A DNA stretch of 64,000 nt, taken from positions 19,893,863-19,957,862 of the forward strand of contig NC_089280.1 of assembly GCF_963678975.1 (NCBI RefSeq). The letters run 5' to 3'. The translations under genes were made by a program, and so were the position numbers. The notes beneath the pieces are model-generated. The model was not told the origin of the DNA. It was given only the letters and a program-made list of their open reading frames with translations, and ran no database searches. Below, piece after piece: positions 1-64,000 of this stretch (its first letter is position 1; each line of letters starts with the position of its first letter). The stretch is from Dysidea avara (taxonomy: Eukaryota; Porifera; Demospongiae; Dictyoceratida; Dysideidae).

Positions 1-837
1 ACTTAGAACTCTGTTACCAACTAAAGGATGGACCAAGCAACTTGACGAAAGAGTAAGAGGAATCACCAAGAAGTCATTGAGGTTGCCAAAAAGAACAGTC
101 ACACAGGACGAGAGTGATCTCTCCTTTGAGGAGGAATGTTTAAGACACCCTTACCAGGTGAAGTCATGGATGCGCTATATTGATCACAAGAGTTCATCAC
201 CGAAGGCTGTAGTCAACCTTGTGTATGAGAGGGCACTAAAGCAGTTACCAGGAAGGTGTGTAGTGTAACAACATGACGGTGATGTGTATTGCAGTTGTCT
301 GTTTAGTTACAAGTTGTGGTATAACTACCTCAAGCTGAGGAGAAGACAAGTGAAGGGAAAGTAAGTCTGTTTTAGATATAAGCACATCATATGTGTTCAA
401 GGCAGACATGTATATCTTGTCACTGTCCATTATAATTGTGAGGGGTCCGCAACTCAGAAATATCAAGGTTTCAAATCACAGCAATTTTTTAGTATAATCA
501 GAAATTTTGGCAAACAAAATGTTTAGCATTTACTTAAATAAATTGCAGAGTTTAGTTTGACGAAATGCATCTCTAATAATGTGGAGTCCCCATACTGGTG
601 AAATAGCTATAGCTTTGTGTTGGATTTGATGAAGCTCATGCCTAACACCCCTTGAGAGTGTGTATGTGACTGGATTTAAAAGCGGATCCAAATTGCACAT
701 TGAAAGTTTCGAGAAAAACAGTTGTAAAGATTAAGATATTATAAATTGCCAAGGGAATTCGAAGTGAGCACATGAGATGCACCAATTTATTAGCTATCAG
801 ACTACTTTTACTTGTAGCTGCTTATAGAGTTTCCTTC

Positions 838-1110
838 CAAATAAGATAGACAATCTGAGCAGTTGGACAAGTGAAAGAGTATCACAAGTGTTCACAAAGG
901 GGCGAGAAGCAGGGGCAAGAAGTTAGATTTCCAAATGGAGGTAGACCACGATTGAAGTCCAGACACAAGGTTACAGGGCTGTACTGGCTCCTTAGTGGCT
1001 GATATGCAGCAAAAAATAACCACACAGAAAAATGTTTGTTCAACTGTACAAGTCCATCCACTGATTTTCGTGAAGCCAGGTCCTGCAGAAGGCTAGAAGC
1101 CACTTACAAA
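838..1110 (+). repeat. Dispersed repeat, copy 1 (in SYF1 intron)
   Basis: This stretch of the SYF1 pseudogene intron resembles 37617-37900 inside a BEN-gene intron. The two share a 27-nt identical core (985-1011 and 37765-37791, beginning TGGCTCCTTAGTGG) and several looser blocks on both sides, such as GACAATCTGA and CACAGAAAA. Both copies have the same orientation. It has the size of a SINE, but I see no clear A/B box or poly-A tail, so the class is left open. Confidence 0.6.
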
Positions 1111-3265
1111 CACAAGTATTATACATCCACACCAAAATTTCTGTTTAGACTGGTATCTTGTCACGGATGCAAAAAAAAAAGAAACACATTCATAACCAAC
1201 CTGTCAGCAGCAGCGATTATAAACTAATCGGATTGTAGGTAAGTGTGTAATTCTACAATGCATGTATACTATAAAAGACTGAACGCTGGAAACAAGGCAT
1301 ACACTAACATCTGAACCTGGTAGAAAGCTAACTTGATAGACAGCAGTAGTTGACGTATTAGTGAACTGCAACAGCCTCTACACATGTGAAAATTTATCCA
1401 CATAAATCATTTCCTTTTGTAATATTTTATAGCAACTGACATTCTCTGCACCTGTTGGGTTATAACATGATTAATACCATACTGTAGGTATATTACTGAT
1501 CCGGCCTATGAAGATGTCAACAATGCTTTTGAACGAGCACTGGTCTTTCTACATAAGGTAAAGGTGTTAGCTCCTTCTGTTCTAAAATCCTAGATTTTTA
1601 TTGTATTGGAATTCCTATGCATGAATATCTAAAGGTCTGTTTTAACCTATAGATGCCTCGTATTTGGAGTGATTATTGCACATTTCTGGTAGATCAGAAC
1701 AAGATAACAAGGACACGACATGTGTTTGATCGTGCCCTGAGGGCTCTACTGACACAGCACAGGAGGGTGTGACCACTGTATCTCAAGTTTGTCCGCAACC
1801 ATGACATTCCAGAAACTGCCATCAGGGTGTATCGACCATACATGATGGTATATGATATCGTTTAGGTGAACAAAACATGTTACCATGGAGGTTTATATAA
1901 TGTGCATTTGTATTTCTAGGTTTTGGGGAGTTGACTATCTGTAGAGTATTCTTATAATTGAAAAAAATATATATATAACTGGACTTAGAACTTGTGGCTT
2001 AATGAGTTTTTGTTACAAAGAATAAGTAGGATCTTTTATCAGCTGGCCATGGAATAAATCTTTTGCTAAACATTGTATTCAATGACTTCTAGTGTGTCAC
2101 AAAATTAAATAAATTTGATGTCACATGCATTACAATTTCATAAGTGTTGCAATGTGACTGTACAGGATTTGTAACTGTTCTTCTTTTCAATAGCTGGTAC
2201 CAGAAGATGCTAAGGAATTTATTGATTATTTGATAAAGATTGGGTGGCTGGATGAAACAGCTTCAAAACTAGCTGAGATTGTGAACAAGGTAAGCGTGTC
2301 TAACTTAATAGGGTGCTAATCCTTTAACAAATCTTTTTAGGAAAATTTCTTCTCCAAAAAGAGAAAGAGTAAACATGAGCTATGGCATGAACTTTGTGAG
2401 TTAATTGCCAAGAACCCTGAAAAGGTAAGAGTAATGTATGCTTTCCTCACTTGACTGGCTGTCAATGGTTACTACTCCAGTCATCCATTGTGTTCTATGC
2501 TGTGTAGGTAACGTCATTGAAAGTTGATGCTATCATTTGTGGTGGACTGAAAATCGAGGTTTACTGACATGATCGGTCAATTGTGGTGCTCCCTAGCTGA
2601 CTACTATATCAGAGGAGGACACTTTGAAAAGGTGCAGTATTAGAACAATCCTTTTTGCTGTTCAAATAAGTGATGGTTAAGATTTGGATAATTGAGGTCT
2701 TACCGTACTGTATATAGTGTGTGTCTGTCTATCGGTATAGTATGTACCATCCCCCCTTTAATAAAATGCTATATGTGTCATGTGACATTAACACCCTTAT
2801 AGGCTAGGGACATATATGAAGAAGCCATTCAGACAGCCACAACAGTGAGAGACTTCGGACAAGTTTTCGATGCCTATGCTCAGTTTGAGGAGAGTATGAT
2901 TAATACCTTAATGGAAAGTGGTGGAGAAATGGGCAAGATGAACGAAGGTGGTGAGCAATGTTACCACATCCACTAGACTCCCAACTGATATCGTAAATAA
3001 GATAACTTATTAAGATAATAGTAAATCTTTGTAATCTATTGTAAATCAACCACAGTCAGATGGGAAAGGTATCCAACTATTGGTAAGTGATAAACTTTCT
3101 GAGTGAATAAGCACTGTTTGACTTTATATGGAATTCTATGATATCACACCATAATTATTACAATAAAAGGGTATTACTTATTGGAATATAAGTATAGGTT
3201 TTACGATAACCAGAAGTGATATAAATGATCGTGGCTACACACTACCATGTTGAATATAATCCCCA

Positions 3266-3535
3266 CAGGTGATTCTGAGGGGGGGGGGGGCTGAAAAATA
3301 AGTCTTGGGGGGAAAGTTGCAGTATAGATTAGCATTGTTATTTTTAGCATTTTTCATGTTTTTAGCATAAATTTTAGGCTGTTTTCAACCCTTCAAATTG
3401 AAAAAATCCTGCAGCTTCTGGGGGTTGCACCCAGCCCTGAAATTCTACTTTATATTACAGCCGTACAATGTTGTACCTTACCTCCCCCCCCCCCCCCCCC
3501 CCCCATTTTGTAGGTCAGGTCTAGAATCACCACTG
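3266..3535. mobile_element. Possible MITE with G/C homopolymers
   Basis: The stretch between two SYF1 exons is bounded by imperfect inverted ends. The left end reads CAGGTGATTCTGAGG and the right end, on the other strand, reads CAGTGGTGATTCTAG. Just inside lie a run of about 12 G at 3279-3290 and 21 C at 3484-3504. No target duplication could be fixed. A short non-autonomous DNA element is the simplest reading. Confidence 0.35.
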
Positions 3536-4188
3536 GACCCCTACTAGATTCACTTTGTAATGCCAAGACTTTAAGGTAGAACAAAGCTATGCATACATTA
3601 GAGCTGAGAGGTTAACATTAAGTGTTGACAATTTTGACTGCAAACAAATAAGCTTCAATTTTTTTTTCTTTACAAGGGCAATTGACAGAATACTTCCTTG
3701 GTTGATATTCTGGCCACAGAAAAATGTTGCAACACTCCATGGCCATAGAGCAAAATGGACAAGTCTCGAAGCAGGACCTATGTACTACCAGAAAAATATG
3801 AAATGTTTGAATAGCAATTTAGACATATTGTATGAACAATAATTCAGATGAACTGTTGGAATAATTTCCCAAAGATACAAGTACAAACATGTATGCTACA
3901 TTTATGTATGTAGTACAAAGTGTCAATTGATGTTATTGTGTTACTGTAGATGATATTGATCTTGAATTAAGACTGGCCAGGTTTGAACACCTGATGGACC
4001 GGTGACCATTTTTATTAAGCAGGTACGTAGTAAGACTGTATTAATACTCCTTGAGAAATCTGATGTTGTGCTTTCTGTAGTGTTCTGTTGTTACAAAATA
4101 CTCATAATGTTAATGAATGGTTGAAGAGAGTCAAACTGTTTGAAGGGAAACCACAAAAAGTGTGTAATTACACACATGCACGTATGCA

Positions 4189-4205
4189 TGCACACACACA
4201 CACAT
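4189..4205. repeat. (CA)n microsatellite
   Basis: Short CA dinucleotide run directly after the SYF1 exon ending near 4159. Confidence 0.7.
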
Positions 4206-4850
4206 ACATTTGCTCATCCCTTTTTTAACCTATGTTTATTTACTAGACAGATGCAAACAGCATCGTGGGGCGAGCCTGATGACTTTGAAGTATTGATGGA
4301 AGTGCAAACTACTATAGACCTCACGAGTTGTATGAATAGTTCATATTGCTGATGGATTTTACCTGTATCAGTACAAGCTTGATGCTTTTATTGATAAGTC
4401 AACTGTAGGATCTAAGGAGATCTAAAAGAAACCATAATAAGCTATTTGGGAATTCAGGAAGTTGGACATTCTTTAGCTATTACACTTAGTTTGTTATAGT
4501 ATAGCTAGTTGCATGTAGATTTTTTGGTACTCGGTACAAATAAGAATGAAATAACTTGCTAGAAATCAATGTGTTAATTAGCTATAAAGGTGAAATAAAT
4601 ATGATAATTACAATTATAACATTAAATTGCGTAGGGATTTGTGGGGAGGGCAGTGCATTTCTAGTTCTTTCAATTCTCCTCTGCTCCGCTGTCATCCCTG
4701 CTCTTCGCCGTCTCATATACTCCCTGTCTCTACACCTTCTTCTTTCCGCATCTTCAGGGGTTTCTCTATCTCTTCTACGCCTTTACTGCTCTCTCCTGCG
4801 TCGAAGGCGTTCATCTGCATCCATTGCACGTGGCTGGGCAGTAACGAGGG

Positions 4851-5160
4851 CAGTAATCTACGCCGGTAAATGCCGTGATATGGTCCATTACACATCGCCA
4901 AATATGGGAAAGCAGTAATCTAGGCCGGTAAATCCCGTGATATGGTCCATTACACATCGCCAAATATGGGAAAGCAGTAATCTAGGCCGGTAAATCCCGT
5001 TATATGGTCCATTACACATCGCCAAATATGGGAAAGCAGTAATCTAGGCCGGTAATTCTCGTGATGTGGTCCATTACACATCGCCAAATATGGGAAGGCA
5101 GTAATCTACGCCGTTGATTTATCGTGATATGAAATCATTACGCTGGAGCAAGTGTAAGGT
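4851..5160. repeat. 62-bp tandem repeat, about 4.7 copies
   Basis: The unit starts CAGTAATCTA at 4851, 4913, 4975, 5037 and 5099, a constant spacing of 62 bp. Copies 2-4 are almost identical; the first and last diverge. Each unit holds GGTCCATTACACATCGCC. The TCCATTACAC core appears twice more downstream (near 5200 and 5245), so an older array probably ran to about 5265. It sits between SYF1 exons at 4159 and 5310 and is part of an insertion there. Confidence 0.9.
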
Positions 5161-6004
5161 ATCCGCTTTATATCGTAATTTATTGTCGTATTACGGGTCC
5201 ATTACACATTGACTCCGTTTCTTATCGTAATTTTTTGTAAACGGGTCCATTACACCGTTGACTCGTTAGTGTGGGGCTCGCTCAGGCTCGCCCCAATCAC
5301 CCATTTCAGATCATCAACAGTTACACTGAAGCAGTGCAGACAGTTAGCATCGACAAAGCAGTTGGAAAACCTCATGTGATGTGGGTAGAATTTTCAAAGT
5401 TCTATAAGAACAACGGACAACTTGCAGAGGTCAGCCACTCCCATTTTAGCATGTCACCTTTGCTGCAGTGCCCTAGCCAAGCTTGTTAAGCATTCATTAC
5501 TATACTAAGTATGGTGAAACTATGATGAAACATCACCTAATTTTTAACATGACCACCTCAACAAAGGCAATCCATCTAACCTGGAAAAAACTCATTAGAA
5601 CAAGTCATGTTAGGCACATAGCTAAGTGTACTTCATGGCCGCTTTAATGATTTTTTAGCCAGAAACTATGTTTTTGTGGTTTCATTGATGACCCTTTTAA
5701 TGAGATTTCACTGTCTCATATACTTAAAACAATTCTTGGGATATTTTGAACACTGAATTACTACTGTTCTTCCTACGTAGGCTATTAGAGAAGGTTGTTA
5801 AAGTTCCTTTCCATACTGTTGATGATCTTGCTACATTGTGGTGTGAATTTGCTAAGATGGAAATCCGTCATGAGTATGTGTGTGCCTTACTTGAACAACT
5901 GGATCCCAAAATGTGTTTGTTTTTACAGGAATTATGACCGAGCATTGCGATTGATGCAGAGAGCCACAGCCATGCCACCTCGTAAAGTACAGTACTATGA
6001 CAAG

Positions 6005-7527
6005 GTGAAAAACAATAATGCATTGCTTCAGTTAATGTGCGTGTGAAAGAGAGGTGTGAAGTTTTTCAGACAAGCAGCAGTGATTTCAAAGATACTTGTA
6101 CCATCAAATATAGGATGAATTTTTTCATCAAAAATGAAATGCACATATAGTTTATGTCCCTTGAAATGTTGTACATATGTGCATGCATTAGTAACTGTAT
6201 TTTATTTGTTGTATTCTATATATTAGAAAAAATAACACTCAGTCAAAATAGAAAAAGTAACAGCTTAGTTTGTAATACACTGTGTCAGTCAATCAGTTAC
6301 CACTAAGCCTTGATCTGGTTGTTATTTAGGCTGCGAGGGATTTGCTGGTATATACACACAAAGCCCGAGGGCTGCGGGGTGTATGATATCAGCAAATACC
6401 AAACAGCTGTGGTATAAGTGATATATATCACGTGGGGCGCACTCACCTAATAGGTGAAAGAACTACTGAGAGCTCATCCCGTTTGTTTTATACAATAGCA
6501 TCTGAAGATTGATCGTGGTTTTAATAGTGTGGGCTAATAGCCATCAGAACATTATCCGTATGTTAAAACATCATTAATACGTTACTAATCTTCAACACAC
6601 AATGTTAGAAAACTTGCAATTATGGAATGGAGTTTATATTGTTATCAGTTTTGTACTAAGTTAAGCCAACTATCTTCACTATTGGGACAGTAAGTTTTTA
6701 AGTTAAGTACTTAGGACTGTAAGTTACTAACCTATTTCAGCATAGCAATAGTAGTTTTTACATTCTGTGGTCTGTTCAAAGGCTGATACGTGGTGGGTAG
6801 AAATACACATCCATGATCGCTCAAACAATTATTTTGTGCCTTCATTATCCTTTACTAACAGCTACAATACAAAGCTCTATGTCGCTCAATATAATGAGTC
6901 AAAGCGTATCATTTCTTTGGACTGGCTGGGCATCAAAGTCATTGGCAAACCGCTTTCCCATGATATTTCCCGGGAAGTATGCAAGTTAAATCCCGAACGA
7001 CGCCTTTGAACACCCACGCTAAAGTGGTATATATTAAGAACAGTTAGTTTACTAGTTTAAGGCTTGAATAAACTTCTAATATGGCTCCTGTTTGCATGCA
7101 TTCTGGTATACAGTGTTTCATGATAGTGTGTACTTTAGTTGATGTACGTAGTTGGGCCGGCTTGAATGAGGATATACTGCAACTTGAAGGTGTGGTCAAT
7201 GTATGCTGACCTGGAAGAAAGTCTTGGCACTTTTGAGGTTAACAACTGTGCTATATTTAGATCCTTATAAGGGAATGGACCTCATTTAAAAATAGTATTA
7301 TATCAATGTGATTAATCTTACTCCCCCTCCTAAAAGAAAGTTAGGTGTATTCATTTCTCCTTATGACTTACTCTTATTTCTTGTAGCAGTTAGTCACAAG
7401 CTAACATTATTAAACTTGTACTAGACTTTAAACCAGGACCTTCTTGGCCTTTGTTAGAATGTGATGTCAACTTATTTGATCCAGCTGGGCATCAATAAAT
7501 TATGCTGTTTCATTTTTGTTACTGCAG
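6005..7527. other. SYF1 intron replaced or expanded by repeats
   Basis: This interval should contain the SYF1 exon that follows the ALPARRAEYFD-like segment, but I cannot find it. It holds a 56-bp hairpin at 6341-6396 (arms TTTGCTGGTATATACAC and its near complement) with GC-rich loop GCCCGAGGGCTGCGG. A short open stretch of unknown origin, 6767-7009, has no recognisable domain. I read it as a repeat insertion that removed or displaced one exon. Confidence 0.5.
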
Positions 7528-7654
7528 AGCACTAAGGCTGCATACAACAGAATTCTGGACCTCAAAATAGCTAGTCCTCAGATCATCTTCAACTATGGTC
7601 TCTTTCTTGAGGAAAACAAGCACTATGAAGAGGCATTTAAAAAATCAACTGCCA

Positions 7655-8014
7655 TTTTATTCCTTAATTATTGGCAATCGCAATAGTACCAAATATTTCT
7701 TCTTGAACACAGTAGTAAGGTGTTAAACATCATTTTGAAACTAAGTTATTGTGAGCTTCAGAAATAGCTGTTGTGACAGTTACTTTTGCTGGACAATCAA
7801 GACTAACCTAGCTACATCTGCAAAACCATCATGGGGAAGATACCTGGTACAGATTTTAACATTAGAGACTACAGTGGCTCAATAAATTCTACTTTATCTG
7901 ACTATTGACTACTAAGACTACACTTCTGCTAGTGATGGCTGAGTTGGTATGATGTATTAAATCAGTGGCAGCTGTAGCCAACTAGCATATAATTCACTCT
8001 AAAATATAATAGTA
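7655..8014. other. No recognisable gene
   Basis: AT-rich sequence after the last visible upstream SYF1 exon. The HAT-repeat reading frame is lost soon after 7654. No splice-linked coding segment was found. Confidence 0.5.
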
Positions 8015-8233
8015 CAGTGGAACCTTGATTATCCGAACTAATTGGGGGGAAGGGTGTTCGGATAATCGAAAGTACATAAGATCGAAAATCCATACATTTA
8101 TATACTGAGCTTTGCTCAACTACTCTAATAAAGCATACACTTTTTGACAAAATACCGTAATTGAGCAGTCGATTTGGTGTTCGGGTAATTGAGAGTTCGG
8201 TTAATCGGTGTTTGGATAATCGAGGTTCCACTG
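8015..8233. mobile_element. Pogo/Tigger-like MITE
   Basis: 219-bp element with terminal inverted repeats. It starts CAGTGGAACCTTGATTATCC and ends with the near complement, GGATAATCGAGGTTCCACTG. It is flanked by TA at 8013-8014 and 8234-8235. The TIR (CAGTGGAACCTYGATTATCCGAAC type) and TA duplication fit the pogo branch of Tc1/mariner. It has no coding capacity. Confidence 0.85.
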
Positions 8234-10915
8234 TATAAGTTAAATAGAACCATGCTTTGATTATGATCTCCTATTATAGCCATAGCAGAAAGTATTGTAA
8301 TCTGGCTGAAGAAAACAAAACCCACAACTAAAACTTTGGAGATGCAATCCAAAATTGAACCACTTCTTGCTTCAGGAAAAGGAGGAACCCCCTCTAGAGC
8401 AGTGTTAAACAATAGGCATACTTACATAGACATAATTTGTGTTGCTAGTAATGTGTAACTCCTGAAAGAAATGGGTCTGCTTTTGATTAAACATGATGGC
8501 TAAGTATTAGTTAAAAGGAATACAGCCTCCCCCCCCCCCCCCCCCATATCCACCCTGATGAGCATCCCACAATGGTAGGGGGAATTGATTTGTGAAAGTT
8601 GATTTTTCAGTTTGCGGACCCTACCTTTGTATCTGTTAAAACTACATGACAATTCCTGATATGCAACATAATTATATACTCAGTAAATATGATTCAGTCT
8701 GGGAAAACCGGTCTTTCCCCTTATTTGAAAGCATCAAGAAATGCCGGTTTTAAGTATTTAGTGTGTTGTAGCTCACCAATAGTTGAAGCTATTTACTTCC
8801 AGAGCATCCACTGTGCAAGTAGCCAACAACTACATTTTAAATAGTTTTTAAACTGAGGTTGACTGTATCAGGCAATATCCAAAAGGGGTGGGAGACGGAG
8901 GCCCGGAAGGAGGGCAATAGGCTGTTCAAAAATTGAAAAGGAAGGCGTAGGGATGAATTAGGCCAAGTTATGGACCATTCAGGTCTCAAATGTGGTTATA
9001 ATGAAAGGAAATTTACAGTAGGGGTCTTTATTCAACACGACAGAGCTGTACAGCCACATACAGCCATCCCCATGTTGACCAGAGCTCCATTAAGGCCCCA
9101 CACTGCACATACGGATCGCCACTGGGCTTGGGAAAAGCAGCAAAAACAGACCACCCAAGTCTAGCTGATTTTGATTGTGAAATTAGATAGTTTATTCTAG
9201 TAGGTTTGTTTTCTTGGTGAAAACTCAAATCTGCTGACATGGGTAGTAAAATTGGTTTTCCCTGACCCAGTCACAAATATTGCATACTCGTTCACCTTAT
9301 ATGTGCATCATAAATCACATGTCCAAGTACAGATTATAACTTGCAGCAGTCAATCCACACCATTTGTTAGGAATTTACTTACACACCATATACATAAAGA
9401 ACTTTGTGTGGGAGTATCAAAGCAAAAAAGTGTTCTATATTTGCCATAAAAGCCCAAGTGTTCTATATTGGGCAGTTATAGAACACTTTAATAGACCACA
9501 GTTCTATTTCAGGTAGTTATAGAACTGCCAGGTCCATTTTGTAGGCTGATAGCCTACTTTGAGTGAGTATTCACTCATTCTGGCCAGTACAACCAATCAA
9601 CCAAGCCAGTATAGGCTGATAGCCTGACTGCACTGGTGGCTGACTAGTCAACCCAACCAGTAAGAGCAAAACCACTGGATTTAATTTATAGACACACTTG
9701 AAGATTTTGATGATGGTTGCTTGTGGTCAGCAGCAGTGAACATTCTTATTACATTTTGCTCACATAAACAGACGAGTCCTAAGAATATCACGGAAATAAA
9801 GTTCCACAATTAAAAACTTTTGGTATTGAGAAGACGGACTAGACTCACAAAACAACTAATGAAGGTGCAACACAGGCGAAACACAGGCGCAATGCCTGTT
9901 CTACTGATGATAACACTCCTCCGTGAATTTCTAATTGTTTCGTGTGTCTTGTGTACCTCAAGTTGACAGTTCTGTATACCAGATAAAGCATTGCCTTTCG
10001 CCTCATGCTATATTTGTCTCTCGCCCACTCTTTTCATGCTATATTTCCCATATAGCACTCGCGGCAGTGCCATAATGAATTTACAGGCCACATCATGAGT
10101 CTTTATCCATTGGTAGGCCTGAGTCAAATTTGCTCAAAATTTTGCCCAAAATCCTTTCAGGAATTACCATTTCACCTATTATACTCTTCAGTATTATGCT
10201 TGTGTTATGCTCGTAGGTTAGCAACATTTCTTACAGTTGTCTTGGAACATTTTAATCAGTGAAGGCTCTATTGGAGTATGATATTTCACTGCTAAGTGAC
10301 TGTTCTACTAGAGAGTATCGATTTAAGGAGATATGTACAATGCATATAAGTGCTCTATAGTTCCACTGACTGTTCTATTAGGGAGTATCAATCTATTTTC
10401 ATGTAAATTAACTCCTAGTTTGAAATATCCAGGAAATATGCTAGCATGCTGGCAGCACTCCATATAATATGCTTTTTATTATGTTGGCATGTTAGACACA
10501 GCCCTACCCACTGGACACACACTTTCCATTGCATTTGTCTTAAGAAACATGTCCCGTGCTATACTGGAAATGGCATAGGGTATGTGACTCAACATTTCCT
10601 TTCAAGAATACAAGTGAGGGACATGCCATGAAGCTCATGTGTTTCCTTTGCATTGGGGAATATGACTTTTTCAGTGAGGTCTATGCATGTAGTCCAAACC
10701 CTCCATACCTTTTAAGATGCACAAGATTCCTTATCTGATCTCAATATCATGGTATGGGTACTAGTATATTTACATCTGCTCATATGCAACTATATGGCTA
10801 CTTAGGAAAAGTAGACATTTGATAATGAAAATAATTAATAAAACATATGACACTTGCAGTCATTAAAGCCATAAAATAGTGCAAAATAGTAAAGGTAAAA
10901 TTAATTGCTACTGTA
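8234..10915. other. Intergenic, repeat-rich, no gene seen
   Basis: Holds a 17-C run at 8529-8545 and short imperfect palindromes built on TAGGCTGATAGCCTA near 9540-9625. It also holds a dispersed repeat at about 10080-10420 that recurs near 48290, 56480 and 58650. Short open stretches here have no domain and no splice context. Convergent transcription from SYF1 and the NLR gene would end in this gap. Confidence 0.5.
10080..10420 (-). repeat. Dispersed repeat with CTCTAATAGAACAGTCA motif
   Basis: On the minus strand this copy shows the AATAGAACAGTCA core twice, plus a segment rich in CATAATAGGTGAAA and GGGCAAAATTTTGA. Related copies lie at about 48290-48600, 56480-56780 and 58640-59100. The motif also appears alone near 18375, 57300 and 62775. 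Class unknown. Confidence 0.65.
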
Positions 10916-13697
10916 CTAATAGCGAATATAAAGTTTTGTGTAACATCTTCTACGTTCTCTGCTCCTGTTAACTTCTTCTTGTAGCAATTTACAGATATGC
11001 ATTTCCTCAAAATATTCAGAATAATGGGGTAGCCATAGTCGTTGTAATGTGTTATTATGGTGGATTGCCTGTACTAGACACTGAACAATGTCTACTCTGA
11101 TCTTGCCGCCAACCAACCTTAGATCTAGTAAAGAAGTGTTGGTCTGAAGTGAAGAAGCAATGACATTACAAGCTTCTTCAATGTTGCAATCATAGCTAAT
11201 GGCAAGCCGCTGCAGTTTTTGCCCCTTTGCTAATGAAGTGAAGAGGACAATAGTTGAAGAAGATGATAAGCTGGTTTTCCACATGGACAATTCCACTAGC
11301 TTAGAAGAGGGATGGAATAAAATGTCAAATAGAGCAGGGTCCTCTCCTATGGTGTGATTACGATTAATCAGCAAGCTTCTCACTTTGCAGTGGATAGTGA
11401 GATCACGGATGGAGGAAGATGATGATCTGGTGAGGCTATTGCTTGACAAATTCAGCTGCGAGATAGCAACATCACTGTGCAACAGGTCACGAGTCATCAC
11501 ACGAAGACCATGATCTTGAATATGACATGCCTTTAAATTCAGCAACATCCATTCCTTGTGGGTTGAAAAGGTGAGGAAGTGTGTAACACATTCCACATCA
11601 TATGGAGATAGGCTAGTTTTGCAAATCTCAAATTTTTTATCAATAAAACAGTTTGAATTTTCTAGAGATTGACAAATCTCTTCATCTCCAGCATCATGGA
11701 AACAACGGAAAAGATATACACATTTTGTTTGATGATTGAGAAATTCCTCAGAAATGGCTACTTTGCCTGAAACACCACCTCTGCCACGTGTGAAAAACTG
11801 CTTGAAAATTTGCAGGAAGGATAGTCGCTCATGTCGAAGGAATTTTTTGAAGGCTGGTCGCTGTCCTTCAGTGAGTGTAGTGTAGATGGAAAACATGTTA
11901 GCATGAATATTGCTCCAGAACTTTTCTTGGAGCAATATCAATTCTTGGCTTGCTGGAAGCTGAGAAACATGGTAAGCTGCTAAGAACTCCTGAATAGAGA
12001 AATGCAAGAAATTAAACGTTGTTGTTTTTGCAGTGAAACCAAAGTGCTGCACAGCCTGCAGCAAGCCAAAGCCATTGATTGCTTCTGGGACGTCTGTGAT
12101 GCCTGAACAAACTGCTTTTATTTCCTTTAAGGTGAAGATTAACTTGTTATCATTTAGAGCCATAAGAGAGAACTTTGCCAGTTGCTTAACAATTGTATTA
12201 CAAGGCTCTGGGAGGTCGGTAAGATTAGTGATATTGTCATTATCAGAATGACCAGACCTGGCAAGATGACGGCAGATGGTAAGACAGATGAAACGGCGGT
12301 ACAAATCCACAGCATTACTTGGCAAGGAAATTCCCTGACTATAAATGTAAAGCAATGCCACCATAATGAAGGGAACGTAGCAAAGGCTGTTGATTGTAAG
12401 GTGGCTCTCAAGATATTCAGTAAGCTCTTTTACTTTTTGTGGATGTTCCTTAAGTGATTGTTCAATGTATAGTTTTCGTTCTTCTTCAGCAAAGCCCAAT
12501 ATATTAACTTTCACTGTAGCTTGTTGGCGAAGTTTCACTGAAGCATGTGGGCGAGATGACACTACTATGCTACAGCAAGGTAGGACTTCACGTTTAAGAA
12601 TTTCAGCTACCAAACCTTTTTTTCGCAGTTTTTCAGGCAATTCATCGAAACCATCAAAAAGAAAAACAAGATCTATACCTGCATTCTTGGCAAGGTATTC
12701 ACTGCAGGCAGCAGTAATTTCTGGTGCTTTCCTGTGTCTTTTATAGAACAATGTAAGAAGGCTATCAATGTCTGATGCCTGCTGCACATCAGGGTCACGC
12801 AGTTGGACTAGAAGAACTAACTTGAAGGATTGTAACAGTTGTTTTATACTCCACTGATACAAAATTTCTTTCAACAACAAAGATTTTCCTATGCCAGGCA
12901 AACCCTCAACTAAAATAAACTGTGGATCACTGTTTTCCTCTAGTGGGGCTAAAATATCCACGAGTTGTTTTGTTATCTTACTAACATCAAGGACTTCTCT
13001 CAATGATTCATGGGTATCTAGTAGATCAAAGCTGGAACCATTATCTGTGGAAGTAAGTTCATCGATGCCACTTGACTGCAATTTAGCTAATGCAGTTGAG
13101 TGTTCAATGGTATGCTGACCTTGATGGTGAACTAAAAGCAATGGGGTAAAGTCTTTTGGCTGATTAGGTGGCCAAGCATCTTCATCAGAAGCGAACCGTG
13201 CTTGTTTACCTGTTTGGCTCACCCTTTCAGACAATACAGAGATCGCATTTGCACCTATAGAATTATAGAATGTAAAACACTTATAATTGTTATCACACTA
13301 CTGTACCTGGATCAGCTTGATCACTAGTTAATGCAGGTGATTTTAGCACTGTATTCAATTTTCCCCAACTAGCAGAGGGATCCTCTTCAAGCCATTTCTC
13401 AAACACTGCATCACAACAAGGCTCAGCTTTGTCGTGGTTGTCATACTTTATGATGTCAAGTGCTCCACTGGTTAGACCCAGAAGAGCTCCTATCACTCTC
13501 CAACGAGCACCATAGCGTGGAGTGATGTGATTTTGGAGATCTTTCAGTTGTGGAGTAGTACCTGCAAGAAATTTGTAATTAATGTTTAAACAATTATAAA
13601 GCTTAAAAGGGTGATTTCATAATGATTTTTGCACATATGTACCTTTGTAAATTTCCTTAAACTGCTCTAGTTCTTCATACTCACTCTGGTTTGCCAT
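10916..13697 (-). CDS. NLR innate immune receptor: DEATH-NACHT-LRR
   Basis: Three exons, 13697-13643, 13561-13307 and 13254-10916, join in frame through GT..AG introns into an 882-aa protein. Residues about 20-100 form a Death domain (YGARWRVIGALLGL, then a WLEEDPSASWGKL segment). The NACHT ATPase follows: Walker A GLPGIGKS near residue 221, Walker B LVFLFDGFDELP near 300, and sensor VVSSRPH near 335. The last ~200 residues (about 675-870) hold leucine-rich repeats such as SQLNLSSNSL. There is no signal peptide or membrane segment. By family analogy it is a cytoplasmic sensor that oligomerises on ligand binding and signals through Death-domain contacts. ATP-binding residues are present and no frame damage is seen. 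Start chosen at MANQSEYEELEQF, whose ATG follows a CTCCTACAG acceptor-like tract, so a 5'UTR intron is possible. Ligand unknown. Confidence 0.9.
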
Positions 13698-13790
13698 ACT
13701 GTAGGAGATACAAAGAAAGGGTAATACTAGAAAGCTTACATACTGCATACACAAAACAGTTGTAGAATTTATTCACCAAATTTTTATGCT

Positions 13791-13804
13791 GTCTATATAT
13801 AACT
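13791..13804 (-). promoter_or_regulatory. Candidate TATA box of the NLR gene
   Basis: On the minus strand, GTTATATATAGAC lies about 95-107 bp upstream of the NLR start codon. Spacing allows a short 5'UTR. Weak evidence, since the region is AT-rich. Confidence 0.3.
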
Positions 13805-14456
13805 GTGAAACCTGTGATTAAAATCTTGTAATAGTATAAGTCATAATTACTATAAGTTATACATGTTAGTATAAGTTATGCCACAACACTACACACAATT
13901 GAGAAGTGTGAAGCATAATAATTAGTGCTGACTATATATTTTCTTGCTTTTTATTCTTAAATAATGTTAGATCACAATTATGTGTTTTCTGTAATGTTTG
14001 GGCTTTACAAGTTTGTTACAAATGTAAATATCTAATGGAACTTCTTGTGTGATAGCTTTCTGACGTATAGCGATAAGTTGACCATGCAGATGTAACACTA
14101 TAGTAAATTAAATAGTATATACTACTGCTCTATTTCTACCTTATAAGTGTAACAAATGGTATTGCTACTATCTCCTTTGTGTCAGATGTACATGTACAAT
14201 GCTTATAGAGAGTTCACTACATGTATATCAATCTCTATAGGTACTCTTGGTATCTCTATGATGTTTTATCTAGCAACAAACTTCACAGCTACTACATGTA
14301 TTTTACAATGTAAAAACCATTCCATTGGGCAGTTATTGTTTCAGTAATATACTGAGAAAGCTGCAGGTTGCTGACATTTATTTTCTATATCAATAAACTC
14401 TATGGAGTGCTTTAAAAGTAGGGATGGGCAGTACTAGAATTTTGATTTATATTATG
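13805..14456. other. Intergenic, nothing recognised
   Basis: AT-rich sequence upstream of the NLR gene. One open stretch at 14156-14347 has no domain and looks random. Confidence 0.5.
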
Positions 14457-14725
14457 ACAAGTTAAAGGAAAAATTAGAAATTTTAAGTTCGATTAGGGAT
14501 CATAGAAAAAAAAAAAGGAGGGAAACAAGGGAGGTTGCCTACGTCTGCAGATATACTAGTGAACATTTAATCCCTAATCCAGTCTATACCCAAGACCAAG
14601 ACTGAATTAAGGATTAAAGGTTCACTAGTATATCTGGAGGTATTGGCAACCACCCTTGTTTCCCTACTTTTTTTCTATATGATATCCAATCGAACTTAAA
14701 ATTTCTAATTTTTCCTTTAACTTGT
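14457..14725. mobile_element. Hairpin MITE family A, copy 1
   Basis: Arms start ACAAGTTAAAGGAAAAATT and end with the complement TCCTTTAACTTGT. Each arm carries GATTAGGGATCATAGA-like and GGAAACAAGG-like blocks and TCACTAGTATATCTG near the loop. Copies 2 (18650-18884) and 3 (20742-21022) share the same terminal blocks. No coding capacity. Confidence 0.8.
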
Positions 14726-14739
14726 TTGTTTACTTTTTT

Positions 14740-15250
14740 GTAACATTATTATGACTGGTGAACCCACGCATATCGCATTAAAAGAAAGGATGGTGCCAGA
14801 ATTAATTTTTTCGTCTGAACACGTACTCCAGCTATCACAAACTGCTTCGAAAGTGCAGTGGCCATTGTGTTTCGATTTCAGCTATGTTCAGCCCATTACA
14901 CAACGCTAAAGACGAAAAACAGTAAAAGAAGTCCCTCTGCAACAATCCAGTCACCACAAAAATATGACAATTTGCACGCCCCCAACTATAAATTACTGCC
15001 TTGTAAGTGCAGTGGCTATTACACTTTGCTTTCAGCTATGTTCAGTCCATTACACAACGTTACAAATGAAGAACAGTGTTAGAATCATCTCTGCAATTAG
15101 TCCAGTCACCACAGAAAATACGGACGATTCCCATTTACAAACGTACTACAGGGAAGCCATGCATTGTGCTACTGCGAATCAACACATTTGGCTGTCAGCA
15201 AAAAGAAATGGGACACAAAGGAGGACAAAGGTAAGTCTATGATACGTGCA
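14740..15250 (+). repeat. Direct repeat R1, copy 1
   Basis: Matches 18890-19380 in the same orientation, starting at GTAACATTATTATGACTGG. It contains spaced copies of TTTCAGCTATGTTCAGCC(C)ATTACACAAC. Together with the preceding hairpin it forms a module duplicated about 4.2 kb downstream. Confidence 0.75.
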
Positions 15251-15639
15251 TTGTATGTACTGCCGTATGCCAAAAGGCACGTCTTGAGATGAAGCAACAT
15301 CGAACAGTGAAAAAATCAAGCCCATAGCCTTAGCCGTTGTCGAGTAACACTTGCCTGAAGGCATCAGGCAGGCAGTTAGTAGAAAATTCCATTGAATAAT
15401 TTTTTTTTAATTTTGTAACAATTAATTGGAAGCCTTTAGGATTGTACTGAAGGCACGTTTGGGCTTGGGTTATACCTAGCCAATACTACCAAGGTGCCAG
15501 GATAGAGTTGTGAGGCTGGTTTTTGGGTGAATACTTTGGCTAAGAAAATCCAAATCTCCATGATCTTTGATACTGCATAGCAGGAAATTCCTACAAAAGT
15601 AAATGATTTTTTGTTATTCTGCTAGGATTTTATAATTCA

Positions 15640-15935
15640 GACCTTTGATATTGGTCACTGATAATAAATACAACCAAGTACTATAAGAGCTCCTAAGCCT
15701 TAAAAAAAAGCATGTTTTGTGCACTTTTGATAAAAGCTTGAAACTTGGTACATAGTTTGTATATATCATACAGGTCATTTTAAGATTGGGAGCCACCTCA
15801 TATCTGACCTTTGATGACCTTTGTATCCAATTTTGTACTTCAAAATTGGCAGTTTTTCCTCTACTTTATATACATGATTCAAAATCCACAAACTTGGTGC
15901 TAAATTAATGCTTTACTCTAAAGAGCAAGTTGATA
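15640..15935. repeat. Inverted repeat R2, left copy
   Basis: Complementary to about 17998-18250. Shared blocks include AAATCCACAAACTTGGTGC and CCTTTGATGACCTTTGT. Divergence is moderate with small indels. Confidence 0.75.
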
Positions 15936-16019
15936 CTTACAGAAACTCTGTAGCTTTCTCTATTCGAAAGCTACAGTCATTTATAAGATCATATTTTCAC
16001 CCACCCACACATGACAGTT

Positions 16020-17020
16020 GTAAATTTTTTCTTATACTTGTTTCTAAAGTTTTTTTGCAAGCTCGTGACCATAAATAGCCTGCCTTTCACAAAACCAGTC
16101 ACAATATTTTAAAAGAGTTAATCACAGCACTATTATACTAGATTATGACTCATACAATAACAACTGATCAGTGGGCGTGGCTCTACATAAGCCTGCAGAC
16201 AATGATGGATGTGGATTCGTGCATCCCTACAGACTGATGAATGGGTGTGGCTACCATATGTCTACAGACAGTAATTTATGTAAGTGGGCGTGGCTCACGA
16301 AAGAAGCAGAGCTACGCTATGACATGTAGTAACACATCCACATTTAATTTAGCATGTGGAGTCAGACCCGAATAATCTGTAAAGCAGGACCTGGATGACC
16401 CGACTTGGTTTAACATTGTTACTAAATAAACTATATTTATTGACTTATACACACCGCTATATAGTTTGCCGCAAGTTGCTCTCACTAATCGATATCAACA
16501 GCAAGTCATGTACACGTGACCATCGACCACGTGTATTCGAATAGTTTGATGCAATATACACTGGTAGATGGAAGCTGTACTGTAGTCTATTAACACTTAG
16601 TGGTAGAACCTTGACTAATGGCCATAGTAAAGAAGGATAAAAGGTAAGACAATAGCGCAAGCATTGTATGTTTTTCAATATACCAAAGGTTTTTCTTAAG
16701 CAAGCTAGAAACATTTCTGCGAAAGAATTAGGGCTGTAACTGTAGCCACTTTTCCGCTATGCTTGACTGAAAGCGTCAGGCAGGCAGGCAGTAGAAAATT
16801 CCGTTGAATAATTTAAAAAAAAATTCTGTAGCAACTTGACCGAAAACATTTCAGGTCGATCTGAAGACACTTTTGGGCTTAGTTTTACCAAACCAATACA
16901 GTCATGTCTTTGTGAGGAAAATCACGGCAGGGTTTTGGGTTATATTATATCACGAATCACCCCCACATCTTCGATGTCCCTACTAAGTACTATCGTACTG
17001 TATGATACTACTACAGTAAT
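16020..17020. repeat. Inverted repeat R3, left copy
   Basis: About 1 kb, complementary to 19700-20770 with moderate divergence. Shared blocks include AGCAGAGCTACGC, CCTGGATGACCCGACT, GAATAATCTGTAAAGCAGGA and GCGTCAGGCAGGCAGGCAG. Apparent minus-strand reading at 16457-16714 and its mirror at 20058-20321 are the same repeat, not genes. A related shorter block lies at 15300-15540. Confidence 0.8.
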
Positions 17021-17611
17021 CTCACATACGTAGTCCTAACATTTACATCCTGAGTAATTGTTTGTACATTTGTATAGTGGAGTATCCACCTGTTTAAAGA
17101 GACCACCTCTTCATACCAGGGACACTGGAACAGCAAATTCAAATAACTGTATTGCATGGTCAAAGCCTGCTTGTTCTACATACCACAGCAATATAAACCA
17201 GAGGTGATTACAGTAACTACTATAGTATCGGGTTCCATCATTTTGTTTCAGTTGCCTGGTTTATATACAACTGTATTAATTTTCAGGTTAGGAAAACTAT
17301 ATTCAGCGATATATGCACTGATTAAATCCTGCGTAACATGCAGATTAAGTGATATCCAGTATAGACTCTGTATAGTCTGCAGGAGAATAAAGTGAATACA
17401 GCATATATTTAAAACATTCACATAATATATTAATCCTAATGTTATGCTATATTGTACTTTGTGTGGGTGGATCAAAGCGATGCCGCGTATCGTATTGTCC
17501 ATACAGTACTAATCAGCTGCATAACTGAACTGTATGAGTCATACAGTACAATTATGCACTTAATTGGGCAAATACATGCGGAGAATTTATTTAAGGAATT
17601 TTATGTAAACA

Positions 17612-17850
17612 ACACACTGTAAATTACTAAAACCAGCCAAAATAATCCTATGAGTTCGTTCTACAGCTAGAAATAGATTGTATAAACATTTACTGATCAT
17701 CTGATTACTGAGCTTTTTAAATACGACTCCACTAAGACAGCACGATTGATCATGTGTGAGACATTGTAAATCGCTAAAACTAGCCAAACTAATCCTATTA
17801 GTTCGTTCTACGACTAGAAATAGATTATATGAACACTTACTGATATCCTG
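17612..17850 (-). repeat. Tandem duplication of a ~90-bp unit
   Basis: Two copies, near 17615-17705 and 17757-17850, share ATCCTAT(G/T)AGTTCGTTCTAC and flanking bases. They lie in an open minus-strand stretch (17587-17979) whose translation is therefore internally repeated (two YNLFLxVERTxRI blocks). I see no domain and treat it as repeat DNA. Confidence 0.6.
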
Positions 17851-17997
17851 ATCACTGAAAATTGCAGCAGTTTGAGTACTAGAGAAAATCGCTCCGAGCC
17901 AGACGACCAGGAAGCACAATATAACAGTTAAAATCTGTGAACAATGGTTGTTAATAAATCTGTACAGCAGGATATTCATATTCTTTGATACTTGAAT

Positions 17998-18250
17998 GTT
18001 AAAATTAAATTTAGAGTAAAAGCATTAATTTGGCACCAAGTTTGTGGATTTTGAATCATGTATAAGTGAAATAGAGGAAAAACTGCCAATTTTTACATAT
18101 AAAATTGGACACAAAGGTCACCAAAGGTCAAATCTGAGGTGGATCCCAATCTTAAAATGACCTTTATGGTATATACAAACTATTACCAAGTTTCATGCTT
18201 TTATCACAAAGTACACAAAGAAAGTGCTTAGGAGCTCTGCTACTAAGAAT
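17998..18250. repeat. Inverted repeat R2, right copy
   Basis: Complement of 15640-15935. Its order relative to R3 is not that expected of one simple inverted duplication, so R2 and R3 are separate interleaved repeats. Confidence 0.75.
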
Positions 18251-18649
18251 AACAAGTATTAGGCCATCATTATTATATTTCTTGTTTCCCGTCACCTAGC
18301 GCAGAAAAAACTGTTGCAGGCGGGAGGTGATTATTGATCATTAGTTGTACAGTTGACTACTCTGTCTGAATACATGACTGCTCTATTAGAGTATCTCAAT
18401 CTTGAAAAGTGCAAGATTATACAGCCTGTTCAACAAGAGTGCAGGGACTCCAACCCTTAGTTACCATACTGTATGCTATGTTTATATGCATTTACCTTAA
18501 CAGCTGAGTCATTTTGTACCTCCCTCCATACTAAATAGTGCATTCACATGATCAATAATCAAAAATAATTAAAAGTTGGTGTGGCTACCTAAAAATTGAT
18601 GCGGGTGGTGACAGGAAACAAGGAATAAAATAATGATGGCCTTAGGAAT

Positions 18650-18884
18650 TTTAAGTTTGATTAGGGATCACAGAAATAAAAAGTAGGGAAACAAGAGAGG
18701 TCGCGTATACCTGCAGATATGCTAGTGAACATTGTTAATCCTTACTTCAGCCTATACCCATGACTGAATTAGGGGTTAAATGTCCACTAGTATATCTGCA
18801 GGTGCATGTAGGCAACCTCCCTTGTTTTCCTACTTTTTATTTCTATGATCCCTAATCAAACTTAAAATTTTCCTCATACTTGTT
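18650..18884. mobile_element. Hairpin MITE family A, copy 2
   Basis: Arms contain AATTTTAAGTTTGATTAGGG and its complement, with a CACTAGTATATCTGCAGG block near the centre. It is closely similar to copy 1, and like copy 1 is followed by direct repeat R1. Confidence 0.75.
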
Positions 18885-18889
18885 TACTT

Positions 18890-19380
18890 TTTGTAACATT
18901 ATTATGACTGGTGAACCCACTCATACCGCATCAAAAGAAAGGATGGCGCCAGAGTTTGTTTTCATCTGAACGTGTATCAATTACTGAATCGAAAGTGAAA
19001 TAGCCATTACGCTTCGATATCAGCTATGTTCACCCCGTTATACAGTGCTATAAACAAAGAACAGTAGGAAACACACCTCTGCAATCAATCCAGTCACCAT
19101 GAAAAATCCAGACGATTGAGCCCAAACTACTCGAGATTGAATGGTGGTCATTACGCTTTGCTTTTACCTATTTCAGTCCATTACACAACCTTACAAACGA
19201 AGAACAGTACGTACGAGAAGCATCTCTGCAATCAATCCAGTTGCTATGGAAAATACAGGTGAGATGCCAACGGACACCCACAGGGAAGCCACATCGTGCT
19301 ATTGCAAATTGTCACCTTGCATTGTCACCAAAAAGAACTGGAACCAAGGGCGTCAGAGTAGGTGCGACCAGTAAGGCCAG
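18890..19380 (+). repeat. Direct repeat R1, copy 2
   Basis: Same orientation as 14740-15250. Shares GACTGGTGAACCCAC and AAAAGAAAGGATGG, and the ATTACACAAC repeats. Open stretch 19141-19374 is part of this repeat. Confidence 0.75.
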
Positions 19381-19699
19381 AGCAGGGGCATAGCTAGCTA
19401 GAAGGTGGTGGGGGGCAGGCATCCCCCACAAAACGCTCAACATTGTTCATAATATTGCACAAAAGGCTAATGACCTAATGATGGGCTAGCCAACATCCGC
19501 TGAGTTACATTTTTAAGTATATAATGGGCCGATATGTCGAAAAATGGTCACATGGTGTCTTGGATACACTGCAAGATGAAATAAATGTGTAGCAGATCAC
19601 TGTGAAAGGTGGCAGTGCCTTCAAAGGAATACTCATGGATATGACACATCAGTGCCGGTGTGTAGACATTGAATGGTAGCTACAGTAGTGATTGGCACT

Positions 19700-20770
19700 T
19701 CACAGCTACAGGAGATATTATCATACAGTACGATAGTACTGTATATTAGGGACATCGAAGGTGTGGGGGCGATCCATGATATAATATAACCCAAAAACCT
19801 GCCGCGATTTTTCCTCACAACGACATGACAGTATTGATTGGGTAAAACCAAGCCCAAAAGTGTCTTCAGATCGACCCGAAACGTTTCCGTCGAGTTGCTA
19901 CAGAATTTTTTAAAAATTTTTAGTCAATGAAATTTTCTACTGCCTGCCTACCTGCCTGACGCCTTCAGTCAAGTGTAGCGGAAAACTGGCTACAGCTACA
20001 GCCCTAATTCTTTTGTAGAAACGTTTCTAGATCGCTTAAGAAAAAACCTTTGGTATATTGATAAACATACAATGCTTGTGCTATTGTCTTACCTTTTATC
20101 CTTCTTTACCATGGCCATCAGTCAAGGTTCTACCGCGGAGTGTTAATAGACTACAGTACGGCTTCCATACCAGTGTATATTGCATCAAACTATTCGAATA
20201 CTCGTGGTCGCCGGTTGCACCAAAAACACACGCGTATGTCAAACTCGCTGTTGATATCGATCAGAGAGAGCAACTCACGGCGAACTACATAGCAATGTGT
20301 AAGTCAATAAATATAGTTTAATTAGTAACAATGTTAAACCGAGTCGGGTTATCCAGGTCCTGCTTTACAGATTATTCGGGTCAGACCCTACGTGCTAAAT
20401 TAAATGTGGATGTGTTACCACACGTCATGGCGTAGCTCTGCTTCTTTCGTGAGCCATGCCCACTTACGTAAATTACAGTCTGTAGACATGGTAGCCACGT
20501 CCATTCATCAGTGTGTAGGTATGCACGAATGCACGCCCACTTACGTAAATTACTGTCTGTAGACATATGGTAGCCATGCCCATGTAGATATGCACGAATC
20601 CACGTCCATTATTGTCTGCAGGCTTATGTAGAGCCACGCCCACTGATTAGTTGTTATTATATGAGTCATAATCTAGTATAATAGTGCTGTGAGTAACTCA
20701 GCAGATATTTAGTGGTCATGAGCTTGCAAAAAAACTTCACAAACAAGTATAAGAAAAAATTGGGAATTTT
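19700..20770. repeat. Inverted repeat R3, right copy
   Basis: Complement of 16020-17020. Within it, segments near 20460-20640 repeat GTCTGTAGACATRTGGTAGCC and GCCCACTTACGTAAATTAC in tandem, which the left copy has only once. Confidence 0.8.
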
Positions 20771-21022
20771 AAATTAGATTAGGGACAATGTATAATGCTG
20801 CAATAAAAAGTACTGAAACAAGCTGGATCGGAGTAGTACGTAATGTCCAAATACTGTAAAACAATAAGAAGTGAGTATAGTAGGGATACTCACTTCTTAT
20901 TGTTTTACAGTATTTGGACATTATGTACTACTCCGATCCAGCTTGTTTCAGTACTTTTTATTGCAGCATTATACATTGTCCCTAATCTAATTTAAAATTC
21001 CCAATTTTTTCTTATACTTGTT
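20742..21022. mobile_element. Hairpin MITE family A, copy 3 with different interior
   Basis: Nearly perfect 136-bp arms separated by a loop of only about 6-7 bp. Ends (ACAAGTATAAGAAAAAATTG, then a TTAGATTAGGGACA block) match family A. The interior (GAAACAAGCTGGATCGGAGT, AAACAATAAGAAGTGAGTAT) is unrelated to copies 1 and 2. No coding capacity. Confidence 0.85.
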
Positions 21023-21109
21023 ATTATTGTTACTGGGTAGTTAAATACAAACACAGCACAAACAAACAATGCAAACAGTATTACAACATGAAAACATAGT
21101 ATACCTCTG

Positions 21110-21530
21110 TTAATAATCTGCCTGAACGCATGTACTAGCTGGCAGCTGGCATGGCGACTTGGGACGGCTTACAGCGGCACCTGGCAATTGTCTGAACACT
21201 TAGAAAATGAAGATCTGGACACAAACGATTAGTAGACAAGTTAGTAGTAGACCTGTGGATGGCCGCTCGTGGTTGCTAATCTTCTCCCAGCCTTTGGAAT
21301 CATGGGTGTGGTACTGGGCGTTATATAGAACTGCAATTATTATACGTTTGTGCCTTTGTTCACCGGTGAATTGAACCCCGGTTAGTGCAAGTTCATAGGC
21401 CTTGTAGTTTTCCCAAACATTATTTATTATTATTTATGATGTAATTTTAACCGCATTTCGTATTATTCTTAGTACTTGATTGTATAACTAGGACCGCGTC
21501 ATATACAACCAAGTACATACACTAACGTGA
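21110..21530 (+). repeat. TATA-bearing cassette, copy A
   Basis: One of four related cassettes. Order of parts: GTGGTACTGGGCGTTATATAG near 21310, an exon-like stretch, CCCCGGTTAGTGC resembling a 5' splice site, GGCCTTGTAGTTTTC, a poly-ATTT tract, CGCATTTCGTATTAT and finally TACAACCAAGTAC near 21510. The parts recur in the same order at 22190-22600, 23640-23990 and 26180-26440. Confidence 0.65.
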
Positions 21531-21589
21531 CAGCTCCCGGTGAGGCTATATTAGGTGGTAAAGGCACAATCCCCAAATCAACTCAATAT

Positions 21590-22010
21590 GTCACAGTAGT
21601 GACAGATATAACACAATAGTGGCATCGTAACTAAAGGCCACCAGTGGCTAAGTGCCAGTACATCATTGGTGTGGTAATGGCACAGTGATGTGTACACAGT
21701 ATATGTATACAAAACATACAGGAGAGAACTATACATTATTGCAGTATTGTATGCAGCAATACATTACAGGCAATATCACCCGATAAAATTTATTAGCCAA
21801 TATACAGCATAGTATCAACATCAACTAGAGCTAAATAAGGTTCATCAGTGGTGTAGCAATAGCACAGTGATGGGTGACACACTACAATTATGCATACACA
21901 ACTTGCAGGAGATAGATACACAATACTGTAGGAGTATGCAAGCCAGATGAACCAGATAAAGGAAGACAGCCAAGCCAGCCAGAGCCTAGTAGCTAAGCCA
22001 GGTGAAGGCA
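21590..22010. repeat. Imperfect internal duplication
   Basis: Two blocks share GTG(G)TA(G)CAATA/ATGGCACAGTGATG and following bases. No gene found; the minus-strand open stretch 21793-22011 has no domain. Confidence 0.4.
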
Positions 22011-22189
22011 AAAAAGATTAAGCACGTATTGAATTGCCTGACACCAACACAAAGGGAGTTCACCATGCCAGCTACACAAGACAAAATTGTTTACTTGTAT
22101 TTTATATGTAACTGTATTGTAAAGAGCGTGACATGTGTTTTAATGTTTTCTTGTATTGTTTAATTACATATTTTATGTGAATGAATCCA

Positions 22190-22600
22190 CTGGCAGCTGG
22201 CATGGAGACTTGAGATGTTACAAACATAAAAACTTACTTGTAATCTTCTTGTTTACGTGTAAAGTGGCCTCTGGCTCTCCTGTAGTCACTCTACAGACAT
22301 TCGCTAATCTTCTCCTTAGCGTAATCTGTAATTAAGCAAGGGTGTGGTACTGGGTGTTATATAGAATTACACGTATGGTTAAGTCATCAGCACAAATGGG
22401 CGCAACGATTATACATTTGTGCCTTCGTTCACAGGCGAATCTATCCCCGGTTAGTTCATGTCTCTAGACCTCGTAGTTTTCGAGAACATTATTTATTATT
22501 TATTTATGAAGTAATTTTAACCACACTTCGTATTATCTTTAGTGCTTGGTTGTATAACTAGGCCCGGGGCAAATACAACCAAGTACAATCACCAACGGGA
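22190..22600 (+). repeat. TATA-bearing cassette, copy B
   Basis: Contains GGCAGCTGGCATGGAGACTT, GGTGTTATATAG near 22353, CCCCGGTTAGTTC, CCTCGTAGTTTTC and ACAACCAAGTAC near 22578. Closest to copy A. Confidence 0.65.
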
Positions 22601-22647
22601 CAACCTACTAATGGGGCATGTACAAACAGTACATGGCCAACACAGTG

Positions 22648-23900
22648 TGTACAGGTAGAAAAGATGCACAGTAATACAATTCTAGAGGAATTGACTGACG
22701 TATATACAGAAGGGATGTATTAGTATGCAATTACATTCAGTGATTATCTGACCATGGAGATGTGATAATGTGAGATTGCACTTTAAATTGTGAGAATCAT
22801 GGTATTGAATCTGATGCCTACAAGTAGTAAAGCTTAAACATCCAACGGATACTTATTACATTAAGTGTACATAATTTGTGTTACATGATATGTTTAAATG
22901 AGGATGGATTAGAGCACTGGATTAAGACATGGCTGGAGTTGCCAAGAGCAGACCACAGTAATATTGAGATAAAAGCAGAGTGTTTCAACTGTCTGTCACC
23001 TACAACTGATATCTGAGTTACGTATATATTTAACATTAGCTGGGTGATTTGTACTAAAATGATCACATGGTACCGTGGATATGCTGCAAGACCAAAAAAT
23101 TTTTTTGGAGAACAAATGTGGCTGAAATGTAATACCAGAATTTCATGGATATGTCAGTGTGCACAAGTATGTGGAACATTGCTGATGGCAGCAGACTGTA
23201 GCTACATATAATAATAGCAGTTAATAGCAAGCACAACCATGCATGCACACAGCAATTATCAGCCTAAGGGCACATTTTGTGTATGTTGTATTTGTTCTCT
23301 CCATTAGCATTCAGTATGTGGGATGAAATTTGGCAGTGAATATTTATGCAGTTTTCTCAGGGCCCATATCAGTGATCAGTCTGGGCACTCCTGGCACTAA
23401 AAGGCTTCAGGTAGAGAGCTATGCATCATCACACAAACTTACTAGCTGGAAACTGCACCTTCTTCACACAATGGCCTGCCAGGTAAGGCTTTCTCCCATC
23501 CCATACACAAGTGAAGGTAGCCTAGTTACGCAAGACTAAAGAAACAAGACTATCAAAGTGTTTTAACCAACACAAACTAACCTTCAGCAATTAGTAGCAA
23601 CTTCCAATCATGTTGTTCATTAAGCAGGCTTAGCAACCACTCATCTTCCAATCAAAATAGTTACTGTCGCCCACTTTCAAACACAAATGAACAGTAGTTC
23701 ACTTGTCTAGAATCCGCCTGATCGTCACGTGCTGAATGTTTTGATCGGCATTAAATAGAGTCATCGTATGTTTCTATCACCTCCACAAAAACACCCACCA
23801 TTACACGATTGTCTCTTCATACAACATGGATTCTAATCCTGGTGAGTGCAAAGCCTTAGGCCTTGTAGTTTTCTCAAACATTTATTTATTCATTCTTAAT
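22648..23900 (+). repeat. 1.25-kb direct duplication, left copy
   Basis: Matches 25254-26440 in the same orientation with scattered substitutions and indels. Shared blocks include CAATTCTAGAGGAATTGACT, CATCCAACG(G/A)A, CAGGGCCCATATCAGTGATC and ACTAGCTGGAAACTGCACCT. The 3' end of each copy is a TATA-bearing cassette (C here). No protein-coding frame survives in both copies, so it is probably non-coding mobile DNA. Confidence 0.85.
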
Positions 23901-23990
23901 TAATAACGTAATTTTAACCGCATTTCATATTATCTTTAGTACTTGGTTGTATAATTACTAGGACAAAGTCACATATATCCATGTACATAT
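23640..23990 (+). repeat. TATA-bearing cassette, copy C
   Basis: Has GGCATTAAATAG near 23748, then ACACGATTG..CTTCATACAAC, an ATG-containing mini-exon ATGGATTCTAATCCTG followed by GTGAGTGC, and the GGCCTTGTAGTTTTC block. The mini-exon plus donor is exact enough to suggest a promoter and first exon. Confidence 0.55.
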
Positions 23991-24039
23991 GCCAGTTAGG
24001 CAACCTACTAGGGATGCCACGACATAGAAATTTTTATGT

Positions 24040-24110
24040 CACATGTCATAGAGGTTTATATCACGACATGTCATATGTCACGACATGTCATATGTCACAA
24101 CATAAGCAAT
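24040..24110. repeat. ACATGTCATATGTC short tandem repeat
   Basis: Two to three copies of CACGACATGTCATATGT in tandem. The remaining sequence to 25253 is AT-rich and without a recognised gene. Confidence 0.6.
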
Positions 24111-25253
24111 TCTTAAAGTTTCACAACTGAAGCTGTTACTTATGAAACTGTATAGCTATTTTGATTCAAACATGTGAAAATATCAACTTAAACATCAGCA
24201 ATATTAACTATGACATCAACAACCAACATTGTTCATACTTATTTGTCTTATTCTTCAACTGCACACTTTCACATGTCACAGAGTAGTCTGTTAGCAGAGA
24301 ATGCACTGTAATGTACCCTAAAAGGACAGATTGTCAAGCCATACAAAGTGTCAATTTTACATCCTGTAAAATATGTTCATGTTGTAATAACTTGTTGCGT
24401 TTTATTGCATCATGCCACAAAATGGCAAATTTGTACTGATCTTCTAACAGATAATTGTAAACAAAGCAATGGTAATACTATAAAAATAATTATCCAGTTT
24501 TACTTGTAGGTGCATGTCTCCCCTGCAGTTCACATCATTGTTTGGTAGGGGAAAAAACCACTCTATAAAGTTTCGCCCTGTGTGAACAGTCGCATCAGCC
24601 AGCTAGGCTCTAGCAGCTGGTACAAACTTGTAATGTTATAACTTTTGTATCGCTGACAAGAACAGGTGATAAACAAGCCTGTTCGGTTAATTACTGTCTA
24701 CATTGGGCTAGTGCTGCTGTTCTTGTGACTACATTTCCAAGTGTCGTTTCATTACCTTCAAGTACAGTATTGGCCTGATAATGTATCTTTCATTTAAGAA
24801 AAGTGCTTTAGATATATAAAAGTTCACAAACAATGATTTGAATATTGCTTCCACGAGCCCTAGATGTTAAAGTTATGCAATGATATGATATGTGTTGAAG
24901 TGTTAAGGATTCAGTAAATTGCGATGATGATTCTGTTATTGCAAGGAGTCGAGTTGTATGGCCATGACTGCAGCCAGGTAACTGACAAGTTTCAGGACTG
25001 ACATAGAGTAGTTTAGCGCACAAAATCATAAATCAAGAACTATATGTAGGGTTCAGTGATAGCCATGAGTTTAGCTAGAAGCCTAAAGTAAATTGCCATA
25101 AGAATGACATAATATATATATATATGTTTTGCAAAAATCTCCTTGCAGGCTACATAGCTATAAGTGTGCCCATGAGGTGGTGCTACAGATGCAAGCTTAA
25201 TACTCAGTGGAGGATTCTTAATAGTGTTACATATAGTTACTGTTTTATTAGTA

Positions 25254-26440
25254 TGTGTAGGTAGAAGAGATGCACATACACAGTAATACAATTCTAGAGG
25301 AATTGACTGGCACATAAACATAAGGGATGTATTACTATGTAATTACAGTCAGTATGAATTCTGATTACTCGACCGTGGAGATGTGAGAACGTGAGCTTAC
25401 ACTTTGAATTGTGAGAATCATGGTATTGAAGATGCCTACAAGCAGTGAAGCTTAAACATCCAACGAACACTTATTACATTTATACACAGTTTGTGTCACA
25501 TGATAGGTTTAAATGAGAATAGATCAGGGCGCTGGATTAACACATGGCTGGAATTGCCAAGAGCAGATCACAGTAAGATTGGGATAAAAGCAGAGTATTT
25601 CAACTGTCTGTCACCTACAACTGATATCTGAGCTTTGTAGAGAGTATATTTATCATAAGCTGGGTCATTTGTACTAAAACAATCACATGATGCTGTGGAT
25701 ATGCTGCAAGACGAAATAAAACTTTGGAGAACAAATATAGCTAAAATGCAATACCAGAATTTCATGGGTATGTCAGTGTACACAAGTATGTGGAGCATTG
25801 CTGATGGTGACAGAATAGCTACATATACTAATAGCAGTTAATAGCAAGCACAACCATGCACACAGCAATTATCAGCCCAGGGGCACATTTTGTGTATGTA
25901 GTGTTTGTTCTCTCCGTCAGGGTGTATGTGGGATGCAATTTGGCAGTGAATATTTATAGTTTTCTCAGGGCCCATATCAGTGATCAGTCCAGGCACTCCT
26001 GGCACTAAAAGGCTTTAGGTAGAGAGCTATGCATCATCACACAAACTTACTAGCTGGAAACTGCACCTTCTTCACACAATGACCTGCCAGGTGAGGCTTT
26101 CTCCCATCCTATACACAAGTGAAGGTAGCCTAGTTATGCAAGCCTGAAGAAACAAGACTATCAAAGTGTTTTAACAAACCTCCAGCGATTAGTAGCAACT
26201 TTCAACCACGTTGTTCATTAAGCAGGCATAACAACTACTTGTCTTCCAATCGAAATAGTCGCTGTTACCCACTACTTTGTGATGGGCATTATATAGTGAT
26301 AACACATCTGTTTCTTCACCAGCATGAAGAGGCCTAAGTATTATACGATTGTGTCTTCATACAACATGGATTATTTTTCAGGTTAGTGCGTAGCCCTAGG
26401 CCTCATAGTTTTCTCAAACATTATTAATTATTATTTATTT
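25254..26440 (+). repeat. 1.25-kb direct duplication, right copy, with cassette D
   Basis: Second copy of 22648-23900. It ends in TATA-bearing cassette D: GGGCATTATATAG near 26284, ATGGATTATTTTTCAG, GTTAGTGCG, then GCCTCATAGTTTTCTC. After about 26445 similarity to cassette C stops. Confidence 0.8.
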
Positions 26441-26974
26441 ATGATGTCATTTTGAAATTTTTCTCTGAGTTTTTCATGTTTCCACTTCTGCTTCCTACCC
26501 TAAAGGGATATTGCAAAATCTGCTCTGTAAGAAATTTTAACCTCACTTATTGTGCACATGTTGGTACAGTCGGGACGCAACCGTCAAAAAACGGAAGTTT
26601 TTAATTGTACGCGCAATTTACGAGAAGTCTAAAATGGCGTTCGAGACGTGCCACACGGATGAGAAAAATGCCTTTCAACCACTGAGCTTCTGGCTTGTTT
26701 TCGAACAAAAGCACTTCAAGAGATGATTTATGAAGATAGCTATGCAGTTTTTTTAATCATGAATCGTGCAGGTTGGAAATGTTTCCTTGGTAGAATTGAA
26801 CAGGAATTTAACTGCTCCCGATTTCGCTTTGCTGTGGATAAAGTAAGAAGAGTGCACAAAATCCAAGTCTATGAAAGTGAAAAGATTTGTATGTAGTATG
26901 TTTAGAAGCTGTATGAAGGCGTTTACGGCTATGAAACAAATTTGTACTCACTTATTGCAGCTGGTGTTGCAATA
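26441..26974. other. Unassigned sequence
   Basis: Includes a CpG-richer patch near 26565-26680 (GTCGGGACGCAACCGTC, AAAATGGCGTTCGAGACG) that looks like the end of an element or an old promoter. No gene could be supported. Confidence 0.35.
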
Positions 26975-27128
26975 CAGTGGAACCTCCCTTAACAAAGGAG
27001 ACAATATAAAGATATTGGTCCAGTCAATATATGTTTTGCCGCTGAAGGAGAAAAACACCTATTGCAGCATATTTAGGCCTGGAATTCTGCCTCCCAAATT
27101 GTCCGTTATTTATAGAGTGGTTCCACTG
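26975..27128. mobile_element. Short Tc1/mariner-type MITE
   Basis: 154-bp element with ends CAGTGGAACC and GGTTCCACTG, flanked by TA at 26973-26974 and 27129-27130. It shares the outermost 10 bp with the MITE at 8015-8233 but a different interior. Confidence 0.75.
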
Positions 27129-27270
27129 TAGCCATCCCCATAGCTGTATGTTTGTTCTTGCAACAAAAGCAGACATTTATCAAAAGTGGGGTTAGCATTA
27201 AATTCCTTATCCCACACATGGTAGTCATGCTAATAATTATACACACAGTGTATGTGATTAGTTGTTTCTG

Positions 27271-27398
27271 TTATACAATATCATATCTATCTAAAAATAA
27301 ATCCTCTGTTATAACCTCCTCTTCATATAGCTCACACTCATCACCTTCACATTGTGGCTCATCTTCAGATTCTTCTGATTCAGTACCATCATCTGGTG
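27271..27398 (-). pseudogene. PIN-CXC element protein, C-terminal acidic tail
   Basis: Minus-strand coding continuation of the PIN-CXC protein after the foldback insertion. It reads PPDDGTESEESEDEPQCEGD and on to a stop (TAA) at 27271-27273. The frame joins the CXC part at 28252 once the 853-bp foldback and one 9-bp duplication are removed. The acidic, Ser/Glu-rich tail lies just after the CXC zinc motif. Confidence 0.75.
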
Positions 27399-28251
27399 GG
27401 GAGCCTGTATTCTGCGGAATACGGAATAGCGGAATAGTAGAATAACGGAATAAGCGAAAATCACATTCTAAATATTTTGTTATTGTTTATAGCCTCTATA
27501 ACGTTTTAATATACATTCCTCACCTCGTAGAGAGCACAATCACGATGGCACCGATCCTCGGGGCGATCTTTAAATAGGATATGTACAAAGATATTCACTC
27601 TAGAACAATCTAACTAAGCTAAACTACCATCAAATACACTTCACTACACAATTGCTAGAAAACTAGAAGTTCTTTGCGCTATACTTGCTCATACCAGCTG
27701 TCATACACGAGTAACTTCCCAAATTTATTAGAGTTATATGCGAAGTGTTAGAGCCGAGGTTGGAGCTCTGATGTTGGGAGCTGAAAGCAGTATCATCCTC
27801 CGAATTTATTTGAAACACTATAGGAAATGGTAACAGAGTTATAAGAAAGGTCAGATTATTCCATGCATGCAGGGTAGCTACCTAGGGAGTGGATTGTTTT
27901 GTCCTAAACTATTCGGCCAGTTAGCTAGCTAGCTAGCTGCTCGTGTGTGACAGCTGATATGAGTAAGTATAGCACAAAGAACTTCTAATTTTCTAGCGAT
28001 TATGTAGTGAAGTGTATTTAACAGTAGTTTAGCTTAGTTAAATTGTTCTAGAGTGAATATCTTTGTACATATCCTATTTAAAGATCGCCCGAGGATCGGT
28101 GCCATCGTGATTGTGTTCTCTACGAGGTGAGGAATGTATATTAAAACGTTATAGAGGCTATAAACAATAACAAAATATTTAGAATGTGATTTTCGCTTAT
28201 TCCGTTATTCTGCTATTCCGCTATTCCGTATTCTACGGAATACAGGCTCCC
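27399..28251. mobile_element. Foldback element, 853 bp, 9-bp target duplication
   Basis: Begins GGGAGCCTGTATTCTGCGG and ends with the complement TACAGGCTCCC. Arms of about 270-290 bp are near-perfect complements. They include GGAATAGCGGAATAG-type runs near the ends and CGATGGCACCGATCCTCGG further in, around a ~300-bp centre. The sequence CATCTGGTG flanks it on both sides (27390-27398, 28252-28260). A 9-bp duplication and long arms fit Mutator-like/foldback elements. It has no gene and interrupts the CXC coding end of the host element. Confidence 0.93.
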
Positions 28252-31200
28252 CATCTGGTGGTGGTTTGGGGATATTCAAATTGGTGCATCCCTGGCACAA
28301 ACATCCTGGTCCACAGCTTCGTTGTCTCTTTCTACAGCCACATCTCTGAGTTTTGCAGCCTTTTGTGCAGCTACACCCTTTTGTTAGGAATTCTATAATG
28401 TCTTTGATCATTTGTCGGACCTCAGTTGCTTCCCAATCAAATACGTACTTACCATCTTCTTGAACTAACCACCCACTGTCTTGTGGAGATGCAAGTGATG
28501 CAAACATGTCTGCTTTGCCAGAATTCTGCCACATCTGACTCACCCAGCAGCATCTGAGCCAGTGTCGCCAAAGTGATGTGATAGTGGGCACCCTGTCCTC
28601 CTCAATTATGACTCTGTCACTCACAATTTCTCTGATACTGTTCAACCACATTCGATGCTGCTCCTCTGGCTGTAGTGTGGGGTCTATTGAATTAAACAAA
28701 TGTAGTGGTGTTTTATGGCCTTTCAGTGCTGCAAAACCTGTAGCATGCTTCATAAAATAGCATGTCCCAACAAGTCTAATAAATGACAAAAAACCATAGT
28801 GTTTGTCATCAGATGTCTGGTGTAAACACCCTAGCATGTTGTGACCACTAATAAATGATGCAAACTGAAAAAAGTTGTTCAAGACAGTCGCCTTCCCTAT
28901 AAACTTGAGGTAGGAAATGTAGTCACACCCTGTGCTAATAAACAAAGATTGTAATATTTGACATAATTCATTTCCTTGAGGTAGATTGCCAAGGTCGGAG
29001 TCTCTTGTTAGTGCTAACTTTAAATTGTTAATGTTGATGTACCTCTTTTCATCACGTAGGTAGTATTGGGATGTTGGCTTAAGTGACTTAGCCCAATATT
29101 GTACACATCCGTGTCTGGAGAATAAATGAGAATAACATTGGCATGACATTGCACAGCATGTCACCAGATTCTGTTGTCAGCTTCTTCAGCATTCGAATAG
29201 TATTCCTCTGGCTGTTCTATTGTCAATTCTACTGCATGTAATAGCCATGCGTTATTCTCACCTAAGCCTGAAATGCACCCAGCCATAACTAAACGTTGGT
29301 TGCCCTTAAGTAAGAAACGTCCATGTTGCAACAGAGAAAGCCCAATAGCTTCAACTATCAATCGTTTACATTGCTGGGACTGGAGGTTTTCTTGCCAATT
29401 ACTAGGGATATTTGTGGTAGGAGTGAATGAGCCATATTGGTGATTACTGCTATTCTGTGAATATCGCTTTCTGTGCTCGGACTGTTTAGGATTGAAAGCA
29501 TGCCTATGTGGTTTATCAAACACAAGGTGTACTTCTTGTATTCCAGCTCTAAAGTATTGGGTGACAAACTGTTCAAACAAGAAACAGGCATAGTCAGAAA
29601 ATGTTTTGGTTTGACGTAGTGGTCGTGTATTAATGATGAACATAGCATCTATAATAACAACTTGTGGTGTTACAGGTAAGGTGGTTGTAAATACTGGTGG
29701 ACTTGCCTTCTGGTAGCGAGTAGATAGCTTGTCTGTCCATTTGCTCTTGTTCCTCTTGTGTGGATTGCCATCTTCATCGCACAGAGTTCTAGGTAATTCT
29801 GAATACTGTTCTTCAGATGTGATATATGGCTGATGTTTATGTTTTACCCAAACAAGTTTCCGCTGCAGACATGTGAGTTTCTGCTTCATTTCTCTTTCAT
29901 TGTCAGTACCGCGAGCTTTTTTTGGTTTAGTTGACATTGTTATCAATCTGTGCTGTCGTAAAGGTGTTTTTATACCAGAAGTTTGCAATATGTGATATTT
30001 GACATAATTTTGATATGATTGTTTACCGATTTGATAGAATGAAAGCATGTCACTGGTTTGCTCATTAGTAGCTGGCTGGCCTGTAAATACATTCAGTAAA
30101 CCTCTGTTGTTGCATTGGCTGGCAGGAAATAAACTTTTAGAAATAATCAAATTACACATTTCCATGATGTTATCTTCGCACCTGTATGTCTGAGGAGAAC
30201 TATCTAGTATTTCTGATGGATGTATGTGGCTACCTGACTGTGGAGGAAATAGTTGATGTAATAGGTTCTTGTACAGTATAATGCGATCATTGAAAAACAA
30301 ATTCGTTTTCTGCAAGTATGATTCTGTTGGACGAACAACAGCAGTCTTTAAGTCCTTGTTGATGCACATCTCGTGCGCTTCATCCAATGCTACTGCCCGC
30401 TGTTGCTGTCCGGTGAGATTTACTGTAAAGCCTCCTTTCTCCAGACAGGTTAGAACAATTGATGGGTAGCATTGAATCGCAGCTAAGTGGTGTGGGATAA
30501 TGCGAGCATAGTAGTCTCTATCGAAAGCTGAAAATATAGGAACCATCTGTTTCAGACTTGCTACACGTAATTTCCAGTTGCTACTTCGTACAGCCAAGTA
30601 GAGGCTAATGTAGGAGAAGCAATCTCTAAAGACAAACTGGGCCCAAAACTTCCATGTCTGATCAACTTCACTCATCCTATCTACGAAATCCTTGAAACCT
30701 TTATTAGTATGGCTGTCTTTCACTAATTCAGATGTTCGTTTCACCATGTGTTGCAGCGATCTCTTTTCTTGTATACTAGACAACAGGATACAACTAGCAT
30801 CCATAGTGATGGTGTTGCTGGAGTTACTAAGGTAAGTATGCAATATTTCTCTGTAAAGGGCTTCCCATGCTTGCATGAGAAAGTAGTGCATACGTTTAAA
30901 GTTAGAGCATTGTTCTATAGATTTTAATGTACTACCATGGTACCCTGCATTACTGGCTATCTCCTTCAGACCAGCAGCATAATAAATTTTCATAAGAATT
31001 GGTTGATAATTTTTTTAAATATTCCAATCTCCTGGGAATAACAGCTTTTGAAGGGCTGTACTATACTGTTTTTTAATGTTCATAAGATGTTTGTATGTTT
31101 TTCCGTCACCTACTAAAAGCACGTATCCATTCTGTACATTATCAAATTTGTCAAGCAAGTCCTCTGTTACCAGTGTCATGGTTTCCATACTATCTGGGTT

Positions 31201-32330
31201 TTCATTTATTAGCTCCATGTATGATGGGTGTTGATGACCACAGTTGTTATTGTCCTCTAAACAAAATCTGAATTCACAAAGAGTTGCTTTTGATGGGAAT
31301 TGGCTTGCCTGATAGTGTAAGGTATGCTTTTGAAGGACATAAGAAAATAATAGATCATGTAAGTTATTTTTTTCATTAAGTTCAGTGCTGGTCTGTAGAA
31401 AATGGTTAAATGCTAATGTTGTTGCTGTTGTTTCCATGTATACTTGTGAAGTTTGTATTGTGTTGTTTGTAGTGAGACCTGATGCTAAGGAGTGGACTTC
31501 AACAGTTCTTGGACGCTTGGGTCCCAGTTTGTGATGGCTATCAGAAGATGCATGTTGTTGACTGGATGAAGTTATTGGTGGAGAACTGTCAGTGGTTGTT
31601 TTGCAAGGGGCACTCGGTGTTGCAGTACCTTCTGATGAACTGGTTGCTGTAGATGGTAACACTAAATTGTCTGGATCTGGTTGTACTAGCTGTAGTGTAG
31701 TGCCATGATAACTCCTATGTTGGTTGCCACAATAAACTGCTGCATAACTTTGCAGCATGTCGAAGTTATCAATGGAGGCTATTGTAAATCTATTGTTTGG
31801 GATTTCATCCCAGATTTTAGATTGACGTTGAGCTATAGCATGTTGAGTTACGAATCTATCATGGATATCTGGAGAGGAGACACACCCTAATCTGTTTAGA
31901 ATACTAATTAGTAGCCGTGACCCTCCACAAACTTCTACAACATCAGCAATCAGATCGTGGATTGGTGTAGGCTTCTTGGGATTTGTGCAGAACTTGAGTT
32001 GATTTAAAATGAAAAATAATCGAATTTTTTTAATGTGTTCTGTAACATTGGTGGTCTCTCTATCTCTAACTGTAGTTGTTATTGATGTTAAAAATTGAAG
32101 TAATAGAGGATTGATACTATTTAACTCTTCGTTAATGTTAAGTAACGCACAGCTGGGAGATGGTTGTGAATGAGATGACTTCTTTATTTCTTCATGTAAT
32201 AAATTATTGACAATGATACTTGCTTCCTTTAGTGTTGTGTCTACGTCTGGTATTTGACATTGGATTTCAGGTTCAGATAAGTACTGATTTGGGGGTTGTG
32301 ATGCACTGAGTGCCCAAGACAATACAACTA
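28252..32330 (-). pseudogene. PIN-CXC mobile-element protein, main body (FEN1-like nuclease plus CXC)
   Basis: Minus-strand body of a large multi-domain protein resembling repetitive animal-genome proteins. From the N side it has a GGSRLLISILNRLGCVSS segment, DNFDMLQSYAAVYCG, and a VALDEAHEMCINKD segment. A FEN1/XPG-type PIN nuclease follows: IIDAMFIINT, VHLVFDKP, AEEADNRIW, DTDVYNIG, and STGCDYISYLKFIGKA, which matches the FEN1 GCDY..I.GIG helix-turn-helix. At the end is a Cys-rich CXC domain (CSCTKGCKTQRCGCRKRQ). This copy is dead: TAA at 31015-31017 where a Leu is expected, TGA at 29161-29163 just after RIW, and a frameshift between about 29040 and 29085. On both sides of the two nonsense codons the frame continues, so they are point mutations. 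Function is inferred only from fold motifs; the nuclease may cut flapped or structured DNA. Confidence 0.8.
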
Positions 32331-32356
32331 CGGTACAAATCACCCACAAGTTAAAC
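32331..32356 (+). repeat. Left terminal inverted repeat of Tc1-BEN element
   Basis: CGGTACAAATCA at the border next to TA. Mismatches to the right end are at positions 13 (C versus G) and 20 (G versus C). The palindrome CCACGCGTGGA follows at 32360-32370, then AACACGCGTGTT. Confidence 0.95.
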
Positions 32357-32637
32357 GATCCACGCGTGGAACACGCGTGTTATTTTCGTGTACCTGATTA
32401 TCGTGTGAAGCCTCGCGAGACTTAGCGAGTAATTCGCACACTTACCAGAAAATGTGCGTGCGCCCTAGCTACATATTGCAACTGTTAACGAGAGTTAAAT
32501 ATACATAGCAAGCATACTAACAAAGTATAGTAGGCACACACAAATACATACGCGGTCCACTGACATTATAAACTCTGTACCCGGTGTGAGATCGTCCTTC
32601 AAAGATATCGGTAGGCATTAAAACAAATTCTGCTAGC

Positions 32638-32647
32638 GCGCATGCGC
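32638..32647. promoter_or_regulatory. NRF1-like site upstream of BEN gene
   Basis: Palindrome GCGCATGCGC, the core of the NRF1 binding site, lies 67-76 bp before the BEN start codon in a locally CpG-rich stretch. No TATA box is evident. It suggests a housekeeping or germline-type promoter carried by the transposon. Confidence 0.5.
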
Positions 32648-32713
32648 AATTCTGTTCGAGGCCACGTTGTTGTAGCGTTGTGTTGTTGTGTTGACAGTGT
32701 GAGTCGAGGTGAT

Positions 32714-35700
32714 ATGTTTCGTGAAAGAAGGAAAAAGAGAGATAAACGTGGTGTGTTTTTTGAAGTAGGCGTAGAAATTTTAGCGTGAAATGTGTACTTT
32801 TCAGAGGAAAAGGAGACCTACGCTGTGGTGTCATACGCCGATGATGGTACAGTAGGGAAAGTTCCGCGAAAGAATATAGTAGAAGATAAAGACATTGTCA
32901 TTGGCGAAACCTACTTTGTCCGTTGGTCGGATGGAAAGAAATATTCAGCCGAGGTGTTGTTTATTGGTAAGAATGTTGTAAACTACAGTGTGCACGATGC
33001 AGTTTATTTGTACTTATTATAACTGGTGTGTTAGCCAGCACCATGCAGAGCTTTAAATAGACAAATAATAACTAAAGAATATGGCTTGCTTATTCACTTC
33101 ATTATAATCAGGGGGTTTGGAAACTCGCACGCCGCCATTTATATTTCACACCTCTGTTTAGTGGCTCTCAATTTTTTTTCCTCCCTCTCAAAGGCTCATG
33201 GTAGCTTAGATTCGCCTGAAACTTGTTCTGTGACTTGTTTAATGCTATACCTTGAGCAACGGGTGGTTTGGAACTCCAGCAGCAGCAGAGAAAGGGATTT
33301 CGTCTCGTTGCGTCTGGATATCACCAGATTTCACAATTTTTTTCGTCACTCTAGTGGCCAGGTACTTGCATGTTTTGCATTGAGATTTTCTGTGTAGCTT
33401 CATATACATTAGTTCTATGTTATAGGCTATGTATCTTTGTAAAAGTAAGGTGTCAAATTCCTCGTAGACGAGGATAGAACGTGTGAAAAATAGAAGTTTC
33501 AAATCCCCCCACTCTACTATCTATGTTATAATGAAATAGCAAATCCATCATTCTAGTTTGTTTACTGATCAGCAGGAGGCTAATTGCATTTGTGTGTGTC
33601 TCACTATAGTTGTAAACAAGTGCCTATGGTTGGCTTGTCAATTATTTTTATAACAGGCAACTTAAAACTTGTCAACTGATGCAAGGGGCTAAAACAGCTA
33701 CAGAAAACTTGTACCTTTATTGCAGTGCTGGATGTAATCTGAGGTGTTAAATACTACCTTTTATAGGAGGCTAATTGCATTCATACTTGTAAACTTGTCC
33801 ACATGTGCCCTATACCAATAATAACCTACTGGTAGTACCATTAACTCTTGGTAGTACTGTTTAATTTCTTGTTGACAGGTGCATGCATTGGTGGAGTTTG
33901 CCTGTTGAATTTTGAAGTGTCTTTAAGTTCATTAAAACTTGATAGTGGTGGTTGATGTTACAAAAGTCACTTTTCGCAATGAGAGCCATTCCAGATTGGC
34001 AGAGGGCCTAGAATTCACTTTGTGTAAGAACACGTTCGTGCATCCAATTTGGCTTGTCAGTTCAAATAATTTTCTGCAAGATTCATGTGCAAACTACTGT
34101 ACCTGGTTTTTTTGTTATGTTGTGCACCTCCCACCAGAAAATTATGTTGTCAATCAGAAAAATAGGCTAGGTCTTCAACCATCACTTTTGTTAGGGTTTG
34201 GTCTTTGGTGACCACAAACCATCAGCTTGTTAACTGAGTACATGACACCTTTTTATAGCTGAAAGGATGAGTCTATTATGGAAAAACTGGTCTGGCAATT
34301 ATGGTTATATCATATTTATACCTTCTAAGTAATAGTTAGACAGCAAATACCAGCCTCTTCGGGGAATAAATGTTGAGTAGGAGGTGTTAGAATGATGCAA
34401 CATAGAAACCAAGGCGGATAACTTACTTAGACAATGGTGTACAAACACTGAACCTAGTGCAGAGCGTTCCTGTTGTCGAGCCTGTTGTAAACACCAATGC
34501 AAGCGAGTTTTCCGGTGGTGAACTGAGTGGATACGTAGCCAGCAAATCCATTAAACATGAGTAAAGGACACAGTTTTAGTTGTAGCTATTAGTAGCGACG
34601 ACTTTAACGGGCCATACTGTCTAATACTTGGTGTATAAATCGGTAAATACTAGGCGAAAGGCCACAAGTTGAATTACTCATCGCGGGCTTTGCCAGCTTC
34701 AGTATTTTGGCCAGGCTAAACAGTAATACTGCTGAAACACAGCCATCAATTATGCAAGATCGTTACAATCGGCTCGCAATCGCTTCACTTTGCTTGGTGT
34801 TTACTAACGTGTTAAATACTAATTGCCACAAAAGGCTATTAAATTGCATTACTGTGTGTAATTGTGGTTGTCACCTGACCGCAGGTCTCTTAGCACTAAG
34901 AGACTTGCTGCGAAGTCTCTTCGTAAACAAGAGACCTCCACACATCAAACGAAACACTGCATACCATTGTCTAAAGTGAGTTGGTCTGGTCTTGGTAGAT
35001 GTTCTACCAGCTCCCTGCATATGGACAAATCAGTAGTGGTCTGGTTCAGGCATGACTAACCAAACCCACTTCTCCAGACATAAATCACGCATTTTTAGAA
35101 TACTGTATTAAGTTAATATTTATGATTTACTTAGCCAACTTGGTGAAATATTCATTAGGTAATGAACGTGAAGCCACAGAAAAGGAGCATTTGTTGGTCT
35201 ATGATGACAGTGACACAGGGAAAGAGGACAACCAAGTAGAAGACAGGTGCAGTGAGGTACATACTTTTAGTACTTAATGAGACTTTGTATAAGTTGTTAC
35301 TGCGTGTATAGCCGCTTTCTTTATTTTCCATGATCGTTCTTTTTACACCATAAATAATACAAATAACAGGGTTAATCTGAAAGGGTCTCAGTGGTGTTGG
35401 TTGTTGAATATTTAGCACAAAACTAGCACACTACATGGTTCGCATGGGAATTAGGGACTAATACCAAATAGTGTCAAGCTTTTAGGAGGCAAACTAGTCA
35501 AACTGGTAATGCAGGCAAAGCACGCTAGAACAGCTGAATACCAGCAAATATTACTCTGTGCTTCATTCCAATCTGGTTACTGCGGGAGCAACTTAAGCTT
35601 TATTACTCCCACTCTAAATTCCTACCTCTTTATTCTTCACAAGCATGCAGATACGTTAAATTGGGTGTTATTGTGAAAGAGTAGTACCGTAATATGATTG

Positions 35701-38700
35701 AGGAAATTAGCGGATTCTGAGTATATAGGTCCCACCAAATGGTGGTAAAATGGTGATAATTTCTTTGGGATTAAGGATGATCAATGACTTTCCCTAGTTG
35801 GTTAAAGATTATGCACTGGGCAATCAGCTCAGGTGCTTAGCCCAGGGTGCAACAACTCCACTTGGTTTGATCAAACATTGTGTACTATACATTAGCCAAT
35901 ACTAATTAAATAAATGTGTTAAGACTTTATGATTGTACACTGATTGGTTGATAGTGTTAGCTTCTCTAAGACACGATTCGACATCTTTTTTATGATATCT
36001 CCTCCACATTCATTTGTGTTGACTGTGATGGTGAACTTCTCAAAAGCTCAAAATATTCTATGACTGGCTATACTAGTTTTTCTAACATGTCTTTAAGGGG
36101 TTCAACAATACCTCGCATCACAGAATTAGCATATTCAGTATTTGCTGGGTTGAAGAATCAACACTCTCCTGAGTGGGACATTAAATAGATGCAAACAACT
36201 TAGTTCCACAAGGTTGGAATAACCAGTGAGCACAGTTTGCCTTCCCAATAACAGCTAAATTCTCTGCAGGGGTACCACAGTATATTTAAAACAATACCAT
36301 AGAAAACAACACTCAAATACACTGTAATCCATCTTGTAGAGTTAGGAAACAATGTGATATCACATGACTGCTTGAGGTCTAGGATAACAGATATTTCAAC
36401 TATGCAGGCTATAGCTATGCTATGTAATAGTGATTACTGTGTTAAATTAATATTATGTATGTAGGCTCCGCCAAAGAAACAGCTATCGAAAAAGAAGCAG
36501 CCACATACTAAGAAGGTGACATCTAAGAAATGTAAGAAGCAGGTGCCAATGAAACAAAAACTTCCGTCTGATGGAAGAAAGACAAAGACTAAAAAGGCTA
36601 AACAACCTAAAAAGACACCTGTATGTGTTGTAATCCTGATGTACAATAATTATACTAATGTATAATCACAGGGGAATAAAGACAAAGACAATTTTACAAT
36701 TGAAATTGGTTCACCAGCTTCTACTTCTGAAGAGGTACAGTGATAACACATATTAATATAAAATAACAATGCCACTTAATTGGATAGTGTGTTTATTGAT
36801 TTTTAAGTTTATTAACAATATGCAAATTTAAGAAGATATTCTGCTGACTTTCACTGTGGGTGGTCATTATTTAATAATGAAGTGCAGCAGTATAAAAAAA
36901 TTTGTCTGGCCTACAAATAAAGTTTTTGTTAGCTTAGTATTTCTCCCATGCTTCATGGTAGCCTACAATATGTTTTTGCGATAGTTTGTGAAATATTATG
37001 CACTTTCAAGTTTATAAAATCTTGTATGAATCCCATTAATTGCTTTCCCAGCCAACTATTGGTATCTATTGCTGTTCCAAGCCATGTAGAATTGTTTCAG
37101 CGATTAACCTGGCATATTGCTATATGTGTGCACTTAGCAAAAGACATTCCATTCTGCAATAATTCCCACAGTATCCACTCATTTCTTACAAGATAAGTTA
37201 ATAAGAAAGTTGAATAAATTGGATTACGATAAATTTGTTTTTGATATTCATCTACAGTGAGGCATAAGTTGTTAATGGTACAACTGGTGATTGTGACATG
37301 TCATTATTGTTGAATAATTTATTACCTGATTGGTGCAAGACAGTGACCTCTGAATGAGAGTAGTTGTGTGTATACAGAAATTCCTTGACTCTCCTTTGTT
37401 CACATTAGCTATAAACAAATAAACCTGTTGCTGCATTTTGGAAAACTGATTGAAATCATGCATTAGATGTTTCGAGATAAATAGTTATAAAGATTTCAAG
37501 CCACCTTAGCTCACCAAGGGTAATGAGCACACTTATGACATTTACACACAAGATGCATAAATTTATTACTTTTTAGAACATTCAAAGAACTTAGGTTGCT
37601 TTTACAGTTTCTTGGCAAATAAGTTGGACAATCTGAACTGTTGGACGTGCAAGGTATCATGGATGCTCACAATAGGGTGGGTGGGTGTGTGGGCAGGTTG
37701 GGGGAAAGGAATAGACTGTAAAATGGCATTGCACAAATACTGAAGCTAAAAGTTACAATCACAGTGGCTCCTTAGTGGCTGATATGCAGCAGAGTGAACA
37801 CAGAAAATGTTTGGCCAACTTAAAAAGGCCATCCACCAATAGACCACTGATTCTTGCCACCCAGGACCTCACTAAGGCTATCACTGTTTGAGGCCTTCAC
37901 ACAACCCAGAAAAAGACATCTATCAAGAAAAGTTTGAGCGATGCTGTGGGTCAAAACATGTAGAGCTTACCACTGGCGGTGTTAATTTGATTTTGCCTGA
38001 TGTGTAATTTGGATTGGTTTTCCAATATCTGGTAACAACACAGAATGTTCAAAACTACTGATTACATGCCTCGCACTAAGGCAATTTGGCAATAAACAGA
38101 TCTTTCTGTTTTTGAATTATATTGTAATTTTATAGCTGCTAGTGTTGTGTGTACATTATTTATGTCATAAATTACTATTTTATATTATGCAGGAAGACAG
38201 ATCAGACGACGAAAGTGAAGTTGATTTCCTTGGAGAATTGAGAAACGTATGAATAAACTGTTTAATTTAATGTGTGTATACTGACTGGCTCTTGTGTTTG
38301 TTGTAGCTACAACTGGGCTTATCCAAGCTAACAGATCAAGTTACCATAGCATTGGAGTCAACACCAGAAAGCCATAAGAAATTAGTGTATTCTTCGGGTA
38401 ACCAGGCTGAGGAGAGAAAGCAGGTGCCACAGTTGACAGGTACCAGGCCTCCAGTTGCAAGTTCTTCGCCTGGGAACACTTTTAACTTTGATGTGCGACA
38501 GCAGGGTAGCTACAACCGTGCACCATCGAGTTATGAGGGCGATTACAGTAGACCGAATAAGTATTCCACGAACACTTTCAATATTGATGTTCGCCATCAA
38601 AATAATGCAGAAAGGAGTGCCGCTAAATGGTATAATGATCGTAATGTTTATTCTCCGATGGAGGCATCGTTTGATGCTTATGGAATGGATGACAGAACCA

Positions 38701-39404
38701 GGGAGGGAGAAAGTTTTGATTACGGTGGTACTATGGACATGTCTTATGCCGACAACATATTCAATGAAACCAACAGTTTTAATGATGTTCTGGGTAGTTC
38801 AGGTTGGAGTAGCCATTCTCAGTTTGACCACACATATGCTGGGAATGAAAATTTAAGCAGCAGTCCCAATTTTGATTTTCAGTTGTCAGACGACAGTGGT
38901 AGTTTTCAAGAAATGCAAGCCGATGTATATGATGAAAATTATGTCCCTCCTCTGCCGCCACCAATAGTGATGCCAGGCATAAATCGTGCAGCTTTTGGCC
39001 AGTCCTCTGTTTGTAATGATAATGAGGTACGCAAGAAGTTACCTGTTCGCTCCTTCAATGTAAAGAAACCAAAGAGAAATGATAGGCTTTACCCGATTAC
39101 AGAGGTGTTTAACCCAATATTTCTACAAAATTGGAAGCAGGAAAGTTCGTCCCGTGCAAATTTTGCCGCTAGATTGATTAAATGTTTCATTTCCAAGGCT
39201 GTCAGAATGACATCGAACGTGTCTGGAAAACGTGGCAAAAACAAATTAGACAAAGATATACTTGCAGCCGTAAAAGTTGCCACCTTTAAGATGTGGCCAT
39301 TGCGATCCACAGAGAACGAGCAACTGGCCTGGTCGAAGTGTGTCAAATCTATTGATGAAATGGGACGGAGGTTGAATCGGCCACCAAGATCTGCAAAAAA
39401 CTGA
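32714..39404 (+). CDS. BEN-domain protein, transposon cargo
   Basis: Seven exons, all with GT..AG borders and compatible phases: 32714-32750, 32805-32966, 35159-35256, 36465-36620, 36672-36734, 38193-38246 and 38307-39404, giving 555 aa. The first intron is only 54 bp. Residues about 13-66 form a small beta-rich module (YAVVSYADDGTVGKVP, ETYFVRWSDGKKYSAEVL) often seen before BEN domains. Residues about 133-184 are very Lys-rich and should direct the protein to the nucleus. A Ser/Asn/Asp-rich linker repeats NTFNFDVRQ/NTFNIDVRHQ. The BEN domain is about residues 458-545 (NFAARLIKCFISKAV, SGKRGKNKLD, W.KCVKSIDE). BEN domains bind DNA and chromatin partners and are also found in some viruses. Start: the ATG of MFRERRKKRDKR; an in-frame TGA just before exon 2 shows that exon needs an upstream exon. 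A role in targeting or silencing is inference. Confidence 0.92.
32967..35158 (+). other. BEN gene intron 2 (2.2 kb)
   Basis: Bounded by GTAAGAATG and TTCATTAG. No coding segment or obvious repeat was recognised; open stretches at 33086-33397 and 33939-34211 have no domain. Part of the size of the 9.4-kb element comes from this intron. Confidence 0.6.
35257..36464 (+). other. BEN gene intron 3 (1.2 kb)
   Basis: Starts GTACAT and ends TATGTATGTAG. Nothing further recognised. Confidence 0.6.
36735..38192 (+). other. BEN gene intron 5 with dispersed repeat
   Basis: 1458-bp intron from GTACAG to TATGCAG. Positions about 37617-37900 match the dispersed repeat at 838-1110, including 27 identical bases at 37765-37791. 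Part of the element's size is therefore from a later insertion. Confidence 0.65.
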
Positions 39405-39853
39405 TTGTTTTCAAAAGTGACTGGATCTTTTAATGGTTAATAACATGATTTAGGTTCAACAGTTTTTTTGTGTTTGGCTTTTACTGGTTACATTGTTAAT
39501 TGATTGCTTTGGTTTTGTTCAGTACACAGTTTTGTTTTATGTACTGTTTTGTTTCGTTCAGTACTCACGTTTGTTTTATGTACTGTGTTGTCAATGTAAT
39601 CAGTTTTGTCATGTTTTTTAGTTCATCAAAAATAGTACAATTGTGTCATTTATGGCATTCAGACTCGTTTTTGCATGTATTTTTATGTTCTAAACAGTCC
39701 CCCCTCCCCAAACACACACAGAGATGATTTCGGTTTGCTAAGAAGTGCCCCTAATCTCATGTTTTGTCAAATGTTGTCAATTAATCAAAATTTATACAAG
39801 AATACTGGGTCATGTTAAACTATAGTTACATAGTTGAAAGAGTACAGTACACA
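39405..39853. other. Intergenic spacer between convergent cargo genes
   Basis: Tail-to-tail region of the BEN and transposase genes. Contains a repeated TTTTGTTTTATGTACTG-like block (near 39530 and 39575). No separate gene. Confidence 0.6.
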
Positions 39854-41565
39854 TCAGTGCCCAGAGACGTCTCCTCTCTGCTTAACAACAATTGGCATCA
39901 CTTTTTTTATGTGGTTAATGTATCTCTGACATGTCTTGGGTGTTAGTGTTTTCCAAAACTTCTTGATGCCAGATTTGAGACCCTCAAGATTCCTGTTTTC
40001 CAGCTTGCGGAAATGTACTGAGCGTAGGTAGTTCTTCATTGAACCCCATACTTTCTCTATTGGGTTGAGGTCCGGACTTTCTGCTGGAGTTTTCCACCAG
40101 TTGACCTTACGTTTGGTGAAAAAATTTTGTATGTAACGACTTCTGTGTTTGGGGTCATTATCCTGTTGGAATCGATGACTGTGGGGAAATTTGGCTTTTA
40201 TGAATGGCAATAGTCCAGCTTTCAAGATGGTAGCATATCGGATTGCGGTCAAATTCTCAGTAAACATGATTACCCTTGAAGCACCTCTCATACTGATTGC
40301 ACCCCAAATGTGCACTTTCAAGGGGTGCTTAGGTTTTGGCTTAAACTTTCGTGGCTGCCCTCTTCGTCTTGAAGTGCGTCTGCTTCGTTCAATGGCAACA
40401 GAGCATTCATCCGACCATATCACATCTTTAAAATTCTCACAATTGATCCTCTGCTGCAAACACCATAGCAACCTCTTTTGCTTATTGTTGTTTCGTATCA
40501 TTTGACAGTAGTGTGGCACACTTGATACCCATCCTGTAATAGTATGCACTAAGTGATTTTTTGCATCTACACACATGTAAATAGTGCTCAGTTTAGGGAA
40601 TTTACCCTCACCCAATAATTCAGTGTCCATGACAATTAGTTTGTGACCATAGCTACTTGAATGCACACAGCGACCAGCCTCTAGAAATAATTATTGTTCT
40701 GGTGTTCATAACTATTTTTAAAGCTCTGCATGCTATTTTAAGGTGAAATTATCTGCTGAGTGATAACACGAGTTGGCTGTTAAGACTATTCAGCATACTC
40801 AACAAACTATATATTGGGAATACGCCAGGCACTAAAGCCCATTTTTTTCATAAGGCCACTGCAACAGAATACACTAGCTGAGGGAATAGAGCATTAGCCT
40901 AGGGTGTGGACTCAAAAATAATTTTCACAGCCGTGGTTCAAAGCACATTATCAAATTAGAATTTAGCGCCTAAGAAATGATTCAAGAGGCTCTTGTTAAT
41001 TTACTTACTTTGAAATCATCACGCGTCTATTGCAGTAAAGAGCAGTCTTGTAAACCTGTTAAGAGTTATGGAGACAGTTTAAACGGTTAGTTCAGTATAC
41101 TCTGCGTACACGTGTTAATGCATTCATAATAAGCCCGGAGCTGTACTAACAATAATTCCCCAGCTAGGCTCTACGAGGAGCATCCCTTACACTAGCTATT
41201 TTTATACCAAACTTATCTGACGTACCTAAGTGCTTTTTGGCACGGTAAACAGTTGAAGAAGATACATTCACACCCTTCTTTCTTAACATACGACGTATCT
41301 CATTGCATGTGATCTCGTCATCTTGGTCTAGTGCATTGTCGATCATTCGTAAGTGCTGGAATGATAGCTTAGCAGCGCGAGAAGGTGGTCTTAGCCTGTC
41401 TGATATAATGCCTTCATTGTTGTACTTCTTGATCAATAGGCAGAGGCTTGTTTTCGACACCTCAATACCTTCATCGCGAAGTCGAAGCTGGATGTTCTTA
41501 AGCTTATACCCTCGATGTCGCAATATAATAACCCTCCTTCTGGTCTCCATAGACATTCGACCCAT
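39854..41565 (-). CDS. Tc1-like DD34E transposase with intron
   Basis: Two exons, 41565-41226 and 40533-39854, join through a 692-bp intron (donor CACTTAG|GTACGT, acceptor CTATTACAG|GA). They give 339 aa, the usual length for Tc1 transposases. Residues about 1-110 form paired-type helix-turn-helix DNA-binding domains (METRRRVIILRHRGY, VSSSTVYRAKKHLG). The RNase-H catalytic triad is Asp155 (WSDECS), Asp238 (QQDNDPKH) and Glu273 (SPDLNPIEKVWG), with 34 residues between the last two. Family function is cut-and-paste excision and insertion at TA, which fits the flanking TA. No stop or frameshift is seen. The splice junction rejoins the conserved motif exactly, so it is an intron, not an insertion. 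The start ATG (MGRMSMETRRR) lies 169 bp inside the right end. Confidence 0.93.
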
Positions 41566-41708
41566 GTTTTTCGCTACACAAAGAGTGTTAAGTTCAATGC
41601 TGCACACGCAAAACTGTGTATTCGTGCTTTGGCATCGTGCAAATTCGTGTGCGTGGCTGCATAAGTAGTGAAGTCCACGCGTGGGTATTGCGTGTAGCAA
41701 TAACGTGT

Positions 41709-41734
41709 GTTTAAGTTGTGGCTGATTTGTACCG
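41709..41734 (-). repeat. Right terminal inverted repeat of Tc1-BEN element
   Basis: On the minus strand it reads CGGTACAAATCA, G, CCACAA, C, TTAAAC, bordered by TA. The palindrome CCACGCGTGG lies at 41675-41684, and ACACACGTTATTG resembles the subterminal region of the left end. Confidence 0.95.
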
Positions 41735-42755
41735 TATGACATCTCCCCCTTGACGATACAATACAGTCCCAAGTTTCTTGTGAACACACTTGTACATCAT
41801 GTAACCATCAAGGTGAGTGATTAGTTGGTGTAGTAGCCAACAAGAAGTAAATTTCACACTGCTATCTCCCACGTCTAGGGTAACTTGAACAGTATTGGTG
41901 TCCTCAGAGGGCTGAATACCATAAACATTAAGAAACACTTGACATATCCATGGAAGTAAAAGGGCCTTCTGGACCAATAAGTGCTGGGCTACATATATGA
42001 AACTATGGCTTTGGTAAGATGATCAGTTTTGCTATCTTCCTTTGTAGCCCATTCCTTGATAGATTTTTGTAACATTTCATCTGACCCATTTGGTTTACAA
42101 TTTGGTTTATAATCTGTGGACTTAGCAATAGTGCAGTGTGTGTTATAACAGATAGTACAAATATAGTCATCTGGTGATATAACAGTGTCAGTTCCAGTTG
42201 TATCTGTAATGTATTTTGAAACTACTACAGGGTTGGGACTGTGATGATAAAGCTTCTGACCAGGTTTAGGTGTAGCTCCACAAGAAGAGCAGTTTTGTGG
42301 ATGATTTAGCTCACGATAAACTTTACTATAGCAGCTTGGGCACAGGAGGAATGGGGTACTTGATGATGACTGTACCCCAAGCATTTCCTCAAGTTCACTT
42401 ATGTTAGCAAAAGCAGGCTTGATGAGTTTATCACTTAACTTGTTGGTGCATGCAGGGTGTATACAGGATTTAGAAGATGTCTGTATACTATTTTTCCATT
42501 TCGGGGTATAGTGGGGAATGTCATTGTAGCGTTTTGCTTCTATCCAATGTTTTTTACAAATATTGCTATCTTCGGGTAGGTGTTTACCAACTAAAAAACT
42601 CTTTTTCTGTAGCCCCTACATTGATATACCTTAATTTTTGACTAACTCTGTTTCCACACAGGACACAGCACTGTGAGGTCTACTCTTCAGCTGACTCAGG
42701 AGCAGTGATAGCAGAATTCTGGCACAAGGAGTCTCCACCTGATGACTAAATTTAA
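41735..42755 (-). pseudogene. PIN-CXC element protein, N-terminal zinc-binding part
   Basis: The part upstream of the Tc1-BEN insertion, minus strand. From 42606 it reads through CKKHWIEAKRYNDIPHY, CPSCYSKVYRELNHPQNCSSCG, and YICTICYNTHCTIAK. These paired cysteines and histidines suggest zinc-binding modules. Then it reads LLLPWICQVFLNVYG and ends GGDVI at the insertion point. A frameshift (AT insertion in the CATATATGTAG context) lies near 41986-41991. Further upstream, another Cys pair (CCVLCGN) at about 42640-42755 may be an earlier exon joined by a short intron, but its phase does not fit cleanly and it contains a TAG. The codon at the break (ATA) is completed by the TA target and followed in frame by GTT at 32328. 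Confidence 0.75.
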
Positions 42756-43219
42756 AATTGTTGATTAAAAACATGTGTTAAAATAGTCTTGTAAATAATT
42801 AACGAATCTGGCTACAACAACTAAAGTGCACAACATTTTAAAGCTTTATTTTCGAGCATAAGCCTTTGTTTCTCTAACTAAATGGATTAACAACACTAGT
42901 ATGGCTTGAAACAAATTTGTACTACATGCAAAACCACTGTGTTAATACTCACCTGGTTCATTCTGGGTCTCTATTTCGTTGCTAGCATATTCCAGCTGTC
43001 TGGTTTGGTTACGGTGGGAAAGGCAGCTGACGTATTATTTCGTGTTCCATTGGATAATTATGTGTAGCGTCACAGCAGGAAGTTACAAGCGTATGAAAAG
43101 AGATGGTGTTTTACTACAATTACCGCTGGTGCCTTCGCGGGAAAAGCCGTGCAATTAAATACGCGTAAAAAAGCATAATTTTGCCACTTGCGTTTCGACT
43201 GGTATCAATGAAATAATTA
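42756..43219. other. Possible 5' end of PIN-CXC element, unassigned
   Basis: A minus-strand exon-like stretch near 42950-43000 ends in a GTGAGT donor, but its reading frame does not join the next segment convincingly. The GC-richer patch near 43070-43160 could be its promoter. No terminal repeat for the element was found. Confidence 0.3.
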
Positions 43220-43938
43220 TCTCTTTAAGGTTACGGGATACTGTAAACCCCACATGTACACTATCAATCATTTTTCATGATTAGGGGTTTGATTTTTCTT
43301 AATGCATTGTTATCAAATATTTATGCATTCTTAACTTCTCATTAATCAACAAATGTTGTTATGGAAACATGAGTTGTCCCCATGCCAATTAGTGAAAACT
43401 ATGAACCAAAAATCAGACCAATGAAGAACCATGAGAACTTACTAACAATTCTAAGATTTGAAGAACATCACTTGTGAGGGACTGACAAGAGGATTTGTGA
43501 ATAATGTGTGTAGTTGCTGAAATATGACTGTAATATGGCCTAAAGCAGGACACTGTGGTCACAAAATTAATTTTTAAATTGATATCACAAGCACCAGAAA
43601 CATTATTTCTAACAAATGGCTCCGTCAGGACCTAGACAAGAAACCAAACTAGTAGTCTGTTTATACAAAATGTTAACAACTAGTTTGACAATCCTGATTT
43701 TTGGTTCAGGAAAATATCACCATTAAACAGCAAAACTACGCATGTGCTTACAGGTGCGCCAGTTGCTAAGTGTGTTGCTTCTATGTACCTTGTAACTGTC
43801 CAGTCAGCACGCTATTATTCTCCCAACAATTTAAGCCTGTTACCAGCTGATACACAACACAACAACACCAAGCCCGCCTTAATTACATAATAAAAGTTAT
43901 GTTTGACAGTCGCTCGCTATCCCGTAACCTTAAGGAGA
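43220..43938. mobile_element. 719-bp MITE, TA-flanked
   Basis: Ends read TCTCTTTAAGGTTACGGGAT and, from the other side, TCTCCTTAAGGTTACGGGAT: 21 bp with one mismatch. TA flanks both ends (43218-43219, 43939-43940). An alternative reading takes TTAA as the duplicated target and GGTTACGGGATA as the end, which would point to a different superfamily. No gene inside. Confidence 0.8.
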
Positions 43939-44687
43939 TACGCTTTTTAAACCAGGCGCGTACGTACGTACCCACGTGAGCAAAATCGTTTAATAACGGT
44001 AAAAGCAGCTTTTACGTAAGAAGTAAAAGTGAAATGAAGTCTGTATTAAACTTCTGCACAGGTGAACTTTGCTCTGAGGTGGTTTCTTTTCGGCAGACTG
44101 AAATACGGGTGTGGTGACTTTCCTCAGACTACCTTCCCCTTGAGGTTTTCAGGCATTTAGCAATTGAAAAACTACGGTGCAGGCCTCGTACACTACCAGG
44201 AATAGCCTATCGCTTCGAGTTGAAAGGGGGCGTATCCCTTACGTACGCGAATGAAAATGAAGAGTAGCTTTGAGGCTTTGTCAAGAGAATTTGTGGGAAA
44301 AAACACATTAGTCACACTATAAAACAGTTTAGAAGATAGTTCTGTGCGTAATATGTTGGTAAAAGCGGTTTGTTTAACAAACGCTTTCTTAGCAATGCAT
44401 AGCAACGTAATTGAACGAATTGCGAATATTTCATGAATTACAAAATACGAGAATTAGCTAATAATATTATTGCAAAACCCAAAACTACCCTATTGTAAAG
44501 TAGTAATACATAGTTGGTTAATTCATAGTAGCATATACTGTCTATAGTTAATTCCAGATGAGTTAGCTAGCTGCATGGCGCCTGGTTTTTAGAAGTAGCA
44601 CAACATCAACTTGTTACCTTGGTTTTACACTAGTAGGTTGATGAATGTATATTATACCTACGGTTATCTGCTTGTATAAGTATATGT
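43939..44687. other. Intergenic, nothing recognised
   Basis: Includes open stretch 44193-44405 on the minus strand, with no domain or splice context. Confidence 0.45.
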
Positions 44688-44840
44688 AATAGGATGGATG
44701 GCTGTGGTATTCAGGATTAATAGTGCGAGCATTGTAAACAGGAAGGAGTAAAATAGTGCGAGGCGAAGCCGAGCACTATTTCCTTCCTGTTTACAATGCG
44801 AGAACTATTAATCCCAAATACCACAACCATCCGTCCTATT
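44688..44840. mobile_element. Hairpin element
   Basis: Arms starting AATAGGATGGATGGCTGTGG and ending with the near complement, around a GC-rich centre GTGCGAGGCGAAGCCGAGCA. Arms are about 62-65 bp. No target duplication found. Confidence 0.75.
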
Positions 44841-44864
44841 GTAAATTAATCCGACAACCATAAC

Positions 44865-44998
44865 AACTGTTACTAGGCAACAGAAATTCAAAAAATAACC
44901 ACTGCAAAAGTCCAATCACACTTAGCAACCGTTGCTATGGTCTCAAAATGACTTTTACCTTAGCAACGGTTACCTAGCAACCGTTGCTAAGCAACCAT
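44865..44998. repeat. Cluster of X-box-like palindromes
   Basis: Within 134 bp: GTTACTAGGCAAC (44869-44881), TTAGCAACCGTTGCTATGG (44922-44940), then TTAGCAACGGTTACCTAGCA and ACCGTTGCTAAGCAACC. These resemble the RFX X-box (GTTGCC..GGCAAC). It may be a regulatory cluster, or simply the palindromic interior of a repeat. Confidence 0.6.
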
Positions 44999-45289
44999 AT
45001 TATGTCATACCTTGGGGCATCTATCACTATGGTAACAATAGTTGTCAAGTCGGACATTTATTTCTAATATAAACACACCACACTATTTTAACCAATCAAA
45101 TTAGTATTATAGATTTTTGTCATGGGACCTTGACAAACAAGTGTAATACTAATTCTATTGGCTAATCGCTTGACGTATTTCAATATAATACGTCAAGCTG
45201 CTATTGAGAGTATTATACAGTAACACATTCAGTTGTTGGATTAGATAATGAAACAGTAGACCATGTAAAAAGACTCAGTCCAAGTGGAA

Positions 45290-46345
45290 AACATACTTCT
45301 TCTGCTCCGCCAGTGTTAGTGCCCCCAAGAAATGCCTAATATGGACTAATGAATCTATGCTAGCTGCAAGTAAAGCCATCCAAAACAGTTCCATAGCTGC
45401 TATCCATCATGGCATCCCCACAATGATGCTTTAGGACCAGTGTTCTGGTAGAATTATATGCAAAACCAAACCTGGACCTCTGCTTTACTTAAAGCAAACA
45501 AACTTAGCAGAATTTTTGGAATTAGTGTCTTATGTTGAGTATATGGCAAAGCCAAAAAGCGAAAGAGTCTGCAGCTTATCAAAAAGGAGTGTTAAGAAAA
45601 GGAAAAATCACTAATGGGTACATGATTTTGCCACCTTATGGAAAAATATGAGCTTGTGTAAGGGATGCCTTTGTATGTATAAATGTAGTGATGCAAAAAG
45701 AAGAGCTGGACAACTATATTTGTTGACTTCATGGACAAACCTGAACAAATCTATATAATGTTGACAAATTCAGGATGTGCCACTTGAGCAACAATCTCCT
45801 AGAGTTGTGGTAAGATAAAGTAAGGTACTATACCTCAGGTAATAAATCACAAATTACAATAGTAGGATGCATCAATGCTATTGGCCAAGCAATGCCACAA
45901 TTTATTATCTATAATGCAATGTGGATTGGACTAAGGAGGAGGTCCCTGGTACAACCTACAGATTAAGTGATAATTGATGGACTGAAAAGGAACTTCTTTA
46001 ACAATCGTCACTTTTTGCATCATGCTGGATGGCCATAGTGCTTGCTACAATATAGACGCTTTTTCATTAGCAAGATAAAATGATATTATTATTTACTCTT
46101 GTGCTGCACATGAATTGCAACCCCTCAATACTGCTGTGTTGGGCCATTGAAAAAGAACTGACATGAAGAGTGCCACATGTATATCCAATCGCATCCAGGA
46201 AGAATCATAACTAAATACCACTTCAATGAGGTCTTTGCTAAAGTATGGCTAAAAGTATGATGCCAGCAAATATAAAATTAGAGGTTTTAAAACCTGTGGA
46301 ATTTATCCATTCAATCCCATGGCGGTTTTAGATCATGATCATACT
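45290..46345 (+). pseudogene. Pogo/Tigger-like transposase relic, DDE_1 part
   Basis: Plus-strand translation in shifting frames gives NESMLAASKAIQNSSIAAI, GPLLYLKQTNLAEFLELVSY, LYNVDKFRMCHL, the segment YRLSDN.WTEKELFNNRHFL, and ECHMYIQSHPGRIITKYHF followed by VFAKVWLK and CGIYPFNP. This order is that of the HTH_psq plus DDE_1 transposases of animal pogo-like elements. Numerous stops and indels show a long-dead copy. The catalytic region after NNRHFLHHAGW is scrambled. Confidence 0.75.
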
Positions 46346-47804
46346 GAGGGATAGTGTAAGTAGTGCACCAACCAGACAAGATTAGCTTACAAGGTGAATA
46401 TGGTACAGAGGAGACTAGTGAAGCAGTAACTTTTACTCAAGAAGAAGAGGTCCGTTTCACCTGAAAATGGATTTAACTTATTACTGGAAATTTGTTCTAT
46501 TAGGATATTTTATTATTTTTAAAAAGCCCGCCATTTTTGATAGTTTTAATCTGGTTGCCACCGCCATAGTATAGGCAGTGCACCATATGAGGGGGAGGGA
46601 GGGTGGGGTGTGCAAAACTCCCACACGTGTAATTGGGAACAATAAAATAGCAGTGTTTAAACGTTATCTAAGAAGACAAATGTATTTGTTACATGCAAAT
46701 GCACTACTTAGTGTAATGACATTAGAAACAGGCAACTTAATATATGGCGGATTCGTCCGCCCACACACACTCACACAATGCACATCTCAGTGAACTGGGC
46801 CCACCCACGCATATTATTGCATAGATAATAGCCTTAGAGTACTGTCTGTGTGCCTGTGCTCTGTTTTGTGCATTGTTTTAAAGTGATTATATACAAGTGC
46901 ACGTGATTATACTACCATATTCTTTTGGTTTAGCGCAATGCCACTAATGTAAGGATCAACAAAGCAGCCATCATGTAAGCATGATGAGTGCAATGTGACC
47001 ACACAGTTAGTGCACACATACTGTACATATGTATAGCTTAGTGCTGTACACCTACAAAATTTTTGTCTCTGGTTAATTGCCTACCAATAATTGGCAATAC
47101 CCAGTTACTTGGTTTGTTTGTATATTGGCAGACATAATGCAAGTCAACAAGCCTGCTGGAAGGTTTAGGGTGGTACCAAAGTGACCATCAACATCCTGTC
47201 TTGCAATAACAGTTATTACAATCACATATTTACACATTCTTTGAGGTTACGTTATGATGTTAACACTTGTCAGCAGGGACCAAGTGGGTGGGCAATAACT
47301 GGTTTAAAGGTTTCTTCACCAGTTATTGGCTGACCTAGACAACACTGGTTAATCGGGCACCAGTGTATAGCACTAATATAGCTGTAGTACTAAAAGCATA
47401 CATACGCATTTCACCAATTTGGCAGAAAGGGTGTGTCCTTAAATTAATAAATTGCTGCATACTTTCGTAAAACAGGGCCTTAGCTAGCTATCCAGCAAAG
47501 CACAAGACATGCCCTTTCTTTAATTACAATTTTATATGCCATATTTGATTACAAATTGATATTTTACCATACATAAAATACTTGAAAATTAGTGCAGGCC
47601 AGGGGTTAATTAACCACGAACATGCTTTGTACTAACGTCTAGGTTTTGGTGGGATAAAACAAAATTTTAAGCAGAGGAATTATATTTTATTGTTTATAAA
47701 GGAAATATTCAAAAACCAGGATTATTCCATACATTTTCTCATTAGACTAATATTTCTAATAGAGCACATTTCCAGTAATGCATACTAGATCCTTGGTATA
47801 TCTG
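46346..47804. other. Insertion or spacer inside the pogo relic
   Basis: No coding match. Separates the catalytic and C-terminal parts of the relic. Contains GGGGGAGGGAGGGTGGGG near 46590 and short palindromes only. Confidence 0.45.
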
Positions 47805-49206
47805 TCGGTTGGAACTGAATCATCCTGAAGATGGATTGATTAGTTTCTTTCCAGATGTAACTCCTTTGGACCCCATCAATATGGATTCAAGTTTACCATC
47901 AGCGATAGAAAGAATTGATAGAACTCCAACTGCTACTAATATTCCGCCTAGCATCACTCTGCCAGACTTCATCTCCTCATCCAAGTACAGGAATTAAATC
48001 AACTGCTGCTCAACTTTAGAAATTTCATTTCCTTGTCCAAATACAAGTAGAGCACCAGCCATCACTATTAATCCAGAGCTAACACCACCTCACTTTTCTG
48101 GTTGTGCTGTGATAACTTCAGTATCTGCTGCATCCACTGTTACACCAGGATCAACACCCTCTTCCCATGAATCAGGTACACAAGTAATTTTGATTACTAT
48201 TTATGCTGTCAAATATGCCAGCATAAAAAAAGCATAATAGACTGGAGTGCCATGCCAGCATAATGCTAGAATATTAGATGGATATTTTAACTATGGAACT
48301 AATTCCATGAAAATAGATCGATACTCCCTAATAGAGTGGAAACTGCGAACTGCAATAGAGCACTCAAATGTATTGTAAATAGCTCCTTAGATCGGTACTC
48401 TCTAATAGAACAGTCACCTGTGTAGTGAAATACTCTAACAGAGCATTCAATGATTAAAATATTCAAAGTAATTGTAAGAAAAGTTGTTAACCTAGAAGCA
48501 TAATGCAAGTATAATGGGAGCACTGAAGAGCATAATAGGTGAAAATTTTGGTAAAATTCCTGAAAGAATTTTTGGGCAAAATTTTGAACATATTTGACTC
48601 AGGTTATTACTGTTACTTTGTATTTACATGAGCTTCTTCTGCAACTTGTAGAAATGCTCATTCGTCACCTTCATCAGTATCTGATGCGATTTCGAAGCAT
48701 CTTGTTCAGTACGTACCTCCTCCCAAATGCTATATCTACCAGAGTAAGTGGGTCGAAAGTGTTGACTTTAGTGCAGAAAGATATGCTATTTTACGTGAGA
48801 AAGAAGAGAGAGGAAAAAATGAGAAAAGGAGGAACAGAAATGTGAAAAGGAAGAGGAAGGCTTAAGAAAGGGTAAAGAAGTCGTTGCAATCCAATGTGGC
48901 CAAAAGAAAAGGGCACAAGAGAAAGGCCCAGAGTGTCAATGATGCAGAATTGCCTATATCCACCTCTCATGATTGGATGACACAGGACTCATGGCCAGAA
49001 CACACAGAGATCGACCACTGCTACTATGCCTGATCAAGATACCAATCAAGATTATGTGTTGTGAATTTTTAAAGATGTCAGATTGGGTAATGGTACAAAA
49101 TGGGCAAAGTGTGTATGTAGCAGGTGGATCCAAGTAGACACTATCAGTACAACTGCCATAGATGAAGCTGGAGAAGAAAGGATATGTTCAAACTGTGTGG
49201 TTTAGT
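47805..49206 (+). pseudogene. Pogo/Tigger-like transposase relic, C-terminal part
   Basis: Ser/Pro/Thr-rich stretch 47809-48180. Then 48640-48890 reads SKVLTLVQKDML followed by a Lys/Arg/Glu-rich coiled tail. Then 49085-49205 reads WAKCVCSRWIQVD and ERICSNCV, a Cys/His segment like the terminal PHD-type finger of long pogo-like transposases. Stops interrupt each part. A dispersed-repeat copy (48290-48600) is inserted between the first two parts. Confidence 0.55.
48290..48600 (+). repeat. Dispersed repeat with CTCTAATAGAACAGTCA motif
   Basis: Shows TACTCTCTAATAGAACAGTC at 48400, and further on GCATAATAGGTGAAAATTTT and GGGCAAAATTTTGAACAT. Same repeat as 10080-10420 in opposite orientation. Confidence 0.65.
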
Positions 49207-49367
49207 TTGCAACATATGTGTTAGTTTTGATTAAAGTTTGTTATTAAATTTTATCTCTGATGTAATGCATGTTATTGAAATTTCAATTATGCACAAAAGT
49301 AGGTGGGTGGTATGACTGTATATCATACCTGCAGTGTTAAAAATTGTGGTGGGCTTCTATAATCTAT

Positions 49368-49700
49368 AGAGAGTTCAAGTCATCCAAAGAGAGTTCAGCT
49401 AGAAACAAGTTACCATGCAGAAAAATCAACTAGAAACAAGTCACAGAGAGTTCAGCATTTCAAGTCACTTTGTAAAGAGTTCACCCACAAGTATTCTGTA
49501 GAAATTTCAGCTATGTCGCAATTCTATTTATAGAGAGTTTAGTTAGGTTGCAAGTCACTCTGTGGAGAGTTCAACTACAAACCATTCACCATGTAGTCTA
49601 AGAGTACAGCTACATTACAAGTCTCCCTGTAGAAATTTCAGCTACATACACATTTCCCTGTAGAGTGTTCAGCTGCAAATAGTTCAACCTGTATAGCTAT
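49368..49700. repeat. Degenerate tandem repeat
   Basis: About eight imperfect units of roughly 35-45 bp built on GAGAGTTCAGCTA and ACAAGTCA(C)CCTGTA. Spacing is irregular, so it is an old minisatellite rather than a CRISPR-like array. Confidence 0.7.
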
Positions 49701-49888
49701 GGTGACTTAATTTTTATGATCAATCAACACAATTGTAAATTACTGCATAATAGTACATGTATGTAGCTACTTCTCCCTCATAATCCTCATTCCTGTATAT
49801 AGTAAAGAAAAAACACAAGTTAAAAGAAATACCCAAAACTGGCCATAGTCTGGCTTTAGGCATGAAATTACAAAAAGAAGTGATATGT

Positions 49889-50206
49889 AATTAAACAACA
49901 GCCAAGCTGTAAAATAAGAGTGCAGCCTCCATAAAAGCCAGGGGGGAGGAAGATGTGAAATCTAAGGTGGCAGGTAGGTTAATGGCAAAAAATTTAATAA
50001 CAGCAATTCAGGTGAATTTGGTGCCAAATCCTAGTGAAACTTGGAGAAGGCAACACATATTCACCTGAATTGTTATTATTAAAATTTTTGCCATTAATCT
50101 ACCATCACAGCCATTTCTTGCCCACCATTTTGGATTTCACATCTTCTTTTACCCTGGCTTTTATGGAGGCTGCATCCTTTTCTTAAAACTTGGCTGTTTT
50201 TTAATT
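49889..50206. mobile_element. Hairpin MITE, about 318 bp
   Basis: Left arm starts AATTAAACAACAGCCAAG and right arm ends CTTGGCTG(T)TTTTTAATT. Inner complements include GCAGCCTCCATAAAAGCCAG and AATTCAGGTGAA. The arms are interrupted by small mismatches. No gene. Confidence 0.75.
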
Positions 50207-52261
50207 AGATAATCATAACCATCTAATAATGATTTAGTGCCCATGATGAAGGAATGTGCTCAAAAGGATCAGTCTAATCCTAATTTTTTGGGGGACCAAC
50301 AACTTCATTGGAATCAACTCGCCAGAATATTTGCATCACCGCTCAAGTGGATGTTACAAAACCCTTAGAAATTCTGGCTTACGTATTTTACCAACCAATA
50401 CAGAAAACTCTGCAAGATTATCATTCTAAGTATTTAGATGAGCAATTGCTGCAACAGGTTAACAGCCAAAAGCCAGAACGTCTGGCAAAGTAAATGTTGA
50501 TATTGTCCTAGACGAAGTGGAAAAAGGAGTCTGTGGTATATGACAAACACACCAGATGGATACTCTTACATGGGTGAAGTAAATAATTCGCTTATGGAGC
50601 CACAGCAGAATAAGAAGAATACACCTTCCAGGCATCCTCTTGTCAAATGTGTTATGGTACTCGTGGTCAGAGGACTATTTACCAGCTTGAAGTTTCCTTA
50701 TGTTCATTTTCCCACTACAAGCACTACAGGCGCTGACAATCCTGCAGAAAGTCATTAAAGCCTGTACGAGGTGTTTACCATGAGACAGGGAACCTAGACG
50801 AAAATTGTTGACTAATGTGAAACGGGACAAATACCTAGAAGGGGTTTTTAAAAATCTATCCCTAGCCTGACTTTGATCTGCAGGCCACTCAGATACCGGC
50901 CAAGTGCCACACTCCACTGGACAATTGTTGAAGTGGAAGTACAACCTACTACAATGGTACCAATCACCTAAAAAATATTTGCCAGTACTCCCATTTGTAT
51001 ATACACACAATTAAACTCTCAAGAAATTAGGATACCCCTCTACTAAGGATACTTTTCCATGGTCCCATTTGTATTCTGTTCAGTTCATCCCAAGATTTTC
51101 ATGATCACACCTAGTGCTTCATATGAAAAGAATGGCAGCCAATGAGATCCGAGTATTTTCACTGTATAGTACAACATTCACATGTGACTGCTAGATACAT
51201 GTCAGATTAAACAACTATCAAATACTACACTTTACAAATCTGCTACAAGTATATAATGTTGGTCATACTGACTCATACAAGCTCCCTGATTATCAACAGT
51301 GAGTCATATTATCAAAGAATATAATTCCAGTGGAGTGTTTTCTCATCAAAATGTTTTTAAAGTCTATATGGTACTGTATCAAGGATGACATCACTGTTAA
51401 ACTTAACACTGAGTGACATAATTATATGGTTAGAATTTGTGCAATGCGGGTATCCATTCTGAGAGAAAAAATATCTAAACTGTTCAGTCTAATTGGACTT
51501 TATGTCTGTAGCACTAGTAACTGAGTCTAGTTAGTCAGCCACCACTGTACTGGAAGATACATACTAACGTATGAAACTTTCACTTTCACAAACATACATT
51601 ACTGTATGTATAACGATGTCACATAAGGTGATCATGCCACATTACATAAGCTACGTAAATGGAAATGTGATTACCAGTTCTGTATGTGTTCTTACAAATT
51701 TACAAATGCAAGTTAACCACTGCACACTAGTTACAATGCCTTAGTTACTTAACAAGTCATATTATCTGAAATGATGTACCCACTATACTGTTTGCTTCGG
51801 CAGCAGTTTCACCTCAAATGATGTTGTCTTTGTCTCAGAAATTCAGTTTACAGCACAACTCAGCATCTGTCTTATCAGGAGTTCCGGACTTCGTGAGCTC
51901 CTGGTCTCCGTCCCTATCCTTTAATAGTAAGATCAGATGGGTTGCACTGAATTGATCTGCCAGATTAAAACTTCACAAAAAGTAGTATCTACGGTCTGTA
52001 CATTCCACTCTTTGTCCTTACTCACAATGATTGTCACGAGTAACAATTTATGCTCATAACAAAGCCATGGAGAGTGGAAATTTGACTGAAATTATACTTG
52101 CTAGAATCCAAGAATCATGGCCATCGTCTTAAATTTTGTCAGAAGCATCCGTGGTTTCCTTTTCCTACTTCTTTTCTTTAAAATACACGAAACAACTTCA
52201 CTGCAAAGACTGAATACGCCGGAGAATACGCCATGCGCATGGCATGGTAGCCCCATTCAAA
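50207..52261. other. Intergenic, nothing recognised
   Basis: AT-rich, with short open stretches (50308-50493 plus; 50675-51010 minus) lacking domains. No splice-linked coding segment found. Confidence 0.45.
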
Positions 52262-52998
52262 ATGGCGGCCGAAAAGTGGCGTGGCTTTGGAAAGAGTCTA
52301 TTAGCGTCCCCAGTGTCTGGGGATGGCTCAGAAGTAAACAGCTATTGGAGTTGCACCAGACCCTTTTTTTTTCCCCACCCAATACACGAAAAAACACGTG
52401 AGACTACAAGGGGGTGTCACTCAGGCTCTTGCTGTAGGTAGATCTGCGACCGCGGTCAAACTCTAAGTCAACGGTCAAGGCCACAAAATAGCTCTTACAG
52501 TGGGTCAAGGGTCAAGACGATACGGAAGGTTCGAAACCCACAATCGAAAACTATACGTAGCTATTATCAAGTTTACGGAATTATACGTAACTCACAAGAA
52601 GTAAGGATCTCCAAGATGTTTTAAAGCTCCAACAGGCGTTTCGCCGTAATTTTGATAACTTTTCTCTCCCAGCTGCTGGTAGCACGCATTAAGAAAACTA
52701 GGTTACAAGCGCAGGTGCGTGTAGGAAAATAGAGAAACAAGTGGAGGTCAAAAGTTCGACAAGAAACTCTCAAGTCACAGGTCAAAGACGATACACGCTG
52801 CAAGTCAAGGGTCAAGGTGAAATTTTCTCCGGTCAAGACTTTGACCGCGGTCGCAGATCTACCTACAGCGTGAGCCGACGTGACACCCCCTTGAGACTAC
52901 TCAACTGCATCCTGAGAAACCGGCAAAGATGATGTTTACGGAGCTAAGAACAATAACGTTACAACCTAATCTACTCACGCTATTAATGCTTTTCTAGG
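52262..52998 (+). other. Possible small ORF split by a MITE
   Basis: ATG within CAAAATGGCGGCC, a YY1-type initiation context, opens a frame MAAEKWRGFGKSLLASPVSG. The frame runs to the 8-bp target GAGACTAC at 52400-52407. Removing the MITE (52408-52892) and one target copy lets the frame continue from 52901 to a TAG near 52998, about 80 codons. No known domain. It may be a first exon, or chance. Confidence 0.3.
52408..52892. mobile_element. hAT-like MITE with 8-bp duplication
   Basis: 485 bp. Ends begin AAGGGGGTGTCAC. The inner part GCTGTAGGTAGATCTGCGAC, followed by CGCGGTCAAA, is identical on both sides, giving about 50 bp of near-perfect TIR. GAGACTAC flanks both ends (52400-52407, 52893-52900). 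An 8-bp duplication fits hAT. No gene. Confidence 0.9.
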
Positions 52999-54526
52999 TG
53001 ACTCCAGTAGCTAGCTGGTTTTCAGTATTCACAAATAGCGGATCACTCTTATTCCAAATCCCGCTTCGAAAAGTGCTGCTGACCGCACTTTCTCACCAGT
53101 ATCGGTAAATTCCCATCATTAATGATCACATACCGTAATTAATTGTAGCTTTTCAAATTAATTTTTTTTTGTTGCTTGTAACTACCAGTCGCCCACGCGC
53201 TCGATCACGCGAAGGTCGAGTGTGTGGGCGGATGGGGACGAGACTAGCTTGCCACGCCGCCTCAGAGGAGGATTTTACAGGAACGAACGATATGCAAATT
53301 CGGTCTACCTGTAACTCACCCGTCATTTACGCTATCCCTCTGAAACTCTAGACTTTATAGCAAGGAAGTGGCAATACTGAACCGAAAGGTTTTTATTTTC
53401 GCGTCTAGTAGTTTCCCCGAGCATCCCACTTTGGGAAGTGATCTTACCCAATCCCATGAGGTCACGTGACTTGTGTTTAAGTACGCGCCTCTAAAATCTC
53501 GGTATAATTTTTATTAGCAGATGTAGCCATTCCACAGGTCAATAACAGAAAAGATGGAACAAGAAGTCTCTTCTTCGTGACTACAGATAGTTGAAAGTAA
53601 AATCGTTTCTCTGTTTGGGTGTATGCATACACAGTGTAGCTATCATGGCTATAAAACTAACTTGACATGCTTCCTTAGTATCTTGTGTACCACTGTATTG
53701 TGTTACAGTATCTTGTTGTTTTTTACTCCACAAGAAGAAATGGAATTGTTCTAGTACTAGTAGTAGTTCCCTTAACAAGACCCAACACAGGAAGGGGTAG
53801 GTGAGGGATAATATTGATAGGTGCATTACACCCACTGACTGTATTTTATATCCCACCTCCCGGTAGTCTAAGATGTATAGGCTTGTACGTGGGGAAGTGA
53901 TATGTATGTGGTTGCTCAGGACTGGCTCAGTCGAGGGGTCACTAATTCCACTGACAAATCCTCAAAATTGTGTACGAGAGGCCCAATATTCATAAAGTAT
54001 TTCTAAATACAATACTGTATAGCCAGAAACTTTGGCGGATTTGCAGCGATAGGATTTTGGCGAGAACAAAGTTTGATGAATTTGTTGAGCTTCTACAGAT
54101 TTGCATTGGACAAACGATTTGGTGGATTTTAGTTTGGCGAAACATCATTCATTTGCCAAACTTTCTAGCTATACAGCATTACTTTTATTTACCAAAATAT
54201 TTTTACTTGTGCATTAACAAAACAGTAAATGACTGGAGACCATAGGAGCACAAGGGCAATAACCTGTTATATCCACCTGCACCTGTTGAGAGAGTGAACA
54301 GAAATGAAAATATCTAATATTGTAAATGATTCCAATTTTATAATGGATTTCTAAACGGATTTCTCAGATAGTGTATGAAAGTAAGATATTTGTAGTCAAA
54401 AAAGTTACAGCTAGCCATGCTTACGTATCATAAATAGCGTAAGTACCTACCAAAAAGAAAAACTAACTTTTAAAAAACCGAAGTTACAACTACTAGCTTA
54501 CTGTAGTGAAACAAGCATTACGTTAC
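52999..54526. other. Intergenic, nothing recognised
   Basis: A GC-richer patch near 53185-53280 and a CACGTGACTTGTG E-box at 53463 could mark a promoter, but no gene follows that I can support. Confidence 0.4.
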
Positions 54527-54925
54527 TTAACCAAAATCTAAATCATCCTCTGAGATGAGAGCAAACTGGCGAAGAATCATCTTGGCATTATAATGCCACA
54601 GGCCTAGGGTTACAGAAAGTTGCTGCAGCAACTGTCTTCTAGCAATCTTCGGGGGCAAACTATTCCGATCTGTCAGCTATTGAAAAAAGGCTGGAGAGGT
54701 CAAATGGAGACCCCAAACAAGAGGAATAAAGTCTCCTCCAGTGTTATAGACTATGTCTAGGTACTGGTTTTCCTTAGCCTCCTCACTGGCAGCAGCAGCC
54801 ACCCCAGCCTGATAGTGTATGAAAGTCCCAAGCCGTTGGCGACCCCCCGGGCTCAATGATTTAGAAAGTCCATGTGTTGCCATTGTTAATGAGAATGTGC
54901 CTATGAATATTACACCCCACAACTA
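54527..54925 (-). pseudogene. Reverse-transcriptase-type retroelement, C-terminal fragment
   Basis: The minus strand reads LTMATHGLSKSLSPGGRQRL, GTFIHYQAGVAAAASEEAKE, TGGDFIPLV and, after an in-frame TAG at 54677-54679, ARRQLLQQLSVTL and YNAKMILRQFALIS to a stop at 54527. The ATDFVP/GGDFIPL..FG.W pattern with a terminal RQLLQQLSV block is what I recall from C-terminal ends of RT-encoding elements in sponges and cnidarians. Truncated and mutated. Element class (LINE or DIRS-like) not settled. Confidence 0.5.
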
Positions 54926-55564
54926 CCAGGTTGCGTAGCATTTGTCCACAGGGTAGGGGAATTTTCAACAAGAATAAGCATGGGCTTAGCAATTCCCCTA
55001 GGTACGTATGTAAATTGTATGTGATTTGTATTTTGTAACACAAGTTGTCACAGGGGTTGGGAACTTGCCATGTAATGTTTATCCACCATTCCTTACATGT
55101 CTCTGCTCAACTAGCATAACGTTGACAAAACCAAGTGTTTGCCAAATTCTTGTACAATTTGTTTAATTTAATGGTGACTGTGTACCTGCTGCCTAACCCA
55201 GGAGCTCGAGGACAAGAACCTTAGATCAGCTGCAACAACTGTTCCATAACTAGTGAGTGCATACTTGACCTAATTTGGGAAAATCATTGATCTGCACACA
55301 TCAATAGATTGTGAGATATGCAGCTTTAAACATTTCACTCCAGTAAAGCTTGTGAAGACCAAAAGCTACGAATGAGTTTGAAATTTTCACCGTGAATACA
55401 ACCAACCATAGTGTTTACCTCACTTTAGTCCATAGCAAACTAGCATTTCATAACCATAATTTTAAGCATCCTTTTCACAATGGTATCTACAACACAAGCA
55501 CGTCACTATAGGTGGTGGGCGGGCAATTGGTATATGAACAGACAATGGCTGAGTAGGTCATATA
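54926..55564. other. Intergenic, nothing recognised
   Basis: No coding or repeat structure recognised between the retroelement fragment and the hAT-like element. Confidence 0.45.
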
Positions 55565-56113
55565 CAGAGTTGGGGTCGTTACACTAAAAATGTAACTAGT
55601 TGCATATTACTTGTTACTTTTAGGTGATGTAGCGTGCTACAGTTACATATTACTTACTGAAAAAAAGTAACAAGTTACATATTACTTGCTACTCTGAGGG
55701 CTGTAACTAGTAATAATATTACATATTACATTTGTTCGTTACAAACTATAAAGTAAGTCCAACCTTCTAAATACAAGCTAGCTACCAGCTTACAACTACA
55801 AGTGACACGAGTGAGACACATGTTTCTCTGGTGTAGTTCAGCCACAAATACATACTTTGTAGTTGTATCTTGGCCTCAAGGGCACTCGCCATACACTATC
55901 ATCCTTTGTCCATGCCTATAATGCTATCTCCAGTCTTGTCTGGACCCAAAATGCAATCAATCACGTGCCTGGATACAATGCGCGCATTACATTCGTTACA
56001 ATTTCCGGATGTAATATCCGTTACATATTACTCGCTACTTTGTCATGTAACGTGTTATATTACTCGTTATTGTAAAAGTAATATTATTATGTAATGCGTT
56101 ACCCCCAACTCTG
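55565..56113. mobile_element. hAT-like MITE with 8-bp duplication
   Basis: 549 bp with ends CAGAGTTGGGG. Inner regions are rich in GTTACATATTACTTG-like repeats and their complements. GTCATATA flanks both sides (55557-55564, 56114-56121). Open stretches near 55863-56094 are part of it and not genes. Confidence 0.9.
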
Positions 56114-57606
56114 GTCATATAGAATCTCCAGCCTTAATATTGGGCTCTCGAGACCACCTGTGCTAAAAAATGCACATAAAAAAATGTCTGGACAACTGTT
56201 AAGGGTGTCCACGGCTCAATCCTCATGTTCCAGCTGGTCCCAAATCTTCTCATGAAAAGCAGCCTAAACAAATTAGTGGCATGGCTGTGATGCAAATGTG
56301 GTCGGGTCTTCATCTAGGAAATGACTAGGGGGAGGAGGGGGGGTTACAGTTTTATCAGAGCAAGGGGGGATGCCACTCCAGAAAATCTTTCCATTTTTGA
56401 CTCTCGTAGATTGCTTCTGACACATTCTCAGGTACCTGAAAATGTGACATGCCGCTCCAGAATTTTTTGTGTTTTATATAGGGACCCACCGATTATGCTC
56501 ATAATTTTACCTATTATGCTTAAATTTATGCTCAATACTTACCCATTATACCCAATTATTTATGCCTCAGTTCTCATGCTCTGCTAATAATTTCCAATTT
56601 ATGGATAAATAATAAGTGGCTGAAGCACAAACTTACTTGTCAAAATGCATATCACAGAAAAGATCAATATACTGTAATAGAACAGTCAGCTATATGATTG
56701 TTCTATTAGAGTTACTGACTGTTCTATTAGAGTATATCGATCTTTCTGTGATAGCTATTTTGATAAGCATGGGATTAATTATGTATTACATTAGCACAAT
56801 ATTGATAGTTTCAGTTTGCAAGTACGTAAGCAAATGTGTTAGAGTGTATTGGAGTACGTATGTCTCACTGTCAAACATTTTTATTACATGTCTGGTGGTC
56901 TGGAGGCGAGCCTAACAATGTATGCAGCTATGAAAATTTGCACCTACAGTGTTAATAATAGACTCCATATTATTAACTTTACACTACATCCCACTATACC
57001 AGTAATGATATCAATGCATTTGCCACTAAATGTGTATACCAGTAGTACATGTGTATGTAGAAATAATAGTATACGTGCAGCAGCATAATTATAATATAAA
57101 ACAACACCAAAAAATTAAACTATTTGCACAAATGTGTGTATTTGCTTTGGCATATCTGTGTTATATAAAAACCACAATACTAGGATGCCCTACAAAGTAC
57201 TAATGTATTTATGAACATGTAGATACTGTTTTGTGCATGACCTTAACATTAATACTTAACAGTGAAGATGTATTTACTTGCTATCAAAATGACTGTTCTA
57301 TTAGAATATCTGTCAATGGTGTAAGAGTAATTGAACAGGATGCTGTATATAAAAAAAATAGTCTGTAGTACAAACAGAGCCATGACTGTAAATGGCCCAA
57401 TTTCTATGAACAACCCATGCTTTATTTAATAAAATGTATTTGTGTTCCACTGAGCAGCCTACCATATATGTTCATTGCTGATTTTTGTGTCCTTTTGCCT
57501 ATGTGATGTGTTCTATTATAAAGCACACATACACACTATGAATGTACTTGTGTATCAGACAGTAGTTTAGTCTTGAAAAGTTGGCACATTTATTTCTTGT
57601 GTGCAG
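56114..57606. other. Repeat-bearing spacer before SYF1 3' exon
   Basis: Contains a dispersed-repeat copy (about 56480-56780) with a hairpin at 56653-56753: GATCAATATACTGTAATAGA on one side and TCTATTAGAGTATATCGATC on the other. A single motif copy lies at 57293-57310. No gene found; the SYF1 middle exons were not located here. Confidence 0.5.
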
Positions 57607-57789
57607 GTGGCCAAGACATTTTGGAAGTCGTGGCAGGATTTTGAACTCCATAATAGAAATTAATACACCTTAAGAGAGATGTTATGTATATCTAGTGCAG
57701 TGTACAAACACAGTTCAGTACTCAGGTCAACTTTGTCTCTGTCCAAATGTTGGCAGCTGCAGCTGGACAAGAAGCCGGCAACAAAGCAG
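57607..57789 (+). pseudogene. SYF1/XAB2 pseudogene, 3' exon
   Basis: After a GTGTGCAG acceptor it reads VAKTFWKSWQDFELHNRN, a close match to the XAB2 segment FWQTWKDFEVRHGN. Then TAA at 57661-57663 replaces the expected Glu, followed by YTLREML. A frameshift near 57690 leads to CSVQTQFSTQVNFVSVQMLA, ending at a GTTACC donor at 57790. It lies on the same strand as the upstream SYF1 exons, about 50 kb away, and follows them in the protein. The HAT repeats that belong between residues near 7654 and here were not found. Confidence 0.8.
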
Positions 57790-59429
57790 GTTACCTATCT
57801 ATGAACTATGTACATGTATGTACACAAATACTTCTACAAAATTGCATTCAATTTTCTTACCAAGACTGCTTTGAAATGCTCTAACAAAATAATTGCCTTG
57901 TTACAATGGGTTGCTTATACATTAAGGTGATTTGTGATTGGACTAACATGCCCTCTTACAAATACGCATAGCTTACTTCTATATAACATCCAGTAGTTAA
58001 TAAGGAGATCCAGAGCATCGGTAATCCATACCCTACCAAAAGTGAATGTTCAATTAGAGTATTTCAATAATTAACACCTAAAGATTTCAATTACCCAATA
58101 ATTTGTTTCTCTTTCTCTCTGCACAGTTTATTATAGTAGATTAGATGGCAAAACTGGAGCTTTTAAAGTTGCCAAGGAAGCCAACCAAATTAAAGTGCAG
58201 TTGTCAGGTAATGTACAACACTTCTATAGCTTATTTGCTTATTAGAAATGCTTTCATTGAGTTTCATGTAGCGGCATTCATTTATGCATCCTGTTAGCAC
58301 TTACAGTTAAAATATTTTGCTGCAATGCTGTTTAAGTTTAGGTTGAAAGCAGAAGTTCCAGACTTCAGCTGTTGTGGCTTCTTTGGTTCTATGCCGAGTA
58401 TTTCTGGATTATTCAGTTACCTGAGTTTGTAATTTTCTGCAGTTTTAATTTCAAGTTTCAAAATGGTATGTTGTAATGTAATGTTTACTTTGAAAGAGTA
58501 GTAATAACTGGGCACTATATTGTAATCTGTAAACAAACTAAATTGGTAATAGTAAAGTACAGTACTGTTGCATATAATTTAACCGGATATTTGAGGGGAT
58601 TATGTATCAAGACTTTACTAGGTATAAACCTATATAGGGGTATGTGTATAAACTTGGGACACGTCAATTTTGTGGGCAAAATTTTTGGCATAATGGGTGG
58701 GTAAAAACAATGAGCAAAATGCTGGCATAATAGGTGCAATTTTTGTGCCAAGTGGGCATAATAATTGCACAAAAGATCAAGATACTCTAATAGAACAGTC
58801 AGACACGATAAAGTATCAACAATGCATAGCTAATTGTTATGGGAAGAAAAAGTAGCAATCAAGATACCCTAATAAAACTGTCACACAGGTTAAGCAATAT
58901 TAGTTAGCTTCTTGCTTTACATGTTAAGAACAAGTGCAGATCAAGATACTCTAATAGAACAGTCACTTTATAGTGAAACTGTAGCTTTGCACTTGGAAAT
59001 GGTAAATTAACAAGATTAATGCAGAGCAAAATATGGAGCATATTAGGTGAAAAATAAAAGAATTGCTGGAAAGAAATATAGGTGGGGAAAAAAAGCAAAA
59101 TAGACTTGTCCCTAGTATAAACCCAATCTGTTGATGCATTATTACTATTATTATAGTTGGCAATTGCTGTACATGTGTCAGTCAATGAAACATATGCCAA
59201 CTTCTTTACCTATAAGTTTAGTTTGTTTAATTGATGATCTTTCCCAAATCAAATGGTCAATATTTTGTGACATCACCATAAAATATTACCAAAATCATGT
59301 ATCCTCATATCTAATTTTTCTTACGGGGGGAGGGGTTGCCCAGAAACACATGTTACCCTTCTCATAACCCTGTAAAATCCCCCCTACATTCCAAAATGGC
59401 TTACCCTTTGGCTTATAATCCCTGCACTA
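57790..59429. other. Repeat-bearing spacer
   Basis: Holds dispersed-repeat units at about 58640-59100 with three separate CTCTAATAGAACAGTC-like motifs (58780, 58865, 58945). An exon-like stretch at 58128-58208 has an acceptor and donor but no homology. No gene called. Confidence 0.5.
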
Positions 59430-59990
59430 AATTACCTGACACAGTTTGCACATTCTTGCTTGGTGATATCACGTCTCCATTTTCTTTTCAATGTGGTCTG
59501 CACCATCACCAATGAAATACACCATGCTGTTTTTCAGCCACACAAAACCCTTCCAATATAATGATGTCTGACTTCATGTAGGATGACAATTCAGACCGAT
59601 TCATCTTCCTTGTCACCGCCCTTTGCACATACCGCACAAAACTCATTTCATACGCCAACATACAAAGACTTTTTTGCAGTCAAAGCATTGTATGAATGCT
59701 TATGTGTGCATTCACACCATCCCCCATCAACAATGGCTACTATAGCTGAGTATTCTCCATAATACCTTTTTGTATTACAATTTGTTTTCCCTTCAGCTAT
59801 CATTGAATTGTTCACCACCATTTACCAGTAACCTCTTCCATGTGTACAAACAAAGATTTCGTCATTACTGGAACACCAAGAATGTTCATTGATTCTTCCA
59901 ATGAATTGAAACCACTGTCTATTGCCATTGTCCTCAAACAGCTGCTAATTTATTGGTCCAGTGTGCTCTGCCAGTACTTGTGATCTGCTG
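59430..59990 (-). pseudogene. Mutator-like (MULE) transposase relic
   Basis: The minus strand reads SGFNSLEESMNILGVPVMTK, SLFVHMEEVTGKWW, IVDGGWCECTHKHSYNA and SLYVGV.NEFCAVC. These match in order the animal Mutator-type transposase pattern (GFN.LNE...GVP.M.K..F ... IVDGGW..R.HKHSYNA.SG ... GVRNKYCAVC). Several stops and indels. It continues to a Cys-containing segment (TKQECANCV) near 59440. Truncated on both sides. Confidence 0.7.
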
Positions 59991-61544
59991 ATTAGATTTT
60001 GCAGTTCATGACTGAAGCTAGTCCATCACAATCTTTTTCTTCAGTGCATCAGGGAATTTACCATCTCCAATGGGAAGGTCAGTACTGTATCACACATTGT
60101 GTTACTTCCTGTACATGTTTGCTTAATAGATGCAGATTTACTCAGCAACACCTTCACACTCTTCGTGAGACCATACTTCATGGCTCATGTGACATGTGGT
60201 TCCGTAATAGAAGATTCAACAACAGATGGTTCCATAGCTAAAGGGACGCAGTGTTGAACGATGGCATGGTTCTGCAGTACAAGACTGTGGTGTTGCATTT
60301 GTGCTACTATGCTTTAGAGTTGTAAGTATACCACTTATCAGTTAAATATACAGAGTGTCATTGCATATTTATCTGTTATTTTCTGCTACAGAAACATCCC
60401 AATGTCCATTACAATGGCACCACTTGCTTCCCATTTTACATACATAGCTACTATGTGTAAGTGTATGTGTGAAAGCCATCTTATACTAGCAGTGCTATAG
60501 AATTTCAGATACTTAATTTCACATGGGACCAATAGCTGTTTGCACCATGTACGTACTTGTATAACCAGCATTTTTGAGGGATCACAAAAATCTAGAAAAC
60601 ATTAATTTTTTGTGGCAAGGTAATAGCTACATGTATCAACTTCAAACATTCATGATCATATTTTCACGAAGCTACCATTACTCACGAAAGTTTCATTCCT
60701 CAAAATTTTTGGTTATACAGTATAATATTGCTTACTTGCAATTTTAAAAGTATTTAGTACATTACTACCTGTAATTACGCTGAGTTTACCAATTATATAT
60801 TACTTCCAGCACTTCCAAAAAGTTTTACCTATTATTCTCATATCTATCTTATCATTCCAATAAGTCTATGCATGTGTCTTCTCTGGAATACCTTATTTGG
60901 TTACTGCATAATAAGAAAGCAGTCCATCTGTAACATCAGCCTCCATGACTTGTAGGTATATAGATAGGTAAAATAGTGTTCTTTATACTCTTTGTAGTCC
61001 CTCTAAGCTCTACAATTGCCATTAAATTATTGCCAGTGTAGTCAACTTTACTGAACAAATGTTTCGGGAGTAAATTGTTGATTATTTATGGCTTAAGTGT
61101 CACAATGGGTCACTGGAGAACAATTTAGCTACTTATTCATTTAACAGCACAGTTTAACTCATAAACCATTCCGTGGACTCACAAATCTGATACACAAGTA
61201 AATTGTAGGGTGGCATATGTAGGTGGCAATATTGTGACATTGCTTTGCTGAGTAACAGTAAATATTGTACAGTAAACATTATCACAGTGTGCTTGTACTA
61301 TTGTCAGTTGTTTTAGTAACAATACAAGCATGCATTTCTTTCAATTAATTACTCCCATTATTTCCTGTCTACATACCATTTCTTATTACCACACTTTAAT
61401 AATGAATATGATATAGTAGTACAGTGTTGAAATGACAGTTAATTATATAGCTGTACCACTAAACTATAGCTAAATTCTACAACTTCATGTAGCTATATAT
61501 GCACACATTGTCTGTCACTATGTAGTTTTCTGCTATTGTAGCTA
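59991..61544. other. Intergenic, nothing recognised
   Basis: Short open stretches (59999-60241 plus; 60386-60571 minus) have no domain. Confidence 0.45.
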
Positions 61545-62145
61545 TCAGTTCTCATGGATCTCCACCTTGATGTAGTTGAAAACATACTGTTCATTTGAAC
61601 CCTCCCTGTACACCTCCAGCCACAGACCTTGATCTAGATTGATAGAGCGTGTATAGGCCACAGGAGAAATCACTCCACTGTCAACAGAATTGTAGCATGA
61701 ACCCCATTTTTGGGATGGTTTAATGGTTAGGACAAACTGTTCCAGTAGGATGGAAGAGTTATGACTAGCACCAGGATACGCTTTTCTTGCTGTGGCAGTA
61801 GACCCCATTACTGCTTCCATTCCTCGACAACGATCAGCTTCTTCTCACATTTCAAATCCTACTCCATACAAATTCATCAGATACAAAGAACTTAGGATCA
61901 CTGTCTCCACTCCGTACTCCACTGTCTAGTCCAATAGTCACTACTACAACAATATCAGCATTAACAGAGAGTAAATTTTTCTTCAGCAAGAGTAGTTTGA
62001 AAAGTAGACCGTAACTTGGAAAGCCTGTTCCAAAATATAGTGCTGTAGCATTATCAGTATAAGAGGAGGCAATGTGTGCTTTGCTGACTATATACCTGGG
62101 AGTATACACCTTGTAAAAGGGTATTATTGTATCATATCTCACCAA
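61545..62145 (-). pseudogene. Unknown animal protein, frameshifted
   Basis: Two overlapping minus-strand frames belong together. 62145-61852 has YTDNATALYFGTGFPSYG, VNADIVVVVTIGLDSG, and GDSDPKFFVSDEFVW. 61820-61545 has RKAYPGASHNSSILLEQFVL, SQKWGSCYNSVDSG and GLWLEVYREG. The join near 61870 requires one inserted base, and a TGA remains just after GFEM. The pattern looks like a beta-sandwich, lectin- or ligand-binding-like protein that I think is repeated in sponge genomes, but I cannot name the family. The start lies upstream, possibly in another exon. Confidence 0.45.
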
Positions 62146-64000
62146 CTAGATAGAAATACAAAATTCAAGTCCTATTAAATCTCAGCACATATTGTACAGC
62201 ATACGAACCTCACAGTTGGCTTGTATGAAAAAGCACAATGAAAGTCCAAGTACAAGCTGAAACATCTCAAAGAAGCTGATTTATCAGATTTCAACGTTCA
62301 GCACACTCAAGCATTTGTATACCAACAGTGGCTCTGATTTTGAGACAGCAGTCTGATTATTAATTTCAATTCACTTTGTCTGGTGAAGCCTGTCAAATTG
62401 TATACATTATATGGCTGCATACCAGGGAACAAACACTGACTGATGGTCTGATGATTTTGTATTTTAGAAATTCAGAATGTGTGCAAAATCATTGTTAATC
62501 AAGACACACAATAGTGTGTCATGCATCTCAAGTAGCCAGCACACAACACAATTCATTGGAAGCTAGAGGGTCCAACACTATGTATCTAATAGCTACACCA
62601 TTTAAGTGTTTTCTGAAGCATTTCCAAATTTAGCCGTATGTATCATGTTGTGGATAATTTATAATGGCTGGGTTTTCTAATACTGCTTGATTAAGTAACT
62701 GAACCCACAAGTATCTGAACAACAGAAGTAATTATTTTGTTAAAGTATTTCATTATCAGGGGTTTGTTCTATTAGAGTAGTTGAACAAAGCTCTGTAAAT
62801 AAACGAACGAGAACTTATTTTGAACACTTTTGTGATTGAACTGGCACACAGGTGTTTGGAATAATGGCTGTAGCTGAGCACACACATAGATGGGATGATC
62901 TCAATAAAAACAATCTTTTCTTTTAGATCAACCATTTCTAATTTAAAACCAAAACGCTCAATGAATCTGTAACTTATAAGATCAAGAGAAAGGTGTGGTT
63001 GTTACTTTGTTGTCATACTATATCCCATTGTAGGGACTTGCGAGAATTTTGTTTATAGGGAGTGAAGTCTCTCCCATTAGGTTATAGAAGACTATATTAC
63101 TATGAATTTGTTACTCACTACCAGCCATCAACCCAAGTATAATGCTACGGTCACATACAAAATCCTTTAAAGTTTGATCAGTCCATGTACTGTGGTGATA
63201 CACCAGGTATATACCCAACTTGTTTTGCAGGTATCATCAGCTATTATTGAATCATTTACTCATACAGTATTCTTACCATATATGGCCATGCACATACATG
63301 TTCATAAAGACTGTTGTCTATGTGTTAATTGTTAGTGTAACTGTGACAAATTTATATGAAGACTCAATGGCTATAAACTAATCAAGAAATGTGGTGTGTA
63401 GTCATGAGTCCCTTATACTTGGGGAAGACCGGAATGTGACTGAAGTTGTGCAATCCACACATAGCTCGATCATATATGATCATACTCATGTATGTGTGTC
63501 AAGACTTATTATGTCTTATCATGAGGTAATTGTTGATAAATACACTATTATTTGCTCTTGCCCACTCTTTTATGTGCTATATTCTTCATATAGCATTCAT
63601 GGCAGTGCTTTTACTAATGCATAATTTTGATGTCAAAAATCAGGCAAGTTAGCTGTATACTTGGTCACATCATAACTGGTAGTCATACCTATACTTGAAC
63701 AATCACACAATGCACAAGCAAAAATTAGGCAAATCTATATTAGAGTGAACATTTCTTGGAATAAATAGATGAATAGCTACATAATATTATTTGTGTAAAA
63801 TTGCTATACTGCATCTGGAAAGAATGGTTACCATGACTACAAGAAATGATTTTTGGTTCTATAATGACTAATTCAAGCAGCAGATAACTCAGTCAACACA
63901 TGGAAGCCTAAATGATTAGAGGTGCTTTATACAATTAGTCTGCATTTAGGTCATATTAATATAATGCATGGGAAGGAAGGATGTATTCACTATAATCTTA
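62146..64000. other. Intergenic, nothing recognised
   Basis: One CTCTAATAGAAC-type motif at about 62766-62780. The segment 63555-63615 (CTTGCCCACTCTTTTATGTG and on) resembles 10020-10080, so another dispersed repeat is present. No gene found. Confidence 0.45.

Follow-up and report, generated by a model that had tools for sequence, protein, structure and literature searches.

A Tc1/mariner (DD34E) transposon of the sponge Dysidea avara with a BEN-domain gene beside its transposase

The window, by which we mean the whole 64-kb stretch of DNA from the keratose sponge Dysidea avara that was analysed, contains a two-gene Tc1 (DD34E) element of 9,404 bp at positions 32331-41734. Judged by its sequence features, the element is a cut-and-paste Tc1/mariner (DD34E) transposon belonging to a large and old two-gene lineage. 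A transposase gene and a gene for a BEN-domain protein lie within the same inverted ends, and this pairing is convergent and conserved over many families in the genome. On balance, we favour the reading that the BEN protein is a conserved accessory protein that would bind the subterminal CpG motifs of its own element, by analogy with the Myb-like protein of Harbinger transposons. The persistence of a second DNA-binding gene in a long-lived lineage raises the question of which tasks the transposase cannot perform by itself.

Structure, insertion and copies of the element

The first-pass annotation had described 26-bp inverted ends, a TA target duplication, a DD34E transposase and a seven-exon BEN gene. 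All of these were confirmed, the splicing being predicted. The two genes converge and each starts near one end, as had also been described, with the BEN gene starting 383 bp and the transposase gene 169 bp from its end. The features are listed below.

28205..42615, minus strand: decayed repeat element, the transposon's target and outside the transposon (open reading frames, PF20231, joined frame)
32329..32330, no strand: TA target duplication, left (sequence of the flanks and copy comparison)
32331..32356, plus strand: terminal inverted repeat, left, 26 bp (24 of 26 identical to the right end; left end of all five copies)
32360..32369, no strand: subterminal palindrome CCACGCGTGG, left, a BEND3-type motif (exact)
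32372..32379, no strand: second left site CACGCGTG (motif search)
32714..32750, plus strand: BEN exon 1 (predicted splicing)
32805..32966, plus strand: BEN exon 2, small N-terminal domain (weak Tudor_2/Tudor-knot match below cut-off)
35135..35256, plus strand: BEN exon 3 (predicted splicing)
36465..36620, plus strand: BEN exon 4, lysine-rich linker (predicted splicing)
36672..36734, plus strand: BEN exon 5 (predicted splicing)
37431..38037, no strand: dispersed repeat of about 0.6 kb in BEN intron 5 (genome matches)
38193..38246, plus strand: BEN exon 6 (predicted splicing)
38307..39404, plus strand: BEN exon 7 with the BEN domain at about 39081-39401 (Pfam and PDB searches, profile, AlphaFold2 model, Foldseek)
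39854..40533, minus strand: transposase exon 2, DDE domain (frame and Pfam)
41226..41565, minus strand: transposase exon 1, helix-turn-helix (HTH) region (frame and Pfam)
41675..41684, no strand: subterminal palindrome CCACGCGTGG, right (exact)
41709..41734, minus strand: terminal inverted repeat, right, 26 bp (24 of 26 identical to the left end)
41735..41736, no strand: TA target duplication, right (sequence of the flanks and copy comparison)

The transposase is encoded on the minus strand by two exons (41565-41226 and 40533-39854) and comprises 339 residues. It carries the triad D155-D238-E273 with 34 residues between the last two, where we take the D chosen within QDND to be the catalytic one, and it matches DDE_3 in Pfam at E 9e-17; its HTH matches score below their cut-offs. 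With the D-D-34-E spacing, the TA duplication and the terminal inverted repeats, the element has the features of the Tc1/mariner DD34E group. The BEN gene on the plus strand is stop-free over seven predicted exons with GT-AG splice sites and encodes 563 residues; throughout, a gene is called open or intact on the basis of predicted splicing. The repeat in BEN intron 5 accounts for 36 of the 45 genome matches of the window element, at 70-73% identity.

The element interrupts a decayed repeat element in which one frame matches DUF6589 (PF20231). When the two flanks are joined with one TA, an open minus-strand frame runs across the junction without interruption. Thus, all 9.4 kb were inserted together in one step.

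Searching the source genome (550,814,596 bases in 108 contigs) with the element identified five near full-length copies (C9, C11, C3, C6 and C2). They have the same ends, with the left TA in all five and the right TA in four, C6 having TG instead. The copies differ by 0.66-1.18% outside the rearranged part, near equally across all pairs, which is the pattern as after one burst, and their near identity suggests recent movement. The earlier description of both reading frames as undamaged stands for C9 and C11, where both genes are open. It does not stand for C3, in which the transposase is open and the BEN gene is broken, nor for C6 and C2, in which both are damaged. C2 and C6 carry internal inversions in the BEN gene (408 bp and 633 bp, respectively) with junctions overlapping by a few bases, taken as ordinary repair events.

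Allowing up to three mismatches, the end pattern matched the genome 14 times, ten of these matches being the ends of the five copies. The other four include two older copies with pieces of the BEN gene, 74-80% alike in the aligned DNA near the ends and in BEN. The first, C14:449679, has a left end followed by BEN exon 2; the second, C15:12236639, has a right end and BEN exons, with no transposase match. At the remaining two, C14:820068 and C2:7837851, neither protein was matched in the stretches fetched.

The genome search with both ends and both proteins, which the first-pass annotation had called for, therefore returned five copies with the same ends and with both genes, intact or damaged. 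The outcome that it had named as a refutation, namely that all other copies enclose the transposase alone, did not occur, as each of the five holds both genes or their remains. A single host BEN gene is ruled out as well, because the gene is multi-copy between the ends and its pairing with a transposase recurs in many families. Chance or artefact as the source of the element is ruled out by the five copies, the joined frame and the 63 convergent pairs described below, and a composite formed by later insertion into a Tc1 element is ruled out by other families with the same layout.

A two-gene lineage across the genome

The genome searches score the best candidates only, and the following counts are therefore lower bounds. 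The BEN protein gave 86 matches. Of these, 52 extend over the BEN part; they group into 51 loci, corresponding to 50 elements because the C6 inversion splits one. The 34 matches left out are N-terminal or middle exons and short pieces, to which the C15:12236881 locus contributes another two. For the transposase, 134 matches were obtained, falling into 102 loci. A transposase lies within 3 kb of 45 of the 51 BEN loci and at none of the other six. At 44 loci the BEN gene stands tail-to-tail with a Tc1 transposase at a distance of 104-599 bp, where 0.06 would be expected by chance; the 45th is the inverted C6 piece. All of the eight further loci that were read (L037-L044) contain the convergent pair, L042 with transposase exon 1 only. 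In total, 10 + 3 loci beyond the window family and its old copies were read, and the others were assessed by coordinates.

Fifty-eight transposase loci gave no BEN match, and three of these were read. L058 has a convergent frame that the BEN profile found at 1.3e-4. L060 has a convergent frame 60% identical to that of L058, which the BEN profile itself did not report; the two frames together aligned with the BEN profile in hhalign at a probability of 74% and E 2.9e-5. Pfam gave no BEN support for the L058 frame, nor did the PDB search with the L058/L060 pair (alignment A4) return BEN. We call such frames BEN-like, as they probably are diverged BEN genes. The third locus, L059, has no BEN or BEN-like frame within 3.5 kb. 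Searched against the genome, the L058 frame gave 43 matches in 40 loci, 19 of them beside one of the 58 transposase loci and 21 not, and all 19 are convergent. Altogether, a BEN or BEN-like gene stands opposite the transposase, in the same convergent layout, at 63 of the 102 loci, and at 39 there is no such match within 3 kb. These 39 loci and L059 suggest that some related elements may do without BEN, or that it has decayed there.

Complete ends were recognized in two further families. Family F has a 31-bp perfect inverted repeat, including the TA, around both genes on C3, and a search with its end pattern reveals nine copies, 8.7-9.4 kb long, in which both ends match exactly. Each of the nine encloses BEN and transposase matches, and the transposase is stop-free in every one. 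On C7, a 4.0-kb element of family D has both genes enclosed by a 44-bp repeat of 97.7% identity. Among the 100 end matches listed of 574, at least six end pairs lie 4.0-4.4 kb apart and enclose both genes; short elements with family D ends also occur among them, one being 219 bp, so BEN need not act in cis. The C3 and C7 copies were read and the remaining copies of families F and D were assessed by coordinates. Together with the window family, at least 20 elements retain both ends along with the two genes, intact or as remains. The right ends of L039, L041 and L043 were not recognized. Scans of viral contigs with the BEN protein and the transposase, and of prokaryote contigs with the transposase, revealed no relatives.

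The two genes appear to have travelled together. In FastTree phylogenies, the main groups agree between the two proteins: {window, L041, L042} has a support of 0.998 in the transposase tree, and in the BEN tree 0.958 with L034 included; {L039, L044} has 0.979 and a weak 0.387, respectively; and {L037, L038, L040} remains in the transposase tree and has 0.888 in the BEN tree. The order inside the groups differs between the trees, whose rows are partly fragments (transposase exon 1 only for L042; L037, L039, L041 and L044 partial); L043, of the same family as L037, was excluded. Measured against the old C15 copy, dN/dS of the BEN gene is 0.19 over 386 codons, and 0.14 in the BEN-domain stretch. 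The value is rough because the codons come in five pieces, one short piece overlapping another, and dS is near 1.4. For L033, the other old copy, a 63-codon piece of exon 2 with one stop gave 0.31.

These data bear on whether the BEN gene could be a passenger, captured once and carried along without use to the element. Cargo genes are known in other elements from the accessible parts of the reports, and 39 of the 102 transposase loci show no BEN. A dN/dS of 0.19, congruent main tree groups and the convergent layout at 63 loci, on the other hand, make a mere passenger very improbable.

The BEN domain, the subterminal motifs and the possible role of the protein

Both the profile and the predicted fold mark the C-terminal domain as a BEN domain, with a likeness to BEND3. 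The full 563-residue protein gave no Pfam BEN match at E<=1, and a protein search with it matched itself alone. Its last 132 residues match Pfam BEN at E 0.002 (18.7 bits, below the cut-off of 23.2 bits) and BEND3 BEN4 chains in the PDB at 8.2e-5. The Pfam cut-off is passed by L038 (23.5 bits) and L040 (23.9 bits), and nine of the ten members of alignment A2 match Pfam BEN at E<=0.1. A profile of ten BEN stretches matched BEND3 BEN4 at 1.5e-17 and BANP at 4e-9 in the PDB. The AlphaFold2 model of the domain reached a pLDDT of 92.7 with a 67-sequence alignment (46 with a 2-sequence alignment only). In a Foldseek search with this model, rows 1-22 of 59 were BEN-domain structures, the best being a BEND3 BEN4-DNA structure (TM 0.70, E 5.5e-4) and two rows having E<=0.001. 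The N-terminal exon weakly resembles small Tudor-type domains, below cut-off, and an exon 2-like stretch is also found in the old copy C14:450180 and in family D. An NCBI 'uncharacterized protein [Dysidea avara]', isoform X4 (P0123), is a BEN homologue that carries the family F BEN exon, as seen by eye; this spliced model with isoforms at most hints at transcription.

Both ends of the elements carry clustered CpG motifs, which differ between families. In the 64-kb window, CCACGCGTGG occurs at two sites, one per element end, occupying positions 30-39 counted from the left end and positions 51-60 counted from the right, and allowing one mismatch adds none. At that tolerance, 3 of 100 window shuffles also reach two matches, so it is the placement of the palindrome that counts. 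The minus strand of the right palindrome reads CCCACGCG at 41678-41685, with one copy elsewhere in the window, at 53192 outside the element. CCCACGCG is the word bound by BEND3, according to the accessible parts of two reports (PMC10206803; PMC10407929). CACGCG has 10 matches in the window, seven of them inside the element, and none of 100 shuffles reaches 10. Across the remaining four copies, all sites are preserved in C11, the right site is lost by mutation in C3, and the second left site is wholly or partly missing in C6 and C2.

Family A, 51% identical in the BEN domain, served as a test case for the motif. It has CACGCG at its right end and at a putative left end fetched afterwards. The two 150-bp ends hold six CACGCG in the window element and seven in family A, and none in families D and F. 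ACTCG, a word picked by eye after inspecting the ends, occurs 10 times each in the ends of D and F, once in the window element and not in family A. For either word, none of 1000 shuffles reaches these numbers (six and seven for CACGCG, 10 and 10 for ACTCG). The fit of motif to BEN group is not strict because the right end of L044 has two CACGCG, although L044 groups with L039. In the three elements measured, CpG observed/expected is 1.1-1.6 at the ends and 0.44-0.48 inside; the window is CpG-poor.

Taking together the copies, the pairing, the congruent trees, the dN/dS, the likeness to BEND3, the motif clusters and the Harbinger precedent, we infer that the BEN protein could have an accessory role. 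Its BEN domain would bind the subterminal motif, CCACGCG in the window family, near each terminal repeat. The protein would thereby mark the ends and help to load or stabilise the transposase there, in analogy with Harbinger3_DR. It might also tune the expression of both genes, because the same CpG-rich ends are probably their promoters, and the small N-terminal domain may contact chromatin. Among the roles that had been proposed, binding to the element itself or regulation would fit the sequence data best.

Guidance of insertion to chosen targets had been proposed as well. A transposon-borne DNA-binding protein could do so, and yet the five insertion sites, a small sample compared by eye, have nothing in common but the TA in 12 bases on each side. 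Target choice by BEN was rejected on these grounds, and we give it next to no credence.

Because the CpG-rich ends are where both genes start, the main rival to an accessory role is that BEN controls their expression or shields them from silencing. BEN would then bind the ends and act on chromatin or transcription only, either keeping the CpG-rich terminal promoters open or repressing the transposase, with no part in cutting and joining. The start of both genes 169-383 bp from the CpG-rich ends and the weak Tudor-like N-terminal match would agree with this. The palindromes, however, are closer to the terminal repeats than they are to either start codon, and such an activity is compatible with an accessory role, to which it could be added. 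As the sole function, we regard it as rather improbable.

In Sleeping Beauty, inner repeats serve as additional transposase sites. The CpG motifs could likewise be extra transposase sites, with BEN binding elsewhere, for instance host DNA. Motif type tracks the grouping of the transposases no less than that of the BEN proteins, so that, as far as the sequence goes, either protein could be the one that binds the clusters. We nevertheless consider this explanation unlikely, because the closest solved BEN domain binds the very word that makes up the motif in the window family and family A, and because BEN and transposase have been kept together over families.

Several further observations speak against an accessory role of BEN. 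An unmethylated promoter would also show clustered CpG words. The BEN gene is broken in three of the five window-family copies, and the right motif of C3 is mutated. The 39 transposase loci without BEN, the L044 exception and the post hoc choice of ACTCG belong here as well.

A bolder proposal, tentative and perhaps doubtful, is that these elements form a two-component branch of Tc1/mariner in animals. BEN would be part of the transposition machinery, and the BEN domain of each family would have co-evolved with its own CpG motif (for example CACGCG or ACTCG), so that an element could recognise itself and perhaps sense methylation. Transcription factors of the BEN type, among them BEND3 and BANP, may have a history in common with mobile BEN genes. 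Families with different end motifs offer a ready test of DNA choice by BEN domains. Animal BEN genes could also have come from, or gone into, such mobile elements, and phylogeny could test their origin.

Comparison with known systems

Tc1/mariner elements are the textbook one-gene transposons, normally small, and the basis of gene-transfer tools. The first-pass annotation had called them normally small and single-gene, which is fair as a general description, but TBE elements and Fanzor-bearing Mariner elements are precedents for extra genes. The window element resembles Tc1/mariner DD34E elements in its TA duplication, terminal repeats, DDE_3 transposase with 34 residues between D and E, and HTH matches, the latter below cut-off. 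It differs from them by a second, seven-exon gene and by CpG-rich subterminal motif clusters, and the elements are 4-9.4 kb long in the three families measured. In a full-text literature search with subscription journals outside its scope, we found no title or abstract opening on BEN genes inside transposons, and no literature on the D. avara genome and transposable elements. The literature on the BEN domain and transposons includes bracovirus BEN genes passed to Lepidoptera.

BEND3, through its BEN4 domain, is the best solved relative of the transposon BEN by sequence and fold. BEND3 is a cellular factor with several BEN domains, whereas the transposon protein has one and resides on a mobile element.

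The TBE elements of the ciliate Oxytricha are Tc1/mariner elements with three ORFs (PMC4724952) and thus multi-gene, as here. Instead of BEN, their extra ORFs encode, as described in the accessible part of that paper, a zinc finger/kinase protein and a 22 kD protein whose function is unknown. Mariner elements bearing Fanzor1 or a methyltransferase likewise combine extra proteins with a transposase and TA duplications, as far as the available text of the source goes (PMC3627910). These are other kinds of cargo, whereas in the sponge one DNA-binding gene recurs in one fixed layout.

The window element does not belong to PIF/Harbinger, having a DD34E Tc1 transposase and a TA duplication. PIF/Harbinger elements make 3-bp target duplications. 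Duplications of 3 bp are reported for a group related to PIF/Harbinger, too. The two-gene layout with a separate DNA-binding protein is common to both systems. The Myb-like protein of Harbinger3_DR contacts the transposase and binds to a subterminal motif of 9 bp, and PIF elements reportedly require both proteins, according to the part of the source available (PMC9710019). PIF/Harbinger differs by belonging to another transposase superfamily and by having Myb/SANT where the sponge elements have BEN, whose presumed binding to the subterminal CpG motifs would be the counterpart.

Inversions in copies of the window element, and other features of the window

Internal inversions within the BEN gene were seen in two of the five near full-length genome copies of the window element, and few-base overlaps lie at the junctions of both:

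G000:C2:4373224-4382617, copy C2, with a 408-bp inversion
G000:C6:39553543-39562402, copy C6, with a 633-bp inversion

The genome search with the window element also revealed that BEN intron 5 contains a dispersed repeat roughly 0.6 kb long, for which 36 further matches were found at 70-73% identity. This repeat and two other features of the window are as follows:

37431-38037, dispersed repeat in BEN intron 5
10916-13297, minus strand, NLR-like NACHT-domain gene (NACHT match, E 5.5e-21)
28205-42615, minus strand, target element recognized from open reading frames and a DUF6589 domain match, with a cysteine-rich stretch and broken into several frames

Family D ends and BEN-like loci across the genome

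The end pattern of family D, another two-gene Tc1/BEN family, occurs at 574 places genome-wide with at most two mismatches, and at least six two-gene copies were found among the 100 end matches listed. Ten other places that were read have only 20-33 bp in common with family D; by eye, several of these contain an inner palindrome.

Contigs C14 and C15 (15.0 and 14.2 Mb) hold 26 of the 40 BEN-like loci, far above their share of the 550.8-Mb genome.

Relatives in the protein collection

For both the transposase P0053 (71% identity) and the BEN piece P0199 (57% identity), the source is a jgi contig 3,843 bp long. The identical lengths suggest a single contig bearing both genes, from a different source.
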